From an uncultured Jannaschia sp. (GTDB lineage: Bacteria; Pseudomonadota; Alphaproteobacteria; Rhodobacterales; Rhodobacteraceae), in contig NZ_CANNEZ010000001.1 of assembly GCF_947503795.1 (NCBI RefSeq), positions 363,001 through 427,000 of the forward strand: 64,000 bases of DNA, written 5' to 3'. How positions within the stretch are numbered: position 1 is the stretch's first letter; the number at the start of each line of letters is the position of its first letter. This document shows, piece after piece, positions 1 to 64,000 of this stretch. The notes beneath the pieces are model-generated. The model did not search any database. It was given only the letters and a program-made list of their open reading frames with translations, and had not been told where the DNA came from. The translations under genes were made by a program, and so were the position numbers.

Positions 1-89
1 ACGTCGGGCAGGCGCAAGATGCCGAGGCCCGCGATGAAGGCGAAGAACCCGCCGAGCAGGACGCAGATCGCGAGGATGATCTCGATCAT
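1..89 (-). CDS. mrpG: Mrp antiporter subunit G (N-terminal part only)
   Basis: Start of the last gene of the mrp operon, cut off by the window edge after about 29 codons. The visible protein begins MIEIILAICVLLGG and is one hydrophobic segment, as expected of the small membrane subunit MrpG/PhaG/MnhG. Its ATG overlaps the mrpF stop codon in an ATGA arrangement, so it should be translationally coupled. MrpG is part of the hetero-oligomeric Na+(K+)/H+ antiporter. The call rests mostly on operon position. Confidence 0.85.
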   Translation of the reverse strand, partial: MIEIILAICVLLGGFFAFIAGLGILRLPD

Positions 90-424
90 CGCGGTGCCTC
101 CTCGACCCGGATCGCGTCCTCGGGGCGGGCGCGGCGGACCTTCCGCTCGACGAAGCGCGCCAGGGCCACGGTCGCCAGGAACCCGATTAGCGCCAGCACC
201 ACCGCCACGTCGAGAAATGCCGCCGATCCGGTGTCCAGCGCGAAGAGCCCGCAGAACGCGACGATCAGCACGGTCATCGTGTCGAGTGCCACCACCCGGT
301 CGGGCAGGGACGGCCCCTTGATAAGCCGGATCATCGCGAGGATGACGCCCAGCATCACGAGGACGAACCCCGTCTGAACGGCGAAGTTCAGGATCGGCAT
401 CTGTTCGGTCAGGGTCGGGGTCAT
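86..424 (-). CDS. mrpF: Mrp antiporter subunit F
   Basis: A 112-residue membrane protein with three predicted transmembrane segments (about residues 10-30, 42-60 and 66-90) and a charged C-terminus, matching the length and shape of MrpF/PhaF/MnhF. The stretch KGPSLPDRVVALDT is typical of the family. It lies sixth in a complete mrpA-G series, 16 bp after mrpE and overlapping mrpG by 4 bp. It acts in the inner membrane as part of the multi-subunit cation/proton antiporter used for pH and Na+ homeostasis. Identification by family features and gene order is firm. Confidence 0.93.
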   Translation of the reverse strand: MTPTLTEQMPILNFAVQTGFVLVMLGVILAMIRLIKGPSLPDRVVALDTMTVLIVAFCGLFALDTGSAAFLDVAVVLALIGFLATVALARFVERKVRRARPEDAIRVEEAPR

Positions 425-440
425 CCGCGCCTCCTCCTCG

Positions 441-916
441 TCATGCCAACGCCTCGCGCACCCAGCGCTCCATGCCGTTCTCGATATCCGAGGCGATCTT
501 CTCGGGATCGTCGGCGAACATCGCGTGCACGAAAAGGGTGTTGCAATCCTCGGTCACGTCGAGGCTGAGCGTGCCGGGGGTCAGCGAGATGAGGTTCGTC
601 ACCAGGAGGACCTCGGCCTCGCCCTTGGCCTTGAGCGGCACCGCGACGATTCCGGGCCGGGCGCGGTGGCGCGGGGTCAGCACGTCCCACGCGACCGAGA
701 GCGACGAGACGATCAGCTCCCAGTGGAAAAGCACGATCAGCTTGAGCCAGCGCCAGACGCGCACGAAATAGCCGCCGCCCCGGTTCTCGAAGAGCGGCTG
801 GATGATCCAGAGCGCGAAGAACCCGACCACGAAGCCCACGGCGAGACCCGGCAGCGTGAACGTCCCCGTCAGCGCCGCCCAGGCGATCGCGAGGATCAGG
901 TTCATCAGGAACAGGC

Positions 917-920
<4 letters not shown>
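441..920 (-). CDS. mrpE: Mrp antiporter subunit E
   Basis: A 159-residue protein with two N-terminal transmembrane segments and a soluble C-terminal domain containing LLVTNLISLTPGTLSLDV, a stretch strongly conserved in MrpE/PhaE/MnhE. The length is normal for the family. Its ATG overlaps the mrpD stop by 4 bp. MrpE is needed for assembly and function of the Mrp cation/proton antiporter in the inner membrane. Nothing unusual is seen. Confidence 0.94.
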
Positions 921-2415
<1,495 letters not shown>

Positions 2416-2419
<4 letters not shown>

Positions 2420-2769
2420 TCGCGGGGCTCCGCGAGGCGCATCTCGTCGCTGTCGAGCGTCCCAAGGTTCTGGTAGCCGCGATAGACCAGCACGAGGGCG
2501 AAGGCGAAGAGGCCGAAGCCGATCACGATCGCCGTCAGCACCAGCGCCTGCGGCAGCGCGTTGGCCACGCCTTCGGGCGGCACGCTCTCGCCATAGGCGA
2601 TCAGCGGCGGGGCCTCGGGGGTCAGGCCGCCGGAGGCGAAGATCAGGAGGTTCGCCGCGTTCGAGATCAGGATCAGCCCGAAGAGGAAGCGCAGCACGTT
2701 GCGCGCCAGCATCAGGTAGACCGCGGCCGCGACCAGCGCGCCGACCATCAGGGCGATCAGGGTCTCCAT
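2416..2769 (-). CDS. mrpC: Mrp antiporter subunit C (NuoK-like)
   Basis: A 117-residue NuoK-like membrane protein with three transmembrane segments. Conserved parts include VLRFLFGLILISNAANLLIF and ALVLTAIVIGFG, the latter matching the NuoK/MrpC QALVLTAIVI signature. The start is ATG at 2769 (METLIALMVG); the frame stays open upstream for 45 codons, but those codons belong to mrpB in another frame. The ATG overlaps the mrpB stop. It is an inner-membrane subunit of the Mrp antiporter. Confidence 0.94.
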
Positions 2770-3191
2770 CAGACCTCCTCCTCGAGGGCGAGCACGATAG
2801 TCAGGACCGAGCCCAGCACCACGAGATAGACGCCGATGTCGAACACGAGGACCGTCGACAGGGGCAGGCCCTTTTCTGTCTCGGTTGCCCCGATAAAGAG
2901 CCATTGCCCGGTGAAGAACACGTCTCCGAAGAGATAGGCCGCCACGCCCGCGGCCAGCGCGATCCCGAGGCCCGCGACCGCGATGGTCTGGGGCTGGATG
3001 CGCAGGGCCTCGCGGGCGGCGCGGCAGCCATGGGCGATGGCGTAGAGGATGAACCCGGTCGCACCCGTCAGCCCGCCGATGAAGCCGCCACCCGGCTCGT
3101 TATGGCCGCGGATTAGCATGTAGAAGCTGAAGACCAGCAGGAGGCCCACGAGGATGCGTGTCGCGGCGCGGACGATCAGGGACGACTTCAC
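2769..3191 (-). CDS. mrpB: Mrp antiporter subunit B
   Basis: A 140-residue MrpB/MnhB protein with four transmembrane segments and the family stretch FYMLIRGHNEPGGGFIGG near residue 25. The start is inferred as GTG at 3191, which overlaps the mrpA stop as GTGA; no ATG exists near the N-terminus. In many alphaproteobacteria subunits A and B are fused as PhaAB; here they are separate genes in immediate contact. Inner membrane, part of the cation/proton antiporter. Confidence 0.93.
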   Translation of the reverse strand: MKSSLIVRAATRILVGLLLVFSFYMLIRGHNEPGGGFIGGLTGATGFILYAIAHGCRAAREALRIQPQTIAVAGLGIALAAGVAAYLFGDVFFTGQWLFIGATETEKGLPLSTVLVFDIGVYLVVLGSVLTIVLALEEEV

Positions 3192-5419
3192 GATCGCGCC
3201 CCCCGCGTGCCCCTGAGAAGCGCGTAGGCCCCCAGCGCCGCGATCACGACCACCGCCACTTCGCCGAAGGTATCGAGCGCGCGGAAGTCCACGAGGATGA
3301 CATTCACGATGTTGCGGCCATGGGCGATCGGCACGGCGGTCGCCTCGAAGAACTCGGTCAGGCGCAGGTCCAGCGGGGCGGCCATCACGGCCAGCAGGAC
3401 GAGCGTCGTCATCGCCCCGATCGCCAGCGCCAGCGCCAGGTCCCAGGCCCGTATGCGGCTGACGTGCTCGGGCAGGATATGGGGCAGCTTCAGCATCGCG
3501 ACGGCGACGAGCACGACCTGGAGCACCTCGACCAGAAGCTGGGTGATCGCGACGTCCGGCGCGCCGAACATGATGAAGACGAGGGCCACGCCGATGCCGA
3601 CCGTGCCCAGCGCCGCGATTGCGGTCATGCGGCTGTTGGTGAAGGCGGTCAGCAGCGCGCCGGCCAGGATGAAGATCAGCACCGACCAGTGCTTGGTGCG
3701 CAGATCCTCGAGCGGCGGGATGTCGGGCAACACGCGACCGTGCCACATCGCCGCGCCAATCGCGGCGGCGAGGGTCAGGAAGGTGACGAAGATATAGCGC
3801 CGGAGCTGCCCCGTCTGGATCACGGCGGTCAGACCGTGCGACCCCGCGGCGACGCCGTCCATCACGCGGTCGTAGCCCGGATCGAAATGCGGCTTGAACC
3901 GCGCGAGCCCATCCCGGAGCCTCGGATGCAGCGCATAGAGGATGAGGCCGAGGGCGAAGGTCGCGAGCGACAGCAGGAACGCGGCATTGACCTCCTTGAA
4001 GAGGTAGAGATCGGTATCGGCGGGTGCGCCCAGCACCGCGACCGTCGCGGGGGCCACCATCGTCTCGGCCCAGTCGGGCACGAGCCCGAAGGCGAGGCCC
4101 AGTGCGGCCAGCACGACGGGTCCCGCGAGCATCGGCCATGGCCCTTCATGCGGGGCGACTGGCGTCTCGGCGAGCGTGCCGGTGAAGGGGCGCCACGCCG
4201 CGATGCCCGCGCAGGCGAACATCAGCGCCGAGGCCACGAAGGCACAGCCGGTCACCCACCAGATCGCGGGGCCGTCGAGCGACGCCTTGTAGAGAAATTC
4301 CTTGCCGATGAACCCGAAGAGCGGCGGCAGGCCCGCCATGCTAAGCGCCGCCAGCATGCCGGCGATCATCGTCACCGGCATCTTGCGCCCGATGCCGCGC
4401 AGGACCGTGGCGTCTCGCGTGCCCGTGCCGTGATCGACCAGCCCGATCATCAGGAACAGCGCCGCCTTGTAGAGCGAATGCACCACGAGGAAGGCCATCG
4501 CGCCGAGGATCGCCGCCTCGGTCCCCAGCCCGATGAACATCACCAACGTGCCCAGCGCCATCAGCGTCGTGTAGGCGAGCACCTGCTTGATGTCGGTCTG
4601 CCGGATGGCGAGGACGCTGGCGAAGACGGCCGTGACGCCGCCGAAGATGACCAGCGTCCAGAACCAGACGTCGCTGCCCCCGAGCGAGGGGTTCATCCGT
4701 GCCAGGAGGTAGACGCCGCCCTTCACCATCGTCGCGGAATGCAGGTAGGCCGAGACCGGCGTGGGCGCGGCCATCGCATTCGGCAGCCAGAAGTGGAACG
4801 GCACCTGCGCCGACTTGGTGAAGGCCCCCGCCACGACCAGAAGGAAGATCGGCAGGTAGAGCGGGTGCTCCGTCAGCGTGCCCTCGATCTCGGAGATGTT
4901 GAACGTGCCCGCCGCCGTGCCGATCAGGACGATCCCCGCGAGAAACGCGAGCGCACCTGTCCCCGTGACGACCAGCGCCTGCAGCGCGTTCCGCCGCGAC
5001 TTGGCGTCGTCGGCATTGTAACCGATCAGCAGGTAGGAGCTGATCGTCGTCACCTCCCAGAACACGAAGAGCGCCAGGAGGTTGTCCGACAGCACGAGGC
5101 CCAGCATCCCGACCATGAAGGCCATCAGGTACCAGACGAAGCGCGAATAATGCGCCTCGCCGCCCAGATAAGCCGTCGAGTAGAGCGTGATGAGCGTCCC
5201 GATCCCCGTGATCAGGAGCGCAAAGGTCAGCGAGAGACCGTCGAGCAGCAGTCCGATCTCGACCCCGAGCGACGGCACCCAGTCGAAGGTGAAGGTGACG
5301 ACCTCGCCCGCGGATACGGCGGGCAGGAACTGCAGGAACCACGCAAAGAGCGCCGCCGGGATCAGCACGGAGATCCAACCGGCGGGTCCCCCCAAGATCC
5401 GTCCTTCGCGCGCCGCCAT
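3188..5419 (-). CDS. mrpA: Mrp antiporter subunit A (large subunit)
   Basis: A 743-residue polytopic protein that starts the operon. It contains the NuoL-like core with the essential TM5 glutamate in FVFWE (E122), the HFWLPNAMAAPTPVSAYLHS motif near residue 210, and the C-terminal MbhD/MbhE-like part of MrpA. The protein is slightly short: E122 corresponds to Glu140 of Bacillus MrpA, so about 20 N-terminal residues, roughly the first helix, seem absent. An in-frame TGA at 5471-5473 and no earlier start codon show that ATG 5419 is the first usable start; GAGGAC lies just upstream. Divergent from the OxyR-like gene across about 100 bp. Confidence 0.94.
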   Translation of the reverse strand: MAAREGRILGGPAGWISVLIPAALFAWFLQFLPAVSAGEVVTFTFDWVPSLGVEIGLLLDGLSLTFALLITGIGTLITLYSTAYLGGEAHYSRFVWYLMAFMVGMLGLVLSDNLLALFVFWEVTTISSYLLIGYNADDAKSRRNALQALVVTGTGALAFLAGIVLIGTAAGTFNISEIEGTLTEHPLYLPIFLLVVAGAFTKSAQVPFHFWLPNAMAAPTPVSAYLHSATMVKGGVYLLARMNPSLGGSDVWFWTLVIFGGVTAVFASVLAIRQTDIKQVLAYTTLMALGTLVMFIGLGTEAAILGAMAFLVVHSLYKAALFLMIGLVDHGTGTRDATVLRGIGRKMPVTMIAGMLAALSMAGLPPLFGFIGKEFLYKASLDGPAIWWVTGCAFVASALMFACAGIAAWRPFTGTLAETPVAPHEGPWPMLAGPVVLAALGLAFGLVPDWAETMVAPATVAVLGAPADTDLYLFKEVNAAFLLSLATFALGLILYALHPRLRDGLARFKPHFDPGYDRVMDGVAAGSHGLTAVIQTGQLRRYIFVTFLTLAAAIGAAMWHGRVLPDIPPLEDLRTKHWSVLIFILAGALLTAFTNSRMTAIAALGTVGIGVALVFIMFGAPDVAITQLLVEVLQVVLVAVAMLKLPHILPEHVSRIRAWDLALALAIGAMTTLVLLAVMAAPLDLRLTEFFEATAVPIAHGRNIVNVILVDFRALDTFGEVAVVVIAALGAYALLRGTRGARS

Positions 5420-5496
5420 CGGGTCCTCTGCGTCAAGTTGAGGCGATACATAGCCGGAGGGTTTGATTGTTCAACCCATGGCGTTATCTGTTTTAG

Positions 5497-5513
5497 GATA
5501 GATACCGTCTATC
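5497..5513. promoter_or_regulatory. OxyR/LysR-type binding site at the mrpA / regulator divergent promoter
   Basis: A perfect inverted repeat GATAGA-TACCG-TCTATC. The inner part reads ATAG-N7-CTAT and matches the OxyR half-site ATAGnTnnnAnCTAT at nine of the ten specified positions. It ends one base before the GAGG ribosome binding site of the OxyR-like gene, so binding would sit over the start of its own message: autoregulation is a reasonable inference. A weaker TATC/GATA pair (5485-5488 with 5497-5500) lies beside it. A complete second half-site 22 bp away is not present. Confidence 0.6.
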
Positions 5514-5522
5514 GAGGTGCAA

Positions 5523-6443
5523 ATGCCTACGCTGCAACAGTTCCGCTATCTCGTGGCCGTCGCGGACACGCTCCATTTCCGGCGCGCGGCCGAAACGGTG
5601 CATGTCACGCAGCCCACGCTGAGCGCGCAGCTCCGCGAACTGGAAGGCAAGCTCGGGGTGCAGCTGGTCGAGCGGTCGCGGGCCGGGGTCTCGCTGACGC
5701 CGGTCGGGGCGGATGTCGCCGCGCGGGCCCGGACCGTGCTGCGCGACGTGGCCGATATCGTCGACCTCGCGCGCACCGGGGCCGATCCGCTCGGGGGCAC
5801 GATCCGCGTCGGCGTGGTCGGCAGCCTCGGCAGCTACTTTCTGCCGCTGGTGATCCCGGCGCTTCACGCCGCCTATCCCAAGCTGAAGTTCTATGTCCGC
5901 GAGGGGATCGCGACCGACCTGATGCGGCGGCTCAACGACGGCGCGCTCGACGCGCTCTTCTTCCCGCTGCCGCTCGAAGAGGCAGCACTCAATGTCGAAC
6001 CGCTCTTTCACGAACCCCTGCAGGTCGTACTTCCGGCCGATCATCCCCTTGCCAAAAACCCCATCATCGAACGCGCGGCGCTGGCGGGCGAGACCGTGAT
6101 GACGCTCGAGGCCGGGCACAGGCTGCACGACACGGTGGCCGCGCTGGCCGAGGAGGTGGGCGCGCATCTCTCGCTCGATTACGAGGGCACCTCGCTCGAC
6201 ACGCTCCGCCAGATGGTCGCCACGGGCCTGGGCCTTTCGGTACTCCCCGCGCTCTACGTCCGGTCCGAGGTCGCGCGCGAGGCGCTGGTCGTGGCCCGCC
6301 CGCTCTCGAACCCGGCGCCGGGGCGCGACATCGGCATGGTCTGGCGCAAGACCTCCGCCGGGCACGCAGCCTATGCGCAGATCGCCGCCCTCATCCGCGA
6401 CACGCTGTCGAAGGACGCGCCCGAGGTCACGGTCATCGGCTAG
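5523..6443 (+). CDS. OxyR-like LysR-family regulator without redox cysteines
   Basis: A 306-residue LysR-type regulator that aligns with OxyR along its whole length: an N-terminal winged HTH (residues 3-60, FRRAAETVHVTQPTLSAQ) and a substrate-binding-like effector domain. The OxyR peroxide loop GHC-L-R-D reads GHRLHD here: the positions of E. coli Cys199 and Cys208 are R200 and A209, and the protein contains no cysteine at all. It therefore cannot sense peroxide by the OxyR disulfide. ATG 5523 is preferred over GTG 5517 because GAGG at 5514-5517 is correctly spaced from it. Divergent from the mrp operon, which is a plausible target, as is its own promoter. Effector unknown. Confidence 0.85.
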   Translation: MPTLQQFRYLVAVADTLHFRRAAETVHVTQPTLSAQLRELEGKLGVQLVERSRAGVSLTPVGADVAARARTVLRDVADIVDLARTGADPLGGTIRVGVVGSLGSYFLPLVIPALHAAYPKLKFYVREGIATDLMRRLNDGALDALFFPLPLEEAALNVEPLFHEPLQVVLPADHPLAKNPIIERAALAGETVMTLEAGHRLHDTVAALAEEVGAHLSLDYEGTSLDTLRQMVATGLGLSVLPALYVRSEVAREALVVARPLSNPAPGRDIGMVWRKTSAGHAAYAQIAALIRDTLSKDAPEVTVIG

Positions 6444-6553
6444 GCGCGCCGATCGCCCCCCGTCCCGCTGCAATTTTGCCATGGTTGCGGCATCACGATG
6501 TCCAGATCGCGCCTTAACCCACGTCCCCACCCCCATCCGATCGGAGGCGTGCC

Positions 6554-6712
6554 ATGAAGTGCATCGATCTACCTTATATCGGCGGCGTCTGTGCGCCCGA
6601 CCTGCATGTCAGCATCGCCGGAAGCACCTACGACCTCACCAGCCCGGGCGGCTTCGCGATCCTCGCGCTGGTCGTGGCCTTCGCGCTCTTCCTCTTCCGC
6701 TCGCCCGCCTGA
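6554..6712 (+). CDS. Small single-pass membrane protein (52 aa)
   Basis: An ATG preceded by a strong GGAGG (6543-6547) at good spacing opens a 52-codon frame. The protein has a polar N-terminal half with two cysteines (residues 3 and 13) and a C-terminal hydrophobic helix FAILALVVAFALFLF, ending in RSPA. It ends 7 bp before the convergent ALDH gene. I do not recognise the family. The binding site and the clean amphipathic layout support a real gene, but a homologue search is needed for certainty. Confidence 0.6.
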   Translation: MKCIDLPYIGGVCAPDLHVSIAGSTYDLTSPGGFAILALVVAFALFLFRSPA

Positions 6713-6719
6713 GGCCCGC

Positions 6720-9029
6720 TCAGACGCCGAAGGGCACCCAGACGGTCTGAACCTCCGTGGCCGCCGCAAGGAACGGGGCGGCGTCGGTCGCCTGCCAATC
6801 CCGCGCGCGCCCGTCATTCACCCAGGTCCGCTTCAGATCGGCCGCGGATTCGCGCTCGATGACGTCCGAGATGCCCGCGTCCGAAAAGCTCCAGACCGCG
6901 TCCACGCCCAGATGCCCCGCCATTTGCGGCGCAAGCACCGCGTGTTCGCCGGTCAGGATGTTGACGACACCGCCCGGCACGTCCGACGTGTCGAGCACCT
7001 GGTAGAGATCGGTGGCACTCAGCGGCGCCGTCTCGGGCGCCACCAGCACCAGCCTGTTGCCGGTCGCCAGAGCGGCCCCGATCACCTGCGCCATCGCGGT
7101 CAGCGGCCGGGCCTCGGACGCAAAGGCTCCGATCACCCCGACCGGCCGGTTCAGCGCCAGCGCCAGCCCGCCTATCGGCACGCCGAGCGTCCGACCATCA
7201 TGCTTGTCCGCCCAGGCCGCCCAGCGGAAGAGATGCCGCGCCGCATCCTCGGCCGCATCCGTCGCACCCTGCGCCACGAGACGCGCGTCGAACTCCGCGC
7301 CCCGCGCGGCCAGGTTCTCGGCCAGGTAATAGAGGATCTGCGCGCGCAGGTGCCCGGTCGTGCGCGACCAGGACGCCGCACCCCGCGCCGCCTCGACCGC
7401 GTTCCGAAGGTCCTTGCGGTTGGCAACGCCGACCTCGCCCACGATGCCCTTCGGGCCCGCGACGGTGCGGGAGTAGCCGCCGTCGGGACGTGCCTGCTTG
7501 CCGCCGACATACATCTTCGCGGTCCGGTCGATGCCGCCCGGCCCGTCGCCCTTGGCCACGTGCCGCTTCACCGGCTTCAGCGCCGCGCCGGAGGCGGGAC
7601 GCAGATAGGACGCCAGCCCAGCCATGCCGCCCTCGCGCCCGAAGCCGCTCTCCTTCATGCCGCCGAACGGGGCGGCGGCGTCCATCATGTTGGTCCCGTT
7701 GACCCAGACGATTCCCGCGTCGATCCGCGGCGCGGTGTCGAGGGCCACGTCGATATCCTGCGACCAGACGCTCGCCGCCAGGCCGTAGGTCGTGTCGTTG
7801 GCTAGCATCATCGCCTCGGCGGGCGTGCGGAAGGTGGTCATCGCGATCACCGGGCCGAACACCTCTTCCTGCATCAGCGGATCGGCGGAATGGACATCCG
7901 TCACCAGTACCGGCGGCAGGAAACACCCCTCGGGCGCCGTGCCGCGATGGATGGTGCCGCCGGTGCGCGCCAGCATGGCCTCGATCCGGGCCTTCTGCTC
8001 GGTATGGACGAGCGCGCCCATGTCGACCGCCTTGTCGAGCGGGTCGCCCACGCGCACCTTCGCCATCCGCGCCAGGAGCTTCCGCTCGAATGCCTCGGCC
8101 ACGCCCTCCTGCACCAGAAGCCGCGAGCCCGCGCAGCAGACCTGCCCGCCATTGAACCAGATCGCGTCAACGACGCCCTCGACCGCGCCGTCGATATCGG
8201 CATCCTCGAAGACGACGTAGGGCGATTTGCCCCCCAGCTCCAGCGTCAGGCCCATGGCGCGTCCCGCCGTCTCGCGCCGCAGGATGCGCCCGACCTCGGT
8301 CGAGCCGGTGAAGGCCAGCTTGTCGATCTCGGCGGCGACCAGGGCCGCCCCCGTCGCGCCGTCGCCCGTGACGATATTGACCACGCCCGGCGGCACGCCC
8401 GCCATCTCGCAGACGTCGGCGAAGAGGAGCGCGGTCAGCGGCGTCCACTCGGCGGGCTTCAGGACCACGGCGTTCCCCATCGCCAGCGCCGGCGCGATCT
8501 TCCACGCCAGCATCAGGAGCGGGAAGTTCCACGGCACGATCTGGCCGCAGACGCCCCAGGGCTCCGCGCCCGGATGGGTCTCGCCCCGCAGCGCCGCGTG
8601 GCCGGCATGGTGGTAGAAATGGCGCGCCGCCAGGGCGACGTCGATGTCGCGGCTCTCCCGGATCGGCTTGCCGCTGTCGAGGGTTTCCAGCACCGCAAAG
8701 AGGCGCGAATGCTTCTGGAGGCCACGGGCGATCGCGTAGAGCACTTCCGCCCGCGCATGATCCGGCGCCGCGGCCCATCCCGCCTGCGCCTTTCGTGCAG
8801 CCTTCACCGCCGCGGCCACATCCGCCTCGCTGCCTTGCGTCACCTGCGCCAGCTCGGTCCCGTCGGCGGGATTCAGCGTCGCGAAGGTCGCGCCCGGCGA
8901 TTGTCGCTTGCCGCCGATGTAATGCCCGAACGCGCGCCCGTGCCCGTCCAGCCAGGCATCCGCCTCGCCGCGTCCTTCGGGGGCGGGGCCCCAGTCCATG
9001 CTTTCGAAAATCTCAGCCACGCGGGTCAT
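6720..9029 (-). CDS. Two-domain aldehyde dehydrogenase, ALDH16 type
   Basis: A 769-residue protein made of two aldehyde dehydrogenase domains. The N-terminal domain (about 30-500) has the general base in LELGGKSP (E264) and the catalytic cysteine in NGGQVCCAG (C298), so it should be an active NAD(P)+-dependent enzyme. The C-terminal domain (about 505-769) resembles an ALDH fold but has neither the Glu nor the Cys motif. This is the layout of bacterial ALDH16. It lies just downstream of deoC on the same strand, so acetaldehyde released by deoxyribose-phosphate cleavage is a likely substrate (inference). Nucleotide preference cannot be read here. Confidence 0.9.
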   Translation of the reverse strand: MTRVAEIFESMDWGPAPEGRGEADAWLDGHGRAFGHYIGGKRQSPGATFATLNPADGTELAQVTQGSEADVAAAVKAARKAQAGWAAAPDHARAEVLYAIARGLQKHSRLFAVLETLDSGKPIRESRDIDVALAARHFYHHAGHAALRGETHPGAEPWGVCGQIVPWNFPLLMLAWKIAPALAMGNAVVLKPAEWTPLTALLFADVCEMAGVPPGVVNIVTGDGATGAALVAAEIDKLAFTGSTEVGRILRRETAGRAMGLTLELGGKSPYVVFEDADIDGAVEGVVDAIWFNGGQVCCAGSRLLVQEGVAEAFERKLLARMAKVRVGDPLDKAVDMGALVHTEQKARIEAMLARTGGTIHRGTAPEGCFLPPVLVTDVHSADPLMQEEVFGPVIAMTTFRTPAEAMMLANDTTYGLAASVWSQDIDVALDTAPRIDAGIVWVNGTNMMDAAAPFGGMKESGFGREGGMAGLASYLRPASGAALKPVKRHVAKGDGPGGIDRTAKMYVGGKQARPDGGYSRTVAGPKGIVGEVGVANRKDLRNAVEAARGAASWSRTTGHLRAQILYYLAENLAARGAEFDARLVAQGATDAAEDAARHLFRWAAWADKHDGRTLGVPIGGLALALNRPVGVIGAFASEARPLTAMAQVIGAALATGNRLVLVAPETAPLSATDLYQVLDTSDVPGGVVNILTGEHAVLAPQMAGHLGVDAVWSFSDAGISDVIERESAADLKRTWVNDGRARDWQATDAAPFLAAATEVQTVWVPFGV

Positions 9030-9043
9030 CTCTGTCCTGTCTT

Positions 9044-9087
9044 CCTCTGGCCATAAGTACCTCGGGGGTCCGGGGGCTGGCCCCCGG
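9044..9087 (-). repeat. Dispersed GC-rich hairpin repeat, copy 1
   Basis: Read on the minus strand this is a hairpin CCGGGGG-CCAG-CCCCCGG, then ACCCCCGAGGTACTTATGGCCAGAGGA in two short parts (9044-9069). The same series, a GGGGG-CCAG-CCCCC stem-loop followed by a CCGAGGTATTT-like box and GGCCAGAGGA, recurs at 29275-29325, and in variant form at 42708-42750 and 62738-62866. Here it sits between deoC and the ALDH16 start, so it will be in the ALDH leader if the two are co-transcribed. Confidence 0.7.
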
Positions 9088-9089
9088 CC

Positions 9090-10040
9090 TCACCCCACGG
9101 CGTGCCGGTGCCCGACCGAGTACCGGCCGGTCACATGATGCTCCAGCTGGCGCTCGATATCGGCCAGCAGCGACGACGCGCCGAACCGGAAGAGATCGGG
9201 TCGCAACCAGCGGTTCCCCAACTCTTCCTTCAAGAGCGCCAGATAGGTGATCGCGTCCTTCGCCTTCGACACGCCGCCCGCGGGCTTGTAGCCGACCTTG
9301 AAGCCGCTCATCGTCTCGTAGTCGCGGATCGCGCGCATCATGATCAGGCTGACCGGCAGCGTCGCGTTGACCGATTCCTTGCCCGTCGACGTCTTGATGA
9401 AATCCGACCCGGCGGCCATGCAGACCATCGAGGCCTTCATCACGTTCTTCAGCGTGCCGAGCTCGCCCGTCGCGAGGATCGCCTTCATATGTGCGTCGCC
9501 GCAGGCCTCGCGCATGGCGCGGGTCTCGTCGTAGAGCGCTTGCCAGTTCCCCGTCAGCACGTGCCGGCGCGAAATCACGATGTCGATCTCGGACGCGCCG
9601 GCCTCGACGCTCGCCTCGATCTCCGCCAGTCGGAAGCGAAGGGGCGAGAGCCCGGCCGGAAAGCCCGTGCTCACCGCCGCGACAGGCAATCGGCCGTCCA
9701 GCGCGGCGACGGCGGCGGGCACCATCTCGTGATAGACGCAGACCGCGCCCACGGTCAGGTCGGGCAGGCCGATCGCCTCCAGCAGGTCGCCGCGCACCGG
9801 GCGCAGCGCCTTGGCGCAGAGCCGCCGGACGCGGCCCTCGGTGTCATCGCCGGCGAGCGTCGTCAGGTCGATCATGCTGATGGCGCGCGCCAGCCATGCC
9901 GCCTGCCAATCCGTCTTGACCGAGCGACGGCCCGGCAGGGTCGCCGCGCGCCGCAGCGTCGCGGGCGTGTTGACGCGAACGCCGTCGACGACCGAGCGGT
10001 CGAAGGGCAGTCCGGCGTTGCGGGGAAGGTCGTGCGTCAC
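9090..10040 (-). CDS. deoC: Deoxyribose-phosphate aldolase
   Basis: A class I aldolase that splits 2-deoxyribose 5-phosphate into glyceraldehyde 3-phosphate and acetaldehyde. The Schiff-base lysine lies in DFIKTSTGKESVNA and the second active-site lysine in GFKVGYKPAGGV, both as in E. coli DeoC. The start is uncertain: GTG 10040 (VTHDLPRNAGLPFD) gives 316 residues and fits relatives from memory; the frame is open to 10154, but those residues look non-coding. Followed on the same strand by ALDH16, which probably consumes the acetaldehyde. Divergent from the phosphotransferase-like gene. Confidence 0.92.
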   Translation of the reverse strand: MTHDLPRNAGLPFDRSVVDGVRVNTPATLRRAATLPGRRSVKTDWQAAWLARAISMIDLTTLAGDDTEGRVRRLCAKALRPVRGDLLEAIGLPDLTVGAVCVYHEMVPAAVAALDGRLPVAAVSTGFPAGLSPLRFRLAEIEASVEAGASEIDIVISRRHVLTGNWQALYDETRAMREACGDAHMKAILATGELGTLKNVMKASMVCMAAGSDFIKTSTGKESVNATLPVSLIMMRAIRDYETMSGFKVGYKPAGGVSKAKDAITYLALLKEELGNRWLRPDLFRFGASSLLADIERQLEHHVTGRYSVGHRHAVG

Positions 10041-10192
10041 GGGCGGGCCTGAGGTCTGGTGGCGGATCGGGCGCCGGTGGGACGGGCCGCGGGGCCCGTG
10101 CTGACGCCTCAAAACCGTTGCATGCAGCCGAGCCGGGTGCAACCATGACGCCAAGGTGCCTGGGGGGCACCGACCGATCAGGAGCGATCCTT

Positions 10193-11245
10193 TTGACAGA
10201 CGCGACCCCCGGCGCGCATCCCCCCGGATCCATCGGCTGGCTCAAGACCGTGACCCGCGACCTGACCGGCCGTGGCGTTCTGCGCATCACCGCGCCGGGC
10301 GGGCCCGGCCGCGCGTCGATGCGGGTCGAGCTGGAGGACGGCACGACGGTCATCGCGACCCGCCGGGCCAGCGCCGCCCGCGCCGCCGCCGAACACGCGG
10401 TGCTGGACGCGCTCGCGGCCGAAGGCGCGCCGGTGCCCGCCCCGATCGGCTTCGCGGACGGCCTGCTTTTGCAGACCGATGTCGGCGCACACCGCCTCTC
10501 GACCGAGATGGCCGGGTCCGACACCAAGCGCCGCGTCGCGCTCGCCGCGGGCGCGCTGGCCGCGCTCGACGGCTGCCGTGCGGCGATCATGCGGCGCCCC
10601 GAACTGGTCGCGCGCCTGCCCGGACTGGGCATCGAGCCGGCCTGGGCGGAGGAGTTCGTCTCGCGTCCCGTCTTCCTTTCGGGCGATCTCGGAATTGCGC
10701 AGCCGAAGATGGACTTCGAAGCCGTCGCGACCGCACTCGCCGCCACACCCAGCCGCTTCCTGCGCTGGAACGCGCCGCTCGCGAAGGCCTCCGTTCAGGA
10801 CGCGGGGACCGTAATCTGGTACGATTGGTCGCTGACCGGTCGCCGCACCGGGGTGGAGGACGTCGCCTGGGCGGTTTCCGATCCAGCCTGGGGGCTCGAC
10901 CGGGCGACCACCGACGGGCTGATCGAAGGGCCCTGCGACGGAGACGCCGACGCGATGGCGATGGTGCGGCGGATGGCGACGCTCCTGGCCGCGAACCGGT
11001 TGGCCCGCATGACGGCGTCGCTTCGCACGGAGGGGTGGGCGGACGCGGCCACCGCGCTCCGGCAAGGACGCGACGCGCCGGTGGCCGAGAACCTGCCCGG
11101 CTGGACTGCGCGCATGTCCGAGCTTTGTGCCGACGACGCGCATCTGGGTGGGTTCGCGCCCTGGTTCGCGGCCGTGCCCGACGCGATGGCCCGGCTCGCC
11201 GAGCCCGCGGCGGACCGCCGGGGCGATGCGGCGGGAGCCGCCTGA
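10193..11245 (+). CDS. Degenerate aminoglycoside-phosphotransferase-like protein
   Basis: A protein of about 350 residues with the overall pattern of the APH/choline-kinase-like fold: an N-terminal ATP lobe (MRVELEDGTTVIATRRAS) and a C-terminal lobe with WYDWSLTGRRTGVEDVAW, where the metal-binding Asp would be. The catalytic loop reads RWNAPLAKA, whereas active relatives have, as I recall, RWDARPGNA; the catalytic Asp and the following Asn are changed, so phosphotransfer is doubtful. Start choice: TTG 10193 has AGGAG at 10180-10184 with 8-nt spacing, while the in-frame ATG 10145 has no ribosome binding site. Substrate unknown. Confidence 0.7.
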   Translation: MTDATPGAHPPGSIGWLKTVTRDLTGRGVLRITAPGGPGRASMRVELEDGTTVIATRRASAARAAAEHAVLDALAAEGAPVPAPIGFADGLLLQTDVGAHRLSTEMAGSDTKRRVALAAGALAALDGCRAAIMRRPELVARLPGLGIEPAWAEEFVSRPVFLSGDLGIAQPKMDFEAVATALAATPSRFLRWNAPLAKASVQDAGTVIWYDWSLTGRRTGVEDVAWAVSDPAWGLDRATTDGLIEGPCDGDADAMAMVRRMATLLAANRLARMTASLRTEGWADAATALRQGRDAPVAENLPGWTARMSELCADDAHLGGFAPWFAAVPDAMARLAEPAADRRGDAAGAA

Positions 11246-11270
11246 CGCCGTGCGGATCTGGTCTGACGCG

Positions 11271-12065
11271 TCAGTCGCGCTCGCGCAGGGTTCCAGCGAG
11301 CTTGTCGAAGATCGACCCGGAGGCGGCGATGACATGCCCGTCCTCCAGAAGCGTCTGGTCGCTGCGGATCGGCTCGACCATGCCGCCCGCCTCGCGCACG
11401 ATCAGGATGCCCGCCGCGATGTCCCACGGCTTCAGCCCCCGCTCCCAGTAGCCATCGTAGCGACCGGCGGCGACATAGGCGAGGTCGAGCGACGCGGCCC
11501 CCCAGCGACGCACGCCCGCGCAGGCCGGCAGCAGGCGTCCGAGATCCTTGAGGGTCGCCGGGAGGTAGCGGTTTGACGCGAAGGGCAGGCCCGTCGCGAA
11601 GACGCAATCGGCCATCGTGCTGCGCCCCGACACCCGCAGCCGCACCTTGCCGTCGAGCCAGGCGCCCGCGCCCTTCTCGGCCCAGAAAAGCTCGTCCTTG
11701 GCCGGGTCGTAGACGACGGCCGTGACCACCTCGCCCTTGTGCTCCAGCGCGATCGATACCGCCCAATGGGGCATCCCGTGCAGGAAGTTCGTCGTCCCGT
11801 CCAGCGGGTCCACGATCCAGCGCCGCGTCGGGTCCTTGCCCTCGACGGGATCGCTCTCCTCGCCGAGCCAGCCGTAGTTCGGCCGGGCCTCGGTCAGGTC
11901 CTCGCGGATGATCTCTTCGGCCGCGCGGTCGGCGCGGGTCACGAAATCGCCTGGGCCCTTGCGGCTGACCTGCAGGTTCTCGACCTCGCGGAAGTCTTTC
12001 ACGAGGCTGCGACCCGCCTTGCGGGCGGCCTTGATCATCACGTTGAGATTGGCGCTGCCCTGCAT
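11271..12065 (-). CDS. suhB: Inositol monophosphatase family protein (SuhB-like)
   Basis: A 264-residue Mg2+-dependent phosphatase. Metal and substrate motifs are all present: GEES near residue 69, IVDPLDGTTNF near 83-94, and WERGLKPWDIAAG near 208-220. The length is normal for SuhB/IMPase. Family members dephosphorylate inositol 1-phosphate, and SuhB also has a role in rRNA transcription in E. coli; which applies here cannot be told from sequence. Ends 25 bp from the convergent phosphotransferase-like gene. Confidence 0.88.
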   Translation of the reverse strand: MQGSANLNVMIKAARKAGRSLVKDFREVENLQVSRKGPGDFVTRADRAAEEIIREDLTEARPNYGWLGEESDPVEGKDPTRRWIVDPLDGTTNFLHGMPHWAVSIALEHKGEVVTAVVYDPAKDELFWAEKGAGAWLDGKVRLRVSGRSTMADCVFATGLPFASNRYLPATLKDLGRLLPACAGVRRWGAASLDLAYVAAGRYDGYWERGLKPWDIAAGILIVREAGGMVEPIRSDQTLLEDGHVIAASGSIFDKLAGTLRERD

Positions 12066-12206
12066 GTCGGCCCCCGGAGTTCGGTCAGGCGCGCCGTGTA
12101 ACGTCTGCCGCGCGGCGGGGCCAGCCCCGTTTCCGCGACCGTTAACGTCGCGTTCACATTTCGGTCCCTAGGCTCAACCGCAAGTGGAATCGCGGCGGGA
12201 GCAGAC

Positions 12207-13175
12207 ATGCGGAGGAGATCGGCGTTGGGATGGGACCCGCTGCGCGCGCTTCTGAGCGGACGGGGCGACGACGACGCGATCCCCGTTTACCGCGAGGCCG
12301 AGGCCCCGCCCTCGGGCGGCTTCTCGGAGGCGAGCCATCGCGGCGCGATGGAGCTGGACGCGCGATTGCCGCCGCCCGGCACGCCGACCCGCCCCGCCTG
12401 GACGCCGAAGCCCAAGCCCGGCGGCCGTCTGCATCCCAGTCAGGCGGCGGGCGGCGGCATGGTCACCGGGCCGGACGGGCGCGCACGGCCGCATTACCAC
12501 GGGCACCGCGCCCGCCTGCGCGACCGCTTCCTGTCGGGTGGCCACGCGGCGATGCCGGAATACGAACTGCTCGAGTTGCTCCTCTTCAATGCTATCCCCC
12601 GGATCGACGTCAAACCCCTCGCCAAGCGTCTTCTGGCGGAGTTCGGCGATCTCAATGGCGTCGTCGCGGCCTCCGAGCGGCGCCTGCTCGGGGTCGAGGG
12701 CGCGACCGACCGGGTCTATCTGCAACTCCGCATCGCCGAAGCCTTCGCACAGCGGATGGGGCAGGCGCGCGTCCTCGACCGCTGCATCATGTCGTCCTGG
12801 TCCGATGTCGTCGCCTATTGCCGCACCACGATGGCGCATCGCGACACCGAACAGTTCCGCGTCCTGTTCCTCGACCGCAAGAACGTCGTCATCGCCGACG
12901 AAGCGCAGGGCGAGGGCACGGTGGACCACGTCCCCGTCTACCCGCGCGAGATCGCGCGTCGCGCGCTGGAGCTGAATGCCTCGGCGCTGCTGCTCATTCA
13001 CAACCACCCGTCCGGCGATCCCACCCCGTCCGACGCCGATATCGAGATGACTGCCCGGATCGAGATCGCCTGCCGCGCACTCGACATCGTGATCCACGAC
13101 CACATGATCGTCGGCAAGGACCGCGAAGTGTCGTTCCGTGCGCTGGGGTTGATGGAGGATCCGGCGGCCACCTGA
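12207..13175 (+). CDS. radC: RadC / JAB-domain protein
   Basis: A 322-residue protein with the RadC MPN/JAB domain in the C-terminal half; the zinc motif HNHPSGDPTPSDAD lies near residue 270. The middle has the usual helical part (GHRARLRDRFL, YELLELLLFNAIPRIDVKPLAKRLL). The first 85 or so residues are proline- and glycine-rich and have no family counterpart; an internal ATG at 12459 would remove most of them. I keep ATG 12207 because GGGAG precedes it at proper spacing. RadC proteins are frequent near recombination and mobile functions, but their biochemical role is unsettled. Confidence 0.88.
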   Translation: MRRRSALGWDPLRALLSGRGDDDAIPVYREAEAPPSGGFSEASHRGAMELDARLPPPGTPTRPAWTPKPKPGGRLHPSQAAGGGMVTGPDGRARPHYHGHRARLRDRFLSGGHAAMPEYELLELLLFNAIPRIDVKPLAKRLLAEFGDLNGVVAASERRLLGVEGATDRVYLQLRIAEAFAQRMGQARVLDRCIMSSWSDVVAYCRTTMAHRDTEQFRVLFLDRKNVVIADEAQGEGTVDHVPVYPREIARRALELNASALLLIHNHPSGDPTPSDADIEMTARIEIACRALDIVIHDHMIVGKDREVSFRALGLMEDPAAT

Positions 13176-13216
13176 ACTATCGGGACGGGCCGTAGCCCAC
13201 AATCGCGCCCCGGATG

Positions 13217-14140
13217 TCAGGTCAGCGCATCCATCCGCTGCAACTTCACCGGCTCCGTCCGCATCAGCCGCAGCACATGAGCCATGTAGGGCTTGGCGGC
13301 ATCGTCGGAGCGGACCGCCCCGAACAGCCGCCGCGTGACGCCCGTCGCCGTCAGCGGGCGGGTGACGTAGTCGGAGTTGTAGCGGACTTCGCGCACGACC
13401 CAGTCCGGCAGCACCGACACCCCCCGGTTCGACGCCACCAGCAGCAGGATCACCGCCGTCAGTTCGACCTGCCGGATCGCCGCCGGTTCCACCCCGGCGG
13501 GCGTGAGAAGCTGGCTGAACACGTCGAGCCGCGGCCGATCCACCGGGTAGGTGATGAGCGTCTCGCCTGCGAAATCCGCCGCCTCGACGAAGGGCTTCGC
13601 CGCCAGGGGGTGCGCCGCCGAGGCGAGGAACACCGGCTCGTAATCGAAGAGCGGCGCGAACTCGACGCCGGGCAGCGCCTCGGGGTCCGAGGAGACAACG
13701 AGATCCACCTCCTCCTTCTGGAGCGCGGGAAGGGCCTGGAACTGGAGGCCGGGCCGGATGTCCACGTCCACCTCGGGCCAGGCGCGTCGGAATTGCTCGA
13801 GCACCGGGAAGAGCCATTCGAAACAGGCGTGGCACTCGATCGCGATATGCAGCCGCCCGGTGCGGCCCGATTTCAGTCCCGCGAAATCCTGCTCGACCGC
13901 CTCGATCTGCGGCAGCACCTGCTCGGCCAGCCGCAAGAGGCGTTGGCCCGCGGGCGACAGCGTCATCGGCTTCGACCGCCGCACGAACAACTCGACGCCG
14001 ATCTGTCCCTCGAGGTTCTTCACCTGGTGGCTGAGCGCGCTCTGGGTGATGTTCAGCCGATCCGCCGCGCGCGCGAGGCCACCGCACTCCGCGATCGCCT
14101 TGATCGTGCGCAGATGCCGGAACTCCAGATGCAGCTTCAT
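13217..14140 (-). CDS. metR: LysR-family regulator MetR
   Basis: A 307-residue LysR-type activator. The N-terminal HTH (LARAADRLNITQSALSHQ) and the effector domain segment HIAIECHACFEWLFP are characteristic of MetR, which uses homocysteine as co-inducer for methionine genes. ATG 14140 (MKLHLEFRHLRTIK) is the family-like start, although the frame is open for 21 codons upstream. It is divergent from metF with a 13-bp palindrome between them, the classic MetR arrangement. Homocysteine-dependent activation of metF is inferred from this layout. Confidence 0.92.
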   Translation of the reverse strand: MKLHLEFRHLRTIKAIAECGGLARAADRLNITQSALSHQVKNLEGQIGVELFVRRSKPMTLSPAGQRLLRLAEQVLPQIEAVEQDFAGLKSGRTGRLHIAIECHACFEWLFPVLEQFRRAWPEVDVDIRPGLQFQALPALQKEEVDLVVSSDPEALPGVEFAPLFDYEPVFLASAAHPLAAKPFVEAADFAGETLITYPVDRPRLDVFSQLLTPAGVEPAAIRQVELTAVILLLVASNRGVSVLPDWVVREVRYNSDYVTRPLTATGVTRRLFGAVRSDDAAKPYMAHVLRLMRTEPVKLQRMDALT

Positions 14141-14171
14141 CTCGCGCGCCTCATGTCGAACTTGAAGATTA

Positions 14172-14184
14172 TGAGCCTGTCTCA
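14172..14184. promoter_or_regulatory. Probable MetR operator between metR and metF
   Basis: The sequence TGAG-CCTGT-CTCA is an inverted repeat with the same geometry as the enterobacterial MetR consensus TGAA-N5-TTCA. It lies 32 bp upstream of the metR start and 47 bp upstream of the metF start. A wider CTCAT/ATGAG pair overlaps it. The assignment rests on geometry and gene context. Confidence 0.5.
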
Positions 14185-14231
14185 CGAAACCGGATCGCGG
14201 CACAAGGGTTGGACCCCGAAGGAATCACGTC

Positions 14232-15095
14232 ATGCCCACGCCCACCGTCTCGTTCGAATTCTTCCCGCCGAAGTCGTTGCAGGGCAGCTTCCGGCTCTGG
14301 GACTGCGCACGGACGCTGGCGCCGCTGGGTCCCGAATGGGTCAGCGTGACCTACGGCGCGGGCGGCACCACGCGTGAACTGACACGCGAGGCGGTCGGCG
14401 CGCTGGGCGCGGAGTTCGACCTGCGCGTCGCGGGTCACTTGACCTGCGTCGATGCCAGCCGCGCCGAGACGATGGAGACCGCGCGCGGCTTCCGGAAGGC
14501 GGGCGTGTCGGACATCGTGGCGCTGCGCGGCGATCCCCCCGCGGGGTCTGATGGCTTCGTGCCCCACCCGGACGGCTTCTCCAACTCGGTCGAGCTGATC
14601 GAGGCGCTGGCCGCGGACGGCTTCACCATCCGCGTCGGCGCCTATCCCGACCGCCACCCCGAGGCGGCGTCGGACGCGGCCGATGTCGAATGGCTCAAGC
14701 GCAAGATCGACGCCGGCGCCTCCGAGGCGATCACCCAATTCTTCTTCGTTCCCGAGACCTTCCTGCGCTTCCGCGACCGCTGCGTCGCCGCCGGCATCGA
14801 CGCGCCGATCGTGCCCGGCCTCCTGCCGGTCGAGAACTGGTCGAAGACGCGCGCCTTCGCCGCCCGCTGCGGCGCGACGATCCCCGACGATCTGGCCGCG
14901 GCCTTCGACGTGGCCGAACGCGACGACCGCGCCGAGCTCTTCGCCGTGGCGCAGGCGGCCGAATTGGCCGACGCGCTGGTCACCGAAGGCTGCGACCACC
15001 TCCATTTCTACACGCTGAACCGGCCGGACCTGACGCGCGATGTCTGCACCGCGCTGGGCCGCACGTCCCGCGCCGCCCTCAGCCGGGTGGCCTGA
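14232..15095 (+). CDS. metF: 5,10-methylenetetrahydrofolate reductase
   Basis: A 287-residue FAD-dependent TIM-barrel enzyme that reduces 5,10-methylene-THF to 5-methyl-THF for methionine synthesis. Recognisable parts are VSFEFFPPK at the N-terminus, VSVTYGAGGTTR, HLTCVDASR, IVALRGDPP and ITQFFF. Length is that of bacterial MetF. An AAGGA precedes the ATG. It is divergent from metR and probably activated by it. Cytoplasmic. Confidence 0.95.
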   Translation: MPTPTVSFEFFPPKSLQGSFRLWDCARTLAPLGPEWVSVTYGAGGTTRELTREAVGALGAEFDLRVAGHLTCVDASRAETMETARGFRKAGVSDIVALRGDPPAGSDGFVPHPDGFSNSVELIEALAADGFTIRVGAYPDRHPEAASDAADVEWLKRKIDAGASEAITQFFFVPETFLRFRDRCVAAGIDAPIVPGLLPVENWSKTRAFAARCGATIPDDLAAAFDVAERDDRAELFAVAQAAELADALVTEGCDHLHFYTLNRPDLTRDVCTALGRTSRAALSRVA

Positions 15096-15150
15096 CGCTC
15101 GGCACGGGGCTAGGGTCCGCCGACGACCCCAGCCGCAGCGGAGCCACCCG

Positions 15151-15627
15151 ATGTTCGCCGACCGCCCCGAGGATCTCGCCTCCCGCGAGACCGTCCTGTC
15201 GATGTCCGGCCTCGAATTCATGCGTGCGATCCGCGACGGCATTCTGCCGCAGCCGCCGATCGGCCGGACGCTGAACTACCGCGTGACCGAGGTCGAACCG
15301 GGGCGCGTCGTCTTTACCGGCGCTCCGACCTTCGATCACACCAACCCGCTCGGGACGGTGCATGGCGGCTGGTATGGCACGCTGCTCGACAGCTGCATGG
15401 CCTGCGCCGTCCAGACGACGGTGCCGCGCGGGCGCATCTACACGACGCTCGAATACAAGGTGAACGTGACGCGCAACCTGCCCCTCGGGACCGAGATCGT
15501 GGCCGAGGGCATCGTCAGCCATGCGGGCCGCAGCACGGGCGTGGCCGAGGGCACGATCCGGGGCATCGCCGACGGCAAGCTTTATGCGACCGGTTCGACC
15601 ACCTGCATCATCATGGACGGCGCATGA
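15151..15627 (+). CDS. PaaI-family hotdog thioesterase
   Basis: A 158-residue single-domain hotdog protein. The active-site helix region FDHTNPLGTVHGGWYGTLLDSCMACA carries the HGG motif and following acidic residue typical of PaaI/YdiI-type acyl-CoA thioesterases. Start ATG 15151 (MFADRPEDL). Its stop overlaps the next gene, another hotdog protein, by 4 bp, so the two are coupled and may act on related acyl-CoAs. The substrate is unknown. Confidence 0.85.
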   Translation: MFADRPEDLASRETVLSMSGLEFMRAIRDGILPQPPIGRTLNYRVTEVEPGRVVFTGAPTFDHTNPLGTVHGGWYGTLLDSCMACAVQTTVPRGRIYTTLEYKVNVTRNLPLGTEIVAEGIVSHAGRSTGVAEGTIRGIADGKLYATGSTTCIIMDGA

Positions 15628-16031
15628 GCGAGCTCGCCGACAGGATCGCCGCCAGCTTCGCGCGGCAGGGCCTGATGGGGACGCTGGGCGCGCGACTGAC
15701 CCATATCGCGCAAGGCGAGGTCCGGATCGAGGCCGAGGTGCGCCCCGAGACCGCGCAGCAGCACGGGGCGGGACATGCGGGCCTGACCTTCGCGATCGCG
15801 GATTCGGCGGCGGGCTATGCCGCGCTGACGACGCTCGATCCCGGGTTGGAGGTCGTCACGTCGGAGTTCCGCATCTCGCTTCTGGCCCCGGCGACCGGGC
15901 GGCTCGTAGCGACCGGGCGGGTCGTGCGGGGCGGACGCCGCATCATCGCGGTCGCGGCGGATGTGCATGGCGACGACGGCGCGCATGTGGCCACAGCGCT
16001 CGGGACGATGGTGCCGGTCAAGGCGGGCTGA
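15624..16031 (+). CDS. PaaI-family hotdog thioesterase (second copy)
   Basis: A 135-residue hotdog-fold protein. GAGHAGLTFAIADSAAGYAAL replaces the HGG-type motif of the preceding gene but keeps the spacing, with Asp on the helix; relatives are PaaI-like thioesterases. It begins in an ATGA overlap with the upstream gene, so the pair is one transcription unit, possibly together with metF. The two proteins are only distantly similar, so this is not a recent duplication. Substrate unknown. Confidence 0.82.
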   Translation: MSELADRIAASFARQGLMGTLGARLTHIAQGEVRIEAEVRPETAQQHGAGHAGLTFAIADSAAGYAALTTLDPGLEVVTSEFRISLLAPATGRLVATGRVVRGGRRIIAVAADVHGDDGAHVATALGTMVPVKAG

Positions 16032-16049
16032 GACGCCGCGAGGCCGGGG

Positions 16050-16778
16050 TCAGCCCCCGTCGCGCACCGCGTCGATCATGTCCAGCATCTGCGCCGCCTC
16101 TACGAGGCCCGGCGCCGTCTGGTCGCCGATGACGAAGCTCGGCGTGCCCGAGAACCCGAGGCTCTGGGCCAGCCGCATCGACTGGTCGATATGCGCCTGT
16201 ACCGCCTCGCCCTCCATGTCCGACCGCAGCCGGTCGGTGTCGAGCTCCAGTTCGGCGGCGATGCGCATCACGCTGTCCTCGTCCAGACGGCCCGGCGCGC
16301 TCATCAGCGCCTCGTGCATCCGGTCGTAGGCATCTTGCTCGCGGGCGGCGAGGGCGGCGCGGGCCGCGAAGACCGACGCTTCGCCGAGGATCGGCCATTC
16401 CCGCATCACCACGCGCACATCCTCGTCGAGCGCCAGCACCTGCTTCACCTCGTCACCCGCGCGGCGGCAATAGGGGCAGTTGTAGTCGAAGAATTCCACG
16501 ACGGTGACGTCGCCATCGGGATTGCCGAGCACCGGCGCATTCGGATCGGCTTCGAGCGCGCCGCGCCCGTCGTCCAACGCCGCCTGGGCGGCGGCAGCGG
16601 CGGCCTCGGCCTCCTCGGCCTGGATCAGGCCGACGGCCTCCATCACGATCTCCGGGTTCTCGCGGATCGCCTCGAGCACGAGGGCCTTGATCTCGGCATC
16701 GCTGCGGTCGGCGGCGGCGGGAAGGGCCGTCAGAAGCGCAAGGGCGGTGGCCGTCATCGTAAGGGTCAGGGGGCGCAT
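16050..16778 (-). CDS. DsbA-family thiol:disulfide oxidoreductase (periplasmic)
   Basis: A 242-residue secreted thioredoxin-fold protein. ATG 16778 starts a clear signal peptide (MRPLTLTMTATALALLTALPAAA). The active site is CPYC in FFDYNCPYC, and the cis-proline loop is GTPSF. A helical, glutamate- and alanine-rich region (residues 28-80) precedes the fold, as in the DsbA/ScsC group that contains an N-terminal extension. It is divergent from a DsbD/ScsB-like reductase, suggesting a redox pair in which the partner keeps this protein reduced as an isomerase (ScsB-ScsC-like), though an oxidase role is possible. Confidence 0.88.
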   Translation of the reverse strand: MRPLTLTMTATALALLTALPAAADRSDAEIKALVLEAIRENPEIVMEAVGLIQAEEAEAAAAAAQAALDDGRGALEADPNAPVLGNPDGDVTVVEFFDYNCPYCRRAGDEVKQVLALDEDVRVVMREWPILGEASVFAARAALAAREQDAYDRMHEALMSAPGRLDEDSVMRIAAELELDTDRLRSDMEGEAVQAHIDQSMRLAQSLGFSGTPSFVIGDQTAPGLVEAAQMLDMIDAVRDGG

Positions 16779-16927
16779 GGCGGGATCTCCGGGTGCAGGT
16801 CGGGCGCGAGGGTGCCGCGCGCGCCCGCCGGACACAAGGGGCGCGGGCCGGTGCGGTTCGGTCACGATCCCGTCACCATAGCGCTTCCGACCTGTCGCAG
16901 GCCCCGCCGCGCGGCCTATCTGGCAGG

Positions 16928-18925
16928 ATGATCCGCCGCGTCGCCCTCCTCATCGCCGCCCTGTCGGCGCTCGCGTTGCCGCTCCGCGCGGCCGAGTCGG
17001 TGCCCGCGCTGGGCAACCAGGTGACGGCGACGCTTCTGACGGCGACCGACGGGGTGACGGGCGAGACGATCTCGGCGGGCCTCCGGATCGAGCTCGCCCC
17101 AGGCTGGAAGACCTATTGGCGCAGCCCCGGAGAGGTCGGCCTACCGCCGGAGCTCGACTGGTCCGGCTCGGTGAATGTCGCGGACGCGGCGCTGGCCTTT
17201 CCCGCCCCGACCCGGTTCGAGGCGTTCGACATCCAGAATTTCGGCTATGAGGGCGCGGTGACCTTCCCGCTGACCATCCGGGTCGCCGACCCGACGGCGC
17301 CGGCGCGGCTGGATGTCGCGGCGAACCTCCTCGTCTGTGCCGAGATCTGCATCCCCGAGACCCTTACCCTGACGCTCGACCTGCCGGTCGGTGGCGACAT
17401 GGACGAAGGCGCTGCCGCCCAGATCTCCGAGGCCGTGGCCCGCGTGCCCGGCGGCGCGGAGACGGGTCTCTCGGTGACGAGTGCGCATCTCGATGCGACG
17501 GCACTTACCGTCATGGCCCGCGCCGAGACCCCCTTCGCGGCGCCCGACCTCTTCCCCGAGCGCGGCCCGCAGGCCAGCTTCGGCGCGCCCGATATCCGTC
17601 TCACCGACGGTGGCCGGACGCTCTGGGCCCGGCTGCCCGTCCTGTCCGCGGGCGAGGGGCCGCTCACCGTGACGCTGACCGACGGCGCGCGGGCCGCAAC
17701 GCTGGACGCGCCGCTGGCCGCCACGGCGCCGCCGCCGCCGACCGGGGCGGCAAGCCTATGGTGGATGATCCTGATCGCCGCGCTGGGCGGGCTGATCCTG
17801 AACGCCATGCCCTGCGTTCTTCCGGTCCTGTCGATCAAGCTGGCCTCGGCGCTTCAGGCACAGGACCGCGCTCCCGCGCGCATCCGTGCGGGCTTCCTCG
17901 CGGCGGCAGCGGGCGTCCTTGCCTTCTTTCTTGCGCTGGCCGCGGTGGTGATCGCGCTCCGCGCGGGTGGCGTGGCGGTGGGCTGGGGCATCCAGTTCCA
18001 GCAGCCCGCCTTCCTTGCGCTGATGATCGGGCTGATGGCGGTCTTCGCGGCCAACATGTTCGGCTGGTTCGAGATCGGTCTGGGGCAGGGCGCGCAGACA
18101 CGGATGGCGACCGCGGGCGGCCCCGGCCTCGGCGGCGATTTCGCCACCGGCGCCTTTGCCGCCATCATGGCGACGCCCTGTTCGGCCCCCTTCATCGGGA
18201 CGGCGGTGACCTACGCACTGACCCACGGCCCCGTCGAGATCGTGGCCCTGTTCGGCGCCATGGGACTGGGCCTCGCCACCCCTTATCTCCTCGTCGCGGC
18301 CCGCCCCGATCTTGTGCGCCGCCTGCCGCGGCCGGGCCGCTGGATGGGCACGGTTCGCGCGGTGCTGGGCGGTCTGCTTCTGCTGACCGCGCTCTGGCTT
18401 CTGTCGGTGCTCTGGGCCTCGGCGGGGTTGCGCGTGGCCCTCGCGACCGCGCTCGTGGCGGCGGTCCTCCTCGGCGCGCTGGCGCTGCGTCTGCGGCCCG
18501 CACTGACCGCGACGGCCGGGATCGCGGCGCTGGTCGCGACGGCGCTCCTCCTGCCCGTCGCGCCGGCCACACCCGTCACCGACGGCCCGTGGCAGCCATT
18601 CGACCAAGCCCGCATCGCGCCCGCCATCGCCGCGGGCGAGGTGGTCTTCGTCGACGTGACCGCCGACTGGTGCCTCACCTGCAAGGCCAACAAGCGCCTT
18701 GTCCTCGACAGCGCGGACGTAGCCGAAACCCTGTCGGGCACGGTGCGGATGCGGGCCGACTGGACGCGGCCCGACCCGGCCATCGCCGCATATCTGCGCG
18801 ATCACGGCCGCTTCGGCATTCCGTTCAACGCGGTCTACGGACCCCGCGCGCCCGAGGGCATTGCCCTGCCGGAGCTCCTGACCGAGGCCGCCGTCCTTGA
18901 CGCCATCGCCGCCGCCGGGAACTGA
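16928..18925 (+). CDS. DsbD/ScsB-like thiol:disulfide interchange protein
   Basis: A 665-residue inner-membrane electron carrier. Order of parts: signal peptide, N-terminal periplasmic domain with a cysteine pair (CAEIC), eight or so transmembrane segments with the two conserved cysteines in NAMPCVLPVLSIK and MATPCSAPFIG, and a C-terminal thioredoxin domain with WCLTC and FGIPF. It moves reducing power from the cytoplasm to periplasmic substrates. ATG 16928 is chosen because it starts the signal peptide. The long N-terminal domain favours ScsB over CcdA or short DsbD. Divergent from the DsbA-type gene, its likely client. Confidence 0.88.
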   Translation: MIRRVALLIAALSALALPLRAAESVPALGNQVTATLLTATDGVTGETISAGLRIELAPGWKTYWRSPGEVGLPPELDWSGSVNVADAALAFPAPTRFEAFDIQNFGYEGAVTFPLTIRVADPTAPARLDVAANLLVCAEICIPETLTLTLDLPVGGDMDEGAAAQISEAVARVPGGAETGLSVTSAHLDATALTVMARAETPFAAPDLFPERGPQASFGAPDIRLTDGGRTLWARLPVLSAGEGPLTVTLTDGARAATLDAPLAATAPPPPTGAASLWWMILIAALGGLILNAMPCVLPVLSIKLASALQAQDRAPARIRAGFLAAAAGVLAFFLALAAVVIALRAGGVAVGWGIQFQQPAFLALMIGLMAVFAANMFGWFEIGLGQGAQTRMATAGGPGLGGDFATGAFAAIMATPCSAPFIGTAVTYALTHGPVEIVALFGAMGLGLATPYLLVAARPDLVRRLPRPGRWMGTVRAVLGGLLLLTALWLLSVLWASAGLRVALATALVAAVLLGALALRLRPALTATAGIAALVATALLLPVAPATPVTDGPWQPFDQARIAPAIAAGEVVFVDVTADWCLTCKANKRLVLDSADVAETLSGTVRMRADWTRPDPAIAAYLRDHGRFGIPFNAVYGPRAPEGIALPELLTEAAVLDAIAAAGN

Positions 18926-18947
18926 GCGCGGCCTAGGGTTTCTCGAA

Positions 18948-19496
18948 CTAGCCTAGGGCGCCTCTTCCGGACGCGTTGGCCCCGCCCAGCCACCCATCGA
19001 CCAATGCCGTCACCTCCGCCGACACGGCCTGCGTGCGGGGATAGAGCGGCGCGTCCCGGTCGTCGCGGATCGGCGCGTCCCACCCGTCGGTCGTCGCGAA
19101 GAACCGCGCCACGCCCTCGGGGCCGAATTCGGCCAGGTATCCCTGCACCACGACGTCGAGATAGGATCGCAGAATCGGATGCGTGTCCGTCGCCGGACCG
19201 TGCAGCCCGTCCGGAATGTAATAGATCGCCGGGCCCTCGGGCAGCGGCACGCGCAGATAGGCCGCCTCGCGGTCGTCAAGCGCCAGCCAGTCGCCCGCCG
19301 GGACCGCCGCCGTCAGCCCGTCGATCCGCGTGCCGGGGTCCGGCACGGCCGTCAGGAACGCGACGGGCCGCAGGGGCGTATGGCGCCACGCGCGCCGCCA
19401 GCCGCCCACGGTCAGCGGGGCCGCGTCGGGATAGGCATGGGTCAGCCGGTTCACGAGGCTGCCATAGCCGAAGAAACGGGGCGGGGCGGTCTCCAT
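18948..19496 (-). CDS. Gamma-glutamylcyclotransferase-like protein
   Basis: A 182-residue protein opening with FFGYGSLVN, the substrate-binding loop of the gamma-glutamylcyclotransferase (GGCT/AIG2/ChaC-like) fold. Such enzymes release 5-oxoproline from gamma-glutamyl compounds such as glutathione. The expected catalytic Glu is likely in the DDREAAYLRVPL region near residue 80. It converges with the DsbD-like gene (22-bp gap) and diverges from the glycine riboswitch. Substrate inferred from fold only. Confidence 0.75.
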   Translation of the reverse strand: METAPPRFFGYGSLVNRLTHAYPDAAPLTVGGWRRAWRHTPLRPVAFLTAVPDPGTRIDGLTAAVPAGDWLALDDREAAYLRVPLPEGPAIYYIPDGLHGPATDTHPILRSYLDVVVQGYLAEFGPEGVARFFATTDGWDAPIRDDRDAPLYPRTQAVSAEVTALVDGWLGGANASGRGALG

Positions 19497-19577
19497 GCGG
19501 TCCGTGATGCCGGGCGCCGGGCGCGCACGCCACCCCTTGCAACGCGGCGGCGAAGTTTCCTATAGGAAACGCATCAC

Positions 19578-19738
19578 GACTCGGGAGACGCTGCCCCATG
19601 CGGGCAGGGCCGAAGGAGCAACCGCCCCGGTAAACTCTCAGGCGCAAGGGACCGGTCGTGACGAAGACTCTGGAGAGAGGCCCGAACGGGTCCGCCGAAG
19701 GGATAGCGATCTCAGGCGCACGGGACAGAGGGGGCGAG
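19578..19738 (+). promoter_or_regulatory. Tandem glycine riboswitch upstream of gcvT
   Basis: Two consecutive glycine aptamers. The first has the conserved GCCGAAGGAGCAA (from 19609), AAACTCTCAGGCGCAAGG and ACTCTGGAGAG; the second has GCCGAAGGGATAGC and ATCTCAGGCGCACGGGACAG. A short purine-rich linker joins them. The element ends about 25 bp before gcvT, close to its GGAGG site (19752-19756), and no U-tract hairpin follows, so control at translation initiation is more likely than termination. Glycine binding should turn on the glycine cleavage genes. Confidence 0.95.
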
Positions 19739-19764
19739 GAAACCGCATCGCGGAGGCTCGACCC

Positions 19765-20886
19765 ATGGCCGATGACACCACACCGCCCCTGCCACTCCCG
19801 CTGGCTGACCTGCACCACGAACTCGGCGGCAAGATGGTCCCCTTCGCGGGCTATGCCATGCCGGTCCAGTATCCCATGGGCGTCATGGCCGAACATCTGC
19901 ACACCCGCAACGCCGCGGGCCTCTTCGATGTCAGCCATATGGGCCAGGTCATCCTGCGCGGCGACGGCGCGGCCGAGGCGCTGGAGCGCCTGATCCCGAT
20001 GAACGTCGCGGGTCTGGCCGAAGGGCGGCAGCGCTACGGCCTCCTGACGCTCCCCGATGGCGGCATCGCGGACGACCTGATGTTCGCCAATCGTGGCGAT
20101 CACCTCCTGTTGGTGGTGAACGGTGCGATGAAGCATCTCGACATGGAAATCCTCACGGCGGGCCTGCCGGATCACGAGATCACGCTCTTGGACGACCGCG
20201 CGCTCCTGGCGCTGCAAGGGCCGAGGGCGGCCGAGGTGCTGACCGAATTGGTGCCCGGCGTCGCAGGGATGCGGTTCATGGATGTCGCCAGCCACGACTG
20301 GGACGGAGCAGAGCTCTGGATCAGCCGCTCAGGCTATACCGGCGAGGACGGCTTCGAGATCAGTGTGCCCTCCTCGCGCGCCGAGGCCTTCGCGCGCGCG
20401 CTTCTGGCCCATGATGCCGTCGCACCCATCGGGCTCGGGGCGCGCGACTCGCTCCGGCTTGAGGCCGGGATGCCGCTCTACGGACAGGATCTCACCGCCG
20501 AGATCACGCCCGTCGAGGCCGACCTCGCCTGGGCGATCCAGAAGGTCCGCCGCACGGGCGGCGACCGCACGGGCGGCTTTCCCGGCGCGGATCGCATCCT
20601 CGGCCAACTTGACGCGGGCGCCGACCGCCGCCGCACCGGGCTTCTGCCCGAAGGCCGCGCGCCGATGCGGATGGGCGTGATGCTCTATGACAGCGAGACC
20701 GCTACCGCGCCCGTGGGCACCGTCACATCCGGCGGGTTCGGCCCGACGATCGGCGCGCCGGTTGCGATGGGCTACGTGCCAGTGGCGTGCGCCGCTGGCA
20801 CGACGCTCTATGGTGACGTCCGGGGCAAGCGATTGCCCGTGACCGTGACCGACCTTCCCTTCCACGCGCCGCGTTACGTGCGCTGA
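19765..20886 (+). CDS. gcvT: Glycine cleavage system T protein (aminomethyltransferase)
   Basis: A 373-residue THF-dependent aminomethyltransferase that transfers the methylene group from the lipoyl-bound intermediate to tetrahydrofolate and releases ammonia. Family features: LHHELGGKMVPFAGYAMPVQY, GLFDVSHMGQV, and SRSGYTGEDGFEI. ATG 19765 is preceded by GGAGG at suitable spacing; the open frame upstream runs through the riboswitch and is not coding. First gene of gcvTHP. Cytoplasmic. Confidence 0.96.
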   Translation: MADDTTPPLPLPLADLHHELGGKMVPFAGYAMPVQYPMGVMAEHLHTRNAAGLFDVSHMGQVILRGDGAAEALERLIPMNVAGLAEGRQRYGLLTLPDGGIADDLMFANRGDHLLLVVNGAMKHLDMEILTAGLPDHEITLLDDRALLALQGPRAAEVLTELVPGVAGMRFMDVASHDWDGAELWISRSGYTGEDGFEISVPSSRAEAFARALLAHDAVAPIGLGARDSLRLEAGMPLYGQDLTAEITPVEADLAWAIQKVRRTGGDRTGGFPGADRILGQLDAGADRRRTGLLPEGRAPMRMGVMLYDSETATAPVGTVTSGGFGPTIGAPVAMGYVPVACAAGTTLYGDVRGKRLPVTVTDLPFHAPRYVR

Positions 20887-20903
20887 TTCCGAGAGGCCCC
20901 ACC

Positions 20904-21260
20904 ATGAAGTTCACCGAAGACCACGAATGGCTCGACACCAAGGACGAGATCATCACCGTCGGCATTACCGAACACGCCGCGACCCAATTGGGCGACGTCG
21001 TGTTCATCGAACTCCCCGAGGTCGGCCGCACGGTCACGAAGGGCGAGGAGATCGTGGTCATCGAAAGCGTCAAGGCCGCCTCTGACATCACCGCGCCGCT
21101 CGACGGCGAGATCACCGAGGTGAACACCGCGCTCTCGGACACGCCCGGCCTCGTGAACGAGGACGCTGAGGCGGCGTGGTTCTTCAAGATGACGACCACC
21201 ACCCCCGAGGAGATGGACGGCATGATGGACGAAGACGCCTACAAGGACATGATCGGCTAG
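20904..21260 (+). CDS. gcvH: Glycine cleavage system H protein
   Basis: A 118-residue lipoyl carrier. The lipoylated lysine is in [10 protein letters not shown] near residue 60, with the upstream [20 protein letters not shown] typical of GcvH. It shuttles the aminomethyl group between GcvP, GcvT and lipoamide dehydrogenase (GcvL, not in this window). 17 bp after gcvT with GAGAGG upstream. Length is slightly under the family average because of a short N-terminus. Confidence 0.96.
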
Positions 21261-21423
21261 CGACCCCGCCGGCCAGGCGGGACCGGCGGCGGCGCGTCCG
21301 CCCCGGGTCCGCCCCCGCCGCCCCCCGATAGATCGGCCGCGGCGCGCCGACGGCCCCTCGACCGACCCGACCCCCGCAGCGCGCCGTCCCCGGCGCCAAT
21401 CCCGCCCAAGACCGGAGCCCACG

Positions 21424-24249
<2,826 letters not shown>

Positions 24250-24262
24250 GCGCTCGCCTCGT

Positions 24263-24288
24263 GCGGGCGGCGAACGTTCGTCGCCCGC
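24263..24288. terminator. Palindromic hairpin between convergent gcvP and small gene
   Basis: GCGGGCGGCGAA-CG-TTCGTCGCCCGC forms a near-perfect stem, with one G-T pair, between the 3' ends of gcvP and the convergent small gene. It can fold in both transcripts. No U-tract follows on either side, so it is either a 3'-end stabiliser or a GC-rich terminator of the type common in GC-rich alphaproteobacteria. Confidence 0.6.
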
Positions 24289-24310
24289 GCGGTATCTGGG
24301 TCGCTGGCGC

Positions 24311-24517
24311 TTACTGCGCGGCGAGCATCTTCGCGACTTCGGCCAGCCGCTCCGGCGTGAAATGCGAGTTCGGCTCGGCCCAGAAGGGGGCTGCCGACGT
24401 CGCAGCCAGCCACAGACCACCGGCCAGCAGCGCACCAATCAGAGGTGCCGCAATGGTGCGGGTCAGGCCACCGTGATGGCCCATCGTTTTCGAGGAACAT
24501 GGAGTCAGAACACTCAT
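24311..24517 (-). CDS. Small membrane protein (68 aa), unknown function
   Basis: A 68-codon frame with ATG 24517 preceded by AAGGA at acceptable spacing. It encodes a basic N-terminus, one hydrophobic segment (IAAPLIGALLAGGLWLAA, residues 22-39) and an acidic/amphipathic tail ending FTPERLAEVAKMLAAQ. The region just upstream (24520-24600) is AT-richer than its surroundings and holds TATATAGGAG, consistent with a promoter. I do not recognise the family. Convergent with gcvP. Confidence 0.55.
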   Translation of the reverse strand: MSVLTPCSSKTMGHHGGLTRTIAAPLIGALLAGGLWLAATSAAPFWAEPNSHFTPERLAEVAKMLAAQ

Positions 24518-24759
24518 CGGTTCGATCCTTTTCTTGAAGGTCTCCTATATATCGCGCGCAGCACCCCGGCGCATTTGAATAATCGGTGCGAAAATGCAGA
24601 AGCGTCACGCGGAATCGCAGATCGCCACGCGTGCGCCCGCCGGTTCGTTCGGCCGGGCCGCCCGCTTTCAGCTCCGTCTGATCGCGCGCGTTCGAAGTGC
24701 CGGCGGCCCCGCGGATCGGCTTGACGCGAGCGCGTCCCGAGGCCATACGCCGCCCCGTT

Positions 24760-24835
<76 letters not shown>

Positions 24836-24942
24836 TCCCCTCCGCCCGTCACCCCCGCCCTGTCGTCGGGTCGCGTGCGCATCGGCGGAACACCGCCCGT
24901 CCGTAGGCGTTGACTGTCGGTCAGCCACCACGGACCGGACCC

Positions 24943-25893
24943 ATGAAAATTCTTGTACTCGCCGCCCTCTTTCTGCCCACCGCCGCCGCGGCCCAGCTCT
25001 CGATCGACGAGATCAACGGGGCGGACCCGCTCTCGGGCGAGGATCGGGCCGCGATGATCCGGCTTCAGGTGCTGCTCGATCGGAGCGGCGCGTCGGTCGG
25101 TTATGTCGACGGCTATATGGGCGAGGCGACCCGCGCCGCGCTGCGCGCCTACGAAGCCATGAACGGGATGACCGTCGACGGCGAACTCGATCCCGAACTC
25201 TGGGCCGTGCTCGAACAGGGCGGTCCCGCGTCCGAGACCTATACCCTGACCGAGGAGGACGCGGGCTTCGAGCCGACGCCCGAGATCCCCGAGGATTACG
25301 AGAAGATGGCCGAGATGGACCACCTCGGCTACCACTCCGCGGCGGAGATGCTGGCCGAGCGCTTCCAGATGGATCCCGAACTGCTGACCGAGCTGAACCC
25401 CGAGGCCGATTTCACCGCCGCCGGGACCGAGATCACCGTCGCCTCCACTCGCGTCGCGCCCGAGGGCGAGGCGATGCGGATCACCGTCAATCGCGACACC
25501 GGGCGGCTCGAGGCGTTCGATGGCACCGGCCCGGATGCCAAAATGATCTTCGCCGCCCCCGCCGCCGTCGGCTCGCAGCAGACGCCATCGCCCTCGGGCT
25601 CCATGAAGGTCACGGCCATCGCCGCCGACCCGACCTATACCTACGACCCCGAGAACCTGCCCAACGCCGATTTCGACGAGGTCGTGCAGATCGCCGCCGG
25701 ACCGAACGGGCCCGTGGGTTCGATGTGGATCGACCTCGGCAAGCCGACCTACGGCATCCACGGCACGCCCTATCCGACCGAGATCACATCGATGGCATCC
25801 CATGGCTGCGTTCGCCTGACGAACTGGGATGCCGAGTATCTCGCCCAGCTCGTCAAGCCCGGTGAGACGGTGGTGGAGTTCACCGGCGGCTGA
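24943..25893 (+). CDS. L,D-transpeptidase (YkuD domain) with peptidoglycan-binding domain
   Basis: A 316-residue secreted protein. ATG 24943 starts a signal peptide (MKILVLAALFLPTAAAAQ). Residues about 40-95 are a PG_binding_1-like domain (VGYVDGYMGEATRAALRAYE), then a LysM-like stretch (FQMDPELLTELNPEADF), then the YkuD catalytic domain with YGIHGTP and the nucleophile in SHGCVRLTNWDAEYL. Such enzymes make 3-3 crosslinks in peptidoglycan or attach proteins to it in the periplasm. Neighbouring extensin-like gene is convergent and also a likely cell-wall enzyme. Confidence 0.92.
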   Translation: MKILVLAALFLPTAAAAQLSIDEINGADPLSGEDRAAMIRLQVLLDRSGASVGYVDGYMGEATRAALRAYEAMNGMTVDGELDPELWAVLEQGGPASETYTLTEEDAGFEPTPEIPEDYEKMAEMDHLGYHSAAEMLAERFQMDPELLTELNPEADFTAAGTEITVASTRVAPEGEAMRITVNRDTGRLEAFDGTGPDAKMIFAAPAAVGSQQTPSPSGSMKVTAIAADPTYTYDPENLPNADFDEVVQIAAGPNGPVGSMWIDLGKPTYGIHGTPYPTEITSMASHGCVRLTNWDAEYLAQLVKPGETVVEFTGG

Positions 25894-25899
25894 ACGGCG

Positions 25900-26538
25900 T
25901 CACTCGCAGATCCGATACGGCTCGGCGACGCGGATCCCGTCCTTGACCGAGCGGCCCAAGTCGAAGTGGAAGTGATCGGCATGGGCCGCGTTCGAGCCCG
26001 GCCCGAGCACGGTGGTGAAGTCGTCGCAGGCCGACTTGCGGACGACATCGAAGAACGCCTCCTCGTCGGCCGTCAGATCCTCGCTCTCGGCAACGACGAT
26101 CAGGCTGCCGTCAAAGCGGAAGGTCGTGATGTCTATCGCGTTGCCAAACGCGTGCTCCGAGAACTTGCCGTCCGGCGCGCCGTTGCGGCGACGGCAGACG
26201 AAGCCGTTGCCCGTCCCGATCGCGTCCAGCCGGTCCTCCATGTGCAGGGTCGCGGCCGGGACGAGGTCATCGCGGACGTAGGTGGCGACCGCCAACGCGA
26301 AATCGCACTGAAAAACCGGATCGCCCGACAAAAGGACCGGCCCCGTTTCGGTCTCGATCGCGGTCATCCGGACGGGCGTCGGAAAGGTGCAGAGCGGGTC
26401 GTCCGCCTCGGGCACCTCGGCGGCCTCGGCCTGGGCGATGTCCTGAAGCGCGGTCAGGCAGTCGGCCATCGGCCACGCCTCCTGCGCGGTCGCGGGGGCC
26501 GTGAGGCATAGGACGAGGGCAGGGGCGAGGCGGGTCAT
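25900..26538 (-). CDS. Extensin-like family protein (predicted M15-type peptidase fold)
   Basis: A 212-residue secreted protein with signal peptide (MTRLAPALVLCLTAPATAQ). The C-terminal domain has GNGFVCRRRNG, SEHAFGNAIDI and HADHFHFDLG, the pattern of the Extensin-like_C family, in which HxxGxAxD and HxH resemble the zinc site of D-Ala-D-Ala carboxypeptidases (M15/LAS). Periplasmic peptidoglycan hydrolysis is likely but not proven for the family. Ends 7 bp from the convergent L,D-transpeptidase; divergent from the orphan parA. Confidence 0.83.
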   Translation of the reverse strand: MTRLAPALVLCLTAPATAQEAWPMADCLTALQDIAQAEAAEVPEADDPLCTFPTPVRMTAIETETGPVLLSGDPVFQCDFALAVATYVRDDLVPAATLHMEDRLDAIGTGNGFVCRRRNGAPDGKFSEHAFGNAIDITTFRFDGSLIVVAESEDLTADEEAFFDVVRKSACDDFTTVLGPGSNAAHADHFHFDLGRSVKDGIRVAEPYRICE

Positions 26539-26638
26539 TGCAGGTCTCCGTCAGTCGATATCCCGCTGACCTAGCCGGGATTGACGCCGCGCCAAGGCGC
26601 GCGCATTGTCTTGCTGCACCGCAGCATGGGGATGTGAC

Positions 26639-27274
26639 ATGGCCACGACGATCACCTTCGCCCAGCAAAAGGGCGGCTCGGGAAAGACGACGCTCTGCGC
26701 CAACGTGGCCGTCGAGCTGATCGCGCGCGGGCACCGGGTGGCGCTTCTGGACAGCGATCCGCAGGGCTCGATGGGGCGTTGGTTCATGGCCCGGCTGGAC
26801 CGGATGCAGGGCGCGCCGGACGTGGATTTCTCGACCGCGTCGGCCTGGGGCATCGGCTACGAGGTCTCGAAATACGGGCCGACCCACGATTTCGTCCTGA
26901 TCGATACGCCGCCCAAGATCGACGGCGACCTGCGCCCCGCGCTCAAGGCCTCGGATCTTGTGGTCGTGCCCGTCTCGGCCAGTCAGGTCGATCTCTGGGC
27001 GACCGAGGGCGTGCTGGAACTGGCCGCGCGCGAGGGCAAGCGCCCGTTGGCCGTCCTAAACCGGGCCCGCGCGGGCACGCGGCTGACGGCCTCGATCAAG
27101 GCCGCGCTGTCCGATCTCGAGGCCGAGGCCGCCGAGGGCGTGATCGCCAATCGCGTCGCCTATGCCGAGGCGATGGGCCGGGGGCAGGGGGTCCGGGAAT
27201 ATCCCGGCGCCAAAGCCGCCGCCGACGAGGTGTCGGCCCTCGTGGACGAGATCCTGGCAGCCCTCGAAGGCTGA
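26639..27274 (+). CDS. Orphan ParA-family ATPase
   Basis: A 211-residue P-loop ATPase of the MinD/ParA class. The deviant Walker A is QQKGGSGKTT (residues 9-18), Walker B-like FVLIDTPP lies near residue 87, and LLDSDPQGS is the A' motif. There is no parB or parS-like gene next to it, so chromosome partition by a ParAB pair is unlikely; orphan ParAs of this size position other cargo, such as chemoreceptor clusters (PpfA/ParC) or carboxysomes. Start ATG 26639. Cargo unknown. Confidence 0.85.
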   Translation: MATTITFAQQKGGSGKTTLCANVAVELIARGHRVALLDSDPQGSMGRWFMARLDRMQGAPDVDFSTASAWGIGYEVSKYGPTHDFVLIDTPPKIDGDLRPALKASDLVVVPVSASQVDLWATEGVLELAAREGKRPLAVLNRARAGTRLTASIKAALSDLEAEAAEGVIANRVAYAEAMGRGQGVREYPGAKAAADEVSALVDEILAALEG

Positions 27275-27282
27275 CGCGCGGT

Positions 27283-29241
27283 TCAGCCGCGCCAGAGCCA
27301 CGCCTGCGACGCCAGCACGCCCTGCGCCTTGGCCAGAAGCCGGTTGCCCGGCCCGGGTGACGGCACCGTGCCCGTGGCCAGCCGCTCCACGATGATCTCG
27401 GGGGGCGCGGCCGTGCCGGTGAAAGGATCGTGATAGCGCGGCACGACGATCAGCGCCGCATGGACCAGCGCGTCCAGTGACGGACGGGCGGCCCGGCGTC
27501 GCGCCGGGATACGGCCCTTGTCCGTCGTCAGCCCCCACCCGGCATAGAAGGGCGTTCCCAGCGTGGTGACAGGCACGTCGCGCATGAGCGCCTCGAACCC
27601 CAGAAGCGAGGTCAGCGTCCAGACCGCATCCGCTCGCGCGATCAGCGCCAGCGGGTCCGCGTCCGAGGCGACGACATCCGCATCCTCGGCCCCGATGACG
27701 CCGTCGCGCAGCCCGGCCTCGACGTCCGGATGCGGCTTATAGACGATCACCGCGTCCGGATTGGCCTGCCGCGCGGCGCGCAGGAGACCCGCATTGTCCG
27801 TCACGTTCGACGTGCCCAGCCGGATCGACGCGTCATCCGCCACCTGACCCGGCACCAAGAGGATCGGTCCGTCGGGCAGGTCTGGGAGGCCGCCGCCCTG
27901 ATTGTATTTCGTCAGCCCCGCCGCGACGATCGCGGCCCGGAGCGCACGTGCCCGCTTCAGCGCTTCTGGCGGCAGGGCCGCGGCGGCGATGATCGCCTCC
28001 TCCATGTCCGAGGGCGTCGCGGGGTCGTAGTAGATCCCCTGCCCGTCGAGGATCAGCGAAAGCGGCGGGATCAGGTCGGCCCCGAGACCGCGCGACCGCA
28101 GGAACCCGTCCTCGACCCGCGTCACCGGACCGTCGGCGGCGGCTGCGCCCCAGACGAGCGGGCGACGGGCCGGATCGGCACGGTAGCTGACCCGGTTCGA
28201 CAGGAACCGCCGCATCGGTGCGCGCTTCCAGAGCCGCATGTCGGGCGCGGACCAGCCCTCCCGATCCGCGCGCCACGCCCGCGCCTGCGCTTCGAGGATG
28301 CGGATCACGTCGAGCGGGTCGCAAAGGCGGTCACGATGGGGATCGTACCAGTGCGGGTAGAGCACCATCGCCCCGGCAAAGAGTTGCGTCCGCGTCAGCT
28401 TGCGGTGGCGACGGTCAAGCGGGTTGCGGTCGTCGTCGAGGCCCCAGCCGGCATAGAACGGCTGTCCGAACGTGATGGGCCGGTGGCCGTGCAGCATCGC
28501 CTCGAACCCGAGCTGGCTCGAGACAGTATAGACCTTCGCGGCCCCCGCCAGCAGCGCGGCGGGCGGCAGGGCGCGTGACTCGAGCGTGGCCCCGTGGACG
28601 GCATCGGCCTCGCCGTAATGACCCGCACGGAGGCCGCGCGCGGTCTCGGGATGGGTCTTGATGAGGATGCGCGCGCCGGGATTCTCCTCGCGCGCGATCA
28701 GCAGCACCTCGCGGAAGGTGGCTTCGGAGGCACCGCCGAGCCGGATCGATGCATCCCCGCGCGTCTGGTCGATCACCAGAACGTAGCCCGCATCCGGCGG
28801 GTCCAGGTCGCCTCGGGTGGCGGCGTATTTCGTGACGCCCGACCGGACCATTTCGTCCATCGCGGCGCGGGCGCGGGCGATCAGGTCGCCATCGTCGAAC
28901 GGGTGCGTGGCCAGCAGCGTCTCGAGTTCCGACGGGGCGGTCGCGTCGTAATGGGCGCCCGCCGCGTCGATGGTCAGGCCCAGCGTCGGCTCGCCTACGC
29001 GGCCGGGATGGAGCGAGCGCAGAAACGCGTCCTCGAAGCGCAGGATCGGAGCACCGGTGCGCGCGGCGATGGCGGCGGCGCGGCGGGCCGACGGCCCGTC
29101 ATGGCCCCAGGCCGCGATGCATTCGCCGTCGCGCGGCAGGCCGGGCCGCAGGTCGACCCCCGCGAGGGCCGCGATGCGGCGGATGCGGCGCGACAGGAAC
29201 CCGCCCGAGACGAAGCGCGCGACGCGGCGGGGCGCGGTCAT
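27283..29241 (-). CDS. kpsC: Capsule polysaccharide Kdo transferase KpsC
   Basis: A 652-residue protein made of two similar halves. Each half carries FEDAFLRS/VEDGFLRS, a DASIRLG motif, a KTHPE/KPHPD motif and an SLLGFEA...FYAGWGL motif (about residues 70-265 and 375-580). This is the layout of KpsC, a dual beta-Kdo glycosyltransferase that builds the poly-Kdo linker of lipid-anchored group 2-type capsules with KpsS. Cytoplasmic face of the inner membrane. Last of three minus-strand kps genes (kpsS, kpsD, kpsC); the ABC exporter genes kpsMTE are not in the window. Confidence 0.93.
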   Translation of the reverse strand: MTAPRRVARFVSGGFLSRRIRRIAALAGVDLRPGLPRDGECIAAWGHDGPSARRAAAIAARTGAPILRFEDAFLRSLHPGRVGEPTLGLTIDAAGAHYDATAPSELETLLATHPFDDGDLIARARAAMDEMVRSGVTKYAATRGDLDPPDAGYVLVIDQTRGDASIRLGGASEATFREVLLIAREENPGARILIKTHPETARGLRAGHYGEADAVHGATLESRALPPAALLAGAAKVYTVSSQLGFEAMLHGHRPITFGQPFYAGWGLDDDRNPLDRRHRKLTRTQLFAGAMVLYPHWYDPHRDRLCDPLDVIRILEAQARAWRADREGWSAPDMRLWKRAPMRRFLSNRVSYRADPARRPLVWGAAAADGPVTRVEDGFLRSRGLGADLIPPLSLILDGQGIYYDPATPSDMEEAIIAAAALPPEALKRARALRAAIVAAGLTKYNQGGGLPDLPDGPILLVPGQVADDASIRLGTSNVTDNAGLLRAARQANPDAVIVYKPHPDVEAGLRDGVIGAEDADVVASDADPLALIARADAVWTLTSLLGFEALMRDVPVTTLGTPFYAGWGLTTDKGRIPARRRAARPSLDALVHAALIVVPRYHDPFTGTAAPPEIIVERLATGTVPSPGPGNRLLAKAQGVLASQAWLWRG

Positions 29242-29274
29242 GCCGGCGGCCGCGATCGCGGCGCCGGCGGGAGC

Positions 29275-29325
29275 GAGGGGGCCAGCCCCCTCGCGCTCTC
29301 CCGAGGTATTTCGGGCCAGAGGATG
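29275..29325 (+). repeat. Dispersed GC-rich hairpin repeat, copy 2
   Basis: Hairpin GAGGGGG-CCAG-CCCCCTC (29275-29292), then CCCGAGGTATTTCGGG (itself a short hairpin) and GGCCAGAGGATG. Lies in the 124-bp gap between kpsD and kpsC, opposite to the direction of those genes. This copy gives the clearest consensus for the family. Confidence 0.75.
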
Positions 29326-29365
29326 GAGCGGGCCGGGCCGCGCGCAGACGCCCGGTGTCTCATGC

Positions 29366-30505
29366 TCAGTTGACGCCGACGGCCGTTCCCGCTGCGGTGA
29401 TCTGGCCCAGCGAGCCGAACACGGCGGCGACCGAACGGTTCCAGCCGACGATGGGCGCCTCGGTGACGTAGACCGTGTCGCCGTCGCGGATGACGAAATC
29501 GCGGGCGTTGAACATGCCGTTGGGCTCGGTCAGGTCGAGCACGTAGACCAGCCGCTGCGTGCCGGTCAGGTCGTCGCGGCCCATCACGGCCTCGGCGATG
29601 GCCTCGGGCTCGTTGCGGAAGACGAAGACGCCGGTCGGGTTGGCGAGGAGGGGGTTCAGGCCACCCACCTCGGCCAGCGCGTCGATGGCGGTGATGACCT
29701 CGCTGTCGAATTCCAGGCGGCTCTGGCTGCCGGTGGCACCCAGCACGGTGAAGGACCGGGTGTCCTCTTCGATGAAGATCGTGTCGCCGTTGCGCAGCGC
29801 GATATCCATCGACGGGTTCTTGTAGAGATCCGAGAGATAGGCCGTCTCGGTCCGCCCGCCGCGCGTGACGGTGACGAGCGCCACGTCGGGCGAGATGGCG
29901 ACCCCCCCGGCGGCGGCGATCATCGCGGTCAGCGTCCGCGTCGGCCGCTCGATCGGATAGACGCCCTGCGCGCCCGCGCCGCCGACGACGCTGACCGTCG
30001 CGCCGTCACCGGCCAGGCGGCGCACCACGACCTGTGGATCGGGCGTCTGCTCGTCGAGGCGGCGGGTGATGACCTGGCGCAAGGCCTCGGGCGTGTTGCC
30101 CGCGGCCCGCAGGCGGCCGGCATAGGGGATGAAGATCATGCCCGCGCTGTCGACCTGCACCTCGTCTATCAGCGAGGCCGAGGCGCCCGCATTGGTCAGG
30201 AGCCCGTCCTCGACATTCTCGTAGATGATGAGTCCCAGCGTGTCGCCCGGCCGGATCGTGTCCGCGCCGACGAGCCCCGCATGGCGGAAGGATGGACTGA
30301 AGCCGAGCGCGGGCGTGACCGCCGTCGCGCGCGCCACCCGGTCGTTGACCGAGACGATAAAGGCGTCACCCTCGTTGAGGACGGAGCCCGCGAAGATCTC
30401 GCGCTTGTTCGGCCCGGATCGGGGGAGGGTGCCGCACGCGGCGATTGCGGAGGCCAAAGTGGCCAGCACCGCAATGCGTGCGGCGCGTCCCAGAGCGATA
30501 CCCAT
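29366..30505 (-). CDS. Polysaccharide export lipoprotein (Wza/KpsD-type)
   Basis: A 379-residue outer-membrane polysaccharide export protein. ATG 30505 starts a signal peptide with lipobox SAIAAC, predicting lipidation at Cys about 23. The body has a Poly_export domain (RPGDTLGLIIYENVEDGL) followed by SLBB-type beta-grasp repeats (VSVVGGAGAQGVYPI; FTVLGATGSQSRLEF). It should form the outer-membrane portal for the capsule made by the kps system. AAGGA precedes the start. The 103 bp to kpsS show nothing besides a GGGG-TTGT-CCCC hairpin. Confidence 0.9.
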   Translation of the reverse strand: MGIALGRAARIAVLATLASAIAACGTLPRSGPNKREIFAGSVLNEGDAFIVSVNDRVARATAVTPALGFSPSFRHAGLVGADTIRPGDTLGLIIYENVEDGLLTNAGASASLIDEVQVDSAGMIFIPYAGRLRAAGNTPEALRQVITRRLDEQTPDPQVVVRRLAGDGATVSVVGGAGAQGVYPIERPTRTLTAMIAAAGGVAISPDVALVTVTRGGRTETAYLSDLYKNPSMDIALRNGDTIFIEEDTRSFTVLGATGSQSRLEFDSEVITAIDALAEVGGLNPLLANPTGVFVFRNEPEAIAEAVMGRDDLTGTQRLVYVLDLTEPNGMFNARDFVIRDGDTVYVTEAPIVGWNRSVAAVFGSLGQITAAGTAVGVN

Positions 30506-30608
30506 GGTGCCTGTCCTTCTCGATCTGCCTTCAGTGCCTCGCTCGCCGGGGTTGTCCCCGATCCGGCGCGTCATGTGTCGCGCGGGCGGTGTTGTGGTCG
30601 ACGGTAGC

Positions 30609-31892
30609 CTAGCCGGATACCAGTTTCAAATTCTGCCGGGGCGCGGGTTTGCCCGCCTCCAGCCTGTCATAGGGGTCCATGTCCGACAGCATCATGTCGA
30701 CGACCTGCCGCAGGAGTTGCCGGCGTCCGCGCGCCGAGTAGAACCCGCCCGCCACCTGGGATGTCTCCAGAAGGTAATGGCGGTAGTCGCGATAGGCGCG
30801 ACTGTCGGGGCGTTCGGGATCGGCGAAGAACGCCTCGACCGACTGGTCGCTGACGAATTCCGGCTTCGAATAGACCGACCGCCCCAGCGCCAGCACCGGC
30901 AGCCCGCGCCAGAGCGCCTGCTGTGCCGCGGTCGAGTTCACGGTGATCGCCGAGCGGGCCTCGTTCATCAATCCGGCGAGCTTGCCGCCCCGGAGATAGT
31001 GGACGCGGTCGCCCAGCCCGTATTCCGCCACCAGCCTCGCGACCGTCGCCTTGACCGGCGCGCGCCCGTCCTCGAGCGGATGGGCCTTGAGGACGAGGTG
31101 GTGATGCGACGGCGCGCCCGCGGCAAAGCCCGCGATCACCTCGGTCAGGAACTCGGTCATCGACGCGTAGGGGGAATGGGCCTGAAAGCTCGCGTCATGT
31201 TCGAGCTGCATCAGGCACAGATGATAGGGAAAGCCGCCATGGACGATCCGGCGCGTCTTCCAGCGCCGCTCGAGCGCGGTGAAGGGCATGGTGACGAGGC
31301 GGCGCAGATAGAGCCGGAACTCCTTGAGCACCGTGATGTCGCGATGCGGCCGGTAGGCGCGATAGGCACCGGGTCGCGAGACCACGAACCAGTGATAGAG
31401 CGCGCCGTAGAAGACGTGGTGGCGCATGTCGCCCCAATGGGCGGGCGCGTCGGGCAGGTCGAGATCGAGCTGCGCCAGCGCGGCCTGCATCTCGGGAACG
31501 GTCTTGGCCATCAGGCGCGAATGGGCGTTCGAGCCGTTTCGCTCGTAGCTGATCCACCAGGGCCGCAGGTAGCCTTCCTCGAAGACGTGCACGGTCAGGC
31601 CACGCGCCTTGGCCTCCGCGACCGCCTCTGCGTGGATCGCGCGGACGTCGCCGTAGATCACCAGATCGGTGATGCCGCGCGTCTCGACGATGCGCGCGAA
31701 GGCGGCGGGCCATGCCTCGGGCGCATCCTGGAATGCGATGTAGCTGTCGCGGTGGAACCAGAACGCATCGTCGCCGCGATTGAAGCCCACGCGCCACGCC
31801 TCGCAGCCCGCCGCCCGGAGCAGCCGCCCCAGATGGTGGAAGAAGGGCCCGTGGGGGCCCTGCAGGAACAGGAATCGGCGCGTTGGACGCAT
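30609..31892 (-). CDS. kpsS: Capsule polysaccharide Kdo transferase KpsS
   Basis: A 427-residue single-module glycosyltransferase related to KpsC. ATG 31892 has a textbook GGAGG at 5-nt spacing and begins MRPTRRFLFLQGPHGPFF, as in KpsS. Motifs include VHVFEEGYLRPWW, LKAHPLEDGR and ITVNSTAAQQALWRGLPVL. KpsS adds the first Kdo to the lipid acceptor, then KpsC extends. First gene of the kps set; its promoter must lie in the 130-bp gap shared with divergent ribE. Confidence 0.93.
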   Translation of the reverse strand: MRPTRRFLFLQGPHGPFFHHLGRLLRAAGCEAWRVGFNRGDDAFWFHRDSYIAFQDAPEAWPAAFARIVETRGITDLVIYGDVRAIHAEAVAEAKARGLTVHVFEEGYLRPWWISYERNGSNAHSRLMAKTVPEMQAALAQLDLDLPDAPAHWGDMRHHVFYGALYHWFVVSRPGAYRAYRPHRDITVLKEFRLYLRRLVTMPFTALERRWKTRRIVHGGFPYHLCLMQLEHDASFQAHSPYASMTEFLTEVIAGFAAGAPSHHHLVLKAHPLEDGRAPVKATVARLVAEYGLGDRVHYLRGGKLAGLMNEARSAITVNSTAAQQALWRGLPVLALGRSVYSKPEFVSDQSVEAFFADPERPDSRAYRDYRHYLLETSQVAGGFYSARGRRQLLRQVVDMMLSDMDPYDRLEAGKPAPRQNLKLVSG

Positions 31893-32022
31893 TTCGCCCT
31901 CCGATAGACGGGTTTGTGGTGCCCCGCCGCGGCGGCACGGGAAAGGCGCGATTGTGGCACGATCGGGGCACTTGTGGCCAATGCGCACTGGCTTTACGTC
32001 ACGTCCGAGCGACGGAGGCACC

Positions 32023-32622
32023 ATGTTCACGGGCATTATCACCGATATCGGAACGATCCGCGCGCTGGATCGGCGCGGCGACCTCAGGGTGCGGATCGGC
32101 ACCGCCTACGACGCGGCGGGCATCGACATGGGCGCATCCATCGCCTGCGACGGCTGCTGCCTGACCGTGGTGGATCGCGGCACGGACGCGGACGGGCATT
32201 GGTTCGACGTCGATGTCTCGGGCGAGAGCCTGTCGAAAACCGCGCTCGGGGTCTGGGACGAGGGAACGCGCGTCAATCTCGAGCGCAGTCTTCGGGTCGG
32301 TGACGAGCTGGGCGGGCATATCGTCTCGGGCCATGTCGACGGCGTGGCCGAGATCCTGTCGGTCGTGCCCGAGGGCGACAGCATCCGCTACCGCTTCGCC
32401 GCCCCGCCCGCGCTCGCGCGCTTCATCGCGCCCAAGGGCTCGGTGGCGCTGAACGGGACGTCCCTGACCGTCAACGAGGTCGAGGGCGTCGAATTCGGTG
32501 TCAACCTGATCCCGCACACGCAGGAGGTCACGACCTGGGGCACCGCCGCCCCTGGCGACCGCGTGAACCTCGAGATCGACACGCTGGCGCGCTATGTCGC
32601 GCGGCTGGCCGAGGCGGGGTGA
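32023..32622 (+). CDS. ribE: Riboflavin synthase, alpha subunit
   Basis: A 199-residue protein with the two tandem lumazine-binding barrels of riboflavin synthase: the N-terminal MFTGII start and GCCLTVV, HIVSGHVDGVA, then the second barrel KGSVALNGTSLTVNEV and NLIPHT. It converts two dimethyl-ribityllumazine molecules into riboflavin plus the pyrimidine. GGAGG precedes ATG 32023. First of a series of plus-strand genes including ribB and ribH; I see no FMN riboswitch in the leader. Confidence 0.95.
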   Translation: MFTGIITDIGTIRALDRRGDLRVRIGTAYDAAGIDMGASIACDGCCLTVVDRGTDADGHWFDVDVSGESLSKTALGVWDEGTRVNLERSLRVGDELGGHIVSGHVDGVAEILSVVPEGDSIRYRFAAPPALARFIAPKGSVALNGTSLTVNEVEGVEFGVNLIPHTQEVTTWGTAAPGDRVNLEIDTLARYVARLAEAG

Positions 32623-32831
32623 CGGTCCAGTCGTCGATCGAGGATGCGACCGGCGACCGCTGCGTCGATATCCTCGTGACCGGGGACGGCGCGGGCTGGG
32701 TCGAATGCCGCCGCGATCCCGAGGATGCCCATGGCTGGCGCCGCCTGCACCCGCCCCGGATGGGCTTCGCCGACGCGGCCCGCGCCCGTGCCGACGCCTG
32801 CCGCTCCGTCGGCTGGCTCGCCCTGGATTGA
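32619..32831 (+). CDS. Hypothetical protein (70 aa)
   Basis: A 70-codon frame whose GTG start overlaps the ribE stop as GTGA, which argues for translational coupling. The protein is soluble, with MTVQSSIEDATGDRCVDILV, two Cys and several Trp, and ends in GWLALD. I do not recognise the family. Codon use looks like that of neighbouring genes (G/C at third positions). Could be a small accessory protein specific to related bacteria. Confidence 0.5.
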   Translation: MTVQSSIEDATGDRCVDILVTGDGAGWVECRRDPEDAHGWRRLHPPRMGFADAARARADACRSVGWLALD

Positions 32832-32904
32832 CCCGGATCAAGGTGGCGCGCGCCGTCGCGGGTCAGGGTGCCCGCGACCCGAACCCGGCAACGGAGCCCG
32901 CCCT

Positions 32905-33147
32905 ATGTCCCATGTGCCCCACGAACTGACCGAGGAATTTCCCGATCAGGCCCAAACCATCACCCGCCTGAAGGCCGAGGCGCCGCATTTCGCCAAGCTG
33001 GCCGAGCGCTACCACGTGCTCAACCGCGAGATTCACCGCGCCGAAACCAATGTCGAGCCGTGCTCCGACGTCCATATGCTGGAGCTCCGACGCCAGCGGC
33101 TGACGCTCAAGGATGAGATCGCGGCCATCCTGCGCGACGCAGCCTGA
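32905..33147 (+). CDS. YdcH-family (DUF465) small protein
   Basis: An 80-residue helical protein. HVPHELTEEFPDQAQTITRLK followed by FAKLAERYHVLNREIHRAE and LRRQRLTLKDEIAAILR is the DUF465/YdcH pattern: an antiparallel helical hairpin with charged heptads. Start ATG 32905; the upstream open frame is not family-like. Function unknown in the family. Confidence 0.85.
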   Translation: MSHVPHELTEEFPDQAQTITRLKAEAPHFAKLAERYHVLNREIHRAETNVEPCSDVHMLELRRQRLTLKDEIAAILRDAA

Positions 33148-33191
33148 CGCGCGTCTTGCCCGTTGCGCGCGGATCGCGCATCCCTTGGCGC

Positions 33192-33734
33192 GTGACGTAT
33201 GGCATCGGGCATAATTCCGGCACGGACGCCGCGGGCTATCGCGGCCGCCTCCATCAATGGCGCCGCGCGCGCAGCGCCGTGATGGGAAACGTCCTGCCGG
33301 TCGAGGTCGTGCGCCTGCGCGTCCGGCGGGCCGCCGCACTCGGGCTCGATTACGGCACCTATGCCAGCGTCCGGGCGGCCACCGGGCGGGACATCGTGGC
33401 GCTCCTCTTCTCGTCAAACGCACTCGGCATGATCCGCCGCGCCGAACTCGAGACCGCGCGGGCGGCGAAACTCTCGGAGGTGGCCGCGTCGCGCGGCGTG
33501 CTGGTGCATGCGCCGCTTGCTGCCGCGACGCCGGACCCGCTCGACTGGGCCGCGCCGGCACCGCGCTTCACCGACAGTTGGGGTGCGATGCGGCGGCATC
33601 TGCGCGCCGTGCTGGCCGACCGGAAGCTGCCGTCGGACGCCGTCCTCATGGTCGGCGACACGGCATTCGAGCGCGAATGGTGCACCGCGGCACGCGCTGC
33701 GGGCTATCTTCCCGCCGCGCGATATTTCGGCTGA
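33192..33734 (+). CDS. Conserved hypothetical protein (Rhodobacterales type)
   Basis: A soluble protein of about 180 residues. Features are GIGHNSGT near the N-terminus, WRRARSAV, LPVEVVRLRVRRAAALGLDY and TYASVRAATGRDIVALLFSSNAL, and a C-terminal GDTAFEREWC. I recall similar proteins in related bacteria but no known function. The start is uncertain: GTG 33192 gives VTYGIGHNSG; TTG 33156 is the alternative. It lies between the DUF465 gene and the SDR gene on the same strand. Confidence 0.6.
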   Translation: MTYGIGHNSGTDAAGYRGRLHQWRRARSAVMGNVLPVEVVRLRVRRAAALGLDYGTYASVRAATGRDIVALLFSSNALGMIRRAELETARAAKLSEVAASRGVLVHAPLAAATPDPLDWAAPAPRFTDSWGAMRRHLRAVLADRKLPSDAVLMVGDTAFEREWCTAARAAGYLPAARYFG

Positions 33735-33792
33735 CGCCTTTCAACGCGAACCGTTCGGTCCAATATCCCAGGGGACCCAGACGGAGACCGAC

Positions 33793-34554
33793 ATGACCCT
33801 TGCCCTGATCACCGGCGCCTCGGGCGGCATCGGCCGCGCGCTTGCGACCCTTCATGCCAAGCGCGGCGGCGACCTCATCGTGACCGCCCGCCGCCTGCCG
33901 GAACTCGAGACGCTCGCCCGCGAACTGAAAGACGCGCACGGGGTCAACGTGACGCCGGTCGCCGCCGATATCGGCACGCAGGAGGGGCTCGCCACCATCC
34001 TCGCCGCGACCGAGGGTCAGGAGATCGACATCCTCATCAACAACGCGGGCTTCGGCGGGCGCGGACGGTTCGTGGAGCGCCCGCTGGCGGATGACCTCAA
34101 CATGGTCGACGTGAATATCGTCGCCGTGATGACGCTCTGCCACGCCATCGGGACGCGCATGGTTGCGCGGGGGCAGGGGCGGATCCTGAATGTCGGCTCG
34201 ACCGCGGGCATGCTCCCCGGACCGCTCCAGGCGACGTATTTCGCGTCGAAGGCCTTCGTGAACAGCTTCAGCCAGGCCTTGGACGAGGAGATGCGCAAGG
34301 ACGGAGTCACCGTGACCGTCCTCGCGCCGGGCTACGTTGCGACGGATTTCGCCGCCCGCGCCGATCTGGAGGGCACCGCATTGACCAAGGGCGGCAGCAC
34401 GCCCGATGCCGTCGCCAAGGTCGGGTACGACGCGATGATGAAGGGCAAGCTCGTCGCTATCAACGAAGGCCAGCTCAAGGTCGCGACCCGGCTTCTGGGG
34501 CTGCTGCCGCGGCGTCAGGTCCTGAAGATGGCGCGCCGGATGCAGAGCAAATGA
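33793..34554 (+). CDS. Short-chain dehydrogenase/reductase (SDR)
   Basis: A 253-residue classical SDR. Rossmann motif TGASGGIG (residues 8-15), NNAGFGG, catalytic Ser in NVGSTAG and Tyr/Lys in ATYFASKAF. The C-terminus is lysine/arginine-rich (RRQVLKMARRMQSK), like the DltE/YqjQ-type SDRs. NAD(P)-dependent oxidoreductase with unknown substrate. Start ATG 33793; followed after 63 bp by ribB. Confidence 0.88.
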   Translation: MTLALITGASGGIGRALATLHAKRGGDLIVTARRLPELETLARELKDAHGVNVTPVAADIGTQEGLATILAATEGQEIDILINNAGFGGRGRFVERPLADDLNMVDVNIVAVMTLCHAIGTRMVARGQGRILNVGSTAGMLPGPLQATYFASKAFVNSFSQALDEEMRKDGVTVTVLAPGYVATDFAARADLEGTALTKGGSTPDAVAKVGYDAMMKGKLVAINEGQLKVATRLLGLLPRRQVLKMARRMQSK

Positions 34555-34617
34555 GCGCAGGCGCACTGGCCCCCGTGCGCGCCGCCCGCTAGGAAGCCAT
34601 CCGACAGGAGGTGCCCC

Positions 34618-35736
34618 ATGGCAGACCCCATTCCCTTCGAGGCGCCCGGCCCGGTGGAGCGCGAGAATTCCGACGTGATCTCGGCCATCGAGGACATCCT
34701 CGAGGATGCGCGCAACGGCCGGATGTTCATCCTCGTGGATCACGAGGATCGCGAGAACGAGGGCGACCTCGTGATCCCCGCTCAGATGGCCACGCCGGAC
34801 GCGATCAACTTCATGGCGACCCACGGGCGCGGCCTGATCTGCCTGACGCTGCCGGGTGAGAGGATCGACGCGCTGGGCCTGCCGCTGATGGCGTCGCAGA
34901 ACTCCTCGCGCCACGAGACGGCCTTCACCGTGTCCATCGAGGCCCGCGAAGGCGTGTCGACCGGCATCTCGGCCCATGACCGCGCCCGCACCGTCAGCGT
35001 TGCCATCGACGCCTCCAAGGGGCCGCAGGATATTGCGACGCCGGGCCATGTCTTTCCGCTGCGCGCCCGCGACGGCGGCGTGCTTGTGCGGGCGGGCCAT
35101 ACGGAAGCCGCCTGCGACATCGCGCGGCTGGCCGGGCTGAACCCGACCGGCGTGATCTGCGAGATCATGAAGGATGACGGGTCGATGGCCCGGCTGCCCG
35201 ACCTCATCGCCTTCGCGCAGTTGCACGGTCTGAAGATCGGGACGATCAGCGACCTCATCTCCTACCGGCGCCGCCACGACAACCTCGTCAACCAGACGGC
35301 GAGTCACCCGGTCACGTCGCGGATCGGCGGCGAGTGGCTGATGCGCGTCTTCACCGACGAAACGCAGGGTTCGGAACATATCGTCCTGACCAAGGGCGAC
35401 ATCGCGCAGGCCCCCGTGCTGGTGCGCATGCACGCGATGAACCCCATGGAGGATGCGCTGGGCATCGGCGACAGCGACCTGGCCGGTGCGATGCAGGTCA
35501 TCGCCGAGGAGGGGCGCGGCGTCGTCGTCCTGTTGCGTGACACCGAGATGAAGCTCGATCCCGGCGGCGTCAGCCCGCAGAAGCTCCGGCAATACGGGCT
35601 GGGGGCGCAGATTCTCGCGGCCCTCGGCATCCACGAGATGGAGCTGGTCACCAATTCGGGCACGCCGAAGGTCGTGGGGCTCGATGCCTACGGCCTGACG
35701 ATCACCGGCACGCGCGCCATCCCCAAGGAGGCCTGA
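34618..35736 (+). CDS. ribB: 3,4-dihydroxy-2-butanone 4-phosphate synthase with degenerate GTP cyclohydrolase II domain
   Basis: A 372-residue bifunctional-looking protein. The N-terminal DHBP synthase (residues 20-215) is intact: VDHEDRENEGDL, THGRGLICLTL, HDRARTVSVAI, RAGHTEAACDIARLAG. The C-terminal half is homologous to RibA, but the zinc-binding cysteines are absent: the region RMHAMNPMEDALGIGDSDL replaces the Cys-containing RibA motif. So only the DHBP synthase activity is expected, as in the RibBX type. GAGG precedes the ATG. Followed by ribH after 3 bp. GTP cyclohydrolase II must come from another locus. Confidence 0.92.
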   Translation: MADPIPFEAPGPVERENSDVISAIEDILEDARNGRMFILVDHEDRENEGDLVIPAQMATPDAINFMATHGRGLICLTLPGERIDALGLPLMASQNSSRHETAFTVSIEAREGVSTGISAHDRARTVSVAIDASKGPQDIATPGHVFPLRARDGGVLVRAGHTEAACDIARLAGLNPTGVICEIMKDDGSMARLPDLIAFAQLHGLKIGTISDLISYRRRHDNLVNQTASHPVTSRIGGEWLMRVFTDETQGSEHIVLTKGDIAQAPVLVRMHAMNPMEDALGIGDSDLAGAMQVIAEEGRGVVVLLRDTEMKLDPGGVSPQKLRQYGLGAQILAALGIHEMELVTNSGTPKVVGLDAYGLTITGTRAIPKEA

Positions 35737-35739
35737 GCG

Positions 35740-36282
35740 ATGGCCGGACATTCCGACAACGTGCTCGACCTGCCCAAATTCGACGAGGCGCCGAAGATCC
35801 TGATCGTTATCGCGCCCTACTACGGCGCGATCTCGGCGGCGCAGCTGGTTTCCGCCCGCGCCGTTATCGAACGAGCCGGAGCCACGCATCAAACGATTGA
35901 GGTGCCCGGCTCGCTGGAGCTCCCGACTGCCATCGGGATCGCGCATCGGCAGGCGGATTTCGACGGCTACGTGGCGCTTGGCTGCGTGATTCGGGGGCGG
36001 ACGTCGCATTACGACGTGGTCGTGAACGAGAGCGCGCGGGCCATCGCGACGCTCGGGCTGGCCGGGGCCTGCATCGGCAACGGGATCATCACCGTCGAGA
36101 ACATGGAACAGGCCGAGGAGCGGGCGGACGCGGACCGGCTGGACACGGCCGGCGGCGCGGCGGCGGCGGCGTTGCACCTGGTCCATCTGCAGCGCGTACT
36201 GACGACGGAGACGAAGGGCATCGGCTTCCGGCCCGGCAGCTTCCAGCACGATGCGGCGCGCAAGGGTCCGACGGTCGCCTGA
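35740..36282 (+). CDS. ribH: 6,7-dimethyl-8-ribityllumazine synthase
   Basis: A 180-residue lumazine synthase that condenses the RibB product with the aminopyrimidine. Motifs: IVIAPYYGAISAAQL, EVPGSLELPTAI, GCVIRGRTSHYDVVVNESA with the catalytic His, and the phosphate-binding end ALHLVHLQR. The usual GE of 'IRGET' reads GR here; this position varies in the family. Coupled to ribB (3-bp gap). The transcript probably ends before nusB, at or near the palindromes at 36427-36474. Confidence 0.93.
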   Translation: MAGHSDNVLDLPKFDEAPKILIVIAPYYGAISAAQLVSARAVIERAGATHQTIEVPGSLELPTAIGIAHRQADFDGYVALGCVIRGRTSHYDVVVNESARAIATLGLAGACIGNGIITVENMEQAEERADADRLDTAGGAAAAALHLVHLQRVLTTETKGIGFRPGSFQHDAARKGPTVA

Positions 36283-36426
36283 GCGGCGTTTGCGATTTCG
36301 AAAGATCTCGCTGCTAGTCCGATGCGCGGGAAGACGTTCCCTGCGGACGAGCATGTGGCGCCGGATGCGGACGCCGCGCCCGATCGTGCGCGCGCCGGCC
36401 GACCCGATGCGCCGAACAGTTCCTGA

Positions 36427-36448
36427 AGATTATTCGTACGAATAATCT
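36427..36448. promoter_or_regulatory. Perfect palindrome A (core TTCGTACGAA)
   Basis: A 22-bp perfect palindrome, AGATTATTCGT and its exact complement. It is AT-rich in a GC-rich region and lies 145 bp after ribH and 111 bp before nusB. It shares the 10-bp core TTCGTACGAA with the palindrome that starts 2 bp further on. As DNA it could bind a dimeric regulator; as RNA it folds into a 9-bp stem with a GTAC loop. Confidence 0.7.
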
Positions 36449-36450
36449 CT

Positions 36451-36474
36451 CCTTTCCTTCGTACGAAGGAAAGG
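36451..36474. promoter_or_regulatory. Perfect palindrome B (core TTCGTACGAA)
   Basis: A 24-bp perfect palindrome, CCTTTCCTTCGT and its exact complement, only 2 bp from palindrome A. The arms outside the shared TTCGTACGAA core are different (CCTTTCC versus AGATTA), so the pair is not a simple duplication: the core is what is kept. Either a double operator or two tandem RNA hairpins with identical tips. No U-tract follows, so it is not a standard intrinsic terminator on the plus strand. Confidence 0.7.
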
Positions 36475-36558
36475 TGCTTGGGCGGCCGCGCAAACCGAAC
36501 GCGGCGCGGGCCCACGCTCTCGCTTGACCCGCCCCGCGGCGGGCCATAGGTCGCCGCC

Positions 36559-37041
36559 ATGCCGAACACCTCCGCCGACGACCGACGGGCGCTTCGCCGC
36601 CGCATGAAATCCGCCGCCCGCCTCTACGCGGTGCAGGCGCTGTTTCAAATGGAGGCGATGGCGCAGACACTCGACTCCGTGCGGGTCGAGTTCGAGGATC
36701 ATCGCTTCGGCATGGTCACCGACGAGGGCGCCTTCTCGGAAGGCGATGTCGATCTCTTCCGCGCGCTGCTCGAAGCCGCGGTCGCGGAGCAGAACCGGAT
36801 CGACCAGCTCACCGACCGCGCTCTCGTGGCCAAGTGGCCGCTCGGGCGGATCGACCCGACGCTTCGGGCGGTCTTCCGGGCCGCAGGCGGCGAGCTTCTG
36901 GTGACGCAGACGCCGCCCAAGGTCGTGATCAACGAATTCGTCGAAGTCGCACGCGCGTTCTTTCCCGAGGGCAAGGAAGCCGGCTTCGTGAACGCCGTGC
37001 TCGACCACATGGCGCGCGAGGCGCGGCCCGAGGCGTTCTAG
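36559..37041 (+). CDS. nusB: Transcription antitermination factor NusB
   Basis: A 160-residue all-helical protein. RRRMKSAARLYAVQALFQMEAM at the N-terminus and the C-terminal PPKVVINEFVEVARAFFPEGKEAGFVNAVLDHMA are the NusB signature; with NusE it binds boxA in rRNA leaders. The common ribH-nusB order is kept. A TTGACC (36524) with TAGGTC 17 bp further is a weak own-promoter candidate. Its stop overlaps the convergent RND gene by 4 bp. Confidence 0.93.
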   Translation: MPNTSADDRRALRRRMKSAARLYAVQALFQMEAMAQTLDSVRVEFEDHRFGMVTDEGAFSEGDVDLFRALLEAAVAEQNRIDQLTDRALVAKWPLGRIDPTLRAVFRAAGGELLVTQTPPKVVINEFVEVARAFFPEGKEAGFVNAVLDHMAREARPEAF

Positions 37042-40000
37042 GCGGGCCGACGCGCGCGACGCGCGGCAAGCACCGTCGCCGTCAGCCCCCAAGTCGCCAC
37101 CAGAAGCGCGGCCACGCCGGCAAGGAAGAGCGCCAGCGCCTCCGGCACGCCCTCGACCGGCAGGGGCACCGCCGTCGCCCCCGTCACCAGCATCCAGCCC
37201 AGCGTCGCCACGCCCCAGCCGATGATCGCCGTCCCCAGCGCCAATCCCAGAAGGCCGACGCCCCGGCCCCTGCGGCGCGCGGGCAGCCGGGCCATGCGGC
37301 GCAGCGCCGTGCCCATCCGCGCGGCGTCGTGGCCCATGGCCAGGATGGCCGGGACGAGCACCAGCACGAGCACCATTCCGAAGCCCAGCCCGTAGGCCAG
37401 CGTGATGACCGTCGGTCGCAGGAACTGCGCTTGGCTGGACGTCTCATAGAGAAGGGGTGCCAGGCCCAATACCGTCGTCAGCGTCGTCAGGAGCACGGGC
37501 CGCAGCCGGTCGCAGACCGCGTCGACGATGGCGGGCCGGATCGCGCGGTCCTGCGCGTATTCGTCCACGGTCGTCACCAGCACGATCGAATCGTTGATGA
37601 TGATCCCGGTCATCCCGATCAGCCCCACGATCGAGAACATCGACAACGGCACGTCCCAGAACCAGTGCCCCCAGACCGCACCGATCAGACCGAAGGGGAT
37701 GACGGCCATGATCACGCCCGGTCGCGTCCAGGACGAGAAGATCCAGGCCAGCACCAGATAGATGCCCAGAAGACAGGACACGAGGCCAACGGTCGCGTCG
37801 GTCAGGAATTGATTTTCCTGCTCGGCCAGCCCCGAGACACGCCATTCGACCTGCCGGAGCGACGCGATCTCGGGCAGGATCTCCTCGGTCATGATGCTGC
37901 TGATCTCGGCGGCGCGCGCGGCGTCGTCCTGGTTCAGCTCGCCCGCCACGCCGACGAACTGGACGCCGTTTTCGCGGTTCACGGACGCGAAGCCCGAGCG
38001 CGTCGCGACCGTGACGATATCGGCCAGCGCGACGGCGCCGCCGCCCGACGGGGCCGCGAGGCGCAGCTCGTCGAGGAAGTCGGCCCGGATCTCGCCCTCG
38101 GGCAGCTCGACGCGGATCGCGCCGGTGCGCGGCCCATCGGGGAAGGTCGCGGCCTCGATCCCGCCCAATCGGTCGCGCAGCACGCGGCCCAGCGCGTCGA
38201 TATCGAAACCCAGCGCCTCGCCCTGCGGCGTCAATTCGAGGATCAGTTCGTCCTTGTCATAAGGCAGCGTGTCCTCAAGCCCCGATACTTCGGGGAAGCG
38301 GGCCATCGCAATCTTCAGGTCCTCGGCTGCGGCCTTGAGCGAGGCGGAATCGGCGCCGAAGAAATTCACGCCGAGCGCATCGCCGCCAGGCCCGGACCGC
38401 CAGCCGCGAAAGCTGATTTCCTCGGTGAGCGGAAGCTGCCGCGCCGTCTCCTGCAACTCGCCGACGAACTGGAAGCTGGAATAGGGGCGCAGATCCGCGT
38501 CGATCAGTTCGATCGAGATCGCACCGAGCTGATCGGCGTCCTTCTCGTCCGCCGATGCCAGCGGGCGGCCGGTATTGCCGCCGATCTCGGCGATGACATA
38601 GGCAAGCGGGTCGACGCCGTAGCGCTCCGCATAGGCCGCGCCAAGATCGGTTGCGGCGCGCTGTAATTCGCGCATCTGCGCGATGGTGTCGGCGCGGGTG
38701 GCGTTGTCGGCCATCGCGAAATTGCCCGTGACCGAGCCGCGCTCGGGGGCGTTGAAGAAGCGCCATTGAACGTCGCCCCGCATGAAGAGCGCCGCTTGCG
38801 TGGACAGGAGCACGATCGCGGCCGCCGCGACCGGGTAGCGGGCATGGATGGCGAGGCGGACGAGGGGGCGAAACACCCGCTCGCGCACCCATTCGAAGCC
38901 CGAATTGACGGTGGTCGAGACGATGTCGATCCCGTGCCGCGACAGCCGCGACCAGAGCGCCTGCCGGTCGCCGATCAGCCCCGTCAGCCGTGCGAAGGCC
39001 AGCGCACCGCCCGCCGCCAGCGGCAGCGCCAGACCGACGGGCGTGAGGCGCGGCCCCGCCTCGCTCAGCCCCAGCCGCCAGGCCACGAAGAGCGCCGTCA
39101 CCCAAAGGAGGGTCACCGCCGCCACGATGAACACGGTCAGTGCGACGGCCCCCACGGTCGCCCGCGTCCGGTCGAAGCCCTTCGGCTCGCGATGCTTCAG
39201 CGCGCCGGCCATGTGATGCGGCAGGATCAGGAAGCACTCGATCAGCGACGCGATCAGCACGACAATCACCGTGAACGGGATATCCGCGATCAGCGATCCG
39301 AAGCGGCCGCCGATGGCGACGAGGCCGAAGAACGCGATCACCGTCGTCAGCGTGGCCGAAAAGACCGGTGTGAACATCCGGCGGGCCGCGTTCTCGGCCG
39401 CCGTCTCCGGGTTTTCACCCAGCCGTCGGGCGCGGAAATCGGCGTGTTCGCCCACCACGATCGCGTCGTCGACCACGATCCCCAGCGTGATGATCAGCGC
39501 GAAGAGCGACACCATGTTGATCGTCAACCCGGCCAGCCACATCAGCGCGATGGCCGAGAACATCGCGACCGGTATGCCCGCGGCGACCCAGAAGGCCGTG
39601 CGCGCGTTGAGGAACAGGAAGAGCAGGATCACCACGAGCCCCAGCCCGAGCACGGCGTTGTCCACGAGGATATCGATCCGCCCGGTGATCGCCTCGGTCC
39701 GCGTGCGGATGAGGTCGATGCGCACGCCGTCGGGCGCGGCCGCGACGATTTCGGCGGCGACCTCCTCCACCTGCCGTTGCAGCGCGATGGCGTCGCCCTC
39801 GGCGCTGCGGTCCACGCGCAGGCTGATGGCCGGGTCGTCGCCGACGAAATATGCCCGGTCGCGGTCCACCCCCTCGGAGGTCACGCGCCCCACATCGCCC
39901 ACGGTCAGCGCGGTGCCGTCGGCGTCGCGCCGGATCACCACGTCCTCGATCTGGGCGGGATCGCGGCGGTCGGTGCCGGTGCGCACCCTTGCGTTCGCCC

Positions 40001-40646
40001 CCGAGACATCGCCCGCGGGATCGGCCCGGCTCTGGGCGGCGATAGCCTCCGCGATCTGCGAAAGGGTCACGTCGTAGCGCAGGAGCGCCACGGTCGGCAC
40101 CTCGACGACGATCTCGGGCGCGGCGACGCCCCGAATGGTTGTCCGCGTGACCCCCGCCGCAAAGAGCCGGGTCGTGAACGCATCCGTCAGCCGCGCCAGC
40201 TGATCGACGCCTACGGGTCCGGTCAGGATCACGTCCGTGACTCGGTCGGTCCAGCCGCCCTGACGGACATCGGCGTCCTCGGCCCCGTCGGGCAGCGTCG
40301 TCAGCGCGTCCACCGCCGCCTGCACGTCCGCCGCTGCATTCGCCATGTCGCGGCCAGGCTCGAATTCCAGCGTCACCGAGGCCCGGCCCTCGCGGCTGGT
40401 GGCACGGCTGTCGGTCACGCCCTCGACGGCGAGGAGCGCGGGCTCCAGTACCTGCACGATCCCCAGGTCGACATCCTCGGCCCCGGCCCCGTCCCAGACC
40501 ACCGTGACATCCACGTCGTCCACGACCACGTCGGGAAAGAATTGTGCGCGCATATTCGGCAGGGCCAAGGCGCCCGCGGCCAGCATCAGCACCAGGAGGA
40601 GGTTCGCCGCCGTCCTGTGGCGCGTGAAGTAGCCGAGGATGCGCAT
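37038..40646 (-). CDS. RND-family efflux pump inner-membrane subunit
   Basis: A 1202-residue AcrB/MexF-type proton-driven transporter. The TM4 aspartate pair is in LGIVVDDAIVVGE, and the N-terminus MRILGYFTRHRTAANLLL has the usual first helix. Two large periplasmic loops (about residues 35-330 and 630-900) flank the membrane halves. It is about 150 residues longer than AcrB, with an insert containing extra hydrophobic helices between TM6 and TM7 (about 500-570) and two extra helices at the C-terminus. It overlaps the adaptor gene by 1 bp. Substrates unknown; no outer-membrane TolC-like gene is adjacent. Confidence 0.92.
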   Translation of the reverse strand: MRILGYFTRHRTAANLLLVLMLAAGALALPNMRAQFFPDVVVDDVDVTVVWDGAGAEDVDLGIVQVLEPALLAVEGVTDSRATSREGRASVTLEFEPGRDMANAAADVQAAVDALTTLPDGAEDADVRQGGWTDRVTDVILTGPVGVDQLARLTDAFTTRLFAAGVTRTTIRGVAAPEIVVEVPTVALLRYDVTLSQIAEAIAAQSRADPAGDVSGANARVRTGTDRRDPAQIEDVVIRRDADGTALTVGDVGRVTSEGVDRDRAYFVGDDPAISLRVDRSAEGDAIALQRQVEEVAAEIVAAAPDGVRIDLIRTRTEAITGRIDILVDNAVLGLGLVVILLFLFLNARTAFWVAAGIPVAMFSAIALMWLAGLTINMVSLFALIITLGIVVDDAIVVGEHADFRARRLGENPETAAENAARRMFTPVFSATLTTVIAFFGLVAIGGRFGSLIADIPFTVIVVLIASLIECFLILPHHMAGALKHREPKGFDRTRATVGAVALTVFIVAAVTLLWVTALFVAWRLGLSEAGPRLTPVGLALPLAAGGALAFARLTGLIGDRQALWSRLSRHGIDIVSTTVNSGFEWVRERVFRPLVRLAIHARYPVAAAAIVLLSTQAALFMRGDVQWRFFNAPERGSVTGNFAMADNATRADTIAQMRELQRAATDLGAAYAERYGVDPLAYVIAEIGGNTGRPLASADEKDADQLGAISIELIDADLRPYSSFQFVGELQETARQLPLTEEISFRGWRSGPGGDALGVNFFGADSASLKAAAEDLKIAMARFPEVSGLEDTLPYDKDELILELTPQGEALGFDIDALGRVLRDRLGGIEAATFPDGPRTGAIRVELPEGEIRADFLDELRLAAPSGGGAVALADIVTVATRSGFASVNRENGVQFVGVAGELNQDDAARAAEISSIMTEEILPEIASLRQVEWRVSGLAEQENQFLTDATVGLVSCLLGIYLVLAWIFSSWTRPGVIMAVIPFGLIGAVWGHWFWDVPLSMFSIVGLIGMTGIIINDSIVLVTTVDEYAQDRAIRPAIVDAVCDRLRPVLLTTLTTVLGLAPLLYETSSQAQFLRPTVITLAYGLGFGMVLVLVLVPAILAMGHDAARMGTALRRMARLPARRRGRGVGLLGLALGTAIIGWGVATLGWMLVTGATAVPLPVEGVPEALALFLAGVAALLVATWGLTATVLAARRARRPA

Positions 40647-42094
40647 CAGCCGCCCGACCGCGCTTCGAGACGCTGGACCATCTCGGCGGGCACTTCGGCC
40701 TCGTCCAGCCGCGCGAGCATCCGGGCCTTCACCGGGTCGGGCAGGCGGGTGTTGGCCTCGACCACGGCCTTGAGGCGGCTGCGGGTCTCATCGTCGAGCG
40801 TCACCATCTCGTCGGGTTCGGGCGGGGCGCCGTCGCGCAGCGGCCGGACGCGGATGCCCGCGCCCAGCGCCGGGCCGCGTTCGGCCACGACCTCGCGCCC
40901 GTCGATCTCGCCGCGGACCAGCACGTCGTCGCCCTGCCGCCGCAGGAGCGTGACGTCGACTGTCTCCAGCCGGTCCTCCGCGCCGAGCACCAGCACGGTG
41001 CCCTGGGCCGACAGCGCCGTCGACGGCAGAAGGACCGCGTCGGCCAGCGCCGGCTCCTCGACCTCGACCCGGACGAAATCGCCGGGCCGAAAACCCTCGG
41101 CCCCGGTCAGGCGCGCAAAGACCAGTCGCCCGGTCTGTCCTTCGCCGACGGCCGGGCTCTCGCGCGTGATGGTGCCCGCGGCCTCCAACAGCAGGCCCTG
41201 CACGTCGAGCACCGCGCGTACGGGCGCTCCGACCAGGGCGCCGGTTTCCGAAAGGAGCCGCGCGTGCTGTGCGGCAGAAAGACGGAACGCCACCTCCAGC
41301 TCGGAGGGATCTATCAGCGTCGCGACCTGCTCGTTGGGGTTTACCAGCCCGCCGCGCAGCACCGACACGTCCGAGAGCTGGCCCGCGAATTCCGCCCGGA
41401 GCGAGCGGTCGTCTAGGTCGCGCTCGGCCTGGGCCACCGCGATCCGGCCGCGCTCGACCGAGAGGCTCGCGGCGTCGATCCGGGTCTCGGCCTGCGCGAT
41501 GGCGCCTTGGCGCGACAGGATCGTCTGTTCGGCCGCCGAAAGCGCCAGCTCCGCGGCCTCGACGGCGGCCGTCGAGCCGACGCCGCGTTGCGACAGGTCG
41601 GCCTGCCGTCCCACGGCCTGGCGCTGCAGGTCGCGCTGCGCCTCGGCCCCGGCCAGCTCGGCCCGCGCGAGCTCCAGGCCCCGGCGCGCGTCGCGCAGCT
41701 CGGCCTCGGCCCCGCCGAGATCGGCGCGGGCCACGGAGAGGTCGGCCTCGGCCGCACTCGGGTCGATCTGCAGAAGGTCCTGCCCGGCCTCGACCGTGCC
41801 GCCCTCCTCGAAGCCCTCGGCAAGCGCCACGACGCGCCCCCCGACCGGGGCGCGCAGCTCCAGCACCCGGCGGGCGCGGACCTCGCCGAAGGCGGTCAGC
41901 GTCGGGACGATGCGCCGGGCCTCGGCGGTGACGACATTGGCGGCCAGCACGCGCTCGCGGGCTGGCGGGCCATCCCCGTCGCGCGCGGCGCGGTCCTCGA
42001 GCGCCGACAGCGTGATCTGTGCCGCCCAGCCCAAAAGGCCCACCGTCAGCGCGGCGAGGAAGAGGGCGGTCAGGCTGCGACCGAGAAAGCGCAT
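40646..42094 (-). CDS. RND efflux periplasmic adaptor (membrane fusion protein)
   Basis: A 482-residue membrane fusion protein: an N-terminal membrane anchor, a lipoyl-like half (LELRAPVGGRVVALAEGFEEGG), a long coiled-coil hairpin (about 115-225, rich in Ala, Glu and Arg), a second lipoyl half (LRAEFAGQLSDVSVLRGGLVNPNEQVATL) and beta-barrel domains. The C-terminal 100 residues have an acidic tail unlike AcrA. It links the RND pump to an outer-membrane channel. First gene of the pump operon, with an operator-like repeat just upstream. Confidence 0.9.
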   Translation of the reverse strand: MRFLGRSLTALFLAALTVGLLGWAAQITLSALEDRAARDGDGPPARERVLAANVVTAEARRIVPTLTAFGEVRARRVLELRAPVGGRVVALAEGFEEGGTVEAGQDLLQIDPSAAEADLSVARADLGGAEAELRDARRGLELARAELAGAEAQRDLQRQAVGRQADLSQRGVGSTAAVEAAELALSAAEQTILSRQGAIAQAETRIDAASLSVERGRIAVAQAERDLDDRSLRAEFAGQLSDVSVLRGGLVNPNEQVATLIDPSELEVAFRLSAAQHARLLSETGALVGAPVRAVLDVQGLLLEAAGTITRESPAVGEGQTGRLVFARLTGAEGFRPGDFVRVEVEEPALADAVLLPSTALSAQGTVLVLGAEDRLETVDVTLLRRQGDDVLVRGEIDGREVVAERGPALGAGIRVRPLRDGAPPEPDEMVTLDDETRSRLKAVVEANTRLPDPVKARMLARLDEAEVPAEMVQRLEARSGG

Positions 42095-42117
42095 GTCATC
42101 TCCGGGTTCCGTACCGC

Positions 42118-42146
42118 TTTATAGATAATGCGACCGCTGCGTTATC
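42118..42146 (-). promoter_or_regulatory. Promoter with TetR-type operator for the RND operon
   Basis: On the minus strand, an imperfect inverted repeat GATAACGC-N7-GCATTATC (42124-42146, one mismatch between 8-bp arms) is followed directly by TATAAA (42118-42123), a good -10 box, 24 bp before the adaptor ATG. A repressor on the repeat would block the -10/-35 region, as TetR-type repressors of RND pumps do. A clear -35 is not seen. No TetR-family gene is adjacent, so the regulator would act from elsewhere. Confidence 0.5.
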
Positions 42147-42168
42147 CAAAGTCACACGCAGGCGCGCG

Positions 42169-42699
42169 TCACTTCCGTCGCAGGTGCTCGTCGAGACGCG
42201 GCATGATCTCGACGAAGTTGCAGGGCATGTGCCGGTAGTCGAGCTGGTGGACGAGGATCTCGTCCCAGGCGTCCCGACAGGCCGAGGGCGAGCCGGGCAG
42301 TGCGAAGAGATACGTCCCCTGCGCCACCCCCGCGCAGGCGCGTGACTGCACCGCGCTCGTCCCGATCTTCTTCACGCTGACAATGGTGAACATCGTGGCG
42401 AAGGCGTCGATCTCCTTCTCGTAGACGTCGCGATGCGCCTCGACCGTGACATCGCGCCCTGTCAGGCCCGTGCCCCCGGTCGAGATCACGACATCGACCC
42501 CGTCTTCGCCGCACCAGCGGTTCAGATGCTCGCCGATGGCCACCCGGTCGTCGGGACAGATCGCGCGATCGGCCAACACGTGCCCGGCGGCCTCCAGCCG
42601 CGCGACCAGGGTGTCGCCCGACCGGTCGTCCTCGGGCGTCCGCGTGTCGGACACCGTCAGGACGGAGATGCGGCAGGGCAGGAACGCGCGCTCGGTCAT
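42169..42699 (-). CDS. moaB: Molybdenum cofactor biosynthesis protein MoaB
   Basis: A 176-residue MoaB/Mog-type protein that adenylylates molybdopterin or binds it. Motifs: ISVLTVSDTRTPEDDRSG at the N-terminus, VVISTGGTGLTGRDVT and ALPGSPSACRDAWDEIL. ATG 42699 is preferred; an in-frame TTG six codons earlier is less likely. A dispersed hairpin repeat lies immediately upstream and could form part of its leader. No other moa/moe genes are nearby. Confidence 0.92.
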   Translation of the reverse strand: MTERAFLPCRISVLTVSDTRTPEDDRSGDTLVARLEAAGHVLADRAICPDDRVAIGEHLNRWCGEDGVDVVISTGGTGLTGRDVTVEAHRDVYEKEIDAFATMFTIVSVKKIGTSAVQSRACAGVAQGTYLFALPGSPSACRDAWDEILVHQLDYRHMPCNFVEIMPRLDEHLRRK

Positions 42700-42707
42700 G
42701 TCTTCGA

Positions 42708-42750
42708 TGTTCCTCAAATATGCCGGGGGGTGCGGGGGGCTGGCCCCCCG
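42708..42750 (-). repeat. Dispersed GC-rich hairpin repeat, copy 3
   Basis: On the minus strand: hairpin CGGGGGG-CCAG-CCCCCCG, then CACCCCCCGGCATATTTGAGGA in the place of the CCGAGGTATTT box of the other copies. It ends 9 bp before the moaB start, in the same direction as the gene, so the AGGA of the repeat could contribute to ribosome binding for moaB. Confidence 0.65.
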
Positions 42751-42787
42751 CCCGGTCGCCGCATCCCCGATGCGGCGATCCGTCGGA

Positions 42788-43606
42788 TCAACGGTCGAAG
42801 TCCTTCGCCGAATGGCGCTCGGGCAGCTTCAGGCTCTCGTCGTCGCCGAAGGTCCGGTTCACCATTCGGCCCCGGCGCACGGCGGGCCGCGCGTCGATCC
42901 GCTTGGCCCATTCCATGACGTGCTCGTATTCGTGAACCGCCAGGAACTCGGCCGCCTCGTAGAGCCGCCCGAGGCAAAGCTGGCCGTACCAGGCCCAGAT
43001 GGCCATGTCGGCGATGGAATAGTTGCCCGCCATCCACTCGTTATCCTCGAGATGCTGGTCGAGCACGTCGAGCTGGCGCTTGGCCTCCATCGCGTAGCGG
43101 TCGATCGGATATTGCAGCTTTTCGGGCGCGTAGGCGTAGAAATGGCCGAAGCCGCCGCCGAGGAACGGGGCCGAGCCCATCTGCCAGAACAGCCAAGACA
43201 GCATCTCGGGGCGCGACTCGCCCAGGAACGCGCGGTGCCGTTCGGCGAGGTGAAGCATGATCGCGGCACTCTCGAAGACGCGGACATTGGCGCCCTTGGT
43301 GCGGTCGAACAGCGCGGGAATCTTCGAGTTCGGGTTCACGTCCACGAAGCCCGTCGAGAACTGGTCACCCTCCGAGATGTCGATGAGCCAGGCGTCGTAT
43401 TCGCAATCGTGCCCGGCCTCCAGAAGCTCCTCCAGAAGCACCGTCACCTTCACGCCATTGGGGGTCGCCAGCGAATAGAGCTGCAGCGGGTGCTCGCCGA
43501 CGGGCAGGTCCTTGTCGTGCCGCGCGCCGGCCGTGGGGCTGTTGATGTTGGCGAACTTGCCGCCGGAGACGGTATTTTCCCAGACGGCGGGGGGCGAGTA
43601 GGTCAT
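42788..43606 (-). CDS. yghU: Glutathione S-transferase family protein, YghU type
   Basis: A 272-residue GST with the N-terminal extension of the YghU/YfcG (Nu-class) group: MTYSPPAVWENTVSGGKFANINSPTAG in shorter pieces, followed by the thioredoxin fold with YSLATPNGVKVTVLLEE, where Thr/Asn replace the usual catalytic residue, and the helical domain with GHFYAYAPEKLQYP. YghU binds two glutathiones and reduces disulfides or peroxides. Start ATG 43606. gshA, which supplies glutathione, is 6 kb downstream. Confidence 0.9.
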   Translation of the reverse strand: MTYSPPAVWENTVSGGKFANINSPTAGARHDKDLPVGEHPLQLYSLATPNGVKVTVLLEELLEAGHDCEYDAWLIDISEGDQFSTGFVDVNPNSKIPALFDRTKGANVRVFESAAIMLHLAERHRAFLGESRPEMLSWLFWQMGSAPFLGGGFGHFYAYAPEKLQYPIDRYAMEAKRQLDVLDQHLEDNEWMAGNYSIADMAIWAWYGQLCLGRLYEAAEFLAVHEYEHVMEWAKRIDARPAVRRGRMVNRTFGDDESLKLPERHSAKDFDR

Positions 43607-43695
43607 CGGTGATCCTCGGTCGTAGACGTGGCCCGTAACAGGTAGCACCGCGCCGCCGGGGTCAATGCGCAGCCGCCCGCGCCGCGCGGGGGAGG

Positions 43696-44481
43696 TCAGC
43701 CGCGCAGCCGCGCCGCGAGCGACAGAAGATCGGCCCAGGCGTCCCGCTTGGCGGCCGGCTGGCGCAGGAGATAGGCCGGGTGCAGCATCGGGAGCGCCGG
43801 TCGCCCCTCGGCCTCGGCCCAGTGCCCGCGCATTCGCGTGATGCCCTTGCGCCCCAGCAGCGCGTCGCAGGCATGGTTTCCCATCAGCACGAGGATCTCG
43901 GGGTCGGCCAACGCGATGTGACGCCGCACGAAGGGCAGCATCATCGCCGTCTCCTCGGGCTCGGGGTCGCGGTTCGACGGCGGCCGCCAGGGGAGGACGT
44001 TGGTTATATAGACCGCGTCGCCTGCCTCGCTGTCGCGCGACATGCCGATGGCGGCCAACATCCGGTCCAGAAGCTGCCCCGCCTGTCCGACGAAGGGGCG
44101 CCCCGCGCGATCCTCCTCACGGCCCGGTGCCTCGCCCACGATCATCACGCGCGCCGCGGGGTCGCCGTCGGAGAAGACGAGGTTGCGCGCGCCAAGCCGC
44201 AGGTCGCACCACGGATAGGCTGCCAGCGCGGCCTGAAGTGCGGCCAGGTCACCTGCCTCGGCCGCCATGCGCTCGGCCTCCGCCACGGGATCGGAGGCGG
44301 CGGGCGCGACCCTCGGTGCGGCGGTGGCGTCGGACGCTGCGGCGGCGGATGCGGCGGGCGGCATCCGCTCGGGCAGGGCGTAGCGGTTCAGCGGCATCTC
44401 CCCGATGGCCTCGTCGCAGCCCATCTCGAGCTGCCATTCCAGCATGGCGCGCGCGGTCAGGGGATCGAGATCGTCGAGCAT
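43696..44481 (-). CDS. Uracil-DNA glycosylase, family 4-like, lacking Fe-S cysteines
   Basis: A 261-residue protein with the family 4 UDG motifs GEAPGREED...[16 protein letters not shown] (motif 1) and [11 protein letters not shown] (motif 2). Residues 1-100 are a low-complexity Ala/Pro-rich linker plus a short helical start. The four cluster cysteines typical of family 4 are not kept: the second pair, usually in NVVKCRPP and a following helix, reads [13 protein letters not shown] and MMLPFV here, and only one Cys of the first pair remains (YPWCDLR). It should still remove uracil from DNA, but probably without a 4Fe-4S cluster, as in several alphaproteobacterial homologues I recall. Confidence 0.85.
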
Positions 44482-44565
44482 GACGCACCCCTAGCGCGGA
44501 TGGCGGCGCGCCGGAAGGGTGCCCGCCGCCTTGCGCCCGCCGCCGATCGCTGCACCATGGGCGGC

Positions 44566-45318
44566 ATGGATCACTTGGCCGTCATCGCCGATATCCACGG
44601 CAACGTGGATGCCCTGACGGCCGTCCTGGCCGAGATCGACAGGCGCGGGATCGCGCGGATCGTGAACCTCGGCGACCACGCCAGCGGCCCGCTCGCCGCC
44701 GCCGAGACGATGGCCTTGCTGCGGACCCGCCCGATGCAGGCGATCCGCGGCAATCATGACCGCTATCTCACGACCCTGGATCCGGCGGCGATGGGCGCGT
44801 CCGACGCCCACGCCCATGCCGAGCTGACCGAGGCCGATCTCGCCTTGGCTGCGCGCGCTGCCGGCCACTCTGTCCGTGGCGCCCGGAATCCTCGCCTGCC
44901 ACGGCACGCCCGAGGATGACGAGATCTACCTGCCCGAGCGGGTCGATCGCGCGGGCGTCGTCGCACCGCGCCCGGCGGGCGAGGTCGCGCAACTGGTCGC
45001 TGGGCAGGAGGCCTCGCTCGTGCTCTGCGGTCATACGCATCTGCCGCGTCGCGTCGACCTGCCGGACGGGACGATCGTTCTCAATCCCGGCAGCGTCGGC
45101 TGCCCGGCCTATACCGACGACATGCCCGTCCCCCACGCCGTCGAGACCGGCACACCCGCCGCCGCCTGGGCCGAGATCCGGCGCGGGCCGGAAGGCTGGC
45201 GGACGTCGGTCCATCACGTTCACTACGATGCGACGCGGATGATCGCGTTGGCCCAGGCGGCCGGGCGGCCAGAATGGGCCGGGCGCTCGCGACGGGCCGC
45301 ATCGCAGGCGGGGCTTGA
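44566..45318 (+). pseudogene. Metallophosphoesterase, disrupted by two frameshifts
   Basis: A calcineurin-like phosphoesterase (YfcE/ApaH-like) read in three pieces. Frame 1 from ATG 44566 has AVIADIHGNVDALTAVL, NLGDHASGP and IRGNHDRYL. After EADLA one extra T at 44845/44846 shifts the frame; the protein continues in frame 2 with WLRALPATLSVAPGILACHG, LVLCGHTHLPRRV and LNPGSVGCPAY. Near 45281 one base is missing (GCCGGG where GCCCGGG is expected) and the end [12 protein letters not shown]-stop is back in frame 1. All metal motifs survive, so decay is recent, or the two indels are sequence errors. Unrepaired, translation stops at 44919 after 117 residues. Confidence 0.8.
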
Positions 45319-45350
45319 TCGCCGCCGTCCCGCGCCGCACAAGCGCGGTC

Positions 45351-46286
<936 letters not shown>

Positions 46287-46310
46287 CTCGCCGGAGGGCC
46301 GCGCCCTGTC

Positions 46311-46615
46311 TTGACGCGGACGAGCGGAACGCTTCACGCCTCGTTCATCGCTCGGCCCCCGGCGCATCCGCTACGCGCTGACCGACCGGGGGGCCTACGC
46401 GGTGACCCGCTGGTTGGCCCCGGAGCCGACGCGGATCGCCCCCGATGCCGAGGCGATCCCCATGATCGACTGGCCCAGCTGCGGCGTTCACTTCGTCAAC
46501 CGGGCCGAGCGGGACACTGACGGCGAGACATCGCCCACTGCTCGGTTTCGCCACGCTGGACGGCCCCCGCGCGGTCTACGATCTGGCACTCCGCGCGGTG
46601 GCATCCGAACCCTGA
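46311..46615 (+). pseudogene. Decayed small gene between pyrB and the next ORF
   Basis: Coding-like sequence broken over several frames. From TTG 46311: LTRTSGTLHASFIARPPAHP; shifted by one base near 46368: RYALTDRGAYAVTRWLAPE and DWPSCGVHFVNRAERD; shifted again near 46528: IAHCSV; and again near 46547: FATLDGPRAVYDLALRAV, ending ASEP-stop at 46615. Read together this is a protein of about 100 residues whose family I cannot name. At least three indels are needed, so it is a pseudogene or a badly sequenced stretch. The frameshifted phosphoesterase is just across pyrB. Confidence 0.5.
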
Positions 46616-46667
46616 CGCGGGCTCGTGCGTTGGGTGACCGGAACACCCGCACCCCACGAGGCCCGAC

Positions 46668-47207
46668 ATGACCCTGACGCTGCCCCCGAACGACCCGCGC
46701 ATCCACGTCTTCTCCGTCTCCGACGGCCCCCTGCGCCTTGCGCATCAGACCTACCTGTCGCAGTTGACCGACCCGCCCGCCGATGCCCTGCCGCTGGAGA
46801 CGGCGCTGGGCGCGTCGGTCGACGCGACCTATGCCGAGGTCTTCGCGATCTCGGATATCGCGCCGATGACGCTTCGCGACTACCTGGCGCAGGCCCATGA
46901 CATTCCCGCCGACGCGCTCTCCGCCGACGCCGCCCGGCTGGACGCGCTCTCGGGCGACGTGGTCGTTCTGGCGCCTCGTGCGGTCGAAGGTGTCACGACG
47001 CTGACCCCGCGCCCCGAGCTGACCCATATCGGCAGTTACGGCACCGCGCAGGCCGATGACACGCCCGTCACCCTGCCGCCCGCCGCGCGCGAGCCCCGCA
47101 TCGCCACACCCGGTGCCGCGACCGGAACGCCGCTCCAGCAGAAGACGATCGTCTGGATCATTCTGGGCGCGCTCGTGCTGGCCGGTCTGCTGGTCGCACT
47201 CCTCTGA
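46668..47207 (+). CDS. Hypothetical protein with C-terminal membrane anchor
   Basis: A 179-residue protein. The N-terminal 150 residues are soluble, with no motif I recognise (FSVSDGPLRLAHQTYLSQL, then an Ala/Asp-rich stretch). A single hydrophobic helix (IVWIILGALVLAGLLVALL) closes the protein, so it is probably tail-anchored in the inner membrane. It sits between pyrB and the dihydroorotase-like gene on the same strand; 40-bp gap to the latter. Function unknown. Confidence 0.65.
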   Translation: MTLTLPPNDPRIHVFSVSDGPLRLAHQTYLSQLTDPPADALPLETALGASVDATYAEVFAISDIAPMTLRDYLAQAHDIPADALSADAARLDALSGDVVVLAPRAVEGVTTLTPRPELTHIGSYGTAQADDTPVTLPPAAREPRIATPGAATGTPLQQKTIVWIILGALVLAGLLVALL

Positions 47208-47247
47208 GGCGTTGCGCGGCGGGCGCGCCCCCGCTAGCACCGGCGGC

Positions 47248-48519
47248 ATGGCCGCCACGCTCTTCACCAACGCCCGCCTGATCGACCCCGTCGCGGGCAC
47301 CGACACCCGCGGCGACCTCCGGATCGAGGCAGGGCGTATCGCCACCGCCGGCCCCGCGGCCGAGGTGATCGATTGCCGGGGGCGGTGCCTGGCGCCCGGT
47401 CTGGTGGATGTCGGCGTCAAGGTCGGTGAGCCGGGCGAGCGCCACAAGGAGAGCTTTCGCACCGCTGGCGCGGCCGCCGCGGCAGGCGGCGTCACGACCA
47501 TCGTCTGCCGCCCCGACACCCAGCCGCCGATCGACAGCCCCGAGATGCTGGACCAGGCGCGCGCCCGCGCCGCCGACGCCCCGGTACGCGTTCGGCACAT
47601 GGCCGCCCTGACGCGGGGCCGCGCCGGGCGCGAGATGGTCGAGATCGGGTTCCTCATGGATGCCGGCGCGGTCGCCTTCACGGACGGCACCCATGTCACC
47701 GCCGACACCAAGGTTCTGACCCGCTGCCTGACCTATGCGCGGTCGCTGGGCGCGCTGGTGATCGGGCATCCGCAGGATCCGGGTCTCTCGGCGGGGGCCG
47801 CGATGACATCGGGCAAGTTCGCCTCGCTGCGCGGCCTTCCGGGCGTCTCGCCCCTGGCCGAGCGGCTGGGGCTGGAGCGCGACCTTGCGTTGGTCGAGGC
47901 CACCGGCGCGCGCTGGCATGCCGACCAGATCACCAGTGCCGTGGCCTTGCCCGCGCTGCGTCGTGCGCGGGACGCGGGCCTCGACACGACGTTCGGGACC
48001 TCGATCCATCACCTGACGCTCAACCTGATGGACGTCGCCGACTACCGCACCTTCTTCAAGCTGGTCCCGCCCTTGCGCGAGGAGACGGATCGCATCGCCA
48101 TCGCCGAGGCCCTGGCGACGGGCGAGATCGACATCGTCTCGTCGATGCATACGCCGCAGGACGAGGAATCGAAGCGCCGTCCCTTCGAGGAGGCAGCCCC
48201 CGGTGCCGTCGGCCTCGAGACGCTGCTGCCCGCCGCCCTGCGCCTCGTCCATGCGGACATGATCGACCTTCCGACGCTCTGGCGCGCGATGTCGACGGCC
48301 CCCGCCCGCCGCCTCGGGCTGGAGGGCGGAACGCTGGCGGCGGGCGCACCCGCCGATCTCGTCCTCTTCGATCCCGACGCGCCCTTCGTCCTCGACCGCT
48401 GGACGATGGCGTCGAAGTCGAAGAACACGCCCTTCGACGGCGCCCGGATGCAGGGCCGCGTCCTCGGCACATGGGTCGGCGGCACTCGCGTCCACGGCGA
48501 GGCGCCCGCCCATGCCTGA
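47248..48519 (+). CDS. pyrX: Dihydroorotase-like protein lacking metal ligands (PyrC'/PyrX type)
   Basis: A 423-residue amidohydrolase-fold protein clearly related to type I dihydroorotase, but the catalytic zinc site is lost. The usual PGLVDVHVHLREPG reads [14 protein letters not shown], so the HxH pair is G and K; the usual SDHAPH near the end reads SSMHTPQ, removing the catalytic Asp; the middle HAEDP-like motif reads HPQDPGL. It should be non-catalytic. In Pseudomonas an inactive DHOase homologue (PyrC') is a required partner of ATCase; close linkage to pyrB suggests the same here. A functional pyrC is expected elsewhere. Overlaps plsY by 8 bp. Confidence 0.85.
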
Positions 48520-49114
48520 GATCGTCACACCCCCCGTCCTCCTCGCGCTGACGGCGCTTCTGGCCTATCTCCTCGGGTCGGTGCCGTTCGGGATCGTCAT
48601 GGCGCGGCTATTCGGGCTGGGCGACCTGAGGGCCATCGGGTCCGGCAATATCGGCGCGACCAACGTCCTGCGGACGGGCTCGAAGCCCGCGGCGCTCCTG
48701 ACGCTGATCGGCGACGCGGGAAAGGGCGGGGCGGCCGTGCTCGTCGCGCGCGCGCTTCTGGCCGAGGACGCGGCCCAGCTCGCGGGCTTCGCGGCCTTCC
48801 TTGGGCACTGCTTCCCCGTCTACCTGCGCTTTCACGGCGGCAAGGGCGTCGCGACCTTCCTCGGCACGCTGCTGGCGTTGGCCTGGCCGCTGGGCCTCGC
48901 GGCCTGCGCGACCTGGCTCGCGGTGGCCGCGGCGCTGCGGATGTCCTCGCTCGCGGCCCTCGTGGCGGCGGCTTCGACCCCGCTCTGGGCCTTCTGGATC
49001 GATCCGCGCGCGGCCCTGCTCTGCGCGGCCCTGGCGGCCCTCATCTTCTATCGCCACGCCGCCAATATCCGCCGCATCGCCGCCGGGACCGAGCCGAAGA
49101 TCGGGCAGAAGTGA
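48512..49114 (+). CDS. plsY: Glycerol-3-phosphate acyltransferase PlsY
   Basis: A 200-residue inner-membrane protein with five predicted transmembrane helices. The three PlsY motifs are visible: [31 protein letters not shown] (motif 1 in parts), [18 protein letters not shown] (motif 2) and [19 protein letters not shown] (motif 3). It transfers acyl groups from acyl-phosphate to glycerol-3-phosphate. ATG 48512 lies inside the end of the preceding gene, so translation is coupled. Confidence 0.95.
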
Positions 49115-49204
49115 CCTTCGCCGTCCGACCGGGTCCGCGCCCGCCGGACTTTGACAGCCGCGCGTCCTCTGGCATCATCGCCCGCGTTTGGCTGGGAGCA
49201 TGAC

Positions 49205-49636
49205 ATGACCTTTTCGGAATCCGTGCGCACGGTTCTGCAACAGAAATACGCCACCTTCTCGGGGCGCGCGTCCCGTTCGGAATTCTGGTGGTTCGCGCTG
49301 TTTTCTTTCATCGGCGGCGTGGTCGCCAGCCTGATCGACGGCGTCATCTTCGGAAGCGACAACGGCGGCATCGTGAACGGGCTCTTCACGCTGGCGATCA
49401 TCGTGCCGTCGCTGGCGGTGGGCGCGCGGCGCCTGCACGATACCGACCGCACCGGGTGGTGGCTGCTGATCTGGCTGGTGCCTTTGATCGGGTGGATCGT
49501 CCTGATCGTGTTCTGGGTCCTGCGCGGCACCGATGGAGAGAACCGCTTCGGCCCCCCGCCGCACGTCGCGCCGCGCCTGGATCACGCGTCGGCCGGGCCG
49601 ATCTCGTCCAGCTCGATCCCCAGGGTCGACCGCTGA
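49205..49636 (+). CDS. DUF805 family membrane protein
   Basis: A 143-residue protein with three to four hydrophobic segments. FSGRASRSEFWWFALFSF and RRLHDTDRTGWWLLIWLVPLIGW are hallmark stretches of DUF805 (YhaH-like). ATG 49205 has GGGAG upstream. After the family end (ENRFGPP) there is a 25-residue tail not seen in typical members. Function unknown. Its TGA overlaps the presumed CTG start of the next gene. Confidence 0.9.
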   Translation: MTFSESVRTVLQQKYATFSGRASRSEFWWFALFSFIGGVVASLIDGVIFGSDNGGIVNGLFTLAIIVPSLAVGARRLHDTDRTGWWLLIWLVPLIGWIVLIVFWVLRGTDGENRFGPPPHVAPRLDHASAGPISSSSIPRVDR

Positions 49637-49908
49637 GCGACGCGATCCGCGCCGCCGACCGTCTGAACGCGCTTCCGGTCGGGGGATTTCGGGGGCGTGC
49701 GCTGGGGCGTGACTGGCTGGTGACGCGCGCGCTCCATGCGGGCGGCGCATCCGAGAAACTGGTGGCGCGCAGCCTCGACGGCGCGGATTACGTCTCGCTC
49801 AACCTTTACCGGTTGGAGGCGGGGCCGCGGCTGCGCCCCTGCGAAATGCCCGCAGCCAAGGTGATGGCCTTTCTCGACGACCTGTCGGTGACGCCCGCCC
49901 CTCAGTAG
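49633..49908 (+). CDS. Small conserved hypothetical protein, apparent CTG start
   Basis: A 91-codon frame that gives a coherent protein: LSDAIRAADRLNALPVGG, then RALHAGGASEKLVAR, DYVSLNLYRLEAGPRL and PCEMPAAKVMAFLDDL. I recall similar 85-95 residue proteins in related bacteria starting MSD. Here the only codon at that place is CTG (49633), which overlaps the DUF805 stop as CTGA. GTG 49720 is the first standard start but would cut the protein to 62 residues. The end overlaps the convergent gshA by 7 bp. Confidence 0.5.
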   Translation: MSDAIRAADRLNALPVGGFRGRALGRDWLVTRALHAGGASEKLVARSLDGADYVSLNLYRLEAGPRLRPCEMPAAKVMAFLDDLSVTPAPQ

Positions 49909-51272
49909 CTCCGCTCGGCATAGATCCGGTCAAGATCGCCGCCCCACTTGCCGTGATAGTCGTCGAGAAGCTCGTCGGCGGGCACCTTGCCGGTCTCGAC
50001 ACTCTCCTTGAGGGCGTTGAGGAAGTGGGTCTCGTCGGGCACCAGCCCGCCGGCCCCGGCCTTGCCCCGCGCCACGAGACCGGCTTCCGCGATGGCGAGG
50101 CATTCGCGCGCGAGATCGTGCATCCTGACGCCGTTCGCCTCGGCCTGCAGCCCATCTTCGCTGGCCGCCACACGGAGCGCCAACCGCGTCTCCTGATCCC
50201 AATTCTTGGCCAGGTCCCAGGCCGCGTCGAGCGCGCTTTCGTCGTACATCAACCCGACCCAAAAGGCCGGCAGCGCGCACAGCCTGCGCCACGGCCCGCC
50301 ATCGGCGCCGCGCATCTCCATGTATTTCTTGATCCGCGCCTCGGGGAAGAGCGTCGTCAGGTGGTCCGCCCAGTCCGACAGCGTTGGCACCTCGCCCGGC
50401 AGCGCGGGCAGCTCGCCCCGCATGAAATCGCGGAACGACATGCCCAGCGCGTCGATATACGTGCCGTCGCGGTAGACGAAATACATCGGTACATCGAGCG
50501 CGTAGTCGGCCCAGCGCTCGAACCCCATCCCGTCCTCGAAGACGAAGGCGGGGATGCCGGTGCGCGCGGGGTCGAGATCGCGCCAGACGCGCGCGCGCCA
50601 GGACTTGTGGCCGTTGGGCTTGCCCTCGAAGAAGGGCGAGTTGGCAAAGAGCGCGGTCGCCACCGATTGCAGGCTGAGGGCGACGCGCAGCTTCTTGACC
50701 ATGTCCGCCTCGGAGGCGAAGTCGAGATTCACCTGCACCGTCGTCGTGCGACGCATCATGACCTTTCCCATGGTGCCCACCTTGTCCATGTAGGCGTCCA
50801 TCAGCTTGTAGCGGCCCTTGGGCATCAGCGGCATCTGGTCGTGGGTCCAGACCGGCGCGGCGCCCAGCCCGATGAACTTCACGCCGATCTCGTCGGCGAT
50901 GCTGCGCACCTCGCGCAGGTGGTCGTTCACCTCGTCGCAGGTCTGATGGATGGTCTCGACCTGCGCGCCCGACAGCTCGAGCGCGCCGCCCGGCTCGAGC
51001 GAGACATTGGCGCCGCCCTTCTCGAGCCCGATCAGGTGGCCGCCCTCCTCGACCGGGGTCCAGCCGAAGCGGTCGCGCAGCCCGGCGAGCACGGCGTGGA
51101 TCGAGCGGTCGCCGTCATAGGGCAGCGGCTTCAGGGTATCGACGCAGAAGCCGAACTTCTCGTGCTCGGTGCCGATGCGCCATTCGTCCTTGGGCTTGCA
51201 GCCGGAGGCCATGTATTCGACCAGTTGCGCGGGGTCGGTGATCGGACCGCCGCCGGATTGGGGAATGGACAT
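49902..51272 (-). CDS. gshA: Glutamate-cysteine ligase (plant/alphaproteobacterial type)
   Basis: A 456-residue ATP-dependent ligase for the first step of glutathione synthesis. The active-site stretch WRIGTEHEKFGF (residues 31-42), FEGKPNGHKSWRARVW and YMEMRGADGGPWRRLCALPAFWVG mark the class III (GshA/plant GCL) family. ATG 51272 gives the common N-terminus MSIPQSGGGPI. Followed by nothing on the same strand within the window that belongs to the pathway; gshB is not here. Confidence 0.95.
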   Translation of the reverse strand: MSIPQSGGGPITDPAQLVEYMASGCKPKDEWRIGTEHEKFGFCVDTLKPLPYDGDRSIHAVLAGLRDRFGWTPVEEGGHLIGLEKGGANVSLEPGGALELSGAQVETIHQTCDEVNDHLREVRSIADEIGVKFIGLGAAPVWTHDQMPLMPKGRYKLMDAYMDKVGTMGKVMMRRTTTVQVNLDFASEADMVKKLRVALSLQSVATALFANSPFFEGKPNGHKSWRARVWRDLDPARTGIPAFVFEDGMGFERWADYALDVPMYFVYRDGTYIDALGMSFRDFMRGELPALPGEVPTLSDWADHLTTLFPEARIKKYMEMRGADGGPWRRLCALPAFWVGLMYDESALDAAWDLAKNWDQETRLALRVAASEDGLQAEANGVRMHDLARECLAIAEAGLVARGKAGAGGLVPDETHFLNALKESVETGKVPADELLDDYHGKWGGDLDRIYAERSY

Positions 51273-51327
51273 GGGGCAGGGGCCTTTCAGTCGCGTCTCG
51301 CCCCGGACGAGTGAGCGCCGGGCGGGA

Positions 51328-51840
51328 TCAAGTCAAGGCGGCCGCGTCTTGCCTGCGCCACAAGATCGCGAGGCCGGGTGTGCGCCCCTGCACCGCGCGG
51401 ACCATCGCGCCGCCGTCGAAGCCGGGCAGCGGGGCCAGCGCGTCGAGCAGCATCTCGGCGCCCTTCGCGCCCTCGGGGATGAAGACCGCGCCGCCCGAGA
51501 CCGGGGTCAGCCGCCAGAACGCCTCGCCCCCGGGCGAGCGGCGGAACGCGAGCTCGGCCAGCTCGTCCAGCGCGACCGTGCCGCCCATGACCGGCCCGAG
51601 ATAGGTGATGCGGCCCTCGACCACCTCGACGATGCCCGGCGCTTCGGCCTCGGTGCGGAACCGCGCGTGGCGGATGCCCGACAGCGCCAGCACGGCGCCA
51701 ACCAGCACCAGCGCGATGCCGAACAGCGCGGGCAGACCCGATGATGTCGCCACCAGCCAGCCGCCCCAGAGGATCGCCGCGCCACCCAGCACCGCCTCGC
51801 GCCAGCGCAGGATCGTCGCGGTGGCTTCGGGGCGGATCAT
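51328..51840 (-). CDS. Hypothetical membrane protein (two TM helices)
   Basis: A 170-residue protein. Two adjacent hydrophobic segments (residues 17-33 and 37-55) are followed by a soluble beta-rich C-terminal domain (GIVEVVEGRITYLGP, ALDELAELAFRRS, VFIPEGAKGAEMLLDAL). The layout suggests an inner-membrane protein with a cytoplasmic domain. I do not know its function. Its ATG overlaps the upstream gene by 4 bp and the set rsmE - 51837 gene - this gene is one coupled unit. Confidence 0.75.
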   Translation of the reverse strand: MIRPEATATILRWREAVLGGAAILWGGWLVATSSGLPALFGIALVLVGAVLALSGIRHARFRTEAEAPGIVEVVEGRITYLGPVMGGTVALDELAELAFRRSPGGEAFWRLTPVSGGAVFIPEGAKGAEMLLDALAPLPGFDGGAMVRAVQGRTPGLAILWRRQDAAALT

Positions 51841-52631
51841 CGGGGCACCTCGGGGCGGTCGTCATAGGGCGCGCGCACCGGGGGCGGCAGGGGGCCGCCG
51901 AGATCGTGCAGCGCGACGGGCGCCGCGTCGGGCGCCTCCATCTGCCAGATGTGGCCGCCCGCGGTGACGTGCAACCCGTCGCCCCAGGGCTCGGCCCAGT
52001 CCCAGTCGGGCTGGGGCCTCGCTGCACCGGAGGGATCGACGAGCTCGTAGCGCGCCGCGATCTGTGCGCGGCCTTCGGCTCCGAGCGCGAAACGCTGCCG
52101 CAACCGCCAGCTCCCCGCGAGGTCGCGGGTCAACACCGCATCGTAGCCCGTGCCCGAGACATGGACCCAACCGCGGCGCACGAGCTTGGCCACCTGGAGT
52201 TCGCCCATGTGAAAGCCGTCGGTCGAGGTCGGATAGGCCATCGGGTCGTCGGTAATTCGGAGCTCGCGCGGGGCGTCGGACAGGGGGCCCGTCCCGTTGA
52301 GCCAGAGCGCGCCGTCCGCCGTGAAGGCCCCGCCGCCATGCCAGCCATCCGTTTGCGCCACCTGCGCGATGGCGTGGAGATAGGGCGCGCGGCTGACCAC
52401 CGTGCGATAGCCGGTCGCCCCGCCATCCACGAGATAGACCAGATGCGCGCCGTCGGGCGCGAGATCCGAGCGGAAGGGAAAGATCCGCCCGTCGAGCCAT
52501 TGCCCGAAGGTTATCGCCCCCGTGGCGCGGTTCCAGCCCCAGCTTGCGGCACGATGCGACGGGCCGCGCCGGAGGACGACCGCGTGGTGGCTATCCGTCG
52601 CGGTCAGCACAAGGAGGCGCGGCGCGCTCAC
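51837..52631 (-). CDS. Conserved hypothetical protein (264 aa)
   Basis: A soluble protein of 264 residues rich in Trp and Gly, with repeated short beta-type motifs (AVVLRRGPSHRAASWGWNRATG, RIFPFRSDLAPDGAHLVYLV, LTRDLAGSWRLRQRFAL) that suggest a beta-propeller-like fold. GTG 52631 overlaps the rsmE stop as GTGA, which sets the start. No signal peptide. I recall homologues next to rsmE in related bacteria but no function. Confidence 0.7.
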   Translation of the reverse strand: MSAPRLLVLTATDSHHAVVLRRGPSHRAASWGWNRATGAITFGQWLDGRIFPFRSDLAPDGAHLVYLVDGGATGYRTVVSRAPYLHAIAQVAQTDGWHGGGAFTADGALWLNGTGPLSDAPRELRITDDPMAYPTSTDGFHMGELQVAKLVRRGWVHVSGTGYDAVLTRDLAGSWRLRQRFALGAEGRAQIAARYELVDPSGAARPQPDWDWAEPWGDGLHVTAGGHIWQMEAPDAAPVALHDLGGPLPPPVRAPYDDRPEVPR

Positions 52632-53362
52632 CAGTCGCCCCGCGCCGATTGCCAAAGCGTCAGGGCCGCGACCGCCGCCGTGTCGGCGCGCAGGATTCGG
52701 GGGCCGAGCGCGATCGGCGCAGCCTGCGGCATGGCGCGGATGCGTGCGCGTTCCGCCTCGGCGAACCCGCCTTCGGGTCCGATCAGGATCGCCGCGGGCG
52801 CCGGCGGGATCGGCGCCGGCGCGCCTGCCCCGGACCAGTCGGGATCGTCCGACAGCGCCTCGTCCGCGAAGATCAGCGCGCGGCCCTCGGGCCAGCCATC
52901 CAGCAGCCGGTCCAGCGTGACCAGCTCGGCCACCTCGGGGACGAAGGTGCCGCCGCATTGCTCGGCCGCCTCGACGGCATGGGCCTGAAGGCGGTCGCGG
53001 CGGATGCGTTCGGAATTGGTGAACCGCGTAATGACGGGCAAAATGCGCGCGGCCCCCAACTCGGTCGCCTTCTCGACGATGAAGTCCGTCCGGGCCTTCT
53101 TGATCGGCGCGAAACATAACCAGAGGTCCGGCGGATCGCGCTGCGGTGCCACTTGGTCTTCGCAGGTCAGGACGCCGCCTCGCTTCGACACCGTCTCGAT
53201 CCGCGCGCGCCACGCGCCAGATGCGCCGTCGAACACTGTCAGCGTGTCGCCCGGCCCCAACCGCATCACGCCCGAGAGGTAATGCGCCTGCGCCTTCTCG
53301 ATCCCGACCGATTGCCCCGCCCCGAGCGGACCGGCTATGTGCAGCCTGACCTTGCTGTCCAT
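52628..53362 (-). CDS. rsmE: 16S rRNA m3U1498 methyltransferase
   Basis: A 244-residue SPOUT-class RNA methyltransferase. The SAM-binding knot is seen in AILIGPEGGFAEAE and LGPRILRADTAAVAAL; FAPIKKARTDFIVEKATELG is the conserved middle. It methylates U1498 of 16S rRNA. ATG 53362 has GGAGG at good spacing; that GGAGG lies over the start of the divergent ubiA. Only 12 bp separate the two starts. First gene of the rsmE - 264-aa protein - membrane protein unit. Confidence 0.94.
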   Translation of the reverse strand: MDSKVRLHIAGPLGAGQSVGIEKAQAHYLSGVMRLGPGDTLTVFDGASGAWRARIETVSKRGGVLTCEDQVAPQRDPPDLWLCFAPIKKARTDFIVEKATELGAARILPVITRFTNSERIRRDRLQAHAVEAAEQCGGTFVPEVAELVTLDRLLDGWPEGRALIFADEALSDDPDWSGAGAPAPIPPAPAAILIGPEGGFAEAERARIRAMPQAAPIALGPRILRADTAAVAALTLWQSARGDW

Positions 53363-53374
53363 CGGGGGCCCTCC

Positions 53375-54316
53375 ATGACCGACACGTCCGATCAAGGACA
53401 GGTGGCCGACGCCGTCAAGGGCAACTGGGTCGACACCCGTGCCCCGGCCTGGTCGCGGCCCTTTCTGCGGCTGAGCCGCGCCGACCGTCCGATCGGCACG
53501 TGGCTCCTGCTGCTGCCGTGCTGGTGGGGGCTGACGCTGGCCGTCGCGGCGACCGGGTTCCGGCCGGTCGCGATCTGGATCGCGCTGGGCTGTGCCATCG
53601 GCGCGTTCCTGATGCGCGGCGCGGGCTGCACCTGGAACGACATCGCCGACCGCGACATCGACGCCTCCGTCGCGCGCACCCGGTCGCGGCCGATCCCATC
53701 GGGGCAGGTGGGGGTGCGGGGCGCGCTGACCTGGCTTGCGGCGCAGGCGCTCGTGTCCTTCGCGATCCTCCTGACCTTCAACGGGTCTGCCATCGCGCTG
53801 GGCATCCTCTCGCTCCTGCCGGTGGCGGTCTATCCCTTCGCCAAGCGGTTCACATGGTGGCCGCAGGTCTTCCTCGGGCTGGCATTCAACTGGGGCGCGC
53901 TCCTGGCCTGGACGGCCCATACCGGCAGCCTCGGCTGGCCGCCGGTGCTGCTCTACCTGGGCGGCATCGCCTGGACGCTGTTCTACGACACGATCTATGC
54001 CTACCAGGACGTCGAGGACGATGCGCTGATCGGTGTGAAGTCCACCGCCCGACGCTTCGGCGACACGCCCGCGCCGTGGCTGCGCGGCTTTCTCGTGACG
54101 ACGGTGCTCCTGATCTCGGGGGCGGTGCTTCTGGCGCTCGATCCGGTGCCCGCTCTGGTGGCGCTGGTCGGGGTCTGGGCGATGGGCTGGCATCTGGCGT
54201 GGCAGTTGGCCCGGCTCGACATCACGGATCCGGCGCTCTGTCTGACGCTCTTTCGCGCCAACCGGACGACCGGCCTGATCCCCCTGCCGTTTTTCGCCAT
54301 CGCGGCATTGCTTTGA
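53375..54316 (+). CDS. ubiA: 4-hydroxybenzoate octaprenyltransferase
   Basis: A 313-residue membrane prenyltransferase with about eight transmembrane helices. The two Asp-rich motifs are NDIADRDID (near residue 89) and YDTIYAYQDVEDD (near 205), which bind Mg2+-polyprenyl diphosphate. It prenylates 4-hydroxybenzoate in ubiquinone synthesis. ATG 53375 is the normal start (MTDTSDQGQV). Divergent from rsmE with a 12-bp spacer. Confidence 0.94.
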   Translation: MTDTSDQGQVADAVKGNWVDTRAPAWSRPFLRLSRADRPIGTWLLLLPCWWGLTLAVAATGFRPVAIWIALGCAIGAFLMRGAGCTWNDIADRDIDASVARTRSRPIPSGQVGVRGALTWLAAQALVSFAILLTFNGSAIALGILSLLPVAVYPFAKRFTWWPQVFLGLAFNWGALLAWTAHTGSLGWPPVLLYLGGIAWTLFYDTIYAYQDVEDDALIGVKSTARRFGDTPAPWLRGFLVTTVLLISGAVLLALDPVPALVALVGVWAMGWHLAWQLARLDITDPALCLTLFRANRTTGLIPLPFFAIAALL

Positions 54317-54370
54317 TTGTGCCCGGCGTGGGCCGGGTCTATCACGCAGGCGGGGACGGACAGGATACGC

Positions 54371-56269
54371 ATGAGCCGCAGGACGACGATCGCCACATCC
54401 GCCGCATTCGTGCTGGCCGCCGCTGGCGCGGCGAGTGCCGCATGGCTGGCCGCCGGCGTGATCGAGGAGCGTTCGCGCAACGCGGTCGCCGCGACCCTCG
54501 CGACGGCGGAGATGGGCTGGGCCGGGGTCGAGACCGACGGCCTCCAGCTGATCCTCACCGGCGTCGCCCCGAGCGAACCTGCCCGCTTGCGTGCCGTGAC
54601 CCGCGCCGGAACGGTGGTCGACCCCCGCCGGATCGTCGACGGCATGGATGTCGAGGCGTCCGAGCCGGTCGCCGCCCCGCGCTTCTCGCTCGAGATCCTG
54701 CGCAACGAGACAGGCGTGTCGCTGATTGGCCTCGTGCCCAGCGCGGGCGGGCCCGAGATGCTGTCCGAACTGCTGGCCGAGCTGAACGCCAACATGGCGC
54801 TCGACGTCACCTCGATGGTCGAGAATGCCGACCACCCCGTGCCGCCCGCCTGGGACGAGACGCTGCGCTTCGCCTTCGCCACGCTCGAGGGCCTGCCGCG
54901 CTCGAAGATCAGCATCGTGCCGGGCCGCATCTCGGTCACAGCCGTCGCCGACAGCGCCGAGCAGAAGGCGCGGCTCGAGACCGAGCTGGCGCGCGCGCGC
55001 CCCGAGACGGTCGCGCTGGAGCTGGAGATCGCGGCCCCGCGCCCGGTCATCACGCCCTTCACGCTGCGCTTCGTGATGCCCGACGGGGCCGCACCGCGCT
55101 TCGATGCCTGCGCCGTCGACAGCGCCGAGGCCCGGACACGGATCCTTGCCGCTGCCGGTGATGCCGGGTTCGAGGGCAAGGCGCGCTGCGAGATCGGGCT
55201 GGGGGTGCCCTCGGCCTCCTGGGGGGAGGCGGCGGCCCTGTCGATCCGCGCGCTGGCCGAGCTGGGCGGCGGGTCGGTCACGCTCTCGGATGCGGATGTC
55301 ACGCTGGCGGCGCATGAAGGCACGCCGCGCGACCCCTTCGACCGCATCGTCGCCGAGCTGGAGACCGCGCTGCCGGACATCTTCGCGCTGACCGCCGTCC
55401 TGCCCGAACCGGCCGATGCCGACGGCACCGGCACGGCGTCCGGCACGCCCGAATTCGTCGCCACGCTTTCGCCCGAGGGGCAGGTGCAGCTGCGCGGACG
55501 GCTTTTCGACGAGGCGCAGGAGAACGCCGTTCTCAGCTACGGGCGCGCGCTGTTCGGCGTGCAGCGCACCTATATCGCGACCCGCAACGACGCGACCTTG
55601 CCGCAGGGCTGGCCTGCGCGCGTGCTCGCCGGGCTCGACGCGCTGTCGCGGGTCGAGAACGGCTCGGTCGTGATCCGCCCCGACCTCGTGGTGATCCGCG
55701 GGATCACCGGCAACCCGCGCGCCGAGGCGGATATCTCGGGTCTGCTGTCGTCGAAGCTTGGCGCCGAAGCCGAATACCGGATCGAGGTCGACTACCGCGA
55801 GGAGCTGGACCCTGTCCTGAACATCCCCACGCCCGAGGAATGCGAAGCCGAGCTGAACGCCATCCTGGTCGAGCAGAAGCTGACCTTCGCACCCGGCGAG
55901 GCCGTAATCGAGGAGGCGGGCGACGGACAGCTCTCGCGGCTGACGTCGAAGCTCGACGACTGCAAGCGCGCCGCCTTCGAGATCGGCGGCCACACCGACA
56001 GCCAGGGCCGCGAGGAAATGAACCTCTCGCTCAGCCAGCAGCGCGCCGAGGCCGTCCGCGCCGCCCTCCTGTCGCGCGGCGTGCCGCCCTCGCAACTGGT
56101 CGCGACGGGCTTCGGCGAGGCCGATCCGATCGCCGACAACGACACCGAGAGCGGCCGCGAGGCGAACCGTCGCATCACGTTCACCCTGCTCGGCCGCCGC
56201 GATGCCGACGCGCCCTCGCCGCTGCGCGAGCGGGCGACGGCCGCCGAGACCGAAGGATCCACCGAATGA
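54371..56269 (+). CDS. OmpA-family peptidoglycan-associated envelope protein with BON-like repeats
   Basis: A 632-residue envelope protein. One N-terminal transmembrane helix or uncleaved signal (TSAAFVLAAAGAASAAWLAAG, in part) is followed by about 450 residues of repeated alpha/beta segments resembling BON-type domains (for example ILTGVAPSEPARLRAV, LIGLVPSAGGPEML) and a C-terminal OmpA domain with IGGHTDSQGREEMNLSLSQQ and GFGEADPIADNDTESGREAN, which carries the peptidoglycan-binding Asp and Arg. It should bridge inner membrane and cell wall. The next gene is coupled by ATGA. Confidence 0.87.
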   Translation: MSRRTTIATSAAFVLAAAGAASAAWLAAGVIEERSRNAVAATLATAEMGWAGVETDGLQLILTGVAPSEPARLRAVTRAGTVVDPRRIVDGMDVEASEPVAAPRFSLEILRNETGVSLIGLVPSAGGPEMLSELLAELNANMALDVTSMVENADHPVPPAWDETLRFAFATLEGLPRSKISIVPGRISVTAVADSAEQKARLETELARARPETVALELEIAAPRPVITPFTLRFVMPDGAAPRFDACAVDSAEARTRILAAAGDAGFEGKARCEIGLGVPSASWGEAAALSIRALAELGGGSVTLSDADVTLAAHEGTPRDPFDRIVAELETALPDIFALTAVLPEPADADGTGTASGTPEFVATLSPEGQVQLRGRLFDEAQENAVLSYGRALFGVQRTYIATRNDATLPQGWPARVLAGLDALSRVENGSVVIRPDLVVIRGITGNPRAEADISGLLSSKLGAEAEYRIEVDYREELDPVLNIPTPEECEAELNAILVEQKLTFAPGEAVIEEAGDGQLSRLTSKLDDCKRAAFEIGGHTDSQGREEMNLSLSQQRAEAVRAALLSRGVPPSQLVATGFGEADPIADNDTESGREANRRITFTLLGRRDADAPSPLRERATAAETEGSTE

Positions 56270-56589
56270 ACCGCACTGAATTCGTCATCGCCATCGCGGT
56301 GATCCTCTTCGTCGCCTTCGTGCTGGGCTGGTTCGCGTCCTGGCTGGTCTACCGCTTCAGCCGGGTGACGACCTCGGACGTGGCCGAGCTGGAGGACATG
56401 GCCAAGTCGCTGCACGAGGCCGAGGAACAGCGCGACGAGGCGATCACCTACCTGCAATACCGCGAGCAGGAGCTGTCGACCAAACTCAGCCAGACCGAGG
56501 CCGAACTGAAGGCCACGATGGACGGTTTGCGCGAGGCCCGGCAGGAGGCCTCGGAGCTGCGCGGCTATATCGAGTCGCTGAACGCGTGA
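56266..56589 (+). CDS. Membrane-anchored coiled-coil protein (107 aa)
   Basis: A 107-residue protein: an N-terminal transmembrane helix (FVIAIAVILFVAFVLGWFAS) and a long charged helix (residues 38-105) with heptads typical of a coiled coil (EDMAKSLHEAEEQRDEAI, LSTKLSQTEAELKATM). Its ATG overlaps the stop of the OmpA-type gene, so the two are co-translated and probably work together at the envelope. Function otherwise unknown. Confidence 0.8.
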   Translation: MNRTEFVIAIAVILFVAFVLGWFASWLVYRFSRVTTSDVAELEDMAKSLHEAEEQRDEAITYLQYREQELSTKLSQTEAELKATMDGLREARQEASELRGYIESLNA

Positions 56590-56624
56590 GGGGCTCGGAC
56601 TCCGAAATAGCGGCTAAGCGGACA

Positions 56625-56661
56625 AAGCGGACCTTCACAGCGTTAGATCGAAGGTCCGTTT
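56625..56661. other. 12-bp inverted repeat / hairpin downstream of the OmpA unit
   Basis: AAGCGGACCTTC and GAAGGTCCGTTT form a 12-bp stem (one G-T pair) around a 13-nt loop. It lies 36 bp after the coiled-coil gene. No U-tract follows, so it may act as a Rho-dependent or weak terminator, or as a stabiliser; a binding site is also possible. AGCGG is repeated three times just upstream. It marks the left edge of the AT-richer island. Confidence 0.55.
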
Positions 56662-56719
56662 AGTGCGTAAACTCACAAAAAAGTCTTGTCCGCCCAAGCA
56701 CTTGTGTGATAGCCGGTCG

Positions 56720-56873
56720 GAAATCGGAGTAAATGATGAAAGTACGGCTTTCAGAACGAGATACCTGGACCAACGCCCTAGCGGGGTGCGTGGACTAGGT
56801 ATGCGCATCCTCCAAGGTTAGGTTTGCGAAAACCTTTCTCTCAGGGCGGCACCTTCAGGTAGCCGCCTTTTTT
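56720..56873 (+). ncRNA. Candidate structured small RNA
   Basis: A stretch with RNA-like organisation ending in a strong intrinsic terminator. Parts in order: a GGAG-ATG start opening a 20-codon ORF (56736-56798); a long hairpin closed by ATACCT/AGGTAT (56761-56802) with inner pairs CCAACGC/GCGTGG and CCC/GGG; an unpaired TCCTCC (56808-56813), able to pair with Shine-Dalgarno sequences; a hairpin AGGTTT-GCGA-AAACCT with a GNRA tetraloop (56820-56835); then the terminator. A possible promoter is TTGTCC (56686) with TGATAG (56707), but the spacing is short. The 5' end is a guess. It could be a trans-acting sRNA or a leader with a short peptide. Confidence 0.5.
56845..56873 (+). terminator. Intrinsic terminator of the candidate small RNA
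   Basis: GGCGGC-ACCT-TC-AGGT-A-GCCGCC followed by six T. A 10-bp GC-rich stem with one bulged A and a tight loop, then a U-tract: a textbook Rho-independent terminator on the plus strand. Confidence 0.9.
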
Positions 56874-56901
56874 GTTTCAAAAACCCAAGGAGATCAGAGC
56901 T

Positions 56902-57051
56902 GTGTCCAATCAGCTATTGGAAGAACCTGACGATACAGTGGAGACCGCGCACAACTGCGCGGTCTCCCTGATCTCATCTTCACGCATACGACACCAGCGT
57001 TCTGTTCCGACATTGCCGCCTTCGGCAGTGAATACAGAAGAATTGCCTTAA
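56902..57051 (+). CDS. Possible small protein (49 aa) in the AT-richer island
   Basis: GTG 56902 is preceded by AAGGAG (56887-56892) at 9-nt spacing and opens 49 codons ending TAA. The peptide is MSNQLLEEPDDTVETAHN, then a Ser/Arg-rich middle (SLISSSRIRHQRS) and ELP at the end. It contains no transmembrane helix. A perfect 12-bp inverted repeat (56940-56967) lies inside the frame, which may instead mean the region is an RNA structure rather than a gene. Third-position GC is low compared with the chromosome. I do not recognise it. Confidence 0.35.
   Translation: MSNQLLEEPDDTVETAHNCAVSLISSSRIRHQRSVPTLPPSAVNTEELP
56940..56967. other. Perfect 12-bp inverted repeat with CAAC loop
   Basis: GGAGACCGCGCA-CAAC-TGCGCGGTCTCC. 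A very stable hairpin, not followed by a U-tract. It lies within the possible 49-codon gene and 89 bp before the tRNA promoter -10 region begins. Role unknown: attenuation, transcript end or recombination relic are all possible. Confidence 0.7.
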
Positions 57052-57055
57052 CTTA

Positions 57056-57103
57056 TTGATTTAAAATAATAAATTGACGCTCACCGCTCGCCCGATGTAT
57101 GAA
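57056..57103 (+). promoter_or_regulatory. Strong promoter with UP-like element for the tRNA pair
   Basis: An A/T tract (57056-57073, ATTGATTTAAAATAATAAA in part) precedes -35 TTGACG (57074-57079), an 18-bp spacer and -10 TATGAA (57098-57103). Transcription would start about 8 bp before tRNA-Glu. This is the best sigma-70-type promoter I see in the window. Confidence 0.7.
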
Positions 57104-57118
57104 GCTCTCATCTGCTCT

Positions 57119-57193
57119 GGGGCGTTCGTCGAGTGGTCAGGACATTCGTCTTTCTAACGGAGAACACGGGTCCGAAACCCGTACGCCCTACCA
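57119..57193 (+). tRNA. Atypical tRNA-Glu (anticodon TTC)
   Basis: A 75-nt cloverleaf with encoded CCA. Acceptor GGGGCGT/ACGCCCT, closing with a G1-U72 pair; D arm GTCG/GGAC with a 13-22 mismatch; anticodon arm TTCGT-CTTTCTA-ACGGA; T arm ACGGG-TCCGAAA-CCCGT. The layout (U8-C9, GTC D stem, 4-nt variable loop) is that of tRNA-Glu. Oddities: U37-A38 instead of A37-C38, C55 instead of the nearly universal U55, A73, and a weak D stem. A37 and the 13-22 pair contribute to glutamate identity in E. coli, so charging is uncertain. Same transcript as tRNA-Asp. Confidence 0.8.
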
Positions 57194-57203
57194 AGCAGAT
57201 TGC

Positions 57204-57278
57204 GGTCGCGTAGCTCAATGGGAGAGCACCGGATTGTCTATCCGGGTGTTGCGGGTTCGAGTCCCGTCGCGACCGCCA
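57204..57278 (+). tRNA. Atypical tRNA-Asp (anticodon GTC)
   Basis: A 75-nt cloverleaf with encoded CCA: acceptor GGTCGCG/CGCGACC, U8-A9, D arm GCTC/GAGC with a short loop, perfect anticodon stem CCGGA/TCCGG around TTGTCTA, T arm GCGGG-TTCGAGT-CCCGT, discriminator G73. Aspartate identity bases G34 U35 C36, G10 and G73 are present. The anticodon loop is odd: U37-A38 where normal tRNA-Asp has A37-C38; C38 is an identity base and the Dnmt2 methylation site in other organisms. The same two positions are changed in the neighbouring tRNA-Glu. The 187 bp after it, up to trcR, hold nothing I can identify. Confidence 0.85.
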
Positions 57279-57465
57279 CGCGCTCTAATCCTAACCGAAG
57301 CTTGTGGTTCCGTCCCCGAGACCAACATTCGCCGCACTGCGGAAGTTCAGCACTTTGGGCTCGAACCCGACCTCCGCCGCACGGCATTGACCCGCCATGC
57401 GACCCTGGCTCCGGGTCGCCCGGTACCCCGAGCCGCGCGTTCCAAGCACGGCCCGGACTCGGCGC

Positions 57466-58224
57466 CTACTTGTTATCCTCGTCATCGTCTTCGTCCTCGG
57501 GGAGGTTGAAGAAGCTGTCGGCGTCGCGGACGTCGCGGGTGTCCTTCGGCTCGTCATCCTCGGCATTGCCCGAGAGCGTGAAGGTCTCGAGACCGGCCAT
57601 CGAGGCGGGCATCGCGGGGCCGTCGGGGTCGGCGCCGAGCGACTGCTCGGTCGAGACGAGCTTGCGACGCTCGTCGTCGGACATGACCTCGCCCTCGGCG
57701 GCAGTCTTGGCGGCGGCCTTCTGGACGGCGGCGTCCAGCTCGGACTGCTTGCAGAGGCCCAGCGCCACGGGGTCGATCGGCTGGATGTTCTGGATGTTCC
57801 AATGCGTCCGCTCGCGGATCGCCTGGATGGTTGGCTTGGTGGTGCCGACCAGCTTGGAGATCTGCGCGTCGGTCAGCTCGGGGTGGAACTTCACCAGCCA
57901 GAGGATCGAGGCCGGCCGGTCCTGGCGCTTCGACAGGGGCGTGTAGCGCGGGCCGCGGCGCTTCTGCTCGCCGTCGGAGGCGGGGTTGTGCAGCAGCGTC
58001 AGCTTGCGCGACGGGTCCTTCTCGGCGGCGTCGATCTCGTCCTGCGTGAGCTGCTTGTTGGCGATCGGGTCGAAGCCCTTGACGCCCACGGCCACGTCGC
58101 CATCCGCGATGCCCTGCACCTCCAGCTCGTGGAGATCGCAGAAATCGCCGATCTGCTTGAAGCTGAGTGTCGTGTTGTCCACCAGCCAGACGGCGGTGGC
58201 CTTGGCCATGATCGGTTTGTTCAT
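57466..58224 (-). CDS. trcR: Cell cycle transcriptional regulator TrcR (DUF1013)
   Basis: A 252-residue protein of the DUF1013/TrcR family found in alphaproteobacteria. Conserved parts: MAKATAVWLVDNTTLSFKQI at the N-terminus, a DNA-binding-like middle (LTDAQISKLVGTTKPTIQAIRER, in parts an HTH near residues 118-140) and an acidic C-terminal tail (EDEDDDEDNK). ATG 58224 has AGGAG at good spacing and is preferred over ATG 58209. In Caulobacterales it belongs to the cell-cycle network. Convergent with the tRNA pair. Confidence 0.9.
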   Translation of the reverse strand: MNKPIMAKATAVWLVDNTTLSFKQIGDFCDLHELEVQGIADGDVAVGVKGFDPIANKQLTQDEIDAAEKDPSRKLTLLHNPASDGEQKRRGPRYTPLSKRQDRPASILWLVKFHPELTDAQISKLVGTTKPTIQAIRERTHWNIQNIQPIDPVALGLCKQSELDAAVQKAAAKTAAEGEVMSDDERRKLVSTEQSLGADPDGPAMPASMAGLETFTLSGNAEDDEPKDTRDVRDADSFFNLPEDEDDDEDNK

Positions 58225-58382
58225 CGCGTGCGCTCCTATGCGGACCAGTTGCCGGATCCCGATTTGCGGACGGACCTTCCCCGTCGCCCGGATCAGGGGC
58301 TGCGGCGGGGTCGCCGTGTTCTCGCTTTCGGGGAACTTGGAGCGCTATATAGGCAAGGCGATCCTGATCGGAAAGACCTCAA

Positions 58383-59024
58383 ATGCGCCTGACTGTCCTG
58401 CTCGGCTTCCTCCTTGCGACCCTGACGCCGCCCGCCGCCGCCGAGGGCGAGGCCGCGGGCGCGTTCGATTACTACGTGCTGTCGCTGAGCTGGTCGCCGA
58501 CCTGGTGCGCGCTGGAGGGGGACGATCGCCAAGCACCTGAATGCGCGGCGGGTGCGGCGCGGGGCTTTTCGCTCCACGGGCTCTGGCCGCAATACGAGAC
58601 CGGCTGGCCGAGCTATTGCCGCAGCCCCCACCGCGAGGCGACGCGGGGCCAGACGGCGGCGATGGCGGACGTGATGGGATCAGCGGGGCTGGCCTGGCAC
58701 CAGTGGAAGAAGCATGGCCGATGCTCGGGGCTGACGGCGGAGGACTACTTCCGCCTGGCGCGGCTGGCCTATGAGCGGGTCCAGCGCCCCGCGATCCTGC
58801 GCGAGCTGGGACGCGCGGTGACGCTGCCGGCGCATGTCGTCGAGGCCGCTTGGCTTGAGGCCAATCCCGCGCTCGAGGCGGACGGGATCACGGTGACCTG
58901 CCGCGCGGGCCGCATCCAGGAGGTGCGGCTCTGCCTGACACGGGATCTCGCGCCGCGGCGCTGCGGTGCGGACGTGGTGCGCGACTGCACGCTGGACGCG
59001 GCGCTGCTGGCGCCGCTGCGCTAG
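58383..59024 (+). CDS. Secreted RNase T2 family ribonuclease
   Basis: A 213-residue secreted nuclease. The signal peptide (MRLTVLLGFLLATLTPPAAA) is followed by both catalytic segments: FSLHGLWPQ (CAS I) and WHQWKKHGRCSG (CAS II), with the two catalytic histidines and Glu/Lys replaced by the local WKKHG pattern. Eight cysteines fit a disulfide-stabilised periplasmic or secreted enzyme. It cleaves single-stranded RNA. Its stop overlaps the convergent EAL gene by 4 bp. Confidence 0.92.
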   Translation: MRLTVLLGFLLATLTPPAAAEGEAAGAFDYYVLSLSWSPTWCALEGDDRQAPECAAGAARGFSLHGLWPQYETGWPSYCRSPHREATRGQTAAMADVMGSAGLAWHQWKKHGRCSGLTAEDYFRLARLAYERVQRPAILRELGRAVTLPAHVVEAAWLEANPALEADGITVTCRAGRIQEVRLCLTRDLAPRRCGADVVRDCTLDAALLAPLR

Positions 59025-60295
59025 GCGTCGGAGCCCGTACCCAGCCAATCCACCGCGCGCGCGGGACGCCCGAGATGGTAGCCCTGGCCGAAGTGAATAC
59101 CGAGATCGCGCACCGTCTCGACCTGGCGCTCGGTCTCGATGCCTTCTGCGACGATATCGGTGCCCAGCCGCTGGGCCAGCGTCACGAGGCTGGCGAGGAT
59201 CGCCTCTTCGCGGCCTGCGCCGCCGAGGCCGTCGACGAAGCTGCGGTCGATCTTGAGGATGTCGACCGGGAAGCGGCGCAGGCGTTCGAGGTTCGACAGC
59301 CCGGTGCCGAAATCATCGAGTGCGATGCGGACGCCCCGCGCCCGCAGCTTGTCGATCAGGTCGGCGGCGCGCGCCGGGTTCACGACGATCGCCGTCTCGA
59401 CGATCTCGAACACCATCCGGTCGGGCGGCAGCGTGTCGAGGAGGTGCCGCATCCAGCGACAGCCGGGGCTGTTCTGCCCGTCGAGCACGGCGCCGGTGAT
59501 GTTGAAGGTGACGTAGTAGATGCCGTCCTCGGCCAGAAGGGGGCGGGCGGCGGCGCAGGCAAGATCGGCGAGCCGTTCCGAGCCCGCCTCGGGGATGCGG
59601 TCCAGCGTGTCGACGAAGGGCGCGGGACCGACCAAGGCGCCATCGTCCTTGCGCCAGCGCAGGAGCGCCTCGAACCCCGCCACGCGGCGGTCGCGCAGGT
59701 CCGCGATGGGCTGCAGGTGATACTCGATCGCGGCGCTGTCGATGGCGGCCTCGACCTCGGCGCGGGTCGGCAGGATCGAGGGCGATGTGATCGCGCGCGC
59801 GGTCTCGGTGCGGTTACCCCCGAGCGCCTTGGCCCGCGCCAGCACGCTGTCGGCATGGAGGACGGCGCGGTTGCGGCTCTCGTCGGTGCCGATCCGCACG
59901 ACCCCGGCCGAGAGGGTCCGCGCCATGAGGCCGGTCGTGCCCTCGACCACCACGGAGGCCGCGAGATGGCGGAGCCGTTCGGTGAGGGCCGCCGCTTCGT
60001 CGAGGCCGAGCCCCGGCAGCCAGAGCACGAAACGCCCGTTCTCGGAGCGCTCTACCCCGAGCCCTTTCGGAAGCGCGCGGCGCAGCGTGTCGTCGATGGC
60101 GTTCAGCAGGCGGTCGCCGGTGTCGAAATCCGACGAAGCGTTGAGCCCCTTGAGGTCGTCCACGTCAAGCAGGCCCAGCGCGCCGCCCTTCGATGCCGCG
60201 CCCGTAGGGCCCGGCCCGGCTGCCATACCGCGTCCCAGCCCCGGCAGGCGGGCGAGCCCGCGCCGGACCATCGCCAGGACGTCAGATTGCGCCAT
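59021..60295 (-). CDS. Cyclic-di-GMP phosphodiesterase with degenerate GGDEF domain
   Basis: A 424-residue soluble protein. Residues 25-165 are GGDEF-like, but the signature reads SENGRF, so no diguanylate cyclase activity is expected. Residues 175-420 are an EAL domain with all catalytic motifs: FEALLRW, TFNIT, FEIVE, LDDFGTG, LKIDRSFV, AEGIET and GQGYHLGRP. It should hydrolyse c-di-GMP in the cytoplasm; the dead GGDEF half may be a GTP or partner sensor. No transmembrane segment or PAS domain. Convergent with RNase T2. Confidence 0.92.
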   Translation of the reverse strand: MAQSDVLAMVRRGLARLPGLGRGMAAGPGPTGAASKGGALGLLDVDDLKGLNASSDFDTGDRLLNAIDDTLRRALPKGLGVERSENGRFVLWLPGLGLDEAAALTERLRHLAASVVVEGTTGLMARTLSAGVVRIGTDESRNRAVLHADSVLARAKALGGNRTETARAITSPSILPTRAEVEAAIDSAAIEYHLQPIADLRDRRVAGFEALLRWRKDDGALVGPAPFVDTLDRIPEAGSERLADLACAAARPLLAEDGIYYVTFNITGAVLDGQNSPGCRWMRHLLDTLPPDRMVFEIVETAIVVNPARAADLIDKLRARGVRIALDDFGTGLSNLERLRRFPVDILKIDRSFVDGLGGAGREEAILASLVTLAQRLGTDIVAEGIETERQVETVRDLGIHFGQGYHLGRPARAVDWLGTGSDA

Positions 60296-60396
60296 GTTCT
60301 CTATCCTCGTGGCGGCCCGTGGCGACCGCGCGGCATGTACGAGACAGCCCGTTCATCCACGCGGGGATAGGCAGCCAATGGGGCGACAGCATGGCC

Positions 60397-60993
60397 TCAG
60401 AAGGCCGTGCGCGACGAGAGGGCCGCCTTCAGCGTCCCGCCATCCAGATAATCCAGCTCACCGCCGACCGGAACCCCTTGCGCCAAGCCGCTGACGACGA
60501 CGTCGAGGCCGCCGAGTTCGTGGGCGACATAATGTGCGGTGGTCTGCCCCTCGACCGTGGCGTTGAGCGCGAGGATGATCTCGGTCAGCCCCTCGGCGGT
60601 GACGCGGTCGCGCAGCTTGGGGATGTGCAGATCCTCGGGGCCGATGTCGTCCAACGGCGAAAGCGTGCCGCCGAGCACGTGGTAGCGCCCGCCGAAGACC
60701 TGCGCGCGCTCCATCGCCCAGAGATCGGCGACGTCCTCGACGACGCAGACCTGCCCGTTTGCGCGCTTTTCGGAAGCGCAGATGGCGCAGATGTCGCCGG
60801 TCGAGAGGTTGCCGCAATTGAGGCAGGTGCGCACGCTGCGCCCGACCTCGTCCAGCGCCCGCGCGAGCGGCAGGAGCTGCGCGTCGCGCTTCTTGAGAAG
60901 ATGAAGGACGGCGCGGCGCGCCGAGCGCGGCCCGAGCCCCGGCAGACGCGCCATCATGTCGATCAGGGCGTCGATGTCGCGATGCCCGTCCAT
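60397..60993 (-). CDS. recR: Recombination protein RecR
   Basis: A 198-residue RecR with HhH ([20 protein letters not shown]), a C4 zinc finger ([16 protein letters not shown]) and a Toprim domain ([15 protein letters not shown]). It works with RecO and RecF to load RecA at gaps. Start ATG 60993, 5 bp after the ybaB stop, so the two are one unit. The usual dnaX gene is separated from this pair by two other genes. Confidence 0.95.
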
Positions 60994-60998
60994 CGGCG

Positions 60999-61343
60999 TC
61001 AGAACGGCAGCTTCATGCCCGGCGGCAGTCCGAGCCCTTCGGCCATCTTGCCCATCTCCTCGCGCGATTTCTCGGCGGCGCGGGCCTGGGCGTCCTTGAT
61101 GGCGGCAAGGATCAGGTCCTCGACCATCTCCTTTTCGTCCGGCTGGAAGATCGAGGGATCGATATCGAGCGCCACCAGATCCCCCTTGGCGGTCGCGGTC
61201 GCCTTGACGAGGCCCGCACCGCTTTCGCCGGTGACCTGAATGTCGGCAAGCCCGTCCTGCATCTCGCCCATCTTGGCCTGCATCTCCTGGGCCTTCTTCA
61301 TCATCCCGGCCATATCGCCGAGGCCGCCCAGTCCCTTGAACAT
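60999..61343 (-). CDS. ybaB: Nucleoid-associated protein YbaB/EbfC
   Basis: A 114-residue protein of the YbaB/EbfC family: [21 protein letters not shown] at the N-terminus and the beta-strand part [20 protein letters not shown]. It binds DNA as a dimer. Coupled to recR downstream, as in most bacteria. Confidence 0.95.
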
Positions 61344-61500
61344 CGTGTCGTTCCTCCTTGGATCGCGTCCCCTCTGAGGTAGCGACGACGGGCCCGCGGT
61401 GCAACGGGCCGCTTATCCGATAAAACTCGTCGGAAATATGTTGACTCTTTTTGTCAGGTTAGGGACGGATAGGGCAGGGAGCCAGTCAGAGGATGTCGCC

Positions 61501-62109
61501 ATGCCCGATCGCAAACGCCACCCGCTCGTGCGGATCATCATCACTGCGCTGACGCTTCCCGCCGCCGCGCAGGCTCAGCCGGTGACGCCGGAGGCACTGG
61601 TCGAGCGGCTGCAGGAGGGCGGCTATGTCGTCTATATCCGCCACGCCGCCACCGAGAGCGACTACGCCGACCAAGTCACGGCCGATCCGGGTGATTGCGC
61701 GACGCAGCGCGTCCTCAGCCGGTCGGGCTGGGCCGATGCGCGGGGCATTGGCGAAGGGTTCGAGCGGCTGGGCATCCCGGTCGGCGAGGTCCTGTCGAGC
61801 GAATATTGCCGGGCGTGGCAGACGGCGGATCTGGCCTTCGGTCGCCGCGAGGAGGTCGAGGCGCTGAACTTCCTGCCGTCCGAGGACTATTCCGAGGCGC
61901 AGGTGGCCGAGATGCGGGCCCGCGTCATGCCGCTACTGATCGCGCCCGAGGCCGGAGCGAACCGGGTGATCGTCGGCCATGACGACCCGTTCGAAGCGGT
62001 CACCGGTATCTATCCCGAGCCGCAGGGCGTCGCATATGTCCTGTCGCCTGCGGATGGTATGTTGGAGGTTCTCGGGTCAATCCCCCCCGATGCCTGGCCC
62101 GACCTCTGA
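61501..62109 (+). CDS. Periplasmic histidine phosphatase family protein
   Basis: A 202-residue protein with a signal peptide (MPDRKRHPLVRIIITALTLPAAAQAQ in parts) and a histidine-phosphatase core: YIRHAATESDYADQ with the catalytic RH, SSEYCRAWQTADLAF and VIVGHDDPF with the second His. The usual RHG reads RHA. Substrate unknown; relatives are often extracytoplasmic SixA/PhoE-like enzymes. Divergent from ybaB across 157 bp in which I find no convincing promoter. Confidence 0.85.
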   Translation: MPDRKRHPLVRIIITALTLPAAAQAQPVTPEALVERLQEGGYVVYIRHAATESDYADQVTADPGDCATQRVLSRSGWADARGIGEGFERLGIPVGEVLSSEYCRAWQTADLAFGRREEVEALNFLPSEDYSEAQVAEMRARVMPLLIAPEAGANRVIVGHDDPFEAVTGIYPEPQGVAYVLSPADGMLEVLGSIPPDAWPDL

Positions 62110-62166
62110 CACGAAGCGCCCGCCCCGCGGTCACGGGGCGGGCGCGGACCTGATGGGTAGCGCGGA

Positions 62167-62646
62167 TCAGCTGGCGGCGTTGGCGCCGATGAACCAGGTA
62201 TCCTTCTCGACCATGCGGCTGACCTCGGTCAGCAGGTCGGCGGTGTCCTCGTCACCGGCCTCGTCTGCGGCGTCCATGCTCTTGCGGACGGCTTTGCCGT
62301 AGGTCTTGAAGCGCTTCACCAGCTCGGCGACGTGCTCCTCGATATCCGTGAGCTCGACCGGATAGGGATCGAGCCCCGATTTTTCGGCCACGACCTGCGT
62401 GGTGCCGCGCGCGAATCCGCCCATCAGCGCGACGCGCTCGGCCATCATGTCGGTGCCTTCGCCGAGACGGGCGGAGACTTCGTCCAGGAGCTCGTGGACG
62501 CCGATGAAGCCGCGACCGCGCAGGTTCCAATGGGCCTGCTTGACGGCGAGGCGAAGGTCGATGCCCTGGGCGAGGCGGGCGTTGAGCTCCTCGCACATCT
62601 GTTCCTGGGTCTGTTGGTCGATACCGGTGACGAAACTGTCGGGCAT
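62167..62646 (-). CDS. dps: Dps family ferritin-like DNA-binding/iron storage protein
   Basis: A 159-residue Dps. The ferroxidase ligands keep the exact family spacing: H39 (AHWNLRG), H51 (VHELLDEV), D66 and E70 (GTDMMAERV). It forms dodecamers that oxidise Fe2+ with H2O2 and protect DNA. Start ATG 62646 (MPDSFVTGIDQQ). It lies between dnaX and the phosphatase, interrupting the usual dnaX-ybaB-recR order. Confidence 0.93.
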   Translation of the reverse strand: MPDSFVTGIDQQTQEQMCEELNARLAQGIDLRLAVKQAHWNLRGRGFIGVHELLDEVSARLGEGTDMMAERVALMGGFARGTTQVVAEKSGLDPYPVELTDIEEHVAELVKRFKTYGKAVRKSMDAADEAGDEDTADLLTEVSRMVEKDTWFIGANAAS

Positions 62647-62737
62647 GGGGGCTCTCCTTGGCGCTGCGGTTGCGACGGGCCAACACGGAAGGGGACGATT
62701 CGGTTTCAGGCAGAGGCGCGGGAAACGGAGGGCGGGG

Positions 62738-62866
62738 CCGGGGGACGCCCCCCGGACCCCCGGTGGGACGGGCTGTGTAGTGCGGCCGGGCCGTCGTCGG
62801 TCGCGGGTGCGGAGGGGGCGCTGCCCCCGCCCTTCGGGCCCCCCGAGGTGTTTCGGGCCAGAGGAT
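62738..62866 (+). repeat. Dispersed GC-rich hairpin repeat, copy 4 (double hairpin)
   Basis: Two hairpins: CCGGGGG-ACGC-CCCCCGG (62738-62755) and GGGGGC-GCT-GCCCCC (about 62814-62828), then GGGCCCCCCGAGGTGTTTCGGGCCAGAGGA in two parts. The last part is the same CCGAGGTRTTTCGGGCCAGAGGAT as copy 2. It fills most of the 251-bp gap between dps and dnaX; apart from it I see nothing there. Confidence 0.7.
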
Positions 62867-62897
62867 CGAGGGGACGTGCCTGCGGGACGAAGCGCGG

Positions 62898-64000
62898 TCA
62901 GTCCTCGTCGAAGGGGTCCCATTCGTCCTCGACCTCGCCCAACGCCTCTTCGGCGGCGGCTTCGGCGATCGCGGCGCGGGAGCGGACCTCGACCAGCTCG
63001 GCGCCGGGGAAGGCGTCGAAGATGGCCTGCGTCGTCGGGTGGGCCAGCGCTTCGGCCTCAATCCGCTTTGCTTCGCCGTCGCGTGTCTCGGCGATGGTGG
63101 GATCGCCGCCATCGGCCACGACCGAAACGCCCCAGCGCGCGCCGGTCCAGCCTTGCAGCCGGCCGCCGAGGCGCGCGGCGAGGTCGGCGGCGGCACCGGG
63201 CGCAGGTTCGAACTCGATGCGGCCGGGCCGGTAGCTGACGAGACGGACGCCCGTCTCGACCTCGACCAGCAGTGCAACGTCGCGATTGGCACGGATCAGT
63301 TCGACCACCTCGGGGAAGGTGCCGAACCGGGCGAGGGCCTCTTCGGCTCCGGCCTGCGGCGCGGGCTGGGCGCCGCCGCGTGCCACGCGGGCCACGGGCG
63401 CACCGCCGGGTTCGGGCGCGGGGCGCGGGGCCGACGGCGCGGCGCCGGCGGGCGGTGCGTCGCGGAGCTTGCGGACCAGCTCGTCCGGGGAGGGGAGGTC
63501 GGCCACATGGGTCAGTCGGATCACAGCCATCTCGGCGGCCATCATCGCGTTGGGGGCGGCGGCCACCTCCTCGAGCGCCTTCAGGAGCATCTGCCATGTC
63601 CGCGTCAGCGCGCGCATCGGCAGGCCGGTTGCGAAGGCTTGGCCCCGGGCGCGTTCATCGGGGCTGACCGTCGGGTCCTCGGCGGCGTCGGGCGTGATCT
63701 GAATGACCGAGACCCAATGCGTGATCTCGGCCAGGTCGCGCAGGATCGCCATCGGGTCGGCGCCGTGAGAATATTGCGCCGAGAGCTCGGTCAGGGCAGC
63801 CGCAGCCTCCCCCTTCATGATGAGGTCGAAGAGGTCGAGGACCCGCCCCCGGTCGGCCAGCCCCAGCATGGCGCGGACCTCGTCGGCGGTGGTTTCGCCC
63901 GCGCCATGACTGATGGCCTGGTCGAGCAGGGACATCGCGTCGCGGACCGAGCCCTCGGCGGCGCGCGCGATCAGGGCGAGGGCGTCGCCCGCGATCTCGG
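62898..64000 (-). CDS. dnaX: DNA polymerase III subunits gamma/tau (C-terminal part)
   Basis: The 3' 367 codons of dnaX; the 5' part lies beyond the window. The visible start EIAGDALALIARAAEGSVRDAMSLLDQ (in parts) belongs to the end of AAA+ domain II, followed by domain III (ADEVRAMLGLADRGRVLDLFDLI) and a tau-type C-terminus rich in Ala, Pro and Glu ending WDPFDED. It is the clamp-loader ATPase. No slippery A-tract for a gamma frameshift is seen in this part. Confidence 0.94.
   Translation of the reverse strand, partial: EIAGDALALIARAAEGSVRDAMSLLDQAISHGAGETTADEVRAMLGLADRGRVLDLFDLIMKGEAAAALTELSAQYSHGADPMAILRDLAEITHWVSVIQITPDAAEDPTVSPDERARGQAFATGLPMRALTRTWQMLLKALEEVAAAPNAMMAAEMAVIRLTHVADLPSPDELVRKLRDAPPAGAAPSAPRPAPEPGGAPVARVARGGAQPAPQAGAEEALARFGTFPEVVELIRANRDVALLVEVETGVRLVSYRPGRIEFEPAPGAAADLAARLGGRLQGWTGARWGVSVVADGGDPTIAETRDGEAKRIEAEALAHPTTQAIFDAFPGAELVEVRSRAAIAEAAAEEALGEVEDEWDPFDED

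Follow-up and report, generated by a model that had tools for sequence, protein, structure and literature searches.

A patchily distributed tRNA-Glu/tRNA-Asp cassette with leader open reading frames in Rhodobacteraceae: a possible self-sensing tRNA back-up

Cleavage of tRNA serves bacteria as a weapon, both against phages and against competing bacteria, and the counter-measures we know of, spare tRNAs carried by phages and repair ligases, do not to our knowledge sense which tRNA has been lost. Attenuators are normally starvation sensors: in attenuation of the trp or his type, a short leader ORF with control codons and alternative hairpins precede a terminator-like hairpin ahead of the controlled genes. 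In T-box leaders, the leader RNA senses tRNA charging. Many tRNA genes can also stand together in arrays on chromosomes or mobile elements, and passages of van den Berg et al. propose that phage tRNAs evade anticodon nucleases (PMC10264068).

The locus described here lies in a window (the whole stretch of DNA analysed) of 64,000 nucleotides from an uncultured Jannaschia sp., in which a tRNA-Glu and a tRNA-Asp gene form the end of a cassette of up to about 690 bp that a small number of Rhodobacteraceae carry, each at a different location. Its parts recall trp/his-type attenuation, but it would control tRNA genes for the same amino acids that its leader encodes, the Rhodobacteraceae copies (modules, below) have two leader ORFs in series, and its switch is predicted. 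In the proposed sensing of tRNA charging it is like a T-box leader, but its specificity would reside in ORFs and not in a tRNA-binding RNA, and in the stretches covered Rfam matched no T-box model, even with E values up to 1 allowed. The arrays, exemplified here by Saprospiraceae, have the same variant tRNA-Asp loop, but hold many tRNAs and no recognised leader. Like the nuclease-evading phage tRNAs (PMC10264068, in the passages on evasion), the pair consists of spare tRNAs with changed anticodon loops; unlike them, it is chromosomal and has cognate leader ORFs. We give a probability of about 0.5 to the reading in which a mobile cassette supplies the pair as back-up tRNAs, attenuation in its leader senses a shortage and the spares resist nuclease. 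The parts are of known kinds; what appears new is their combination, which was not found in the open-licence literature among the matches listed.

The tRNA-Glu(UUC) gene at 57119-57193 and the tRNA-Asp(GUC) gene at 57204-57278 (window coordinates, forward strand here and below unless noted) both encode CCA and are genuine by the agreement of ARAGORN and Rfam, with RF00005 scores of 47.6 and 66.5 bits against a cut-off of 29. As the initial annotation had it, both anticodon loops, CUUUCUA in tRNA-Glu and UUGUCUA in tRNA-Asp, carry U37-A38. The rarity it ascribed to a pyrimidine at position 37 is borne out in this genome, where the 41 tRNAs found with Rfam have A37 in 31 cases, G37 in eight and U37 in two, the latter being the pair. 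Listing the other Glu and Asp tRNAs showed that ordinary copies exist, so the cassette pair is extra. The ordinary tRNA-Asp (loop CUGUCAC, 75% identical to the cassette gene) has the expected A37-C38; the ordinary tRNA-Glu (loop UUUUCAA, 69% identical) has A37-A38, so that the annotation's A37-C38 for standard isoacceptors applies to tRNA-Asp only. Two further peculiarities reported for tRNA-Glu fared differently: C55 is real and private to this copy, the nine other intact module tRNA-Glu genes having TTC there, but the G1-U72 pair, although present, is shared by nine of ten intact module genes, the exception being G1-C72 in genome G018. U37-A38 occurs in five of the ten intact module tRNA-Glu genes. 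Since its tRNA score is low and its C55 is private, the tRNA-Glu gene here may be decaying. Among the 41 tRNAs of this genome there is no tRNA-Ile(GAU) or tRNA-Ala(UGC), perhaps because the assembly lacks its rRNA operons or has them withheld.

Homology by blastn to the module at locus L066 sets the extent of the whole cassette at 56606-57292 (we label genomes G and loci L, with G000 for this genome). The homologous stretch measures 692 bp with L066, 673 bp with L068 and 541 bp with both G024 and L041, and blastn between modules found no homology outside it in the 4-kb flanks. We recognise ten Rhodobacteraceae modules (G000, G024, G018, L041, L052, L062, L065, L066, L068 and L070), and neighbouring ORFs, judged by eye, are dissimilar among eight of them. 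Seohaeicola saemankumensis and Mameliella alba are among the carriers. Across 60 genomes, this one and 59 relatives, identity to the pair above 90% is confined to G000, G024 and G018, and a sequence pattern for the variant tRNA-Asp matched four of 295 family genomes (one per genus), three of the matches being tRNAs (G000, G024 and G209). The upstream gene could be placed beside the DUF1013 gene in six of 11 same-genus loci; none of these six sites has a match to the cassette. The two genes are 114 and 161 bp apart in two of the loci, and in the remaining four a different sequence, 791-1226 bp long, separates them. Because matches above 90% occur in three genomes only, flanks differ and the sites of six relatives lack the cassette, the pair looks horizontally acquired. 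The corresponding gap here, 56590-57465, is an insertion-prone spot, its contents varying between relatives (114-1226 bp).

The earlier idea of a phage or island origin thus stands as far as horizontal acquisition goes, but phage carriage is not supported so far. When the tRNA pair was compared with phages by blastn, a single record matched at least 80% of it, at 71% identity, and no cassette was recognised among the 30 of 231 records listed. Against plasmids, 56600-57300 matched 20 records, none covering 80%, and the best among the ten of these listed covers 22%, at the tRNA end. With these two queries and the leader motif of Lewinella relatives (below), no carriage of the cassette on a phage or plasmid was seen, and no transposase was seen inside the cassette. 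An RNase T2-like gene, named by eye, lies at 58383-59024, 1.1 kb downstream of the pair; it was rejected as a partner of the cassette, as the RNase T2 gene adjoins the DUF1013 gene in all 11 same-genus relatives without the pair. In G018 the module is split over two contigs (L031, 13712-15487, and L032, 1-166), its two tRNAs on separate ones, and beside its tRNA-Glu is an ORF of 591 amino acids that by eye reads like a large serine recombinase and overlaps the 3' end of the tRNA, because of which an element seems to have inserted at that end.

Upstream of the pair the unit differs from the two tRNA genes behind a strong promoter of the initial description: a terminator-like hairpin and other conserved hairpins accompany two leader ORFs, whose codons match the tRNAs. 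The ten modules have a common order of ORF1, a GC-rich hairpin with a T-run, ORF2 with a stretch resembling a ribosome-binding site and an acidic start, a further hairpin, an AT-rich promoter-like stretch, tRNA-Glu and tRNA-Asp. The single promoter proposed earlier was again read by eye; a consensus scan flagged a different site, its only one and near chance expectation. Two putative promoters, both read by eye and neither flagged by the scan, are P1 (TTGTCC/TGATAG-like, 56685-56712) and P2 (TTGACG N18 TATGAA, with an AT-rich stretch, 57052-57103). ORF1 (56736-56798, MKVRLSERDTWTNALAGCVD) runs to 20-26 codons among the ten modules and contains S-E-R-D in this genome, with GAA-CGA-GAT at 56754-56762; its start, stop and E-R-D are kept in nine of the ten, and L065 has D-R-D. 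This short leader ORF is conserved, including its start and stop codons, in all ten and also in L763, a locus found by a search described below. Hairpin H1, of eight pairs, covers the ORF1 stop codon (56783-56810). The next hairpin (56843-56873) is of intrinsic-terminator type with a T-run; it was missed by a simple terminator scan, folds in the modules tested and precedes the tRNA genes in the modules, the G018 copy (L457) being interrupted by an insert of roughly 120 bp with inverted-repeat ends. The sequence CGCCCT at 56774-56779, a proposed antiterminator arm read on the alignment, is complementary to AGGGCG at 56843-56848.

ORF2 (56902-57051, MSNQLLEEPDDTVETAHNCAV...) starts with GTG, behind AAGGAG at 56887, and its start region can be aligned across the ten modules. 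It contains a run of Glu and Asp codons, GAA GAA CCT GAC GAT ACA GTG GAG (56920-56943), the end of which is overlapped by a hairpin at 56940-56967. This hairpin was taken from single-sequence folds, since the alignment misaligned the hairpins of the most divergent modules; it is found in all ten, with z from -7.8 to -1.4 against mononucleotide shuffles. The motif CATACGAC at 56985-56992 is present in all ten modules and L763 with at most one change, and falls in differing reading frames among modules. No non-tRNA Rfam family reached its cut-off in the leaders; a sub-threshold match to ASdes at 55655-55715 on the reverse strand (26.5 bits, cut-off 40) is probably due to chance.

The structures and the codons were both examined statistically. 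In H1, 86.1% of alignment cells are paired, with two pairs changed on both sides, and in the terminator-like hairpin 87.9%; for the two together, in nine sequences, the figure is 87.1%, which none of 500 shuffles reached, and slid controls gave 40-55%. Their covariation score, from modest pair counts in a small alignment, was reached by one of 500 shuffles. At five aligned ORF2 positions, 49 of the 50 codons in the ten modules are GAN, Glu and Asp interchanging. Glu and Asp are mildly enriched in the first 20 residues of ORF2 (P 0.009-0.099 per module) and not enriched in ORF1 (P 0.21-0.81), which offers only E-R-D; these and the other leader-codon P-values are a guide only, because the matches had been seen before testing and sequences within a group are related. 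In L065 the tRNA-Glu gene is broken and the leader has S-D-R-D in place of S-E-R-D, a suggestive case for the mechanism proposed next.

The proposed mechanism is attenuation of the trp type. A shortage of charged tRNA-Glu or tRNA-Asp would make ribosomes stall at the Glu and Asp codons of the leader; with the terminator prevented from forming, transcription would continue into the tRNA genes. A stall at GAA or GAT in ORF1 would free CGCCC to pair with GGGCG of the terminator, and a ribosome at the ORF1 stop codon would hide CGCCC; ORF2 may be a second sensor, and P2 would supply a basal level of the tRNAs. An anticodon nuclease or some comparable toxin might bring about the shortage, and the U37-A38 spares would resist it. 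Switch folds were computed for eight of the ten modules (the L066 and G018 sequences, as extracted, ended before the terminator), and only for L068 did the minimum-energy fold give the predicted antiterminator switch; in this genome's folds the terminator is favoured whatever the state. Lying immediately ahead of the tRNAs, P2 could also render the leader irrelevant. That leader and tRNAs are coupled we consider probable, and that the cassette senses a tRNA shortage is an idea we lean towards slightly.

Support for the coupling comes from an out-of-sample test with a covariance model built from ORF1 through the terminator only, which was run on 394 family genomes. It gave 26 matches at E<=0.05, five of them below 1e-5, and all five of these precede tRNA-Glu and tRNA-Asp; the loci of the 21 weaker matches have no tRNA. 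Three of the five strong matches (G000, G024 and G209) were already known and a fourth, G929, equals L062 over the 900 bp compared, so that G125 (locus L763) is the sole new locus. Its ORF1 contains NERD and the opening of its ORF2, as given, reads PDEDDDPSEERDD / PDEDDDPSEERDDP / MPDEDDDPSEERDDP, with acidic residues at nine of 14 positions after M (P=9e-6) or nine of 20 (P=4e-4). Its loops are UUUUCAC in tRNA-Glu and CUGUCUA in tRNA-Asp, with U37-A38 in the latter and not in the former.

The variant tRNA-Asp extends beyond the family. A stricter pattern, searched in genome contigs of 84,980 species, gave 35 loci: nine Rhodobacteraceae/Rhodobacterales records, Asticcacaulis sp. AC460, one Acidimicrobiales, one gammaproteobacterium and 23 Bacteroidota, of which 19 are named Saprospiraceae and are mostly tRNA clusters. 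These Saprospiraceae loci (L042-L075) are chromosomal clusters that share the variant tRNA-Asp, reach about 18 tRNAs in size and have no recognised leader, and two of them, L061 and L071, have a tRNA-Glu with CTTTCTA. A leader was recognised in 13 of the 35 loci, namely the nine Rhodobacteraceae (L055 and L067 through G024 and G018), Asticcacaulis, L048, L064 (through L718) and L074, and not in the other 22, in some cases because little upstream DNA was available.

In Asticcacaulis and in Lewinella relatives, where the variant tRNA-Asp has other partners, the leaders are enriched in codons of their operons' own tRNAs. Two ORFs lie upstream of the tRNA-Gln/tRNA-Asp operon of Asticcacaulis: NRQSQQRRDRRDS..., behind which comes a terminator-like hairpin, and MRQQRDIL, directly before tRNA-Gln. 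Gln and Asp make up seven of 25 residues in the first (P 0.015) and three of seven in the second (P 0.033), and 13 of 25 (P 1e-5) and five of seven (P 1e-3) if Arg is included. A tRNA-like stretch with an Arg(ACG)-like loop, seen by eye in this operon, was called by neither ARAGORN nor Rfam, and is not counted as a tRNA-Arg. Five Lewinella relatives (L048, L074, L544, L550 and L718) have operons of Ile, Lys, Asp and Asn tRNAs, with Met in two, behind leaders such as MINSIKIKRFDRRDIRRVINA, in which 8-11 of 19-20 residues are cognate to the operon (P 5e-4 to 2e-2). All five leaders can adopt mutually exclusive folds, a small hairpin over CGAGAU and a long one that uses its 3' strand, and none has a terminator hairpin with a U-run. 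In L048 and L074, the tRNA-Asn loop is CCGTTAA, with C33 in place of the near-universal U33. Comparing the groups, enrichment of Glu is confined to the Rhodobacteraceae ORF2 and that of Gln to Asticcacaulis, and the Lewinella group has the highest values for Ile, Asn and Lys. In all three groups the ORF1-type leaders are rich in Arg, although the Rhodobacteraceae and Lewinella operons have no tRNA-Arg.

Viral genomes show pyrimidine-37 repeatedly in tRNAs that decode GAN codons, to judge by its counts in viral tRNA-Asp and tRNA-Glu and by the viral loci found by way of UUGUCUA. It is present in 16 of 113 tRNA-Asp, seven of 124 tRNA-Glu and seven of 1795 other tRNAs of viral contigs (Asp against all others, Fisher P=2e-13, with related phages left in). 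This count pools four scans, in two of which most Asp and Glu tRNAs were met incidentally, for a total of 256 loci and 2032 distinct tRNAs; identical tRNAs were counted once, tRNAs without a three-letter anticodon and loci L076 and L077 were left out, and the fourth scan contributed only its newly numbered loci, L653-L689. A viral scan keyed to UUGUCUA, which therefore yields no frequency, found the string as the loop of a tRNA-Asp in 69 of the 80 loci read; one locus was a tRNA-Ser with the string outside the loop. The leader motif of the Lewinella relatives was found in 58 viral contigs, with no tRNA on the same strand within 2.5 kb downstream, six of the 58 having less than 600 bases there. 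The viral loops are in line with the evasion proposal in the relevant passages of van den Berg et al. (PMC10264068). A term search of its main text gave no match for Asp, Glu, A37 or U37, and in the open-licence literature no report of U37 in phage tRNA-Asp or tRNA-Glu was found among the matches listed. Because the cassette's loop change parallels that of viral tRNAs, escape from nuclease by loop-altered tRNAs is a reasonable idea, one that we draw from the loops and hold tentatively.

Three other explanations have to be weighed against the back-up cassette. The tRNAs could be nuclease-resistant spares with altered loops that are made constantly from P2; the ORFs and hairpins upstream would then be another gene, for a small RNA or a peptide, that moves together with the pair. 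The promoter-like element and AT-rich stretch that we read by eye directly before the tRNAs would suit this, as would the lack of a switch in most modules' folds and the parallel with viral loops, but the model of the upstream part finds the pair in five of five matches at E<1e-5; leader codons also match the tRNAs, including in other lineages with other tRNAs. We judge it unlikely.

Alternatively, the pair might be left over from phage or array tRNAs, caught in a mobile island where it drifts with no present role, which we also regard as rather improbable given that ORF1, the acidic run, the hairpins and the Asp loop are kept in ten modules across genera (most of the ten had been found by searching for that Asp loop; L763, found without using it, keeps CUGUCUA). 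What speaks for relics is that the same Asp loop occurs in many viral contigs, as in 69 of 80 loci of the loop-keyed scan, and in Saprospiraceae tRNA clusters, that the tRNA-Glu gene here has C55 and a low score, and that the tRNA-Glu of L065 is broken. A specialised purpose for the tRNAs, such as a response to amino acid starvation or the donation of aminoacyl groups outside the ribosome, would fit the unusual position 37, the G1-U72 pair and the normal use of attenuators as starvation sensors. By eye, however, no biosynthetic or transferase gene is common to the neighbouring ORFs of eight modules, and we think such a purpose very unlikely.

If the reading as a back-up cassette is taken further, these loci may represent a kind of tRNA-rescue operon not described before, mobile and self-sensing and spread over two or more phyla, that would shield the bacterium, and not a phage, from anticodon nucleases; we put this somewhat short of an even chance. 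Such an operon's leader would sense when precisely those tRNAs are lost whose genes follow it, and turn on surviving copies with altered loops, a complete account that we advance with more doubt than confidence. In the open-licence literature, no tRNA operon controlled by a leader peptide was found among the matches listed. Through the cassette, the pyrimidine-37 loops, concentrated in viral tRNA-Asp and tRNA-Glu, acquire a meaning that can be tested. If the account is true, the leader codons, by naming the operon's own tRNAs, would make the sensor readable in the sequence, and the leaders of these cassettes would reveal which tRNAs of a lineage are being attacked.
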